Of a stretch of DNA of 38,080 nucleotides, positions 1 through 38,080 are shown piece after piece; the first letter of the stretch is position 1; each line of letters starts with the position of its first letter. Made by a program: the position numbers and the translations under genes. The stretch is from Bacteroidetes bacterium GWF2_35_48 (GTDB taxonomy: Bacteria > Bacteroidota > Bacteroidia > Bacteroidales > GWF2-35-48), in NCBI GenBank assembly GCA_001769125.1, contig MEOG01000015.1, positions 1-38,080 of the forward strand. The letters run 5' to 3'. Under the pieces are notes generated by a model that ran no database searches, was not told the origin of the DNA, and worked only from the letters and a program-made list of their open reading frames with translations.

Positions 1-39
1 ATAAATTACATCGAAATATGCAACCTTTTTTTTAAGTAT

Positions 40-63
40 TTATTAACATTATGTTGTTAATAA
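40..63. other. Perfect 9-bp inverted repeat (hairpin)
   Basis: TTATTAACA at 40-48 is matched by its exact reverse complement at 55-63, leaving a 6-nt loop. It is AT-only except for one pair and lies at the left edge of the window, about 415 nt before the giant adhesin gene. It could be a weak terminator of a gene outside the window or an operator. Nothing in the sequence decides between these. Confidence 0.35.
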
Positions 64-145
64 TCAGAATATTACGAAGTCCGAAACGTTAGTAACTAAG
101 TGATTAATTTTACTCGTTCTGCTTCAGCTGTATTAGAAGTCAGCG

Positions 146-240
146 AACCTGTAACCTCCAACAACCTGTAACCTCCAACAACCTGTAACCTCCAACAACC
201 TGCAACCTGCAACTTGCAACCCCCAACAACCACCAACCTC
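146..240. repeat. Degenerate tandem repeat, 17-nt unit made of 7-mers
   Basis: AACCTGTAACCTCCAAC occurs three times without a mismatch at 146-162, 163-179 and 180-196. It continues as CCTGCAA, CCTGCAA, CTTGCAA and CCCCCAA up to about 240. The underlying unit is a 7-mer of the form CCTNNAA with CAA inserted after every second copy. On the minus strand the unit reads as GTTGCAG/GTTGGAG-like words, which also occur at 31910. A minus-strand open frame through it is low-complexity translation and not a gene. Confidence 0.85.
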
Positions 241-356
241 ACAAAAACAAACAAATCTTTCCAATAGGTAAAAAAACCCAAAATGAAAATCATTGCATAT
301 TAAAATTATTTATAAATTTAACCCCTTGTTTTTTGCAATCTAAACCTATTTTTTTT

Positions 357-491
357 ATGACGAAACTTTTAACATACGAAACACTCTTTTTCCTCATTGC
401 TATTATATTTCTTTTAATATTACTGAATCTTTTTAACAAAATTTCACTGGTTATTCCTTTTAACAAAATTCAAATCTATGAATTACTTTAA
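357..491 (+). CDS. Possible 44-residue single-span membrane peptide
   Basis: An ATG at 357 opens a 44-codon frame ending in TAA at 489-491. The peptide starts MTKLLTYETLFF and has one strongly hydrophobic stretch at about residues 9-27, as expected for a membrane helix. There is no Shine-Dalgarno sequence, which is normal in this phylum. If the adhesin starts at 478, this frame overlaps its start by 14 nt. If the adhesin starts at 505, the gap is 13 nt. It could be a small membrane protein, a translated leader coupled to the adhesin, or chance in AT-rich DNA, where hydrophobic codons are common. I do not recognise it as a family. Confidence 0.25.
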   Translation: MTKLLTYETLFFLIAIIFLLILLNLFNKISLVIPFNKIQIYELL

Positions 492-3400
492 TAACAAAAC
501 AACAATGATACACAGAAGCTTTTTTTTTATTTTTTTATTTCTGCTGTTCTTTACAAGCCAACGCATTTTTGCGGCAGTTTCTATTACAAAGCCCAGTCTT
601 GCAATAAGCACATGTAGTGTGTATCCTACAAATTACCATGCGCTCGGAGATATTGTTATTTACGAACCCAATGGGGGGGCAAAAGCAAATTTTTCCATGG
701 GAAGTAATATTACCCTGATATTATCCGCCCCGGCAAATTTTCAGTTTCTGGCTGATGCGGGTACGGTTTCTTACACTTCAGAAAAAGATATTACCGCCGC
801 GTCTATTGTAGTTACTGCTGCAACTATAACCATTACTTATACGGTCGCAACGACCAGCAATGTGGATGCAATGACTATCAGTGGAATTTACATGAAAGCT
901 ACTGCTGTTACAGGAGCTGTAAATATTACACGAACCGGAGGTACCGGTGTTATTAACGGACTTGTTAATGGAAATACTGTTACAAATGGGCTGACGTCAA
1001 CAAATACCGGAACATTAACTACCGGAATAACTGTTGCTGATATTGCGAATCCTGTTTGTAACAATACAACCACTATGCTGTCTTTATCTGGAAGTACAGA
1101 CGTAAGCTCCTATCAATGGCAGATATCTGATGACAATATTACATTTTCTGATATAGCGGGCGCAACATCCTATACGTATGAATACACACCCTCGGCTATT
1201 TCATCAAAATATTTTCGTTGCCAGCTTACTTGTGGCTCTACCGGTTATAGTGCCTCTAAACAGGTTACCAGTGATGAATGTACTTGTGCTTCGGGTGATT
1301 GCGATGCTGTTGAAATTGCTGTTGATTTATCAATGGCTTCTGATACAATCTGGTATTGGGATTCCGATATAAACCGTTCGGGCTATTGCTGCTCTTCTCC
1401 GTCCGGGCATGAATGTATTAAATTTGTTATTTCGATTAGTCCTCAATCTGAAGAAGTTTCTTTTGATGTTACGAATCCCGGTCCTTCCGGTGGAGCATTT
1501 TACAGAATAAATTGCGGTCCGAATCATTCCTTGGGTGAAAAAGTATGTGTGAATGGAGAAACATCTTTTTGTATTACTTTCTGTAAAAACGGTAATGATA
1601 AACCTAAATATTGGATTAAGGCAGGTCGTAAAACAAGTATTTCTGATGATATTACCCTGCACCCGAGTTGCGTGGGCAGTCTTCATGCTATGGGTTTCGT
1701 TAATGTTAATTGGGTTTCTGTTTTCCCAGCTCCGGATGGCGCATATAATAGTTATTTGAGCAGTACAACTCTTGCAGATATTGCAATTACAGCTCCAGAT
1801 CCTATACCCGGCGGAATATCTTATATTGATTATCAGGTGTCGGGAACTGCCACAGGTTGTGCTTCCGGAACGACTTATGATACGGTTCGAGTTAATTTTT
1901 TACCAGCGACTTTAGGTGTAACGATAGATCCTGCTGAACCCGCTATTTGTTTCGGTGGCGCACCGGTTACTTTAAATGCGATAGAATCAGGGGGAGATCC
2001 TCCCGTAACGTATTTGTGGAGCACAGGAGCTACAACAGGTTCCATTTCTGCCGGTGCTGCGGGAGATTACTCTGTTACCATTGCTGATGCTACTGATTGT
2101 ATGACTGCAAATGCTGTAGTTACGGTCGTTGAATTTACTGCAGATATTTCTGCAAATGCAAATGGTCCCTATACTGTATGTAGCAGCAATCCCTCTGTTT
2201 CATTAAATGGAGTGGTTACTGGAGTTTCAACCGGAACATGGACAGGAGGGACAGGTGTGTTTACTCCAAATCGAAATACTTTAAATGCAAGCTATACGCC
2301 ATCTGCTGCTGAAATTTCTGCCGGTACGGTATCGCTTACACTTACAACAACAGGAAATTTAACCTGCCCTTCTGCTTCAGATATTGCTGTTATTACAATA
2401 AACCCTACACCTTCAGTAACCGCTACTCCTGCTTCTGAAAGTATTTGCAGTGGACAGTCTTCTGGAATTTCGCTTACAGCAAACTTGGTAGGGACTTCTT
2501 TTGCATGGACAATTGCACAATCAGCAGAAATTACCGGTGCAAGTGATGGTTCAGGCGCTAGCATTGCACAAACATTGAGTAATGCTGGTACAGCGAATGG
2601 TACAGCAACCTACACTGTAACTCCTTCAAAAAATGGTTGTGACGGAACTCCTTTAGATGTTGTTGTAACTGTAAAACCCTTGCCAGCTGCAACTTCTACC
2701 CCTGCAACTCAAACTATTTGCAGCGGCGAAGCAACTTCTTTTGATCTTACTTCTGATGTTGCTGCAACTACTTTTGCATGGACGGTTGTACAAACAGGTG
2801 TAACCGGAGCTTCTGCAAGTTCAGGGGCTACTATTGCGCAGACGCTATCGAACGCGGGAACAACAGCCGGAACAGCAACCTTCACAATAACCCCAACAGC
2901 CAACAGTTGCGCCGGTTCTTCTATTACTGCTACGGCTACTGTTAACCCCTTGCCCTCAGTAACAGCAACTCCCGCTTCTGAAACAGTCTGTAGTGGTAGT
3001 GCGACAAATATTTCATTAAGTTCAGGAGTTGCAGGAACTACTTTTGCATGGACGATTTCACAGGACGCAGGTATTACCGGAGCATCTGCAAGTACTGGAG
3101 CTACAATTGCTCAAACATTGTCTAATTCTGGGACTAGTGCAGGAAATGCAACTTATACCGTAACCGGAACAGCCTCCGGATGTAGCGGATCCTCAACAGA
3201 TGTTGTGATTACTGTAAATCCAACGCCAAATGTTGCTACTGCGCCGGCTTCACAAACAATTTGCAGTGGCGCATCTTCTAATATTGCCCTTTCATCAAAT
3301 GTTGCAGGCACTTCATTCTCTTGGACTGTAATCCAGACAGCGGGTATTACAGGCGGCTCTGCAAGTACCGGGGCTACAATTGCTCAAACATTGTCCAATT

Positions 3401-6400
3401 CTACAACATCTGCCGGAACAGCAACTTATACCGTTACTCCTTCCGCAGGTTCTTGCAATGGAGCATCAGCAGATGTTGTTATAACCATTAATCCGATTCC
3501 TGCTATTACCGGAACAACACCCGGTTCTCGTTGTGGTACAGGCACAGTAACCTTGGGCGCAACTGCAAATATCGGTACAGTATATTGGTATGCTGCTTCC
3601 AGCGGAGGTGCTTCGCTTGGCGCAGGAAATAGCTATACAACTCCTTCTATTGCATCCACAACAAGCTATTATGTTGATGCGACTTTAAACGGATGTACCA
3701 CCGCAAGCAGAACAGAAGTTGTTGCAACGATTAATGCCATTCCAACTATCACAGGAACTACGCCTAACTCACGTTGTGGCACAGGAACTGTAGTGCTTGA
3801 AGCAACCGCATCTGCCGGAACAATCAATTGGTATGCAGTTGCAAGCGGGGGGTCTTCTCTTGGAACAGGAACCAGCTTTACAACGCCTTCCATATCTTCA
3901 ACAACCATTTATTATGTTGATGCAACACAAGGAAGCTGTACTTCTGCTTCAAGAACAGCTGTAACAGCAACAATTAAGCCTATTCCATCCATAACAGCAA
4001 CAACGCCCGAATCTAATTGCGGAACAGGAACCGTTACTCTTGGCGCAACTGCCAGCGCGGGAACTATTAACTGGTATGCCGCATCCTCCGGAGGCGCATC
4101 TCTGGGTACGGGAAATAGCTATACAACGCCTTCCATATCATCAACAACAACGTATTATGTTGATGCGACAAATGATGGTTGTACCACTGCTTCAAGAACC
4201 GCAATTATTGCTACCATCAATGCTATTCCTTCTATTGCGTCAACGACTCCAGGCTCAACTTGTGGTACAGGGACTGTAACATTGGGAGCAACAGCAAGTG
4301 CCGGAACTGTAAATTGGTACACAGCTTCAAGTGGAGGTAGTTCTATTGCAACTGGAAATAGTTATACTACTCCCTCTATTGCTTCAACAACGACTTATTA
4401 TGTAGATGCAACAAATACCGGATGTACCACGACATCAAGAACTGCTGTTATTGCAACCGTTTATACCGTTCCTTCTATTACAGCAACAATTCCTGATTCC
4501 AGATGCGGAGCAGGAACAGTTAATTTAGGAGCAACTGCAAGTGCTGGAACTATTAATTGGTATGCAGCATCCTCTGGTGGCGTAAGTCTGGGTACAGGAA
4601 TCAGCTTTACAACACCTTCTATAGCTGCGACTACAACGTATTATGTGGATGCAACAGAAAATTCCTGTACAACAGCATCTCGTACTTCTGTTACAGCTAC
4701 AATATTTACAGTACCTGTCGCAACAGCGACACCTGCTTCTCAAACAATTTGCAGCGGGGGATCAACAAATGTATCCCTCACATCAAGCGTTCCCAGTTCT
4801 ACTTTTACATGGACAGTTGCGCAGGGTGCTGATATATCGGGAGCTTCTAATGGTTCAGGAGCAAGCATTACTCAAAATATATCCAATTCAGGAACTTCTG
4901 CCAGTACAGCAACTTTTTCTGTTACTCCAACAGCGAACGGCTGTCCGGGTTCTGCCACAAATGTTGTGATTACAGTGAATCCTACTCCTGTTGCCACAGC
5001 TACGCCTGCTTCACAAACTATTTGTTCGGTTGCTGCTACCAGCTTTGAATTATCTTCTACAGTTACAGGAACAACTTTTGCCTGGACTGTCGTTCAGGGA
5101 GCAGGTATTTCAGGCGCATCCACCAGCTCGGGAAGTACAATTGCTCAAACTCTTTCTAACTCCGGAACTTCTGCCGGTACAGCAACATACACCGTTACTC
5201 CAACAGCAAATGGATGCAACGGTTCAACAATTAATGTTGTTGCAACAGTGAACCCTTTGCCTTCCGTTACAGCAACCCCAAATACACAAACTATTTGTAG
5301 CGACGAAAGCACAGGTATTGCTCTTACATCAGGTGTTGCAGGGACAAGCTTTTCATGGACAGTTTCGCAAAGTGGAGTTACCGGGGCAAGCGCAAGCAGC
5401 GGAAATACGATTTCTCAAACTCTTACAAATTCGGGTACAAGTAATGGTACTGCAACATATACAATAACGCCAAGCGCCAATAGTTGTAACGGATCAACAG
5501 CAACAGTAACAGTAACAGTAAAACCCCGACCTGTTGCTACTGCCAATCCATCTCCTCAGACAATTTGCAGCGGGGGAACAACAAGTATTGCACTAACTTC
5601 CAATGTTACAGGAACAAGTTTTGCGTGGACTGTTGTTCAGGCAGGAGGTATTACCGGCGGTTCAGCCAGCTCTGGAAGTTCTATTGCGCAAACCTTAAGC
5701 AATTCCGGAATCTCTGCCGCAAATGCAACATACACGGTTACACCAACTGCAAATTCATGTGCAGGATCCACTATTAATGTAATTGCCACAGTAAATCCTC
5801 TACCCTCAATTACAGCAACACCTGCTTCCCAGTCTATCTGTAGTGGAGAAACATCAGGCATAGCATTGACATCAAATGTTGCAGGAACTACCTTCTGTTG
5901 GACTGTTTCTCAGTCCGGAGTATCAGGAGCCAGTGCCAGCAGCGGGGTAAATATTGCTCAGACATTAACCAATTCAGGAACATCAAATGGAACCGCTACG
6001 TATACGATTACTCCTTCTGCTAGCTCTTGTTCCGGTTCTTCTGTAAATGTTGTAGTAACGGTTAAGCCTTTACCCTCACTCACAGCGACTCCTTCAACAC
6101 AATCAATCTGTAGCGGAGCGACCACCAATGTTGCGCTGACATCAAATGTTTCAGGAAGCAGCTTTGCATGGACAGTTGCACAAGGAGCGGGAATTACAGG
6201 CGCATCTGCAAGCTCCGGAAATAGCATTCCCCAATCTCTTTCTAATTCTACATCATCTAATGGCACCGCAACTTATACCGTAACCCCTACTGCAAATGGA
6301 TGTAATGGTTCTTCCGGTACGGTTACGATTACAATTAAACCTACGCCATCTGTATCTTCAAATCCTGTTTCGCAGGCTATTTGTAATGGAGGAACAACGG

Positions 6401-9400
6401 GTATTACATTGTCTTCACCTGTTTCAGGAACAACATTTGCTTGGACCGTTTCGCAAACTGGAACATCAGGAGCAACAGCTGGATCAGGAACAACAATTTC
6501 TCAAACAATAACACTTACGGGAGCAGCAGCAGGAACAGCAACTTACACTATAACTCCGACAGCAAGTAGTTGTAATGGATCTGCTTTAAATGTTCCTGTA
6601 ACCGTTAATCCAATACCAACAATTACAGCAACAACACCGGCAGCTCGTTGCGGAACAGGTACTGTTATTTTAGGCGCAACAGCAAGCGCAGGAACAATAA
6701 ATTGGTATGCCGCCTCTTCCGGAGGTGTTTCTCTGGGTACGGGAAACAGCTATACAACGCCTTCCATTTCCTCAACAACAACGTATTATGTTGATGCAAC
6801 AAATAATGGTTGTACTACCGCTTCGCGGACAGCAATTATAGCTACTGTTGACCCTGTGCCAACAGTAGATGCAGGCTCTCCTCAAACAGTATGCGCTAAC
6901 AATGCTGTTACAAGTCTTATAGGATTGTTTACAAATTCAACAGGAGTCCAATGGAGCAGTGACGGTTCAGGTCTTTTTGGCAGCCTTACTGAAATGAACA
7001 CAACATACACGCCAAGCCCGGATGATATTACGGATGGCTCAATTATTATCACTCTTTCTTCTACAGGTAATGGAAGCTGCCCTGCTGCTACAGATCAGTT
7101 TATTCTTACTATAAGTGCGGCACCTACTGCAAATGCAGGAGAAAATCAAACGGTTTGCGCCAATGCGCCGGAGGCAAGCCTTGATGGTTCTGTTACAGTT
7201 GCCACAGGAGGTATATGGAGCGGTTATTCCGGCACTTTTTCTACAAATAACATTGACTTGAATGCTGTCTATACGCCTTCCGCTGCTGAAATAGCTGCCG
7301 GAACAGTAACTCTTACCCTGACAACAACTGGAAATGGTAATTGTATTGCAGTGTCTGACCCCATGACGATAACTATTAATACTGGAATTTATGTGGATGC
7401 AAATACAGATCAGACCGTTTGCGCTAACAATACTACAGTAACACTTAATGGAGATGTTTCAGGATATACAACAACCGGACACTGGACTTCAAGCGGTAAC
7501 GGATTATTTGAAAACGCAAATGTATTGAATACTACTTATACTCCTTCTGTCGATGATATTAGCGCAGGGACGATTCAACTTACATTAGCTTCAACAAATA
7601 ATGGGCTTTGTGTTGAAGTGTCAGATCCAATGACGATTACAATAACAACCGCGCCAACTGTTGATGCAGGGATTCCTATATCCATTTGCGCAAACAATGC
7701 CAATGCAAATCTGAACGGAACCGTAACCGTAGCAACAGGTGGAATATGGACAGGTGGGAATGGATTATATACTCCGAATAATGCAACAATAGATATAACA
7801 TATTCGCCAACAGCCGCTGAAATTGCTACAGGAACAGTAACGCTCACATTGACATCTACAGGAAATGGTACTTGTTTGCCGGTTTCAGACCCAGTAACAA
7901 TAACAATCACAACGGCTCCAACTATAACCGCAGGAGACGATCAGCATTTGTGCGCAAGCGCAGCTTCTGTTGATATTTCAGGTATTGTAACTATTGGAAC
8001 AGGTGGGAATTGGACTACGAACGGAACAGGTACTTTTGGCAATGAAAACTTATTGACAACAACTTATAGTCCCTCTGCTGCTGATAAAACAAATGGTGTC
8101 ATCTTAACGCTTACTTCTACTGGAAGCGGAAATTGTACCGAGGTATCAGACCTGCTTACATTAGATTTTCAAGCTATTCCGACAGTTGATGCAGGAGCGC
8201 CACAAACAGTTTGCGCTAATAATTCAAATATATCTTTAAATGGAACATTTACAGGAGCCATCGGCGTAGAATGGTCTGGCGGAGCCGGGACCTATAATCC
8301 AAATAACACAGCAATAAATGCTGTGTACACACCATCTCTTGCTGAAAAAACGGCAGGCTCTGTTCAGCTGACTTTAACAACAACGGGAAATGCTAATTGT
8401 GCTGCTGTTTCTGATCAGGTTCTTATGACAATTACCGAAGGTACATCTGCAAATGCAGGTCCGGATCAAACGGTGTGCGCAAACAATGCTGTTATTTCTC
8501 TTAATGGAAACGTAACAGTGGCAAGCGGAGGAGAATGGTCTGCAAATAATGGTGATGGAATCTTTGGTTCTGCCACATCTCTTAATACAACATATACACC
8601 CGGACTCAACGACAAAACAAATGGCTCTGTTAAACTTTATCTCACAACAACAGGAAATGGAACCTGTCTTGCAAATGTAGATTCGATGGTAATTACTATA
8701 ACTCCAGCCCCGACTGTAAATCCAGGTAATGATAAAACTGTTTGCGCTTCTAATGCAGATATTTTATTAACCGGACTTGTAACAGTTGCAACAGGAGGAA
8801 CCTGGACGGGTGGTGCAGGAACTTACAATCCTGACGAAAATACACTTATTACCACGTATACTCCTACACCCGGAGAAATTACAGCGGAAACTGTTACTTT
8901 AACGCTTACCACTACTGGCAATGGTTTGTGCAATGCAGTATCCGATCCGATTGTAATTACTATAACCGATGCTTTAACTGTTGATGCAGGAGAAGCAATG
9001 ACCGTTTGTGCACATGACCCCATCGTATCTTTATCGGGGACTGTTCCCACTTCTGGTGAGTGGACAAGCTCTGGCTTGGGAGATTTTCTGCCAAACTCGA
9101 CAGCAATGGTAGCGACTTATACTCCTACTCCGGCAGATACAGTTGCAGGTGGTGTTGATATTACACTAACATCAACAAATAATGGGTTATGCGCTGCTGC
9201 TCATGAAACAATTCATATTACGATTAACTCTGGTATTTACGTGCAGGCAGGCGACAACCAAACGATTTGCGAAAACGCTGTAGCAAATATAAGCGGTCAT
9301 GTAATCGGCGCAACCAGCGGGCACTGGACATCAAGCGGAACAGGTTTATTCGGAAACGCAAATATTTTAAGCACAACCTATACTCCAAGTGCAGCAGATA

Positions 9401-12400
9401 AAACAGCGGGTTCTGTAACCCTAACGTTTACATCTACCGGAAATGGCGATTGCGAAGAAGTTACTGATGAAATGATAATAACCTTACAGCCCCTACCTAC
9501 AGTAGATGCGGGTAATCCCCAAACCGTTTGCGCAAACAATGCAGAGGTTACTCTTGCCGGAACTAAAACCGGAGCAACAGGTGTTGAATGGTCAACGTCG
9601 GGAGATGGTTCTATAGGAGATTTAACGTCTTTAACTTCTTTATACGCTCCGGGAGTCAATGATAAAAGCAATCATTCGGTTACTCTTACAATAACAACTA
9701 CCGGAAATGGATTTTGCCCAGCAGCAACAGATAATGTTGTAATTACAATTACGAATCCTCCTGTAGCGAATGCAGGCGGAGCTCAAAGCGCTTGTTCTAA
9801 CGCTCCTGATATTTCTTTAAATGGTGTTATTTCTGTTGCAACAGGCGGGATTTGGTCAAGTTCTGGAAACGGAACATTTTCTCCGGATGAATTTACGTTA
9901 GACGCTATCTACCTGTCAACGCCTCAAGATACTACAGCCGGAACAATAACTCTAACATTAACAACTACCGGAAACGGTACCTGCCTCGAAGAACATGATG
10001 ATATTCTTATTACTTATACTCCCGGTATTTATGTTAATGCAGGAACAGATCAATCTGTCTGTGCAAATAATGCACTTACAACAATAAACGGTTATGTCGG
10101 CGGCGCATCTGTAACAAGTATCTGGAGCCGTAATGGGTCTGGAGATTTTAATAATAGTAATCTTCTCTCAACAACATACACACCGAGCAATGCAGATACC
10201 GCTACAGGAGAAGTTTTTCTGATTCTTACATCAACGAATAATGGTACTTGTGCTGAAGTTAAAGATACGCTGAAGCTAACAATAACTCCACCTCCTGTTG
10301 TTAATGCTGGTGCAGACCAAACTGTTTGCTCTAATAGTCCGGTTTCTTTAAACGGAAGCGTAACGCATGGCTCGTCAAGCGGTAATTGGACAAGTACAGG
10401 AGTCGGTTCATTCGATGATGAATTGGTTTTAAATACTTCATATAACTTACATGCAAATGATATTACGACCGGAAATATTAAACTCGTGCTTACGTCAACT
10501 AGTAATGGTAATTGCCTTGCTGTAACAGATACAATGAATGTAAGCATACAATTACTTCCTGTTGTTGATGCAGGACCTGATCAGACAAAATGTAGAAATA
10601 ATGATACAATTTATCTTGCCGGAACAGTTTCTGGTGTTACAACAACGGGTCAATGGTCAAGCAATGGAACGGGTTCTTTCATGCCAAATACTACGGATTT
10701 GAATGCAAGTTATTTCCCAAGTATTGCCGATAGGAATAATGGAACAGTAATATTGACGCTCTCATCCACAGGTATCAGCTCCTGTCCAACGGTTAGCGAG
10801 ACGATGACTGTTACGATTACTCCTGCAATTACTGTTTTAGCCGGATCCGATCAAAGCAAGTGTTCCAATAACAGAAATACTACGTTGAATGGGATAGTAA
10901 GCGGTGGTTCTATATCGGGAACATGGTCATCAACCGGAAGCGGATCTTTTAATCCTGATGCATCAACGCTTAATGCTACCTACATTCCCAGTGATGCTGA
11001 TACTTCCGCAGGTTCCGTGGTGCTAACTTTAGACGCATCTTTTGTTGGCTCCTGCCTTGCCGCTTCTGATAATTTAACACTAACAATAACCAATGCTCCT
11101 TTTGTTGAAGCTGGCGATAATCAGACAGTATGTGCGAACAAAGATACGGTAACGCTGAACGGAATTATATATGGAGGTACTACAACCGGCACTTGGACAT
11201 CAAGTGGATCAGGTGGCTTTTTCCTTAATAACACAACATTAAACGCGCAATACAGACCCAGTGCTGCTGATACTGCTAATAGCACTGTTACGCTTACTCT
11301 TTCTTCAACAAATAACGGCGGTTGTATTGCTGTTTCTGATATGATGACGATTACGATAAGCAATGCGCCTTATGTTAATGCAGGGGTTGATCAGACCCTT
11401 TGCGCGAACAATAATTTGACTGCGCTTTCGGGTATTATATACGGAGCAACAAGTTTTGGCGCATGGACAAGTACCGGTAATGGTGGTTTTGACGATAATA
11501 CCGATATCGCCACAAATTATACTCCCAGTGCTAATGATATAAGTTCCGGAACAGTTTCTCTTGTTTTGGAAAGTACCGGAAACGGAGATTGTTATGCAAC
11601 AAGAGATACCATGAAATTAACAATTACACCCGCTCCTGTTGTCGAAGCAGGAGATAATCAGACAATCTGCTCAAATTCTACAGTAACGATTGAAGGTTCT
11701 GTAACCGGAGGCTCGTTGTCTGGAGCGTGGACCAGCTCTGGAACAGGAGACTTTGATAATGCTGCGCTTTTACATACAGTTTATAATCCTAGTGATGCAG
11801 ATACGACAGCGCATTCTGTTGTGTTGACATTAACAGCAACAAATTATGGAAATTGCCTTGAAGTAAGCGATAATTTCACACTGACGATAGTTCCACTGCC
11901 TGTTGTTAATGCAGGAGAAGACCAGACTGTTTGCCGCAATAATGATGTTGTTACGCTTAACGGATATATTTATGGCTCCGTAAATACAGGTTCCTGGACG
12001 AGCAATGGAACAGGAATTTTCACACCTGATGCAAATACACTGAATGCCACATATACGCCAAGTGAGGCAGACAGAGACAATGGAAATATAACTCTGACTT
12101 TAATTTCGTCTGCACACGCAAGCTGTGAACAAGTTTCTGATCAGATGACAATCAATATAACCCCGGATGTGTTGGTAAATGCCGGAGACAATCGTACCGT
12201 GTGCGCGAACAATTCAAATGTACTGCTCAACGGAGTTATATCCGGAGGATCAACATCTGGTCAATGGACAACGATGGGTACAGGTACAGGAAATTTTTCA
12301 CCTGATGAATTTACGTTAAATGCAATGTATATCCCAAGCGATGAAGATACTGCAAATGGAAGTGTTACCATAACACTTTTGGCAACCAGTATTGGAAACT

Positions 12401-15400
12401 GCTTACCCGCTCAAGATGTATTTGTCTTAACAATCAGCGATGGACCTTCTGTTTCTGCGGGAGTAGACCAAACAGTATGCGCTAACAATGCAGATGTTAA
12501 TTTGTCAGGACTTGTAAGCGGAGGGACAATCTACGGAGAATGGACAACAAGCGGTACCGGCTCATTTAACCCGGATGCAACTACATTAAATGCTATTTAT
12601 ATTCCCAGTGTTGCAGATACTGCCGATGGAAGTGTTGTCTTAACGCTTACCTCTACTGAAAACGGCGGTTGTGTTGCCGGTACAAATAACATGTCAATAA
12701 CTATTACCAATGCGCCCTTTGTTGATGCAGGTAACAACCAGACTGTTTGTATCAACAATCCTGCAACCACAATTTTCGGAATTATTTATGGAGGTGCTAC
12801 AGAGGGCTTATGGAGTACAGCGGGCTCTGGTTCTTTTACTGATGCAACCGCGTTGAATACAATTTATACTCCCAGTCAGGCAGATATAGATGCCGGAAGC
12901 GTTTTGCTTACTCTCGCAACTACAGATCATCTTACCTGTAATCCTGTTTCAGATACCATGCGGATTATTATGACAGATGCTCCTTATGTTAGTACAGGAG
13001 GCGATCAAAGCATTTGTTCCAATAGCATTGCTACATTACAGGGTGTTGTCAGCGGAGGCTCTGTTTCCGGACAATGGTCAAGTTCTGGCACAGGCTTATT
13101 CGACGATGAATTTTCATTAAGTACCACTTATACCCCAAGCGAAGATGATACTACGAATGGAAGTGTAACAATAACACTTGTATCTACAAATAATGGAACC
13201 TGTATAGAAGGATCGGATGTGATGACTCTTACATTTGATCCGCTACCTGTTGTTAATGCAGGAGAAAATCAGACTGTTTGCCGTAATAATGATATTGTTA
13301 CGCTTGCAGGTTCTATTTATGGAATTACAAATACAGGCGAATGGATAAGCTCCGGAACAGGTTCTTTTGATCCTGCTAATACAGCTCTCAATGCATCATT
13401 TACCCCAAGTGAAGCCGATAGAGACGCGGGTTCTGTAACGCTTACCCTGAATTCTACAGGGAACGAAAGTTGCATTTCTGTTGGAGCTTCAATGACCATA
13501 ACAATAACGCCTGCCATACAGGTTAGCGCAGGAAATAATCAAAATGTTTGCTCTAACAATCCCCTGACAAATATTTCCGGATTGGTTTCAGGTGGTTCAA
13601 CAACCGGTACCTGGTCATCAAGTGGAACAGGGAGCTTTGATAGCCCCTCTGAATTTATTACTACCTATCTTCCCAGCAATGAAGACACAACAGCCGGATT
13701 TGTTACATTAACATTAACAGCAACAGATATTGGGAATTGTTTGCCCGCAGAGGCCTCAATTGTTCTAACAATAACAAATTCGCCTATCGTATTTGCGGGT
13801 ACTGATATTACTGCCTGCGCGAATATTGATTCGGTTCAGCTATCGGGAGTTGTTTCTGCCGGCTCAACATCAGGTCAATGGACTAGTTCGGGAGAAGGGT
13901 CTTTTTACCCCGGCAATACAGACTTAAATGCGCAATACATTGCTGCTTCCGCTGATACTGCTAATGGAAGTGTAATTCTTACTTTAGTCTCGACAAATAA
14001 TGGAACCTGTACTGCTGTTACAGATCAGGTAGATATTACATTTACCGATGCTCCTTTTGTGGATGCAGGAACCAATCAGGTTGTATGCGCGAACAATGCG
14101 CTTGTTAGCTTGTCGGGAACTATTTATGGCGCTACATCAACAGGAATCTGGTCTTCCACTGGAACAGGAGATTTTGAAAACGATCAAGAACTTAATACAA
14201 CCTATACGCCCAGCACTGATGACATAGCTTCCGGCTCTGTAAAAATTTCTTTGACCGCTACAAATATTGGAACATGTAAACTCGTTTCTGATACTATTGT
14301 TGTAACAATAACGCCTCCTCCTCTTGTTAATGCAGGACAGGATGTCTTTATTTGTTCCGACCAGACGATAAGTCTGCATGGAAGTGTTAGCGAGGGTTCA
14401 ATAACAGGAGAATGGGCTACTAATGGAAATGGTTCATTTGAATTTACCACATCAACGCTTATAAATACATATTATCCAACAACTGAAGACACTGCTTCCG
14501 GAAGTGTTATGTTTATTCTTACTTCGACAAATAATGGCGGTTGCATTGCAGAAGATGATACTTTATTTATAAATTTTGTGCCTGTTCCTGTTGTGAATGC
14601 TGGAACAGATTTAACCGTTTGTGCCGGAAATGATACGATTCATCTTGCAGGAATTGTTACCGGATCCTATCCGTATGGTCTCTGGACAAGCAATGGTTCG
14701 GGAGCATTTGTTCCGAATGATACGACATTAAATGCCCTATACCTACCTAGCGATGACGATCGTTTAAATGGAAGCGTACGTTTAATCCTTATATCAACAC
14801 ATAACCCTTATTGTTCTGTTGTTGCAGATTCTATTCTTATTACCATTAATCCTCCGATTGTTGTGAATGCAGGAGATAATATTTCTGTTTGTTCCAATAA
14901 TCCATTAACTGAATTAAATGGTAATGTTAGCGGAAGCTCAACAACAGGGGTGTGGAGCAGTAGCGGTACCGGGAATTTTAACCCCGATGAATTTACTCTG
15001 AATGCAGAATATATTCCCAGTGATGCAGATACTTCAGCGGGTAATATTACTCTTACTCTTTTGTCAACAAATAACGGAGATTGTATTCCTGTTTCAGATC
15101 AGCTAACGCTTACAATTACCAATGCTCCTATTGTGAATGCAGGTACAGATCAAACCGTTTGTGCGAATAAAGATACGGTTCAGCTTGCAGGTATTGTTTC
15201 AGGAGGTGCTACGGGCGGAACCTGGAGTACTTTAGGCACAGGAACATTCTCGCCAAATACATTATCCGGAAAGTATAGACCCAGCATAGCAGATACGACA
15301 ACAGGAAGCGTTCAGCTTATTTTGACTTCTACAGGCAATGGAATCTGCTTTGCAGTAAAAGACACGATGACTATAACAATAACCAACGCTCCTTTTGTAG

Positions 15401-18400
15401 AAGCAGGCGAATCCGTTTCTATTTGTCCTGAAACACCGACAGTAACAGTAAGTGGCATCATTTATGGTGGCAGTACAACCGGAATATGGACTTCAACAGG
15501 AACAGGACTGTTTGATGATAGCAACGTATTAAATACTTTTTATAACGTAACATCAGAAGATACTGCAGCGCATACTCTTTCACTTATTCTTACTTCGACA
15601 AATAACGGTTTGTGTTATGCTGTTTCAGATACGCTTGTGGTTTCGATATCGAACAGCACTGCGGTTAATGTAGGTTTAGATCAAACTATTTGTGCACATA
15701 TTCCTACCGTATCTTTGAGTGGAAATGTAATCGGAGCAACAACTTCGGGAGCATGGACAAGCTCCGGAAACGGAACATTTTCGCCGGATGCAAGTACGTT
15801 GAATGCAGTGTATAATGTTACTCCGGAAGATACAACTGCCGGAAGCATTTATCTTGTTCTCACTTCGGCAGAAAATGGATTTTGCGCATCTGCAGATGAT
15901 ACTGTTTTTGTAACGATTAATCCCGGAATTTATGTAGAAGCCGGACCCGACCAAACGGTATGCGGAAACAACGCGCAGATACAATTGATTGGAAACATCA
16001 CGGCTGCCGGAGCAGGCGTCTGGACAAGTTCCGGAACAGGAGAGTTTACTCCTGATAACACTAGTCTGAATTCGGTTTATACACCATCGTCTGCGGATAT
16101 TGCCAGTGGAGGTGTAACACTGTATCTAACATCTACAAGCAACGGAGATTGTGAGGCTGTAACAGATTCTATGAAAATAATCGTTACTCCTTCTCCGAGT
16201 GTGAATGCAGGACCAGATTTGTACACTTGCAATAACAATCCAACAGTACATTTATCTGCAACAATATCTGCAGGTTCTACAACAGGCTTGTGGAGCACAA
16301 CAGGAAGTGGTTTATTCGACCCGGATAATATAACTCTTAATACAACTTATAATCCTTCTCAAGCAGATATTGATGATGCGCATATTACATTCTATCTTGT
16401 TTCTACAAACAATGGAGACTGTGTTGCCGGATATGATACAATTGAGGTTTATTTTACACCGGCTCCTATTGCATTTGCTGGTAATGATACAAATATCTGC
16501 GCAAGCAATCCTTTGCAGTTGAATGGCTCTGTTCAGTTTGGAGCAGGAACCGGAATCTGGTCTGTTATTGGAACTCCCGGCTCTTTCTCTCCGAATGCGA
16601 ATACTTTAAACGCCATATATACATTCAGCCCGGATAATCTCAGCGCGGGCTTTGTGGAACTTGTTTTAACGGCAAGTAATCTTACTGGGTGTAATCTCGA
16701 AGCAGACACAATGCTTGTTTCTATATTCCCCGGACCTATTGTTGATGCAGGAAGTGACGTTACAGTCTGTGGAAACAATAATACTGTTCAGCTTGCTGGC
16801 TCGGTCAGCGGACCGACTACAACAGGAGATTGGTCAACATCCGGCACAGGAATTTTCCTTCCATCTGTAAGCGATTTTAACGCAGGTTATTATCCTTCTG
16901 CTAGTGATACAGCGAGCGGGCAGGTAACATTATACCTTGAATCTACGAATAATGCGGGCTGCGTTACTATTTCCGATAGCATAGTTATTACATTCTCAAC
17001 TCCTCCTGTTGTTTCAGCAGGTCAGGATCAAATTGTTTGCAAAGGAAATAACGCATATCTGAATGGCTCAATGGGAGGCTCTGCGACTTCTGTAATCTGG
17101 ACAAGTTCCGGCAACGGCTCTTTCTCTCTTTCAGATACACTTTTAAATGCAACGTATATTCCAAGTGCTGAAGATACCCTTAATACAACGTTAGCGCTAT
17201 ATTTTACATCTACGAATAATGGAAATTGTTTGCCTGCTATTGATACGCTTGCAATTATTTTCACGCCCAAGCCTATTGTGACAGCAGGGACTGATTTATC
17301 TGTTTGCGCGAATAATTCACTCGTAACATTAAGCGGATTTATTTCAGATGGAAACACAGGAGAATGGACAAGTTCCGGAACAGGATCTTTTGCCCCAACA
17401 AATACAATGATGAATGTTACGTATACGCCGAGCGCTGCTGACAAAACAGCAGGCTTTGTAAACCTTGTATTATCAACAACAAATACTTGTCTTGTTACAG
17501 ATACGGTTCATGTAATCATTACACCAAAACCCAATGTAAATGCAGGTCTCGATCAGATTTTATGCATTGATCAGAGTCTTGTTTTGCTTAACGGATCTGT
17601 AACAGGTGGCGCAACGACAGGCATCTGGACTACTAATGGCACAGGTTATTTCACTCCTTTTGATACTGATTTAACGGTAGTTTATCATAGAAGCTCGCAA
17701 GACAGTATTACCGGACAAATTTTGTTTACATTGACTTCAACAAATTATGGAAACTGTCTTTCTGTGTCAGATAATATTGTAATTACATATACTTCCGTTC
17801 CTATTGTTGATGCAGGGCAAGATTTTACTTTCTGCTCTAACAATGCGGATGTAGCTTTACATGGCTCTGTAACAGGGGGTGCAAGCACCGGAATCTGGAC
17901 AAGCAATGGAGACGGAATTTTTGTTCCAGATGCTTCTACATTGCTTGCAAGTTATATTCCGGGAACAAATGATTTTGCAAACGGACAGGTTACTTTGACA
18001 CTTACTTCGACAGAAGCGTGTGTAATGATTAAAGATTCTGTGAAATATACATTTACCCCGGCACCAGTTGCTGTAGCAGGAGAAGATCAGGCTGTTTGCG
18101 CAAACAACGGACAAACATCTATATCAGGCGTAATATCCGGTACTACAACAACAGGTCAATGGTATTCCAGCGGAAATGGTATTTTTACACCAAGCGCAAC
18201 ATCGCTGAATGCAACGTATACTCCCGGATCGACAGATATAACTGCCGGATATGCAGAGCTTCTTCTTGCATCCACAAATAATGGTATGTGCTATCCCGCT
18301 ACCGATACAATGCTAATCACAATTACACCCGCTCCTGTTCCAAATGCAGGTCCCGATAAATATGTATGTAAGGGAAGTAATGTTTTGTTGACAGGAAGCG

Positions 18401-21400
18401 TAACAGGTGGTGCATCAACAGGAGAGTGGGCAACAACAGGCTCTGGTACTTTTACACCAAACAATACTACGCTTAATGCTACCTATATTCCTACTGCTTC
18501 AGATACAACAATCGGCACTATATCATTTTTCCTTACAACAACAGATAATGGAACCTGCTTGTCGGTAAATGATAATATGGTTATTACATTTACAACGCCT
18601 CCGAGTGTACTTGCAGGGGATGATGTTACGATTTGCGCAAACAATGCTTCGGTATCTCTGAATGGTTCTGTAACCGGAAGTACAACTTCTGGTTTATGGA
18701 CAAGTAGCGGAGGTGGAACATTCTCGCCAAATGCAAATACCTTAACCGCAACGTATAATCCAGAATTTGCAGATATCAGCGTCGGCTATGTTACGCTGTA
18801 CCTGAATTCTACCAATGCTTGTCAGGTTCAGGATTCTCTTGTTGTTACAATAACCAATGCGCCAAGTGTTGACGTGGGTAATGATCAATATTTCTGTATT
18901 ACAAATCCGGTAATTAATCTGAATGCGCAATTACTAGGCGCTGCGCAGGGCGAATGGTCAAGTACTGGAACGGGTGTATTTACTCCTTCCACAACATCAT
19001 TGGTAGCAACGTATCTACCAAGCCCTGCAGACACTTTACTTGGTGAAATTGAAATTTCATTTGTTACAACAGATAACGGAGATTGTCTGCCTGCAAGTGA
19101 TGTGTTAAATGTATTCTTTATTGAATATCCAATCGTGGATGCAGGTCAAGATGCTACCTATTGTGGGAACACGTATGTAGTTCTTGAAGGAACGATTACA
19201 GGTGGTGTAGATCAGGGAGCATGGAGTACCGAAGGAACCGGAATTTTTGATCCTTCTCCAAATTTAATTTATACAACGTATAATTTTAGTCCCGCAGATA
19301 CAGCTTCTTCTACGATTGATTTTGTTTTAGCATCTCCTGATTTCAATGGCTGTCCTGCTGTTACAGATTCATTAACCGTAACTATTTTGCCTTCTCCATG
19401 GGCGCAGGCAAGCGGTAATATTACAGTTTGCGCAAATAATAATATCGTAACATTGAGTGGTGTTGTTGGAGGTACTACAACTTCCGGGCAATGGGTAAGT
19501 ATGGGCTCAGGAACTTTTCTGCCTGATGATACGACTATGAATGTAACATATATTCCAAGTTTTGAAGACAACATGGAAGGTTCAGTTACAATATATCTGC
19601 GTTCTACCAATAACGGACTTTGTTATTACGCGCAGGATACAGTAACCATAACCATTACACCTGCGCCAAATGTAAATGCGGGAGACGATCAATATGTTTG
19701 TAATGGATATAATGCGCCTCTGGAAGGTTCAATAACAGGAGGAGCAACTACCGGTTACTGGACAACAACCGGTACAGGTACATTCATTCCAAATAATACA
19801 ACGTTCGATGCGACCTATGTCCCCAGCGCAAATGATACGGTTGTTGGTACTATTCAATTTATTCTTACAGCAACAGATTTTGGAGACTGTCTCGTTGAAA
19901 TTGACACAATGAGCATGTCTTTCACTGCTGAACCCTATGTTGAAGCTGGAGATGATTTAACCGTTTGTGCGAATAATGCAGAAGTACAACTAAACGGTAT
20001 TATTTCGGGAAGCACCACAAGCGGAATGTGGACCACAAATGGTTCGGGAACATTCCATCCTGAAGCTACAGCTCTTGACGCTGTGTATGTGCCTAGTGCT
20101 CAAGATAAGACAAACGGTAGTGTTACGCTTACGCTTCAATCTACAAATGCTTGTTTAATTGAGGACAGCTTGGTTGTTTCCATTACACCTGCTCCTGAAA
20201 TTAACGCAGGTCCCGACAGGATTGTTTGTTACGGAAATTATTCTGTACTTCTCACAGCCACGATAACAGGCGGTTCGTCTTCCGGTATCTGGACTTCTAC
20301 CGGTAATGGCAACTTTACTCCTGATCCGGCTTCATTAAATGTTACTTATAATGTTACAGAACAGGATAGCGCATCAGGACTTGTATATTTGATTCTTACC
20401 TCTACAGATAATGGAACTTGTTTTGCAGAGGCTGATTCTGTAAAAATAACCTTCTCTACAATACCAGTAGTAACAGCCAATCCCGACATAGTTGCCTGTG
20501 CTAATACAGACCTTGTGCTATCAGGTACAGTAACCGGAGGGAACAACACCGGAGTATGGATTTCTTCGGGTAATGGAACATTTGTGCCAAGTGACACATC
20601 GTTAAACGCAAGTTATATCTTTAGTTTCGCAGATACAACAGCCGGACATATTTCTATTCAATTTACGGCAACAAACGCTTGTGTCGCTTCAACAGATACG
20701 GTTTATGTTACGATAACTCCTGCTCCTTTTGTTACAGCATGGACAGATCAGCAGGTTTGCGCTAATAATCCGGAGGTACAGCTTCACAGTCAGCTAATGG
20801 TTGCAACAGGTCTTCAATGGTCTTCTTCCGGTGGTGGAATTTTTACTCCGGGCATTACAGATCAAAATCCGGTATATTCTTTATCGCAGGAAGATATTGA
20901 AAATGGCTCTGTTGCTTTAAGTATTACAACAACAGGAAACGGAGATTGTAACTCTGAATCAAGCACATTGTTGCTGAATATTATTTCTGCTCCTGATGTA
21001 ACGGCAGGTTCCAATCAGCTTCTATGTTTTGAAAATGTTTTAATAGCACTTGATGGATTTGTTGCTGAAGGTGCTTCTACAGGAATATGGACTACGACAG
21101 GTAACGGAACTTTTGTTCCAAACAATACAACATTCAATTCTGTTTATCAGCCTGCTCCGGAAGACACAGTAGGGGGAGTCATGCAATTTGTTCTTACATC
21201 TACCAATAATGGAAGTTGTTTGGCGGTTAGCGATACAATGTTTGTCGTATGGACAGAGCGTCCGTTTGTTACCATAGCAGATAGCATTATTGATATTTGT
21301 ACCGGAATAGAAGAAGTACAACTTACGGGTTCTGTAATAGGTCCTTCGCCAACAGGAATATGGACAAGTTCCGGAACAGGAATCTTTACCCCGGATGATA

Positions 21401-22533
21401 CAACTCAAAATGCTGTTTATCTTCCAAGCGAAGAAGATGTCTCAGCAGGTAATGTTGTACTGACATTAACATCTACGGGCGGTTGCTCTGTTGCAATGGA
21501 CTCTGTGGTGTTAAATATACATCCGCTTCCGCAAGCAGATTTCGGATTTATCACAGCTTGTAATTCTCTTACCGTTGATTTTAATGATTCATCAACTGTT
21601 TCAGCAGATACGATAACTATTGTCAACTGGTCATTCAGCGACGGTGGAACAGCGAGCGGTCAAAATCCATCTTATACATTTGCAGAAACAGATACATTCG
21701 TTGTAACTCAAACTGTAACTACAAACTATGAATGCGCTTCTTCAGCATCAGATACAGTTGTTTTATTTCGTGTAACAGCAGATTTTGCGCATGCGGCAAA
21801 CTGCGTTTATGATTCTGTTACATTCACTGATTATTCAACCGTTATTAACGACAGTATTGTTTCGTGGCAGTGGAATTTTGGCGATAATGCTACTGCAACA
21901 TCACAAGATGTAAATCATCTTTATAGCCAAAGCCAAGTATATGTTTCTTATCTTATTGTATCAACGGCAAGAGAATGTTCAGACACGGTTACTTTTGATG
22001 TTACCATCAACCCGAGTCCTGTAGCAAATTTTGTCTGGGATAAGGAAAATATCTCATCATGGGAGAATGTTCAGTTTACAGATTCTTCTTCTGGATCTTA
22101 TTACTGGACATGGGATTTTGATGACGGTTCGGATGTTGTAACAGAGCAGAATCCGATACACATGTATAATGATTTGGGAGTGTACAATGTAATGCTGATT
22201 GCAATGAATAATTTCAGTTGTGTGGATACTCTTGTACGTGAACTTGTAGCAGATGGTATTCTGGGACCAAAACTTCCGGGGGCATTTACACCAAACGGCG
22301 ATGGTATGAATGACTGGTTAATTGTAAGAGGTGGTCCATTCACGGAATTCTCGTTTAAGGTTTATAACGAATGGGGAAAACAGGTGTTTGCAACTGAAAA
22401 TTCAACAGTAGGATGGGATGGAAAATACAAAGGGAAAGATCAGCCAATTGGTGTTTATGTCTATGTGATTCATGCTGTAACTCCTGATGGAAAAGTACAT
22501 GATAAATTTGGAGATATAACAATAATCAGATAA
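478..22533 (+). CDS. Giant modular cell-surface adhesin, T9SS substrate (SprB-like size)
   Basis: A single open frame encodes 7351 residues. The N-terminus has basic residues, a Phe/Leu-rich core and a probable cleavage after IFAA (about residue 33). ATG at 505 (Met10) would give a more conventional signal peptide and is an alternative start. Residues 34-170 form a beta-rich module. Residues 265-470 are a Cys-rich domain with a CC pair and TFCKNG. A first type C module spans about 555-645. Then come four type A modules, five type B, seven type A, one type B and fifty-five type C, followed by PKD domains (7019-7260) and a gliding-motility C-terminal domain (7267-7351). Nearly every repeat module has two cysteines, one near each end, suggesting one disulfide per module. 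The protein is rich in Thr, Ser, Gly and Asn and poor in Lys and Arg. By analogy with F. johnsoniae SprB it should be exported by T9SS, displayed on the surface and mediate adhesion or gliding. Ligand binding cannot be read from the sequence. Confidence 0.95.
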   Translation: MNYFNNKTTMIHRSFFFIFLFLLFFTSQRIFAAVSITKPSLAISTCSVYPTNYHALGDIVIYEPNGGAKANFSMGSNITLILSAPANFQFLADAGTVSYTSEKDITAASIVVTAATITITYTVATTSNVDAMTISGIYMKATAVTGAVNITRTGGTGVINGLVNGNTVTNGLTSTNTGTLTTGITVADIANPVCNNTTTMLSLSGSTDVSSYQWQISDDNITFSDIAGATSYTYEYTPSAISSKYFRCQLTCGSTGYSASKQVTSDECTCASGDCDAVEIAVDLSMASDTIWYWDSDINRSGYCCSSPSGHECIKFVISISPQSEEVSFDVTNPGPSGGAFYRINCGPNHSLGEKVCVNGETSFCITFCKNGNDKPKYWIKAGRKTSISDDITLHPSCVGSLHAMGFVNVNWVSVFPAPDGAYNSYLSSTTLADIAITAPDPIPGGISYIDYQVSGTATGCASGTTYDTVRVNFLPATLGVTIDPAEPAICFGGAPVTLNAIESGGDPPVTYLWSTGATTGSISAGAAGDYSVTIADATDCMTANAVVTVVEFTADISANANGPYTVCSSNPSVSLNGVVTGVSTGTWTGGTGVFTPNRNTLNASYTPSAAEISAGTVSLTLTTTGNLTCPSASDIAVITINPTPSVTATPASESICSGQSSGISLTANLVGTSFAWTIAQSAEITGASDGSGASIAQTLSNAGTANGTATYTVTPSKNGCDGTPLDVVVTVKPLPAATSTPATQTICSGEATSFDLTSDVAATTFAWTVVQTGVTGASASSGATIAQTLSNAGTTAGTATFTITPTANSCAGSSITATATVNPLPSVTATPASETVCSGSATNISLSSGVAGTTFAWTISQDAGITGASASTGATIAQTLSNSGTSAGNATYTVTGTASGCSGSSTDVVITVNPTPNVATAPASQTICSGASSNIALSSNVAGTSFSWTVIQTAGITGGSASTGATIAQTLSNSTTSAGTATYTVTPSAGSCNGASADVVITINPIPAITGTTPGSRCGTGTVTLGATANIGTVYWYAASSGGASLGAGNSYTTPSIASTTSYYVDATLNGCTTASRTEVVATINAIPTITGTTPNSRCGTGTVVLEATASAGTINWYAVASGGSSLGTGTSFTTPSISSTTIYYVDATQGSCTSASRTAVTATIKPIPSITATTPESNCGTGTVTLGATASAGTINWYAASSGGASLGTGNSYTTPSISSTTTYYVDATNDGCTTASRTAIIATINAIPSIASTTPGSTCGTGTVTLGATASAGTVNWYTASSGGSSIATGNSYTTPSIASTTTYYVDATNTGCTTTSRTAVIATVYTVPSITATIPDSRCGAGTVNLGATASAGTINWYAASSGGVSLGTGISFTTPSIAATTTYYVDATENSCTTASRTSVTATIFTVPVATATPASQTICSGGSTNVSLTSSVPSSTFTWTVAQGADISGASNGSGASITQNISNSGTSASTATFSVTPTANGCPGSATNVVITVNPTPVATATPASQTICSVAATSFELSSTVTGTTFAWTVVQGAGISGASTSSGSTIAQTLSNSGTSAGTATYTVTPTANGCNGSTINVVATVNPLPSVTATPNTQTICSDESTGIALTSGVAGTSFSWTVSQSGVTGASASSGNTISQTLTNSGTSNGTATYTITPSANSCNGSTATVTVTVKPRPVATANPSPQTICSGGTTSIALTSNVTGTSFAWTVVQAGGITGGSASSGSSIAQTLSNSGISAANATYTVTPTANSCAGSTINVIATVNPLPSITATPASQSICSGETSGIALTSNVAGTTFCWTVSQSGVSGASASSGVNIAQTLTNSGTSNGTATYTITPSASSCSGSSVNVVVTVKPLPSLTATPSTQSICSGATTNVALTSNVSGSSFAWTVAQGAGITGASASSGNSIPQSLSNSTSSNGTATYTVTPTANGCNGSSGTVTITIKPTPSVSSNPVSQAICNGGTTGITLSSPVSGTTFAWTVSQTGTSGATAGSGTTISQTITLTGAAAGTATYTITPTASSCNGSALNVPVTVNPIPTITATTPAARCGTGTVILGATASAGTINWYAASSGGVSLGTGNSYTTPSISSTTTYYVDATNNGCTTASRTAIIATVDPVPTVDAGSPQTVCANNAVTSLIGLFTNSTGVQWSSDGSGLFGSLTEMNTTYTPSPDDITDGSIIITLSSTGNGSCPAATDQFILTISAAPTANAGENQTVCANAPEASLDGSVTVATGGIWSGYSGTFSTNNIDLNAVYTPSAAEIAAGTVTLTLTTTGNGNCIAVSDPMTITINTGIYVDANTDQTVCANNTTVTLNGDVSGYTTTGHWTSSGNGLFENANVLNTTYTPSVDDISAGTIQLTLASTNNGLCVEVSDPMTITITTAPTVDAGIPISICANNANANLNGTVTVATGGIWTGGNGLYTPNNATIDITYSPTAAEIATGTVTLTLTSTGNGTCLPVSDPVTITITTAPTITAGDDQHLCASAASVDISGIVTIGTGGNWTTNGTGTFGNENLLTTTYSPSAADKTNGVILTLTSTGSGNCTEVSDLLTLDFQAIPTVDAGAPQTVCANNSNISLNGTFTGAIGVEWSGGAGTYNPNNTAINAVYTPSLAEKTAGSVQLTLTTTGNANCAAVSDQVLMTITEGTSANAGPDQTVCANNAVISLNGNVTVASGGEWSANNGDGIFGSATSLNTTYTPGLNDKTNGSVKLYLTTTGNGTCLANVDSMVITITPAPTVNPGNDKTVCASNADILLTGLVTVATGGTWTGGAGTYNPDENTLITTYTPTPGEITAETVTLTLTTTGNGLCNAVSDPIVITITDALTVDAGEAMTVCAHDPIVSLSGTVPTSGEWTSSGLGDFLPNSTAMVATYTPTPADTVAGGVDITLTSTNNGLCAAAHETIHITINSGIYVQAGDNQTICENAVANISGHVIGATSGHWTSSGTGLFGNANILSTTYTPSAADKTAGSVTLTFTSTGNGDCEEVTDEMIITLQPLPTVDAGNPQTVCANNAEVTLAGTKTGATGVEWSTSGDGSIGDLTSLTSLYAPGVNDKSNHSVTLTITTTGNGFCPAATDNVVITITNPPVANAGGAQSACSNAPDISLNGVISVATGGIWSSSGNGTFSPDEFTLDAIYLSTPQDTTAGTITLTLTTTGNGTCLEEHDDILITYTPGIYVNAGTDQSVCANNALTTINGYVGGASVTSIWSRNGSGDFNNSNLLSTTYTPSNADTATGEVFLILTSTNNGTCAEVKDTLKLTITPPPVVNAGADQTVCSNSPVSLNGSVTHGSSSGNWTSTGVGSFDDELVLNTSYNLHANDITTGNIKLVLTSTSNGNCLAVTDTMNVSIQLLPVVDAGPDQTKCRNNDTIYLAGTVSGVTTTGQWSSNGTGSFMPNTTDLNASYFPSIADRNNGTVILTLSSTGISSCPTVSETMTVTITPAITVLAGSDQSKCSNNRNTTLNGIVSGGSISGTWSSTGSGSFNPDASTLNATYIPSDADTSAGSVVLTLDASFVGSCLAASDNLTLTITNAPFVEAGDNQTVCANKDTVTLNGIIYGGTTTGTWTSSGSGGFFLNNTTLNAQYRPSAADTANSTVTLTLSSTNNGGCIAVSDMMTITISNAPYVNAGVDQTLCANNNLTALSGIIYGATSFGAWTSTGNGGFDDNTDIATNYTPSANDISSGTVSLVLESTGNGDCYATRDTMKLTITPAPVVEAGDNQTICSNSTVTIEGSVTGGSLSGAWTSSGTGDFDNAALLHTVYNPSDADTTAHSVVLTLTATNYGNCLEVSDNFTLTIVPLPVVNAGEDQTVCRNNDVVTLNGYIYGSVNTGSWTSNGTGIFTPDANTLNATYTPSEADRDNGNITLTLISSAHASCEQVSDQMTINITPDVLVNAGDNRTVCANNSNVLLNGVISGGSTSGQWTTMGTGTGNFSPDEFTLNAMYIPSDEDTANGSVTITLLATSIGNCLPAQDVFVLTISDGPSVSAGVDQTVCANNADVNLSGLVSGGTIYGEWTTSGTGSFNPDATTLNAIYIPSVADTADGSVVLTLTSTENGGCVAGTNNMSITITNAPFVDAGNNQTVCINNPATTIFGIIYGGATEGLWSTAGSGSFTDATALNTIYTPSQADIDAGSVLLTLATTDHLTCNPVSDTMRIIMTDAPYVSTGGDQSICSNSIATLQGVVSGGSVSGQWSSSGTGLFDDEFSLSTTYTPSEDDTTNGSVTITLVSTNNGTCIEGSDVMTLTFDPLPVVNAGENQTVCRNNDIVTLAGSIYGITNTGEWISSGTGSFDPANTALNASFTPSEADRDAGSVTLTLNSTGNESCISVGASMTITITPAIQVSAGNNQNVCSNNPLTNISGLVSGGSTTGTWSSSGTGSFDSPSEFITTYLPSNEDTTAGFVTLTLTATDIGNCLPAEASIVLTITNSPIVFAGTDITACANIDSVQLSGVVSAGSTSGQWTSSGEGSFYPGNTDLNAQYIAASADTANGSVILTLVSTNNGTCTAVTDQVDITFTDAPFVDAGTNQVVCANNALVSLSGTIYGATSTGIWSSTGTGDFENDQELNTTYTPSTDDIASGSVKISLTATNIGTCKLVSDTIVVTITPPPLVNAGQDVFICSDQTISLHGSVSEGSITGEWATNGNGSFEFTTSTLINTYYPTTEDTASGSVMFILTSTNNGGCIAEDDTLFINFVPVPVVNAGTDLTVCAGNDTIHLAGIVTGSYPYGLWTSNGSGAFVPNDTTLNALYLPSDDDRLNGSVRLILISTHNPYCSVVADSILITINPPIVVNAGDNISVCSNNPLTELNGNVSGSSTTGVWSSSGTGNFNPDEFTLNAEYIPSDADTSAGNITLTLLSTNNGDCIPVSDQLTLTITNAPIVNAGTDQTVCANKDTVQLAGIVSGGATGGTWSTLGTGTFSPNTLSGKYRPSIADTTTGSVQLILTSTGNGICFAVKDTMTITITNAPFVEAGESVSICPETPTVTVSGIIYGGSTTGIWTSTGTGLFDDSNVLNTFYNVTSEDTAAHTLSLILTSTNNGLCYAVSDTLVVSISNSTAVNVGLDQTICAHIPTVSLSGNVIGATTSGAWTSSGNGTFSPDASTLNAVYNVTPEDTTAGSIYLVLTSAENGFCASADDTVFVTINPGIYVEAGPDQTVCGNNAQIQLIGNITAAGAGVWTSSGTGEFTPDNTSLNSVYTPSSADIASGGVTLYLTSTSNGDCEAVTDSMKIIVTPSPSVNAGPDLYTCNNNPTVHLSATISAGSTTGLWSTTGSGLFDPDNITLNTTYNPSQADIDDAHITFYLVSTNNGDCVAGYDTIEVYFTPAPIAFAGNDTNICASNPLQLNGSVQFGAGTGIWSVIGTPGSFSPNANTLNAIYTFSPDNLSAGFVELVLTASNLTGCNLEADTMLVSIFPGPIVDAGSDVTVCGNNNTVQLAGSVSGPTTTGDWSTSGTGIFLPSVSDFNAGYYPSASDTASGQVTLYLESTNNAGCVTISDSIVITFSTPPVVSAGQDQIVCKGNNAYLNGSMGGSATSVIWTSSGNGSFSLSDTLLNATYIPSAEDTLNTTLALYFTSTNNGNCLPAIDTLAIIFTPKPIVTAGTDLSVCANNSLVTLSGFISDGNTGEWTSSGTGSFAPTNTMMNVTYTPSAADKTAGFVNLVLSTTNTCLVTDTVHVIITPKPNVNAGLDQILCIDQSLVLLNGSVTGGATTGIWTTNGTGYFTPFDTDLTVVYHRSSQDSITGQILFTLTSTNYGNCLSVSDNIVITYTSVPIVDAGQDFTFCSNNADVALHGSVTGGASTGIWTSNGDGIFVPDASTLLASYIPGTNDFANGQVTLTLTSTEACVMIKDSVKYTFTPAPVAVAGEDQAVCANNGQTSISGVISGTTTTGQWYSSGNGIFTPSATSLNATYTPGSTDITAGYAELLLASTNNGMCYPATDTMLITITPAPVPNAGPDKYVCKGSNVLLTGSVTGGASTGEWATTGSGTFTPNNTTLNATYIPTASDTTIGTISFFLTTTDNGTCLSVNDNMVITFTTPPSVLAGDDVTICANNASVSLNGSVTGSTTSGLWTSSGGGTFSPNANTLTATYNPEFADISVGYVTLYLNSTNACQVQDSLVVTITNAPSVDVGNDQYFCITNPVINLNAQLLGAAQGEWSSTGTGVFTPSTTSLVATYLPSPADTLLGEIEISFVTTDNGDCLPASDVLNVFFIEYPIVDAGQDATYCGNTYVVLEGTITGGVDQGAWSTEGTGIFDPSPNLIYTTYNFSPADTASSTIDFVLASPDFNGCPAVTDSLTVTILPSPWAQASGNITVCANNNIVTLSGVVGGTTTSGQWVSMGSGTFLPDDTTMNVTYIPSFEDNMEGSVTIYLRSTNNGLCYYAQDTVTITITPAPNVNAGDDQYVCNGYNAPLEGSITGGATTGYWTTTGTGTFIPNNTTFDATYVPSANDTVVGTIQFILTATDFGDCLVEIDTMSMSFTAEPYVEAGDDLTVCANNAEVQLNGIISGSTTSGMWTTNGSGTFHPEATALDAVYVPSAQDKTNGSVTLTLQSTNACLIEDSLVVSITPAPEINAGPDRIVCYGNYSVLLTATITGGSSSGIWTSTGNGNFTPDPASLNVTYNVTEQDSASGLVYLILTSTDNGTCFAEADSVKITFSTIPVVTANPDIVACANTDLVLSGTVTGGNNTGVWISSGNGTFVPSDTSLNASYIFSFADTTAGHISIQFTATNACVASTDTVYVTITPAPFVTAWTDQQVCANNPEVQLHSQLMVATGLQWSSSGGGIFTPGITDQNPVYSLSQEDIENGSVALSITTTGNGDCNSESSTLLLNIISAPDVTAGSNQLLCFENVLIALDGFVAEGASTGIWTTTGNGTFVPNNTTFNSVYQPAPEDTVGGVMQFVLTSTNNGSCLAVSDTMFVVWTERPFVTIADSIIDICTGIEEVQLTGSVIGPSPTGIWTSSGTGIFTPDDTTQNAVYLPSEEDVSAGNVVLTLTSTGGCSVAMDSVVLNIHPLPQADFGFITACNSLTVDFNDSSTVSADTITIVNWSFSDGGTASGQNPSYTFAETDTFVVTQTVTTNYECASSASDTVVLFRVTADFAHAANCVYDSVTFTDYSTVINDSIVSWQWNFGDNATATSQDVNHLYSQSQVYVSYLIVSTARECSDTVTFDVTINPSPVANFVWDKENISSWENVQFTDSSSGSYYWTWDFDDGSDVVTEQNPIHMYNDLGVYNVMLIAMNNFSCVDTLVRELVADGILGPKLPGAFTPNGDGMNDWLIVRGGPFTEFSFKVYNEWGKQVFATENSTVGWDGKYKGKDQPIGVYVYVIHAVTPDGKVHDKFGDITIIR
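2413..3501 (+). repeat. Adhesin type A modules 1-4 (PKD-like, about 91 aa each)
   Basis: Four consecutive modules total 363 codons (residues 646-1008). Each begins like SVTATPAS-TICSG, has a central FAWT(V/I) strand with GASASSGATIAQTLSN, and ends with TYTVTP, a Gly/Ser-Cys turn and a VTVNPLP linker. Modules of this type are common in Bacteroidota T9SS adhesins and match what is called a PKD-like domain. A related type C module (2140-2412) comes immediately before. Confidence 0.85.
3502..4716 (+). repeat. Adhesin type B modules 1-5 (Ig-like, 81 aa each)
   Basis: Five modules fill exactly 405 codons, 81 per module on average (residues 1009-1413). The hallmarks are S-RCGTGTVTLGATASAG, a WYAASSGG strand, TTPSI-STTTYYVDAT and a closing GCTTASRTAVIATI. 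This is the Ig-like family often found beside the CHU_C/gliding C-terminal domain. Each module has two cysteines. Neighbouring copies are closely similar, consistent with tandem duplication. Confidence 0.85.
4717..6618 (+). repeat. Adhesin type A modules 5-11
   Basis: Seven further PKD-like modules occupy 634 codons (residues 1414-2047), about 90.6 codons each, so the type B block is inserted between type A modules. Copy 9 differs from the other copies in having an extra Cys directly before the core Trp (TTFCWTV, near 5893), where the others have Ala, Ser or Thr. That would leave one unpaired cysteine. Confidence 0.85.
6619..6861 (+). repeat. Adhesin type B module 6 (isolated Ig-like copy)
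   Basis: A single 81-codon type B module (residues 2048-2128) lies between the last type A module and the first module of the long type C array. It is very close to type B module 3 (NWYAASSGG, GNSYTTPSISSTTTYYVDAT), suggesting that copies have moved or been duplicated over a distance within the gene. Confidence 0.85.
6862..21531 (+). repeat. Adhesin type C array: 55 modules of about 89 aa, in a five-module super-repeat
   Basis: The stretch of 14670 nt holds 55 modules (4890 codons, mean 88.9). Each starts like PVVNAGDQTVCANN and continues with a V-L-G-V-GG turn, W-SSGTG-F, P---LNATYTPS--DTA-GSVTLTLTSTNNG-C and a V-D-MTITITPAP linker. Cys sits near residue 12 and near residue 75. Signature variants recur every fifth module. 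Units 15, 20, 25 and 30 (starting 10558, 11899, 13246, 14587) share a CRNND or CAGND version. Units 40, 45, 50 and 55 share a shortened loop before the second Cys (TNTC, TNAC, TNAC, TGGC). Units 1, 6 and 11 share a VQW/VEW strand. Confidence 0.9.
21532..22275 (+). repeat. PKD domains of the adhesin stalk
   Basis: Residues 7019-7266 hold three PKD-type domains. The strands VNWSFSDGG, WQWNFGDN and WTWDFDDGS are the usual PKD W-F-D-G core, and the later H-Y strand appears as NHLYS and IHMYND. PKD domains are common spacers close to the secretion domain in T9SS adhesins. The first copy has Ser for the first Asp of the FGDG core (FSDGG). Confidence 0.85.
22276..22533 (+). other. Gliding-motility-associated C-terminal domain (type B T9SS sorting domain)
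   Basis: The last 85 or so residues carry the diagnostic motif AFTPNGDGMNDW, then FKVYNEWGKQVF, WDGKYKGKDQPIGVYVYVI and a final short strand. This is the CHU_C/TIGR04131-type domain that directs proteins such as SprB through T9SS, usually with help of a PorP/SprF-like protein. The next gene encodes exactly such a protein. Confidence 0.93.
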
Positions 22534-22578
22534 CAGAGAATGTTACATAATTAGTAAACGAGATAAAATTAAAAATAT

Positions 22579-23589
22579 ATGAAAGCACTAAAAATAATTT
22601 TCATAGCAGCAATCCTGATGATGGCAAAAACAGGTTTTTCTCAAGATTCACATTTGTCTATGACCGACGATGCCCCAGTGCTTATGAATCCGTCTCATAC
22701 AGGGACGTATGATGGTTCATTCCGTTTCCATCTGCAGCACAGAAGCCAATGGAAATCCATGTTGTCAAAATCATTTTTAACAGAAGTGTTTTCTGCAGAA
22801 ATGAATTTGCGACCTTTTGGCGCAGGACTTTTGGTGTTAAACAACCATGCAGGAGTTGGTAATTTTAATCAGTTCGGTATGTATGCTTCTGGTTCGTATG
22901 AGGTAACCATTGACCCGAATAAATATCATCACTTGTTTTGTGGCGTGCAGCTTGGCTTTGTTCAGAACAGTATCAATATAGCAAGTCTGACATTTGACAA
23001 CCAGTATACCATGAGCGGTGGCGGAGGTTTTGATATAACACAACCAACGGGTGAAAATTTTACAAAAACCAGTGCTATTGCGCCTGATGTGAATTTCGGG
23101 ATTTCATATATAGCTTTGAAGAAAATGAACTATTTCAGCAGCTTTGTTTACAAGACCAGTACATGGACTCCCTATGGTGGAATTACGGGATTTCATCTTA
23201 CGCAACCAAAACTTACTTTTTCTGAATTTAAAAATAAACTATCCAGACGTTGGTTATTTTATGGAGGCGTAAAATATAAAATTAATACAAATTTGTGTGT
23301 AGACCCTAATATTCAGTGGGAAAATCAGGCAAAAGTTAATGATTTTAAATTTGGATCTTATGGATATTATTACATCGGGTCTTATCAGGTATTTGCTATG
23401 ACCGGTATTCATTACAGAATGAAAGATGCGTTAGTTTTAAGCATGGGGGGATTATATAAACAGTATGCATTGAAATTGGGCTATGATATTAATATCTCTA
23501 AACTCAATGTTGCAACAAGAGGCAGAGGCGGTTTTGAAATATCTTTTACATACACGTTCCTTAATGAACAGTCTTATTCGTTATTGTAG
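22579..23589 (+). CDS. PorP/SprF family T9SS outer-membrane protein
   Basis: The protein has 336 residues with a signal peptide ending TGFSQ (about residue 22). The mature start, SMTDDAPVLMNPSHTG, corresponds to the conserved N-terminal region of PorP/SprF proteins (usually Q-F..Y..N.---NPA-AG). The rest alternates short amphipathic strands (for example FGAGLLVLNNHAGVGNFNQ, LFCGVQLGFVQN, SLGGLYKQY-like) and ends in a strand, as expected for an outer-membrane barrel of about 14 strands. It lies 45 nt after the adhesin stop with no terminator between them, so the two are probably cotranscribed. In F. johnsoniae SprF is needed to display SprB, and the same dedicated pairing is inferred here. I give no symbol because paralogues are numerous in this phylum. 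Confidence 0.9.
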   Translation: MKALKIIFIAAILMMAKTGFSQDSHLSMTDDAPVLMNPSHTGTYDGSFRFHLQHRSQWKSMLSKSFLTEVFSAEMNLRPFGAGLLVLNNHAGVGNFNQFGMYASGSYEVTIDPNKYHHLFCGVQLGFVQNSINIASLTFDNQYTMSGGGGFDITQPTGENFTKTSAIAPDVNFGISYIALKKMNYFSSFVYKTSTWTPYGGITGFHLTQPKLTFSEFKNKLSRRWLFYGGVKYKINTNLCVDPNIQWENQAKVNDFKFGSYGYYYIGSYQVFAMTGIHYRMKDALVLSMGGLYKQYALKLGYDINISKLNVATRGRGGFEISFTYTFLNEQSYSLL

Positions 23590-23615
23590 GAATTATGTGT
23601 GAACAACAAGCAAGA

Positions 23616-23645
23616 CCTCCTATAGCGTTGAATATCAATAGGTGG
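23616..23645. terminator. Weak hairpin between convergent genes
   Basis: CCTCCTAT at 23616-23623 can pair with ATAGGTGG at 23638-23645: five inner pairs, one mismatch and two outer pairs, with a 14-nt loop. A T-rich stretch follows on the plus strand. The position between the convergent porP/sprF-type gene and prfB fits a shared terminator, but the stem is short. Confidence 0.3.
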
Positions 23646-23680
23646 AATATTTGTTTTATGGTTTACTGATAGTGATTTTA

Positions 23681-24773
23681 TTAAATTGCAGAGCCAAATT
23701 CCATCAAAAAAGCCTTAATAAAATCGTTGATTTCGCCATCGAGTACGGCATTTGCATTACCTACTTCGTAATTGGTACGTACATCTTTAACTAATTTATA
23801 GGGCTGTAAAACATAATTGCGAATTTGCGATCCCCATTCTATTTTTTTCTTCTGACTTTCGAGAGCCATAACTTTTTCGCGCCGTTTTTGCAATTCCATT
23901 TCATAGAGCTGGGATTTTAAAAGGCGAATAGCATTTTCTCGGTTCTGAAGCTGTGAGCGGGTCTCTTGATTTTCTATTACAATTCCAGTTGGCAAATGTC
24001 GCAACCGTACTGCAGTTTCGAGTTTGTTCACATTCTGTCCACCCGGTCCGCTGGAGCGAAAAGTATCCCAATCAAGATCTGCTGGATTTACATGAATGTC
24101 TATATTATCATCTACAACAGGAGAAACAAAAACAGAAGCAAAGGACGTTTGTCTTTTACCCTGCGCATTGAAAGGAGAAATACGAACTAAGCGGTGAACA
24201 CCTGATTCGCTTTTAAGATAGCCATACGCAAAATTACCAGTAAACTCAAGCGTAACGGTTTTAATCCCCGCTTCGTCTCCTTCAAGAAAATCTATTTCGC
24301 GGACATTGAAATTATTTTTTTCTCCCCAACGGAGATACATACGCATGAGCATCTGCGCCCAGTCGTGGCTTTCTGTTCCACCAGCGCCTGCATTTATTTT
24401 CAATATAGCTCCCAGCTTATCTTCTTCTTTGCTAAGCATATTTCGCAATTCAGCTTCTTCTATGGCAGAAAGAGTATGCTTATACAGTTTGTCTACTTCT
24501 TCTTCTGTTGCTTCTCCTTCTTTTGCAAAATCGAAAATAACCTGCAAATCGTCGAGACTGCTTTGCGCACGGTTATAAACATCAACCCAGCTTTTTAAGA
24601 GAGATATTTTTTTGAGGTGTTTCTCTGCCTCGAAAGAGTTGTTCCAAAAATCGGGATCTTGTGTTTTTAACTGTTCTACAGAAACGTCTTCAATTTTTTT
24701 ATCAATGTCAAAGATACCTCCTAAGCGCATCAGTACGCTTTACGAGGTCTTTTACCACGTCGTGTGTGATCAT
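23681..24773 (-). CDS. prfB: Peptide chain release factor 2 with programmed +1 frameshift
   Basis: RF2 recognises UGA and UAA and triggers peptide release. The real start is ATG at 24773-24771. The first 21 codons (MITHDVVKDLVKRTDALRRYL) end at an in-frame TGA (24710-24708) inside AGGAGGTATCTTTGAC. A +1 slip at CTT-T continues with GAC (24709-24707) as DIDKKIEDVSV, giving 363 residues. The CDS is complement(join(23681..24709,24711..24773)). The longest single frame, beginning at an internal ATG at 24730, would lose the true N-terminus. Class markers are the SPF stop-recognition tripeptide (RISPFNAQGKR, near residue 200) and the catalytic GGQ loop (SGPGGQNVNKLE, near 243-245). Expression should be autoregulated: when RF2 is scarce the ribosome pauses at UGA and shifts frame. 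Confidence 0.96.
24707..24722 (-). promoter_or_regulatory. prfB programmed frameshift site
   Basis: On the minus strand the site reads AGGAGG-TAT-CTT-TGA-C. The SD-like hexamer lies three nucleotides before the slippery CTT codon, and the stop is followed by C, the weakest termination context. The E. coli prfB site has the same arrangement (AGGGGG-TAT-CTT-TGA-C). The SD-like element stands out because ordinary starts in this window lack Shine-Dalgarno sequences. Confidence 0.95.
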
Positions 24774-24854
24774 AATTTATTTTATATTTTATCAGATGAC
24801 AAAGATAAAAATAATTGGTTCACTTTTGTTTTATACTTCAACTACATGAATGAT

Positions 24855-24895
24855 CGGTATGTATGGGCGATGCATGCATCGCCCATGCTTTACCG
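24855..24895. repeat. 24-bp perfect palindrome with outer inverted arms
   Basis: Positions 24863-24886 are a perfect palindrome with half-site ATGGGCGATGCA. Outside it, CGGTA (24855-24859) pairs with TACCG (24891-24895) across short unequal spacers (3 and 4 nt), giving a stem of up to 17 bp. It begins 4 nt beyond the stop codon of the M28 peptidase gene (24900-24902) and lies before prfB. There is no clear T-run on the minus strand. It is GC-rich relative to its surroundings and resembles the interspersed GGGCGA...TCGCCC palindromes seen in many bacterial genomes. It may also end peptidase transcription. Confidence 0.8.
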
Positions 24896-24899
24896 AAAT

Positions 24900-26180
24900 T
24901 CATTTCCCCGATATCATTCCAATATAATCTGTCAGCAGAGAAAAAAGTTCTTTGTATTTTGTGAGTGGCAATGTTTCTGCCTTGTCGAAAGGATTGTGGT
25001 ATTCTGAAACTCCTCCTTGTGTATAAATGAAAAAACCAATCACTCCTTTTGCATAAAATGGGTAATGATCTGAATTTGCTGCTTCTCCCCGCGCGTTTAC
25101 TTTAGGAAAATATTTTTTTTGTTCATTAAGATTTTTTATTTGCTCAAATTCTTTTTTAAATACAGCACCATTCACAAGCATTATTCCATCATCTCCGGTG
25201 CCCACAAGGTCGAGGTTAAATAAAATTTTAATTTTATTTAAAGAGAACATTGGATTTTCCACATAGTGAAAAGAGCCCAACAAACCGGCTTCTTCTCCTG
25301 TAAAGGCAATAAATGCAATGCTGTACTCCGGTTGATTTTTTTTATAATAAGCGGCAAGATTTAAGAGCATAGAAACCCCACTGGCATTATCGTTTGCGCC
25401 AGGAATAAAAAGAGTATCGCCTATTCCTCCCAGATGATCGTAGTGCGCAGTGAACACAATAAACGAATCGGGCTTTGACTTGCCCTGAATGTATGCAATT
25501 ACATTTTGAGTTTCATGTTTTTCATTAAACTCTGTTTCTACATCAATACTGAAATTTTGAATTTTTTCATTCACGCATTTTTTTGCAATTGTTATTGCAA
25601 CAAAGTCTGCTTTTTTCGTTGAAACATTCCAAGATACCTTTTCATCTATGAATATCAAACCCCGTGCCTTCATTGGGTTTGCACGCATTAGATTTAATTT
25701 TTCAAGCGTGTCTTTGTTGCTTGTTCCGGATCTGTCAACAAGAATAAATTTATCTGAAAAATTCTGCTTTTTGAACCAGTTGAGACTATCTGCATATCGT
25801 AACGTATTTGCATTATAATAAACAACAGGGAATGTACCTTTGCAGGAATTCGATTTTGCCTGCACAAAAAAATCAATTCCCGGAATTATTTTTTTCCCAT
25901 TAATGGCAGCTTCCATTTTTCCGGGAAAAGTATTCACGGGGTAAGACAGTTTTTGAAAACCGTCATTGTTGAAAAAAGAAAGACCTGTTTTTTTGAATTC
26001 ATTTCTAATATATTCTGCTGCTTTTTTATCGCCCTCTTTAACATAACCTCTTCCAAACATATATTTGGAACAAAGGGTGTCGAGAATGGTTTTGGTGTAT
26101 TTCATATCCTGCGCTGACAGGGAGTTGCAGATTAAAATAATCAGCAATGCCGAAGTAAAAAATTTTATTCTTAAATACAT
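24900..26180 (-). CDS. Secreted M28-family zinc metallopeptidase
   Basis: The protein has 426 residues and starts with a signal peptide (hydrophobic core SALLIILICNSL, cleavage near SAQ). The catalytic domain is in the second half. The di-zinc ligand motifs of M28 appear in order: VFTAHYDHLGG (His/Asp, about residue 246), PGANDNASGVSMLL (bridging Asp, about 264), FTGEEAGLLGS (catalytic Glu pair, about 298), NLDLVGTGDDG (Asp, about 327) and NSDHYPFYAKG (His near the C-terminus, about 396). Residues 80-210 form a lid or PA-like region. M28 enzymes are aminopeptidases or related exopeptidases, and this one should act in the periplasm or outside the cell. The substrate cannot be inferred. It is alone, 175 nt downstream of rsmA, with a repeat array in the gap. 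Confidence 0.92.
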   Translation of the reverse strand: MYLRIKFFTSALLIILICNSLSAQDMKYTKTILDTLCSKYMFGRGYVKEGDKKAAEYIRNEFKKTGLSFFNNDGFQKLSYPVNTFPGKMEAAINGKKIIPGIDFFVQAKSNSCKGTFPVVYYNANTLRYADSLNWFKKQNFSDKFILVDRSGTSNKDTLEKLNLMRANPMKARGLIFIDEKVSWNVSTKKADFVAITIAKKCVNEKIQNFSIDVETEFNEKHETQNVIAYIQGKSKPDSFIVFTAHYDHLGGIGDTLFIPGANDNASGVSMLLNLAAYYKKNQPEYSIAFIAFTGEEAGLLGSFHYVENPMFSLNKIKILFNLDLVGTGDDGIMLVNGAVFKKEFEQIKNLNEQKKYFPKVNARGEAANSDHYPFYAKGVIGFFIYTQGGVSEYHNPFDKAETLPLTKYKELFSLLTDYIGMISGK

Positions 26181-26247
26181 TATTTAAAATTATTTGTTAA
26201 ATGTTTATTCTTTTATGCTCCGCAAAATGTTTTTTATTAATCAGTTG

Positions 26248-26351
26248 GAAGCACGAAGTTGGAAGCACGAAGTCGGAAGCACGAAGCACGAAGCTGTTTC
26301 TACTTCTAACTTCTGGCTTCCTACTTCCAACTTCTGACTTCTGACTTCAAC
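26248..26351. repeat. Two-sided heptamer array: GAAGNNN x7 then NNNCTTC x7
   Basis: GAAG recurs at exact 7-nt spacing seven times (26248-26296, spacers CAC, TTG, CAC, TCG, CAC, CAC, CTG). After a 6-nt turn, CTTC recurs seven times at exact 7-nt spacing (starts 26303, 26310, 26317, 26324, 26331, 26338, 26345). The invariant tetramers are complementary in register while the trinucleotide spacers mostly are not, so the region could fold as a long stem of 4-bp blocks with 3x3 internal loops. It ends 5 nt from the rsmA stop codon and occupies the gap before the M28 gene. Confidence 0.88.
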
Positions 26352-26355
26352 AATA

Positions 26356-27153
26356 TTATATACAATTTGCGTGATTTGAATTATTAAATTTTTCAATAAG
26401 ATTTGTGAGAATAACAAAATCGTCAACACTCAAACGTTCGGGTCTTAAATCAAACAGAGGGACAGCAACAGCTTCCCCTGATATCATTGATTTCAGTGAA
26501 TTCCGCAATGTTTTTCTACGCTGGTTGAATGCTGTTTTTACAACCTGAAAAAATAGTTTTTCATCACACTCAAGCTTCATCACATTATTTCTTACTAACC
26601 GGATAACGCCTGATTTTACCTTGGGTGGCGGAGAAAAAACATGCTCATGAACGGTAAAAAGATATTCTATTTTGTACCATGCCTGAAGTAAAACGCTAAG
26701 AATACCATAAGTTCGGCTTCCCGGAGGAGCGCTGATACGTTCCGCAACTTCTTTCTGTATCATACATATCGCCTCATTTACCTGAAAGCGATTTTCAAGA
26801 ATTTTAAAAAAAATCTGGCTGGAAATAAAATAAGGAAGATTTCCAATAATTGCTGTTGTTCCCTTAAATGTTTCCGAAAAATTCAATTTCATAAAATCTG
26901 CCAAAATCAATTTATCAGATACCTCTGGAAAATTTTTTTTAAGAAAAGCTACCGATTCTTCGTCAATTTCAACAGCGCAAAAACCAGAAAAGTTTTTTTT
27001 TAGTAAAAATTTTGTCAATACGCCCGTACCCGGACCAATTTCAACAACAGTATCTGCTTCATTTGCGTGAAGACTGTTTACGATTTTTTCTGCAATATTA
27101 TTATCAATAAGAAAATGTTGACCTAGTCCTTTTTTTGCGCGTATATATGCCAT
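26356..27153 (-). CDS. rsmA: 16S rRNA (A1518/A1519-N6) dimethyltransferase
   Basis: RsmA (KsgA) dimethylates two adjacent adenines near the 3' end of 16S rRNA during late small-subunit assembly. The product is 265 residues from ATG at 27153. A longer frame exists upstream but lies inside the preceding gene, and the conserved start MAYIRAKKGLGQHFL fixes this ATG. Motifs are the SAM loop EIGPGTGVLT (GPGTG at residues 40-44), VEID at motif II (61-64), the catalytic NLPY at 105-108, and the C-terminal RRKTLRNSL helix. The start overlaps the stop of the cupin gene by one base (TGATG), so translation is probably coupled. The 3' end abuts a symmetric heptamer array that may act as a terminator. Confidence 0.96.
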   Translation of the reverse strand: MAYIRAKKGLGQHFLIDNNIAEKIVNSLHANEADTVVEIGPGTGVLTKFLLKKNFSGFCAVEIDEESVAFLKKNFPEVSDKLILADFMKLNFSETFKGTTAIIGNLPYFISSQIFFKILENRFQVNEAICMIQKEVAERISAPPGSRTYGILSVLLQAWYKIEYLFTVHEHVFSPPPKVKSGVIRLVRNNVMKLECDEKLFFQVVKTAFNQRRKTLRNSLKSMISGEAVAVPLFDLRPERLSVDDFVILTNLIEKFNNSNHANCI

Positions 27154-27635
27154 CAGAAAATAATTTTTAATGAGAGTTGTTGAAGAATATTTTCCATGTA
27201 AAACCATGCGTTTTCGCTTCCTTCTTTGGGTGCCCATGGAGCAAAATTTTTATCTGTAACCGGAATATAAGGACCATCTTTTAACTCATAAGCAGTTGTG
27301 CCACTTTCAAGAGCAACTATCGTGTGCCAGACCCGGGGAGCAATTTCCACGCCGTAATTTCCGTTTCGCGCATTAAGAACTATATGAGAAAGTATTTTGC
27401 CTTCGTTATCAAATTCAACTACAAGCAAGGAACCTGTAAGTGCAATAAAAACCTCGCGTTTGTCGGGGTCTTTGTGCTTATGCGGCTGAACGTATGAATA
27501 GGGCTCTAAGGCATTTATCATTCGTTGCACTGGGTCTTCAGGAAATGTGTGGAAATTATACATAGAGCGTAGGCGGGGCGACTCTTTTCCTTTTAACGAT
27601 CTTTCCGATAAGAAATTTTTATCAATGGTTATCAT
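27153..27635 (-). CDS. WbuC-type cupin-fold metalloprotein
   Basis: The 160-residue protein matches the WbuC cupin family along its length. It has an N-terminal SPRLRSMYNFHTFPEDPVQRM segment (in two parts: SPRLRSMYNFH and PEDPVQRMINALEP), then SYVQPHKHKDPDKREVF with the first metal ligands, ALTGSLLVVEFD, and a second motif VEIAPRVWHTIVALE, followed by GPYIPVTDKNFAPWAPKEG. Cupins of this family are often found with O-antigen or capsule genes, but their reaction is unknown. Here the gene lies directly before rsmA with a 1-nt stop/start overlap and is likely its operon leader. No promoter is evident; the upstream gap is filled by an 11-mer array. Confidence 0.85.
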   Translation of the reverse strand: MITIDKNFLSERSLKGKESPRLRSMYNFHTFPEDPVQRMINALEPYSYVQPHKHKDPDKREVFIALTGSLLVVEFDNEGKILSHIVLNARNGNYGVEIAPRVWHTIVALESGTTAYELKDGPYIPVTDKNFAPWAPKEGSENAWFYMENILQQLSLKIIF

Positions 27636-27691
27636 TTATTTACTTTGTTTAAGAGCTGAAATATAATAAAAAATTACGAATTACGAATTGA

Positions 27692-27812
27692 TGTTCAATA
27701 GGAATACAATAGAAATACAATAGGAATTCGATTGAAATACAATAGTACATCTATCGAACATCTACCGTTGCTCTATAGTCCATCTATTGAATTCCAATTG
27801 TACATCCTATTA
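27692..27812. repeat. Eleven-by-eleven degenerate tandem array
   Basis: Read from 27692, the sequence falls into 11 consecutive 11-nt units (121 nt exactly). The left half is of the type AATACAATAGG (three near-identical copies), the right half of the type ACATCTATTGA. The right-hand family is close to the reverse complement of the left-hand one. CAATAGGAATTCGATTG (27718-27734) pairs with CTATTGAATTCCAATTG (27784-27800) at 14 of 17 positions across a 49-nt loop. The array occupies the gap between mreD and the cupin gene. A short 7-mer repeat (ATTACGA twice) lies just before it. Confidence 0.8.
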
Positions 27813-27853
27813 ATAAATTGACATTGTGCGTGTTTTTCATGAATAAATAGCAA

Positions 27854-28357
27854 TTATCTTTTATAAATAAAATATTGACTTCCGATAATAAGGAAGATAG
27901 AAAAAATGCTGCTGAGAAAAATTCTTCCTAAAGTAAAAAAGAAACTGCTGAAACGGAAAACCTCTACAAAAAGGAGAAAAGAATGGTGAATAAGAGTAAT
28001 TATTATTACATATTTAATAAACCAGTTTAAGCCGTAATATTTTATTCTTGGTAAAGTTCCCGTATCGTATCCATCGCGCGGGGAAATTGATTTTAAGACA
28101 AAAGGTCTCAGATATCCTATTAAAACCGTTGCAGAGGCATGCATACCGGGTGTGTTTGAAAAAAAATCAATGGTCAGACCTAAGAAAAATGAAGCGACCA
28201 ATAAAAGCCAGCGAGGTGTTTCAAATGGCAACAGCATTACCATAATGATATATACAAAAGGGTTTATAAAACCGCTGAATTGCAGGTTATTTAAAATCAG
28301 CACCTGTAACGCGACAAAAAAAACAAAACCAAGAATATATTTAATAAAGCCTTGCAT
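27854..28357 (-). CDS. mreD: Rod shape-determining protein MreD
   Basis: The protein has 167 residues and is mostly hydrophobic with about five membrane segments. The N-terminal helix IKYILGFVFFVALQVLILNN, the motif FINPFVYI, LGLTIDFFSNTPGMHASA and the C-terminal FLSSIFSIFLIIGSQYF are typical of Bacteroidota MreD. It is the membrane partner of MreC in the elongasome. The ATG lies 1 nt beyond the mreC stop, so it is translated with mreC. In many members of this phylum a PBP2 gene (mrdA) and rodA follow mreD; here the operon ends and an intergenic repeat array follows. Confidence 0.92.
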   Translation of the reverse strand: MQGFIKYILGFVFFVALQVLILNNLQFSGFINPFVYIIMVMLLPFETPRWLLLVASFFLGLTIDFFSNTPGMHASATVLIGYLRPFVLKSISPRDGYDTGTLPRIKYYGLNWFIKYVIIITLIHHSFLLFVEVFRFSSFFFTLGRIFLSSIFSIFLIIGSQYFIYKR

Positions 28358-28358
28358 T

Positions 28359-29210
28359 CTATTTGTTTTTTCCGGTTTTAGATTCCTTTTGAATATTTTT
28401 CAGAATAGGTATTTTTTCTTCTTTCATAAGGTTATAAACAACATATACGTAATTTAATCCTTTAAAATCCGTTGAAAGATCCAGTTGTATCTGATAAAAA
28501 TTATCACCCCCTTTGAATGAAAAATCTTCAATTCTTCCGATCATGATACCCTCAGGAAAAATGGTTGAATATCCGCTGGTAATGACCGTATCTTTTTTTT
28601 GTATTTTAATATGAACGGGAATTTCATTAAAAGCTGCTTTTTTGTAGTTAGAGCCTTCCCATGATACCGAACCAAAATAGCTGTTACGTTTGATTTTAGC
28701 ACTGATTTTAACGTTACTGTTCAGCAATGAAATAACAGAGGCAAAATTTTCTGTAACATCTTTCACGATTCCCACAACGCCATTTGAAGAAATAACTGCC
28801 ATGTCTGGCGTTATCCCATGTTTTAAGCCCTTGTCAATAATTATGTAATTATTTTGCTGATCCGTTGAATTATGTACAACCTTCGCAGTTTTGTAGATAT
28901 ATTGTTGTTTGTGTAAGGTATCATATATTTTCTGAACAAAAAAAGTATCTGTTTTATAGGAGTTAAAGAGCTGGTTTCTGAGAGAAGCGTTTTCTTCTGC
29001 AAGTTTTTGATTTTCCTGCCTTAAAGAAAAATATTCAGCCACCTCGTTGTACTTCGAATAAACAAATCCGGAAATTTCATATCCTGTATTTAATATACTT
29101 GTTCTCTGATATTTGTTATTTTGAACAAGAAGAAAAAAAGAAAGTGCTTCCAGTAAAATAAATAAAATTGTTACGTAGTGTTTAAATATGAAGCGGATCA
29201 GATTATTCAT
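28359..29210 (-). CDS. mreC: Rod shape-determining protein MreC
   Basis: The protein has 283 residues. It has a short cytoplasmic N-terminus, one transmembrane helix at about residues 11-30, a coiled-coil stretch at about 55-85 (SLRQENQKLAEENASLRNQL), and then the paired beta-barrel periplasmic domain with NYIIIDKG-KHGI, VISSNGVVGIVKDV, SVISLLNSNVKISA, VITSGYSTIFPEGIMIGRI. MreC links MreB filaments to the periplasmic cell-wall synthases. The coding order B-C-D with gaps of 66 nt and 1 nt indicates one transcript. The Lys-rich tail is short and low complexity. Confidence 0.94.
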   Translation of the reverse strand: MNNLIRFIFKHYVTILFILLEALSFFLLVQNNKYQRTSILNTGYEISGFVYSKYNEVAEYFSLRQENQKLAEENASLRNQLFNSYKTDTFFVQKIYDTLHKQQYIYKTAKVVHNSTDQQNNYIIIDKGLKHGITPDMAVISSNGVVGIVKDVTENFASVISLLNSNVKISAKIKRNSYFGSVSWEGSNYKKAAFNEIPVHIKIQKKDTVITSGYSTIFPEGIMIGRIEDFSFKGGDNFYQIQLDLSTDFKGLNYVYVVYNLMKEEKIPILKNIQKESKTGKNK

Positions 29211-29276
29211 AATGCAAATGGGCTTAAAGTAGCCTTATGTTCTTATTCAGATTTGTATAAGAGGCAACAGTATCCC

Positions 29277-30299
29277 TTACCGCATGAGGAATGAGAATTT
29301 ATCAACATTTCTTAACGCGATTCCTGTTCCGCGGGCAACAGCATGCAGTGGGTCTTCTGAAACATAAACAGGAATATTTGTTTTGTCCCTTATTCTTTTG
29401 TCAAGACCTCTTAATAAGGCGCCACCACCCGCCAGATAAATACCCTTATTGTAAATATCAGCATATAATTCAGGAGGTGTTTGTTCGAGGACACCCATTA
29501 TGGCGATTTCAATTTTATTTATGGATTTATCTAAGCAATGAGCAATTTCAGAATAAGAAACCGGAATTTCAAGCGGAAGAGCCGTCATCTGGTGCGGACC
29601 TCTCACGATATAATCAGCAGGAGGACTTTGAAGATCCGGTAAAGCAGCTCCCACATTAATTTTGATATCTTCAGCTGTTTTATCGCCAACTTTAATATTA
29701 TGTTGATTTCTCATGTACTCCATAATATCTTCGGTAAAATCATCGCCGGCAATACGTATAGATTTATTGCACACAATACCTCCAAGGGAAATAACTGCAA
29801 TTTCAGTTGTCCCTCCACCAATGTCAATTACCATATTTCCTTCAGGCGCTTCAACATCAAAGCCAATACCGATTGCGGCAGCCATAGGTTCATAAATAAG
29901 AAAAACCTCTCTGCCTCCGGCATGTTCAGAAGAGTCACGAACCGCACGGATTTCAACTTCCGTACTTCCTGAAGGAATCGCGACAACCATTTTTAAAGAA
30001 GGGTTAAATAATCTTGTGCCTCTTTGTGTCAGCTTGATCATACCGCGTAACATCAGCTCTGCAGCATTAAAGTCAGCGATTACACCATCACGAAGCGGAC
30101 GTATTGTTCGAATGTTTTCGTGTGTTTTTCCATGCATCTGTCGGGCTTTGTGCCCTATAGCGACAAGTTTATTGGTTCTGTTGTCAATAGCAACAATAGA
30201 AGGTTCGTCAACTACAACCTTATCGTTATGAATTATAATAGTATTGGCCGTTCCAAGGTCAATCGCGATTTCCTGCGTAAAAAAAGAAAACATTCCCAT
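29277..30299 (-). CDS. mreB: Actin-like rod shape-determining protein MreB
   Basis: The protein has 340 residues, the usual MreB length. The actin-fold ATP motifs are present: phosphate-1 IAIDLGTANTIIIH (near residue 12), the PRLDGV-like RPLRDGVIADF, phosphate-2 MVIDIGGGTTEIAVISLGG (near 155) and the adenosine motif GIYLAGGGALLRGLDKRI (near 285). It polymerises under the inner membrane and positions the cell-wall elongation machinery. It is the first gene of mreBCD. Met1 and Met3 are both possible starts. The gene downstream of the TlpA-like lipoprotein is separated by 94 nt that contain a possible promoter. Confidence 0.97.
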   Translation of the reverse strand: MGMFSFFTQEIAIDLGTANTIIIHNDKVVVDEPSIVAIDNRTNKLVAIGHKARQMHGKTHENIRTIRPLRDGVIADFNAAELMLRGMIKLTQRGTRLFNPSLKMVVAIPSGSTEVEIRAVRDSSEHAGGREVFLIYEPMAAAIGIGFDVEAPEGNMVIDIGGGTTEIAVISLGGIVCNKSIRIAGDDFTEDIMEYMRNQHNIKVGDKTAEDIKINVGAALPDLQSPPADYIVRGPHQMTALPLEIPVSYSEIAHCLDKSINKIEIAIMGVLEQTPPELYADIYNKGIYLAGGGALLRGLDKRIRDKTNIPVYVSEDPLHAVARGTGIALRNVDKFSFLMR

Positions 30300-30315
30300 G
30301 TTTATATCCCCAAGA

Positions 30316-30346
30316 TTAAAATATTAAAAATGTAAAAATAATCAAA
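30316..30346 (-). promoter_or_regulatory. Possible Bacteroidota-type promoter for mreBCD
   Basis: On the minus strand TTTG (30346-30343) is followed after 19 nt by TATTTTAA (30323-30316), which partly matches the phylum's consensus TTTG-N19-TAnnTTTG. The last two bases do not fit. It lies 17 nt upstream of the mreB ATG. The region is AT-rich, so a chance match is possible. Confidence 0.25.
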
Positions 30347-30393
30347 CTTTGATGAGTTTAACTAACTGTTGAAAAATTTTCATGAATTCTATT

Positions 30394-31770
30394 TTACAAT
30401 GCCATATCCAACATATCTCTCAATTTTTTTTCTGATGGTGCTGGCGCTTGCGCGTTCACAATTTTTCCTTCTTTGTCAATCAACACAAAGCGGGGAATTG
30501 AATATATCTGATAATCTTGCAGCAGTTTTGCATCGGGTGTTGTATGCAATTGCAGCCAGGGCATTTTTTCGATTTTCAGCATTTGCTCCCAAGCTTCTTT
30601 TTGCTTGTCTATTGAAATACTTATGAAAACAATATTCTTGCCTGAATACTCTTTGTGTAATTTTGCAAGATGAGGAATTTCCCTTCTGCACGGATAACAC
30701 CAGGTAGCCCAAAAATCAATAAACACATATTTCCCTTTAAAATCCTTTAAAGAATGTATTTTCCCCAATTCATCTTGCAATGCTATTTCCGGAGCACTAT
30801 TTCCAGGAAGAAGCTGCTGCCATTTTTTTACAAGAGAAGAAATCTCATCTTTATTTTTTTTATTCGTAGTATGCTTTTCATAAAGCGCAAGCAAGTCCTT
30901 CGCTCCCTCTAGCCCGTTGAATTGCAAATGATCTCTGAAAACAGAATGCAATAAATAATTTTTGATTTGCTGCTGTTTTATTTCTGAAAGAATAATATCG
31001 AATTCAGCACCTATTAAATCGTTCATTGTTTCGTAATTTTTCTCTTGCTCATACACTTTTTTATCAAGATATGTTTTCAAAAAAATCTGGTATTCCGGAA
31101 TGAAAACCATTGTGCTGTCGTTCAGATTTATTTCTTTTTGAAAACTGTAAAATGCAGGACTCAGCTTTTGTTTGCTGTTTGCGCTGAATACCTGTGAACG
31201 CTCATAAGCAATTCTGCTTTCTGCATAAGTATAGAAAATACGCGCTTTTTCTGTTTTTGTAAAAAAAGGATTAAGATTATTAAATTTATGTTGTAAATTT
31301 TCAAGAAAAATCAATTGAGCTTTGTATGCTGAATCGGATTTAAAAACAAACTGTTTCTCGTCAAGAGAAAACCATTCTTCATAATTTATTTCTTGCTTCG
31401 TCCGCTCTTCAGAAAGTTGTGATAAACATTTATTTTCATCTGCTCCAATACCGGAGAAAGTAATTTCCTCCAAACGATTTGCATCAGCTTTGAGTTCTAA
31501 ACTATCGCCTGGGCTCAGAAAAACATTGATTGTTTTTTTATTAATACGAAAATAGCCGTAAACAGGCATTTTTAAGTCAAGCACAAATCGAAAATCGTTT
31601 TTCCCTGAAAGAAAAACAGTATCTGATTTATCGGAATAATAAAAAATCAAAACCGAATCATTACTGTTTTGTATGCTTCCTTTTAAGATAACGGATTGAT
31701 TTTTTTCCTTATTTTCACAGGAGGAAAAACAAATTGCTATGGCTATAAAAAAAATGAGTTTCTGTTTCAT
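30394..31770 (-). CDS. TlpA-like thiol-disulfide lipoprotein with DUF4369-type N-terminus
   Basis: The protein has 458 residues. The signal ends in a lipobox-like FSSC with Cys18 as the likely lipidated residue. Residues 27-115 (ILKGSIQNSNDSVLIFYY..., FRINKKTINVFLSPGDSLEL) look like the DUF4369 beta domain typical of Bacteroidota. Residues 115-310 are mainly helical and unassigned. The C-terminal thioredoxin domain (about 315-458) has GKYVFIDFWATWCYPCRRE with the CxxC active site, the IVFISISIDK strand and the cis-Pro loop YSIPRFVLIDKEG. It probably reduces or exchanges disulfides in the periplasm at a membrane. No partner gene is adjacent. The start is supported by the signal sequence. Confidence 0.9.
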   Translation of the reverse strand: MKQKLIFFIAIAICFSSCENKEKNQSVILKGSIQNSNDSVLIFYYSDKSDTVFLSGKNDFRFVLDLKMPVYGYFRINKKTINVFLSPGDSLELKADANRLEEITFSGIGADENKCLSQLSEERTKQEINYEEWFSLDEKQFVFKSDSAYKAQLIFLENLQHKFNNLNPFFTKTEKARIFYTYAESRIAYERSQVFSANSKQKLSPAFYSFQKEINLNDSTMVFIPEYQIFLKTYLDKKVYEQEKNYETMNDLIGAEFDIILSEIKQQQIKNYLLHSVFRDHLQFNGLEGAKDLLALYEKHTTNKKNKDEISSLVKKWQQLLPGNSAPEIALQDELGKIHSLKDFKGKYVFIDFWATWCYPCRREIPHLAKLHKEYSGKNIVFISISIDKQKEAWEQMLKIEKMPWLQLHTTPDAKLLQDYQIYSIPRFVLIDKEGKIVNAQAPAPSEKKLRDMLDMAL

Positions 31771-31810
31771 AAGAATTTTTTCGTTTCAGGTTTAAGGTTT
31801 AATGTTTCAC

Positions 31811-31859
31811 GTTGAGCGTTGAGCGTTGAGCGTTGAGCGTTGAATATTGAATGTTATAT
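31811..31859. repeat. Heptamer array GTTGAGC
   Basis: Four perfect GTTGAGC units (31811-31838) are followed by GTTGAAT, ATTGAAT and GTTATAT in the same 7-nt phase. The array lies 41 nt upstream of the TlpA-like gene start, where its promoter would be expected. Confidence 0.9.
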
Positions 31860-31864
31860 TTTAC

Positions 31865-31898
31865 CACTAAGACACTAAGGGCACAAAAATTCACTAAG
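31865..31898. repeat. CACTAAG short repeats
   Basis: CACTAAG occurs at 31865-31871, 31873-31879 and 31892-31898, with a partial copy in between (GCACAAA). It separates the two GTTGANN heptamer arrays and is a different repeat word. Confidence 0.7.
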
Positions 31899-31909
31899 AT
31901 TGAAAAGTT

Positions 31910-32014
31910 GTTGCAGGTTGAGCGTTGAATATTGAATGTTGAATGTTGAATGTTGAATATTGAATATTGAATATTGAATATTGAATATTGAATATTGAAT
32001 ATTGAATGTTGAAT
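31910..32014. repeat. Heptamer array of 15 units (GTTGAAT/ATTGAAT)
   Basis: From 31910 there are exactly fifteen 7-nt units: GTTGCAG, GTTGAGC, GTTGAAT, ATTGAAT, GTTGAAT x3, ATTGAAT x7, GTTGAAT. The phase never breaks. Irregular related words continue to about 32047. No spacers are present, so it is not CRISPR. A minus-strand open frame here translates to FNIQYSI-type repeats and is an artefact. Confidence 0.93.
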
Positions 32015-32102
32015 GTTGTTTATCGAATCGAAGTTGAATGTTATGCGTTACAAATTCAGAACGCCTAAACTGTTGCATCTTCCTCGGCAGACAAAAAAGC
32101 GA

Positions 32103-32183
32103 GATTTTGTTACAAAATTTGCGGTTAATTTGGGGTTTAAAAAAAATTGAATTATAACCCTAAGCAAATTTTCCGCCAAAATC
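32103..32183. repeat. Long imperfect inverted repeat (20-nt arms)
   Basis: The arm at 32103-32122 (GATTTTGTTACAAAATTTGC) and the arm at 32164-32183 are reverse complements at 16 of 20 positions; the four mismatches are together in the middle. An inner pair, GGGTT (32133-32137) with AACCC (32156-32160), extends the structure. It is the first of three hairpins in a row in a gene-free region. Confidence 0.7.
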
Positions 32184-32201
32184 TTTTAATTATCATTTGT
32201 T

Positions 32202-32226
32202 TAACCCCGAGCTTCACTTGGGGTTA
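32202..32226. repeat. Hairpin TAACCCCGAG...CTTGGGGTTA
   Basis: A 10-bp stem (one G-T pair) encloses the 5-nt loop CTTCA. The sequence resembles interspersed AACCCCGAG...CTCGGGGTT elements in Bacteroidota genomes. No gene ends directly before it on either strand. Confidence 0.7.
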
Positions 32227-32234
32227 CAAATATT

Positions 32235-32257
32235 CGACTCCTCCGGAGTCGTTTTTT
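32235..32257 (+). terminator. Terminator-like hairpin with T-run
   Basis: CGACTCC (32235-32241), loop TCC, GGAGTCG (32245-32251), then six T. The form is that of an intrinsic terminator on the plus strand, but the nearest plus-strand gene upstream ends at 23589, so it is probably part of a repeated extragenic element or shields the downstream operon from read-through. Confidence 0.55.
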
Positions 32258-32440
32258 CTCTGCCACACCAGATGCGAATAAAATTAAAAATACTATATCA
32301 AACGTTTTGAATTAATCAATAATCATCTTCAAATTATTAATACTCCTCCGCTTGCGCTCATCTCCGGGTAATGCTTTGCGGGGAAAGGACGAGTACGCTT
32401 TTTGATATTTTTATACTTTTACAAAATTAATCCTGTTTTG

Positions 32441-32876
32441 ATGAAAACCGAACTAAAGGCAATAATATTTTTTTCTGCCTTTTCACTTTTCTCTTTTTTC
32501 TGCCTTTATCAGCACAGAATAAACAAAAAAACGACTCTTTATTACATCTTATTTTCATAGAAAACTCTGACACACATGATATTTCTTTATAATCAGAATT
32601 TAGCTGAGAAATGTCGTATTCAGACCCGGAGAAGGCTATAAAAAAGCCGTTTCCAAGTCGAATATTAATATCAGAAATATTTATGTTGCATTACAAAATG
32701 ATGTAAAAACACTTGAACATTTCAAAAAAGTGCTTGAAATCGCCAATAAAAAAAATGATCGGAAATGGATTGCAATTATAGCAAACAATATGGATGCATG
32801 CTACAAACACCTTAAAGATACAAATCTCGCCATTGAATATTATATAAAAGCAAATAACTATATTTGTGTTCCATAA
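32441..32876 (+). pseudogene. Decayed signal-peptide/TPR protein gene
   Basis: Pieces of one protein can be read in changing frames. From ATG 32441 the first frame gives a signal-like start (MKTELKAIIFFSAF, then a Phe-rich core) and stops in TAG. A second frame near 32540 reads DSLLHLIFIENSDTHDISL. A third near 32611 reads SYSDPEKAIKK. A fourth runs 90 codons without ATG from 32604 to the TAA at 32874-32876 and contains LEHFKKVLEIANKKNDRKW and ACYKHLKDTNLAIEYYIKA, which fit TPR helices. The order matches Bacteroidota TPR sensor or regulator proteins (signal peptide, SLLHLIENSDT-type linker, TPRs). At least three frameshifts and the missing C-terminus show it is dead. It ends 11 nt before the next gene. 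Confidence 0.75.
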
Positions 32877-32887
32877 CCAAAAAAAAT

Positions 32888-34204
32888 ATGAAGATCCTTC
32901 TGATATCTCCTGCCATTTATGATTGGCGCAGAAAATTGATAAAACAAAAACGAGTTTGGTTACCGGGACTTACGCTTCCATATATTGCGGCATTACTACC
33001 CGAAAATTATTTAATAACAATTGTTGATGAAACCTCAGAAGAAATACCATTTCATGAACATTGGGATTTAGTCTGCATCTCCTCTATTGGGGCAAGTTAT
33101 ATTAGAGCCGCGGAAATAGCACGATTGTTTAAAGTAAAGAATATTCCTGTAATTGTGGGAGGCATGGCTGCTACATTGACCGGAACAAACGGGTTTGATG
33201 ACGATTTTAATTCATTTGTTGAAGGCGAAGTTGAAACAATAATTAATACTATTATTTTAGATTTTGAAAATGGCAATTTGAAAAAAAACTACAAAGGTGA
33301 AATGGCTAATTTGTCTTCTTTACCAATACCTAAATATGAACTTTTTAATAAAAAAAAAATAGGATTCTGGCTACCTGTGCAAACATCTAGAGGGTGCATA
33401 CATAAATGTCCTTTTTGTTCGGTTGCTGCATTTAATCATTTTAAGTTCCGACAAATGCCGATTGATTATGTAGTTGCATGTATAAAGAGAGGTAAAGAAT
33501 TAGGTTACTCAAATTTTACATTTATTGACGACAGTATTGCTTCGGATATCAATCACTTGAAGACTCTCTGCGAGGCAATAATACCCTTAAAAATATATTG
33601 GATGACGCAATGTACTATAACTATTGCTGAACATCCAGAAATACTCAATCTGATGGCTCAAAGCGGCTGTACTGTTCTCAGTATCGGAATAGAATCAACC
33701 AATTCTGAAAGTATTGCATCAATAAATAAAACATTTAACAATACATTAAATTACCAAAAATATTTTAAAATTATCCGTTCGTATGGCATCGACATTAGCA
33801 CCGAAATGATGATTGGGCTCGATGGTGATACCGAAGATATTTACAATGAATTTACACAGTTTGCTATTAAAAATAATATAACACTGCCTCGATTTTACAT
33901 CGCAACGCCGGTGCCTGGCACAAAGTTCTATGCAGATTTACTCAAGCAGAATAGAATTTTTAATTTTGATTATTTTAATTATACCGGCTCACAATTGGTA
34001 TTCTATCCGAAACATCTTAATTACAAAAATCTGGAAGATAAATACTGGGCAATGTATGATAAGGTTTATTCAACAAAAAATATTCTAAAGCGCTATTTAT
34101 TGTCGCGACCAAAGCGCAGTTTATTATCCAATATTTTTACTCTTGCTGCCAATTTTCACTATAAAAAACATATTAAACAAAGAATTCCACCAGGTATCGT
34201 ATAA
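32888..34204 (+). CDS. Cobalamin-binding-type radical SAM protein (first copy)
   Basis: The product has 438 residues from ATG at 32888 (MKILLISPAIYDW); a TTG eight codons upstream is unlikely as the start because it overlaps the TPR relic. Residues 1-145 resemble the B12-binding Rossmann domain (LPYIAALLPENYLITIVDE, DLVCISSIG, PVIVGGMAATLTG, FVEGEVE). The DxHxxG cobalamin ligand motif is absent, as in many members of this class. The radical SAM core has SRGCIHKCPFC with the 4Fe-4S cysteines 170, 174 and 177, then FTFIDDSIASD, CTVLSIGIES, STEMMIGLDGDTED and ATPVPGTKFY. Such enzymes often methylate or rearrange lipids and natural products. It opens a five-gene run, 3 nt before the next gene. 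The substrate is unknown. Confidence 0.9.
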   Translation: MKILLISPAIYDWRRKLIKQKRVWLPGLTLPYIAALLPENYLITIVDETSEEIPFHEHWDLVCISSIGASYIRAAEIARLFKVKNIPVIVGGMAATLTGTNGFDDDFNSFVEGEVETIINTIILDFENGNLKKNYKGEMANLSSLPIPKYELFNKKKIGFWLPVQTSRGCIHKCPFCSVAAFNHFKFRQMPIDYVVACIKRGKELGYSNFTFIDDSIASDINHLKTLCEAIIPLKIYWMTQCTITIAEHPEILNLMAQSGCTVLSIGIESTNSESIASINKTFNNTLNYQKYFKIIRSYGIDISTEMMIGLDGDTEDIYNEFTQFAIKNNITLPRFYIATPVPGTKFYADLLKQNRIFNFDYFNYTGSQLVFYPKHLNYKNLEDKYWAMYDKVYSTKNILKRYLLSRPKRSLLSNIFTLAANFHYKKHIKQRIPPGIV

Positions 34205-34207
34205 AGT

Positions 34208-35350
34208 ATGTATAAAGTATTAAAAATAACAAATGCAGCTGGAATTAAAAAATTTGTAAGATTCCCCGGTAGTCATATTTTTAAAAAATCTGACCATTGG
34301 ATACCGCCTTTGATCACTGAAGAAATTAAAAGATTTGATATTACAAAATATGATTATTATGCGTATGGTAAATCAAAACTTTTTGCTGCAATAGACGAAA
34401 AGGGTAAATGGGGTGGTAGGATAGCTTGTTTTATAAATTCAAAATACATTGACAAAACTAAAAAACACGAAGGATTTTTTGGGTTTTTTGATGCAATTGA
34501 TAATCCGGAAGTTGTCAAAGTCCTTTTCAGCGCAATAACAGAAGAATTTCGCAAAAACAATATTACGGATATTATTGGACCAATAAACTTTTCTACAAAC
34601 GAAGAAGTGGGACTGCTCATTGATGGATTTGATATAAACCCTACCTTCATGACCAACTATTCTAAACCTTATTACAAGGATCTACTAACAGGTGTAGGTT
34701 TTCAAAAATTGGTAGACTTATATGCTTATGAATGGCAATCCAAATGTGTTTTCTCCGATAAATTTTATAGGATTGTTGAAGTCGTGAAAAACAGGAGCAC
34801 GGTTAAAATTCGATGTTTCGACAAAAACAATTTTCAAAATGAACTTGATACTTTATGGCCAATATATAACGAAAGTTTTAAAGATGTTTGGGGGTTCACG
34901 CCCTTAACAAAAGTCGAATTTACTGAATTGTGTAATAGCTTTAAATTATTTGCCGATTTTGATATAATTTTAATCGCTGAACTGAACAGTAAGGTAATTG
35001 GATTTTGTTTGATGCTTCCGGATATTAACATCTTGATAAAAAAAATAAACGGTAAACTATATCCTTTTGGAATATTTACTTTACTTACTCAAAAAAACAA
35101 AATAAAAAACCTGCGATTGAATGTCTTAGGGATATTGCCAGAATACAGAAATCTTGGAGTGTTTGCACTGTTTATAGACCAGATGGAAAAAATAGTAAAT
35201 AAAAAAGGATATCAAAAAGCTGAATTGTCAGTCATTCTTGAGTCAAACATAGAAATGATTCGTTTAATGAAAAGTTTGGACTTCAAGCCGACAAAAACAT
35301 TCAGAGTTTATTGTAATACTGTTGAGAATCTGAAAGCACATACATTATGA
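34208..35350 (+). CDS. Long GNAT-family acyltransferase, YghO type
   Basis: The protein has 380 residues. The N-terminal half has the pattern of the long GNAT proteins of the E. coli YghO type: KKFVRFPGSHIFKKSDHWIPP (in two parts: FVRFPGSHIFKK and SDHWIPPL), LFAAIDEKGKWGGRIACFIN, GFFGFFDAIDNPEV, DIIGPINFSTNEEVGLLIDGF, PYYKDLLTGVGFQKLVDLYAY. The C-terminal half holds a second GNAT-like core (IILIAELNSKVIGFCLMLPD, LGILPEYRNLGVFALFIDQM with the acyl-CoA binding turn, KAELSVILESNIEMIRLMKSLDF). I recall that the Caulobacter ceramide synthase bCerS is a GNAT protein of this kind, so N-acylation of a lipid base is one possibility; this is inference. It overlaps the next gene by 4 nt (ATGA). Confidence 0.82.
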   Translation: MYKVLKITNAAGIKKFVRFPGSHIFKKSDHWIPPLITEEIKRFDITKYDYYAYGKSKLFAAIDEKGKWGGRIACFINSKYIDKTKKHEGFFGFFDAIDNPEVVKVLFSAITEEFRKNNITDIIGPINFSTNEEVGLLIDGFDINPTFMTNYSKPYYKDLLTGVGFQKLVDLYAYEWQSKCVFSDKFYRIVEVVKNRSTVKIRCFDKNNFQNELDTLWPIYNESFKDVWGFTPLTKVEFTELCNSFKLFADFDIILIAELNSKVIGFCLMLPDINILIKKINGKLYPFGIFTLLTQKNKIKNLRLNVLGILPEYRNLGVFALFIDQMEKIVNKKGYQKAELSVILESNIEMIRLMKSLDFKPTKTFRVYCNTVENLKAHTL

Positions 35351-36738
35351 GAATATTACTTGTACGACCGCGAGCCCCGAAATACACAATCGGTTTGAAA
35401 AATATTATGGTATGTGAGCCATTAGAACTGGAATATCTTGCCGGAGCTATTGATAAAAAGCACGAAGTAGAAATACTCGATTTGATACTTGAAGATATTT
35501 TAGAGAAAAAAATCAAACAATTTAAACCCGATATTTTAGGCACAAGCTCTTACATAACCGGGGTAAACGAAGTTAAAGCAATATGTAAAAGAACTAAAAA
35601 TATCAACAGCAAAATTATTACTGTTGTAGGCGGTGTGCATGCAAGCTTGAATCCTGATGATTACGAAAACAAATCTATAGACCATATTATACGGGGTGAA
35701 GGCTTGAAACAATTCAACGCCCTTATTGATGCCTTAGAACAAAATAAAACATTTACACCCAGCATTTATTCCAACACTAAAGATTTTTTAGCGATTGATA
35801 TCGAAAACCTTCCATTGCCAAGAAGAGAGCTTGTAGCCAAATATCAGAAGAAATACTATTATCTGTTTCATCAGCCTGTTACAATTATCAAAACAACATT
35901 CGGCTGCCCCTTCAAATGCAATTTTTGTTATTGCCGTGCACTTACCGATGATAAGGTTTATTCACGAAGTCCTGAGAATGTATTAAAAGAGTTGCAGGAA
36001 ATTAAAAACAAAGACGTTTACATTATTGATGACACTTTTTTTGTGAGTAAGAAACATGTAATGGATATCCATGCGCTTATTGTTAAGAATAACATTAAAA
36101 AAGAATATCTGGTTTATGGTCATTCCGATTTCATCATAAATAACCCCGATGTTATAAAAGTATGGGCTGAAATAGGGTTGAAAGCCTGTATAATAGGGCT
36201 TGAATCTCCAAAAGACACAGAACTTAAAAGTTTCAATAAAGTTTCAACTGTAGATAAAAACAGAGAAGCAATTAAAATACTTCAGCAGAATAAAATTGAT
36301 ATATATGCATCATTTATTGTTGACCCTGCATGGACATTGCAAGATTACAAAACACTAGACAGATTCATAAGGGAAAATAAATTGTTTTACATAGTTATTC
36401 AACCATTAACACCTATCCCCGGCACTTCTGTTTTTAACGAAGATGATGATTATATAATACCACGAAAGTATTATGAATTATGGGACATGCAGCACTCTGT
36501 ATTAAAACCGCTGTTAGGTGAAAAAAGGTTTTACAAAGAAATCAGAAAGATATATATTAAAACCATTTTTAATCCGTTTCGCACATCATCATTGAAGCTC
36601 AACACCGTCCCGTCGGTATTTTCTTTAAAATATTTCAGACTAATTGCCGGTGTGATGAAGATATATTTTGATTTGAGAAAAGCAAGCAAGCATAAGAATT
36701 TAATAGACAAAACCAATGCTTTCAATCAAAACCTATAA
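35347..36738 (+). CDS. Cobalamin-binding-type radical SAM protein (second copy)
   Basis: The protein has 463 residues. The N-terminal B12-like domain shows MRILLVRPRAP, LELEYLAGAIDKKHEVEILDL, PDILGTSSY, ITVVGGVHASLNPDDYE and IIRGEG, again without a DxHxxG histidine. The radical SAM core has TTFGCPFKCNFCYCRAL with cysteines 187, 191 and 194, plus an additional Cys two residues later, then VYIIDDTFFV, GLKACIIGLESP, IYASFIVDPAWT and IQPLTPIPGTSVF. The C-terminal 90 residues are Lys-rich and helical. The general architecture is like the hopanoid C-3 methylase HpnR and related B12 radical SAM enzymes, but I cannot assign a substrate. It starts within the stop of the GNAT gene and overlaps the following gene by 23 nt, so it is part of a coupled operon. 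Confidence 0.9.
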   Translation: MRILLVRPRAPKYTIGLKNIMVCEPLELEYLAGAIDKKHEVEILDLILEDILEKKIKQFKPDILGTSSYITGVNEVKAICKRTKNINSKIITVVGGVHASLNPDDYENKSIDHIIRGEGLKQFNALIDALEQNKTFTPSIYSNTKDFLAIDIENLPLPRRELVAKYQKKYYYLFHQPVTIIKTTFGCPFKCNFCYCRALTDDKVYSRSPENVLKELQEIKNKDVYIIDDTFFVSKKHVMDIHALIVKNNIKKEYLVYGHSDFIINNPDVIKVWAEIGLKACIIGLESPKDTELKSFNKVSTVDKNREAIKILQQNKIDIYASFIVDPAWTLQDYKTLDRFIRENKLFYIVIQPLTPIPGTSVFNEDDDYIIPRKYYELWDMQHSVLKPLLGEKRFYKEIRKIYIKTIFNPFRTSSLKLNTVPSVFSLKYFRLIAGVMKIYFDLRKASKHKNLIDKTNAFNQNL

Positions 36739-37891
36739 ATCAATAAATGAAATAAACTCTTCTGATTGGAATGCTGCAATCACTAACAATGATTATTTCA
36801 AATCACATGAATTCTTAAAAATCATTGAAGAATCAAATATTGAAAATAGTACGTTTTGGTACATAATGGTTTTTGAGAACAACGAAATAATTGGTGCCGC
36901 AGTTTTCAGTTCATTTATTGTTTCACTTGACTTATTTCTTGACAAACAGGGCAAGAAAGCAGTAAAACTAATAAGAAAGTTTTTCCCTAACTTCTTGCGG
37001 ATACGGTTCTTGTTTTGTGGCTTACCAATTTCATTAGGCAAAGATACAATCCTGATTAAAGACACAAGATACAAAGATGTCATACTCGAAGCCATCGTAA
37101 AAGAGTCTAAACTTATTGCTAAAACGAACAAAATAAAAATTATAAATTTCAAAGAATTTTATCTTAATGATAAAATCGGATTAAATAAACTGTTGTCACT
37201 TGGTTTTATACAATCATGGAGTATCCCATATATTGATTTTCACAACACGTACGAAAATTTTTCTGCGTATCTGCAAGCACTTCGTCATACATTCAGGAGG
37301 CAAATAAAAAGCAATATGTCTAAAGTAAATTTCGATGCGGTAGGAGTTGTTCAAGAAAAATTAGATTTCGATCATGCTGTTATTGAAATAATAAATCCGT
37401 GCAATGCCGATGCAAATACAATTTATGAGCAGTACATAAATATCATGTCAAAAGCTAGTTCTGTATTAGAATTCTTAAACGTAGATTTTTTTGTAAATTA
37501 TCTCAAGAACACCAATCAATCGAAAATACTTATTTTGCGCAAGAACTCAACTATTATAGGCAATGCAATATTGGTTGAAGAAGGGAATAAACTAACTTTT
37601 ATGCTAATAGGAATTCGTGAAGAATACAGAAACATTTATGCAACGTATTTTAATATTTTAAATGCGGTAATTGCATACGGTATTCACAACAAATTCACTA
37701 AAATCGGAATGGGACAAACCTCCTATTACGTAAAGACAAGAATGGGCGGGCAATTAACTCCTATGGTTACTTATAATTACTCTTCTAATAAATTTATTAA
37801 TATTATGCTAAAAGTTTTTAATAAACTAATATTTCCAAAAGTCAACCCTCAGCAATATAAGGTGTTTAAACCTCTTAAGAATAATATCTAA
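36716..37891 (+). CDS. FemAB/GNAT-like acyl- or aminoacyltransferase
   Basis: The protein has 391 residues. It begins MLSIKTYKSINEINSSDWNA, resembling the W-(D/N)-x opening of FemAB-like proteins. A first half with an AAVFSSF strand is followed by LRHTFRRQIKSNMSKV and a second GNAT core: ILILRKNSTIIGNAILVEE, LTFMLIGIREEYRNIYATYFNIL, then KIGMGQTSYYVKTRMGGQL and TPMVTYNYSS. The GMGQTSYxxKxRMG stretch is characteristic of a FemAB/Acetyltransf_6-like family found in lipid, glycan and cell-wall gene clusters. The start lies 23 nt inside the previous gene. The substrate is unknown. No signal peptide or membrane span is visible, so it acts in the cytoplasm. Confidence 0.75.
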   Translation: MLSIKTYKSINEINSSDWNAAITNNDYFKSHEFLKIIEESNIENSTFWYIMVFENNEIIGAAVFSSFIVSLDLFLDKQGKKAVKLIRKFFPNFLRIRFLFCGLPISLGKDTILIKDTRYKDVILEAIVKESKLIAKTNKIKIINFKEFYLNDKIGLNKLLSLGFIQSWSIPYIDFHNTYENFSAYLQALRHTFRRQIKSNMSKVNFDAVGVVQEKLDFDHAVIEIINPCNADANTIYEQYINIMSKASSVLEFLNVDFFVNYLKNTNQSKILILRKNSTIIGNAILVEEGNKLTFMLIGIREEYRNIYATYFNILNAVIAYGIHNKFTKIGMGQTSYYVKTRMGGQLTPMVTYNYSSNKFINIMLKVFNKLIFPKVNPQQYKVFKPLKNNI

Positions 37892-37906
37892 CTTTTTTAT
37901 GAAGCC

Positions 37907-38080
37907 ATGAAGATAACACTCATAAAACCAACCATCGGATATAGTACTACAAAAATATACAAAGAAAAAGCAGTAATATGGAATTCTATACTACGCTCGG
38001 TTATAAATTGCGTTTTTATATAATTGAAAATTTAAAGTTAACAAACTATTTAATTCCGTTTTTCCTGTTTCAGTTTTCGT
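37907..38080 (+). pseudogene. Decaying N-terminus of a third B12-type radical SAM gene
   Basis: ATG at 37907 begins MKITLIKPTIGYS, the usual first strand and loop of B12-binding radical SAM proteins, continues to KIYKEKAV and stops at TAA 38021-38023 after 38 codons. Just after KEKAV the DNA (GTAATATGGAATTCTATACT and following) would read close to VMEPILLGIIA, the conserved MEPLxLGILA helix of this family, if a few single-base insertions were removed. This points to frameshift decay and not to a natural short gene. It lies 15 nt after the FemAB-like gene and would have continued the operon. The right edge of the window prevents seeing the rest. Confidence 0.5.

Follow-up and report, generated by a model that had tools for sequence, protein, structure and literature searches.

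The window, that is, the whole stretch of DNA analysed, is an entire contig of 38,080 bases, so no further sequence can be added on its right. Toward its right-hand end it carries four intact open reading frames (32888–37891), followed by the start of a fifth gene and the end of a repeat:

32888..34204, + strand: rSAM1, radical SAM protein, 438 aa (Pfam Radical_SAM, orthologue alignment, AlphaFold2 model)
34208..35350, + strand: GNAT of the YghO/bCerS (ceramide N-acyltransferase) type, 380 aa (Pfam, YghO match, neighbourhoods, tree)
35347..36738, + strand: rSAM2, HpnR-like B12-binding radical SAM protein, 463 aa (Pfam, NCBIfam, alignment)
36716..37891, + strand: FemAB, FemAB_like tandem-GNAT (FemX-type fold) predicted acyl/aminoacyl transferase, 391 aa (Pfam, alignment, model)
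37907..37983, + strand: start only of a fifth gene, probably a third radical SAM (rSAM3) (N-terminus alignment)
37984..38080, + strand: end of a dispersed, IS-like repeat, where the contig stops (copies elsewhere in the genome; left edge at about 37983)

The earlier note had described the four genes as a coupled operon and proposed, as a hypothesis, a pathway that modifies an acyl chain and joins it to an amine. The coupling was confirmed: 3 nt (34205–34207) separate rSAM1 from the GNAT gene, which overlaps rSAM2 by 4 nt (35347–35350), while rSAM2 overlaps FemAB by 23 nt (36716–36738). rSAM1-GNAT-rSAM2-FemAB is a genuine operon. Since the identical order is kept in a Spirochaetales contig (L137) and in an Aminicenantes MAG contig (L138), the grouping goes beyond chance. 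Orthologue alignment favoured ATG 32888 as the start of rSAM1, where the mechanical ORF list has TTG 32864, and also backed the FemAB start at 36716. Scanning for promoters and terminators gave chance levels (38 vs a mean of 32.3; 3 vs 2.7). The GC content of the operon, 31.9%, falls inside the range of other host stretches (29.1–36.2%) and is thus no marker of transfer.

The fifth gene, opening at 37907, is cut by the repeat after about 25 codons. Its 26-residue N-terminus aligned best with the extra radical SAM of locus L142 (score 68), the next being window rSAM1 (42), so that by alignment it is probably a third radical SAM gene. Five further contigs of this genome contain 90–98 bases of the repeat at 91–100% identity, four of them right at their end, and a sixth has a shorter match (41 bases, 85%). 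No ORF continuing the fifth gene was recognised by eye in 3.5–4 kb of the contigs sharing the repeat. Its interruption in the host is one observation that counts against a functioning lipid pathway. It would also fit an acquired operon now decaying in this host and yielding no product there, as would the position of the operon, alone at the contig end after about 1.1 kb without a gene-like ORF of at least 80 aa. Such decay is very improbable, since the four complete genes have unbroken reading frames and retain the motifs of their families. Moreover, an extra radical SAM ORF is present in only 4 of 20 loci sharing the core of the cluster (L137, L142, L144 and L154; some stretches are short), so the fifth gene may be dispensable.

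rSAM1 matched Pfam Radical_SAM with 56.2 bits. The three cysteines of its CxxxCxxC motif (C170/C174/C177) are invariant in a 20-row alignment of orthologues that are 37–50% identical to it, and 18 of the 20 rows have PGIV as their last residues. No Pfam match to a B12-binding domain was found above threshold in the window protein, and the orthologue at L115 reached 28.6 bits, below the cut-off of 32.1. The L115 rSAM1 had matches at E ≤ 1e-60 in 4 of 195 genomes from the class of G378, with 34–37% identity for the other three. The nearest fold to the AlphaFold2 model (pLDDT 93.5) is AprD4 (6fd2; Z 33.1, rmsd 2.5, 384 aligned), followed by MgmA, CysS, OxsB and TsrM, with GDGT-MAS (7tol) far below at Z 12.1, so that an enzyme of GDGT/tetraether-synthase type was less favoured. 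AprD4 is a radical SAM 1,2-diol dehydratase whose B12-like domain is empty. The predicted model shares its fold over nearly the whole length, but at 19% identity, and rSAM1 does not lie among aminoglycoside genes. The nearness to an aminoglycoside enzyme counts against a lipid role.

rSAM2 shows both hallmarks of cobalamin-binding radical SAM enzymes, a CxxxCxxC motif (C187/C191/C194, invariant in a 3-row alignment) and a B12-binding domain (PF02310, 68.6 bits), together with Radical_SAM (PF04055, 65.2 bits). Two B12-type radical SAM enzymes had been claimed; of the two, only rSAM2 has a B12-binding domain that Pfam recognises. The closest described relative of rSAM2 is HpnR, the B12 radical SAM hopanoid C-3 methylase: its domains follow in the same order, and residues 1–402 score 220 bits against the HpnR model (NCBIfam TIGR04367). 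The equivalog cut-off, 650, is far above this score, and the neighbours scanned include no gene of hopanoid synthesis; because of both results a hopanoid pathway was set aside. MMPL proteins of relatives matched an HpnN-like transporter model weakly.

The GNAT scored 24.5 bits against Acetyltransf_1 (cut-off 20.7). A plasmid-borne E. coli protein that carries the annotation YghO resembles it over the full length (30.6% across 97% of the query, E 1e-47), as expected of YghO/bCerS N-acyltransferases. PMC9386255 names yghO as homologous to CC_1154, an N-acyltransferase that dihydroceramide formation requires, and the proposed kinship with YghO/bCerS is thus upheld. YghO-type matches occurred in 43 records of a plasmid collection, some of them chromosome-sized, all below 60% identity. 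Four of the best five GNAT matches in relatives lie no more than about 1.5 kb from an SPT gene and/or one for a CerR-like epimerase, compared with 2 of the next 24; the gene beside the match at L040 is an SPT (482 bits to a PDB SPT; NCBIfam 621 vs a cut-off of 640). In the GNAT tree, the window protein groups with those of L137, L138 and L144 (99/96), outside a four-row SPT-linked clade, while four flavobacterial cluster GNATs and L039 adjoin the SPT-linked rows (joint group 99/94) and two more SPT-linked rows sit among the remaining YghO-type rows. A separation of the cluster GNATs from bCerS/YghO, which would have spoken against the lipid proposal, is therefore not clear: the window protein stands outside that clade and others stand beside it.

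Both defining features of its family, the FemAB_like profile (50.4 bits, cut-off 27) and the tandem-GNAT fold, were found in the window FemAB, and G333, Q334, T335, K340 and G344 are invariant in 22 aligned rows. The orthologue at L115 scored 19.6 with FemAB_like, under the cut-off, and matched Acetyltransf_6 instead. The best Foldseek match of the model (pLDDT 91.6) is FemX (7z6a, E 7.2e-12), with Sbb17, MprF and A-PGS lower in the list. TM-scores by query length were 0.50–0.57 for FemX/FemA rows and 0.38–0.53 for MprF and A-PGS rows. The tandem-GNAT aminoacyltransferases FemX, MprF and alanyl-PG synthase thus share the predicted fold, but at about 6–11% identity, and FemAB is a candidate user of aminoacyl-tRNA. 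Among the nearest folds are peptide synthases that depend on aminoacyl-tRNA and serve an antibiotic pathway (Sbb17), an observation that counts against lipid modification. An ordinary host gene was set aside as an explanation for FemAB: it is present in 2 of 149 relatives, the host counted, and at E ≤ 1e-5 both GNAT and FemAB are missing from the congener G001.

The rSAM1–rSAM2 pair was found in 20 other loci, 19 of the 39 rSAM2-bearing loci plus L115, and these core loci carry GNAT in 18 and FemAB in 19 cases. The remaining 20 rSAM2-bearing loci have GNAT in one and FemAB in two, but they are not a matched null, having been chosen by the absence of a close rSAM1–rSAM2 pair, and several are short. 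The 19 named core loci span about nine phyla. Some carriers belong to uncultured phyla, others are strains from the families Flavobacteriaceae and Chitinophagaceae; isolates with the cluster include Aestuariivivens sediminis, Flavobacterium enshiense DK69 and Terrimonas sp. NS-102. Given the order kept in L137 and L138, and the grouping of the window radical SAMs with those of the spirochaete, transfer of the cluster between phyla is likely. Single members also exist without it: seven rSAM1-like loci (L121–L124, L127–L129), three rSAM2-like loci (L116–L118) and five FemAB-like loci (L045, L119, L120, L125, L126) lack both a GNAT match and any other full core set, which counts against a dedicated lipid pathway.

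Amine-forming genes accompany the cluster in 17 of the 20 core loci: an alpha-oxoamine synthase (AOS) in 7 and a class III aminotransferase in 10, with neither in the 20 comparison loci. The aminotransferase of L151, the only one of the ten dissected, is fused to a C-terminus like long-chain acyl-ACP reductase (AAR). This joining recalls PigE, but the domain order is reversed with respect to the NCBIfam PigE profile, and the protein belongs to a relative, not to the window. Lipid-type genes are also frequent, with P450 in 12/20, MMPL in 7/20, PEMT-like in 4/20, desaturase in 3/20, and lipid kinase and SDR in 2/20 each, all absent from the comparison loci (0/20 each). Neighbourhoods gave no clear link to a non-lipid pathway. 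L137 and L138 themselves lack lipid neighbours; their scanned flanks hold ATP synthase, AsnA, a universal stress protein and a methyltransferase (L137), and an amino-acid permease, a sulfotransferase and a helicase (L138), which counts against a lipid context there. As neither AOS nor class III aminotransferase occurs in their available stretches, the amine source of the subtype with the window order is a guess.

These flanks would also suit a secondary metabolite of the diffusible kind, such as an antibiotic that is built on an amino sugar or is peptide-like and bears a fatty acyl tail. For its synthesis, GNAT and FemAB would attach acyl and aminoacyl groups to a polar core deoxygenated by rSAM1. 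The fold of AprD4, solved with paromamine, the closeness of FemAB to FemX and to the streptothrisamine-binding peptide synthases Sbb17/Sba18, and the patchy, transferable distribution point the same way, and MMPL pumps are able to export secondary metabolites of the antibiotic kind. This product is nevertheless considered unlikely: the GNAT belongs to the YghO/bCerS family, its closest kin outside the cluster are mostly in SPT neighbourhoods, rSAM2 is HpnR-like, relatives hold the acyl-ACP-reductase-like domain, desaturase, PEMT/ICMT-like and lipid-kinase genes, and no glycosyltransferase, NRPS or PKS family was found among the selected neighbours scanned.

The cluster is not the canonical SPT-bCerS-CerR operon, which was rejected since the SPT and CerR genes are missing from the set. 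The window operon has no AOS or epimerase by ORF reading, in agreement with the earlier statement that no substrate-defining gene is visible there, candidates being found only in relatives. Bacterial ceramide synthesis (SPT, bCerS (CC_1154/YghO), CerR) shares with the cluster an N-acyltransferase of the YghO/bCerS kind and, in relatives, the AOS, SDR and lipid kinase genes counted above. In contrast, the core-locus AOS lie apart from SPT in a small tree (three of the seven were scanned and gave 311–344 bits to the SPT model, cut-off 640), no CerR-like match was found among those listed in the 20 core loci, the more frequent amine gene is the class III aminotransferase, and two to four radical SAMs and a FemX-like transferase are added. 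The host genome, given as 98.14% complete, has four AOS genes, including one KBL and one BioF-like in a biotin-type operon; none comes near the SPT cut-off (matches 30–35% identical to SPT), and this lack counts against a sphingolipid-like product in the host.

In 6 of 12 carrier genomes searched, an AOS elsewhere matched SPT at E ≤ 1e-80, most clearly in those of L145 and L148 (57–58% identity; 42–49% in the other four). The operon might decorate a ceramide or sulfonolipid from the ordinary pathway, the GNAT being a duplicate bCerS, as the branching of flavobacterial cluster GNATs beside SPT-linked proteins would allow. This is quite improbable, because the other six carriers gave no such match, most clusters bring their own amine-forming gene, and the present host, without an SPT match near threshold, has the window GNAT as its sole YghO-type match (E ≤ 1e-5).

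The preferred reading, with a probability of roughly 0.6, is that the cluster forms the core of a pathway that has spread horizontally and makes a sphingolipid-related lipid, an N-acylated long-chain amine, with radical tailoring. What is observed is a gene set that is conserved and widely distributed, whose members fall into known families and have neighbours of lipid type. Judging from genes in relatives, some genomes would form the long-chain amine with an AOS that condenses an amino acid with an acyl thioester, others with acyl-ACP reductase/class III aminotransferase. By homology and neighbourhood, the GNAT would then N-acylate it as bacterial ceramide synthase does. Family and fold suggest that rSAM2 may alkylate an unactivated sp3 carbon of the lipid in a reaction dependent on cobalamin and SAM, and that rSAM1, probably with rSAM3, may catalyse a second radical reaction, either an AprD4-like rearrangement/deoxygenation or C–C bond formation. 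Going by its fold, the FemX-like enzyme could place a further acyl or aminoacyl group on a lipid amine or hydroxyl. In some relatives, the product may be hydroxylated by P450, desaturated, given head groups by lipid kinase or PEMT/ICMT-like methyltransferase, and exported by MMPL. The lipid proposal of the earlier note is thus partly supported: lipid context was found in many other genomes, but the host has no detectable canonical SPT, substrate-defining genes were found only in relatives, and the C-methylation that the note brought up is a predicted reaction.

Stated more specifically, and at somewhat less than even odds, this phylum-spanning, horizontally moved cluster would make an undescribed sphingolipid-like lipid class. 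The amine would come from an exchangeable module, either an oxoamine synthase or an acyl-ACP reductase/aminotransferase, and would be N-acylated in the manner of ceramide synthase; at least two radical SAM steps would modify or connect unreactive alkyl carbons, perhaps bridging the two chains, and a FemX-type enzyme would add a cap. No description of an rSAM1/GNAT/rSAM2/FemAB cluster was found among the open-licence papers listed, judged by titles and abstract starts. If the lipid reading is right, a radical-chemistry branch would be added to bacterial sphingolipid-like metabolism, and the cluster might account for some lipids without assigned genes. It would also suggest that bCerS-type enzymes act in pathways not starting with SPT, a point that matters for surveys in which bCerS serves as the marker of sphingolipids.

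An ORF check recovered the four genes that an earlier note had read as one coupled operon, with the same boundaries and with a 3-nt gap and overlaps of 4 nt and 23 nt. These and the other features of the window are as follows, with the Pfam domains of the operon in brackets:

478–22533, ORF of 7351 aa with PKD-like and Ig-like repeats, ending in a CHU_C type IX secretion signal
32888–34204, + strand, first radical SAM gene, rSAM1 (Radical_SAM)
34208–35350, + strand, GNAT (Acetyltransf_1)
35347–36738, + strand, second radical SAM gene, rSAM2 (B12-binding and Radical_SAM)
36716–37891, + strand, FemAB (FemAB_like)
from 37907, + strand, fifth ORF, its first 26 residues aligning best with an extra radical SAM

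The window spans a complete contig, one of 142 in the 5.98 Mb host genome. The 7351-aa product is a predicted giant surface or adhesin protein, and the 336-aa ORF after it gave no Pfam match. Between a thioredoxin-like gene and the operon lie 7-base tandem repeats (31810–32018; CGTTGAG ×4.9 and TTGAATA ×13.4), and directly 5′ of rSAM1 a TPR-like coding-sequence remnant was judged by eye (32600–32876). The extra radical SAM matched by the fifth ORF belongs to a Flavobacteriaceae cluster, L142 (score 68, next 42). From about 37983 the window matches host contigs C134, C43, C37, C17 and C104 at 91–100%, with the copy at the contig end on the first four; this pattern marks a dispersed, IS-like element, which cuts gene 5 in the window.

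The nearest NCBIfam model to rSAM2 was HpnR (220 bits, cut-off 650), while rSAM1 was nearest to PhpK, HpnJ, ApyD and BchE (75–89 bits, all far below cut-offs). The structure model of rSAM1 (pLDDT 93.5) has the predicted fold of the B12-domain radical SAM group, AprD4 being nearest (6fd2; Z 33.1, rmsd 2.5, 384 aligned), followed by MgmA (Z 28.2), CysS (27.1), OxsB (25.7) and TsrM (25.6). Since the B12-like domain of AprD4 is not known to carry B12, the earlier description of both enzymes as B12-type is safe for rSAM2 and not for rSAM1. For FemAB (pLDDT 91.6), FemX, Sbb17/Sba18 and FemA led the folds and MprF and A-PGS stood lower, among other GNATs, so that acyl or aminoacyl transfer, possibly onto a lipid as in MprF, fits the model. 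AprD4 and Sbb17 would also suit a cluster making an antibiotic-like compound instead of a lipid.

FemAB is rare near the host (2/149 relatives, the host being one). In a 395-genome phylum sample, its relatives occurred in 34 genomes (E ≤ 1e-8) and those of rSAM2 in 17 (E ≤ 1e-25), and besides the host only G378 was on both lists. Its locus, L115, holds rSAM1 at 40%, an α-oxoamine synthase (AOS) gene between rSAM2 and FemAB, a 23S-rRNA-IVP-type ORF, a P450, a sulfotransferase and a divergent GNAT; within its class, the G378 rSAM1 matched three other genomes of 195, at 34–37%. No other core gene was found in the inspected FemAB-like (L045, L119, L120, L125, L126), rSAM1-like (L121–L124, L127–L129; rSAM1-like tandem in two) or rSAM2-like loci (L116–L118), and therefore every family exists outside the cluster too. 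The tandem arrays, in relatives from the host's order, comprise three (L121 9947–14009) and two (L124 3615–6354) rSAM1-like genes at 28–32%. FemAB overlaps rSAM2 near a contig end in a Bacteroidales MAG (L161 8950–11359), another form of pair.

A profile search of genome contigs with the rSAM2 alignment gave 39 loci, 19 of which had rSAM1 (37–50% identity) adjoining or close to rSAM2; with L115 these are the 20 core loci. By record title, the 19 from this search are Spirochaetales, Aminicenantes, Gemmatimonadetes (2), ANGP1, Eisenbacteria, Planctomycetota, Ignavibacteria, Acetoanaerobium and ten Bacteroidota; 14 of the 19 titled loci are MAG or uncultured, with mis-binning possible for single records, and five are strain-named without a MAG label (L150, L151, L153, L154, L169). 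Families were counted by tblastn (E ≤ 1e-8), with the remaining 20 rSAM2-bearing loci from the profile search as the comparison set. With several queries drawn from core loci, which biases the counts towards them, core and comparison loci differed in GNAT (18/20 vs 1/20), FemAB (19/20 vs 2/20), AOS (7/20 vs 0/20), class III aminotransferase (10/20 vs 0/20), P450 (12/20 vs 0/20) and MMPL (7/20 vs 0/20). PEMT-like and second methyltransferases (4/20 each), desaturase (3/20), SDR and lipid kinase (2/20 each) and sulfotransferase (1/20) were likewise at 0/20 in the comparison. The rSAM1–rSAM2 pair defines the core set, so its counts are no independent result, and a weak rSAM1 match also occurred in 16/20 comparison loci.

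At the same threshold, L141 and L149 gave no GNAT match and L139, whose contig stops 0.9 kb past AOS, no FemAB match; FemAB in flavobacterial L150–L152 and L169 is shorter and 22–25% identical. In the variant clusters L154 (Acetoanaerobium pronyense) and L155 (a Deltaproteobacteria MAG), the GNATs are divergent, and a SAM methyltransferase accompanies FemAB and two or three rSAM2-like genes.

L137 and L138 keep exactly the window order, rSAM1-GNAT-rSAM2-FemAB. An unrooted LG+F+G4 tree of 20 tips, built from rSAM1 and rSAM2 joined end to end, separated L137 and the window pair from all other tips (100/100); ten of these are named Bacteroidota, yet the window groups with L137, and the simplest reading is that the cluster moved between phyla.

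Three core loci, L137, L138 and L145, show no amine-making gene. Of the seven AOS proteins encoded in the clusters, the three that were scanned had about equal likeness to BioF (329–376 bits), KBL (297–356) and SPT, serine palmitoyltransferase (311–344), all below cut-offs; in a 13-tip tree, the seven split from SPT and the host AOS genes (100/99). The alternative module is the class III aminotransferase, whose C-terminus in L151 matches long-chain acyl-ACP reductase and PigE; conversion of acyl-ACP to amine would be a sensible role for this fusion. In L154 the aminotransferase stands alone, without a fused domain. The AOS genes of the host are KBL, a BioF-like gene within a biotin-type operon and two others, and no SPT match came near threshold. 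An SPT match at E ≤ 1e-80 was present in 6/12 carrier genomes searched, two of them at 57–58% identity. By eye, the neighbourhood of one of the two other host AOS genes (contig C73, L183 7868–9031) includes genes resembling those for a ketosynthase, an epimerase and a lipid kinase, and may represent a further amino-lipid pathway.

The proposed kinship of the GNAT with the YghO type held against an E. coli plasmid-collection record annotated YghO (30.6% over 97%). The gene yghO is listed as the homologue of C. crescentus CC_1154, the N-acyltransferase needed for dihydroceramide (PMC9386255), and bacterial ceramide synthase (bCerS) is proposed as cytoplasmic, acylating 3-ketodihydrosphingosine (PMC11087976). 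YghO-type matches occurred in 123/149 order-relative genomes, host counted (E ≤ 1e-5). Within at most 1.5 kb per side, less for some loci, SPT and/or a CerR-like epimerase stood alongside 4/5 of the best non-host GNAT matches vs 2/24 of the next. Because the three ceramide genes are not neighbours in known sphingolipid-producing Bacteroidota, according to PMC11334938, unlinked GNATs among these 24 are no evidence of another function. The remaining best match (L004/L039) adjoins the end of an rSAM1-like gene: at L039 10557–12135 (G124, another family of the host's order), an rSAM1-like C-terminal part (34% over 115 residues) lies directly upstream of a bCerS-like GNAT, possibly a degraded copy of the rSAM1–GNAT pair. 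In a 47-row GNAT tree, the window GNAT grouped with L137, L138 and L144 (99/96). Beside four SPT-linked rows stood L039 and four cluster GNATs of flavobacterial origin (99/94), and two other SPT-linked rows lay among the remaining YghO-type proteins. Since the cluster label requires two changes on this tree, such GNATs may have joined the cluster twice or been swapped with SPT operons.

The lipid pathway of the earlier note gains support from lipid-modifying genes near core loci, but not from L137 and L138, which have none; their absence from these two window-order clusters speaks, like AprD4 and Sbb17, for the antibiotic-like product, which we nevertheless consider unlikely. The enzyme families are each known, and text searches of open-licence literature listed no paper on such a cluster; within that literature, their combination and the modular amine supply appear undescribed. 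The shared core comprises the N-acyltransferase, two radical SAMs and a FemX-like transferase, which interchangeable amine modules (AOS or class III aminotransferase) would feed. Combined with the lipid-modifying neighbours, these families and neighbourhoods point to a cluster that would make an N-acylated long-chain-amine lipid tailored by radical chemistry.
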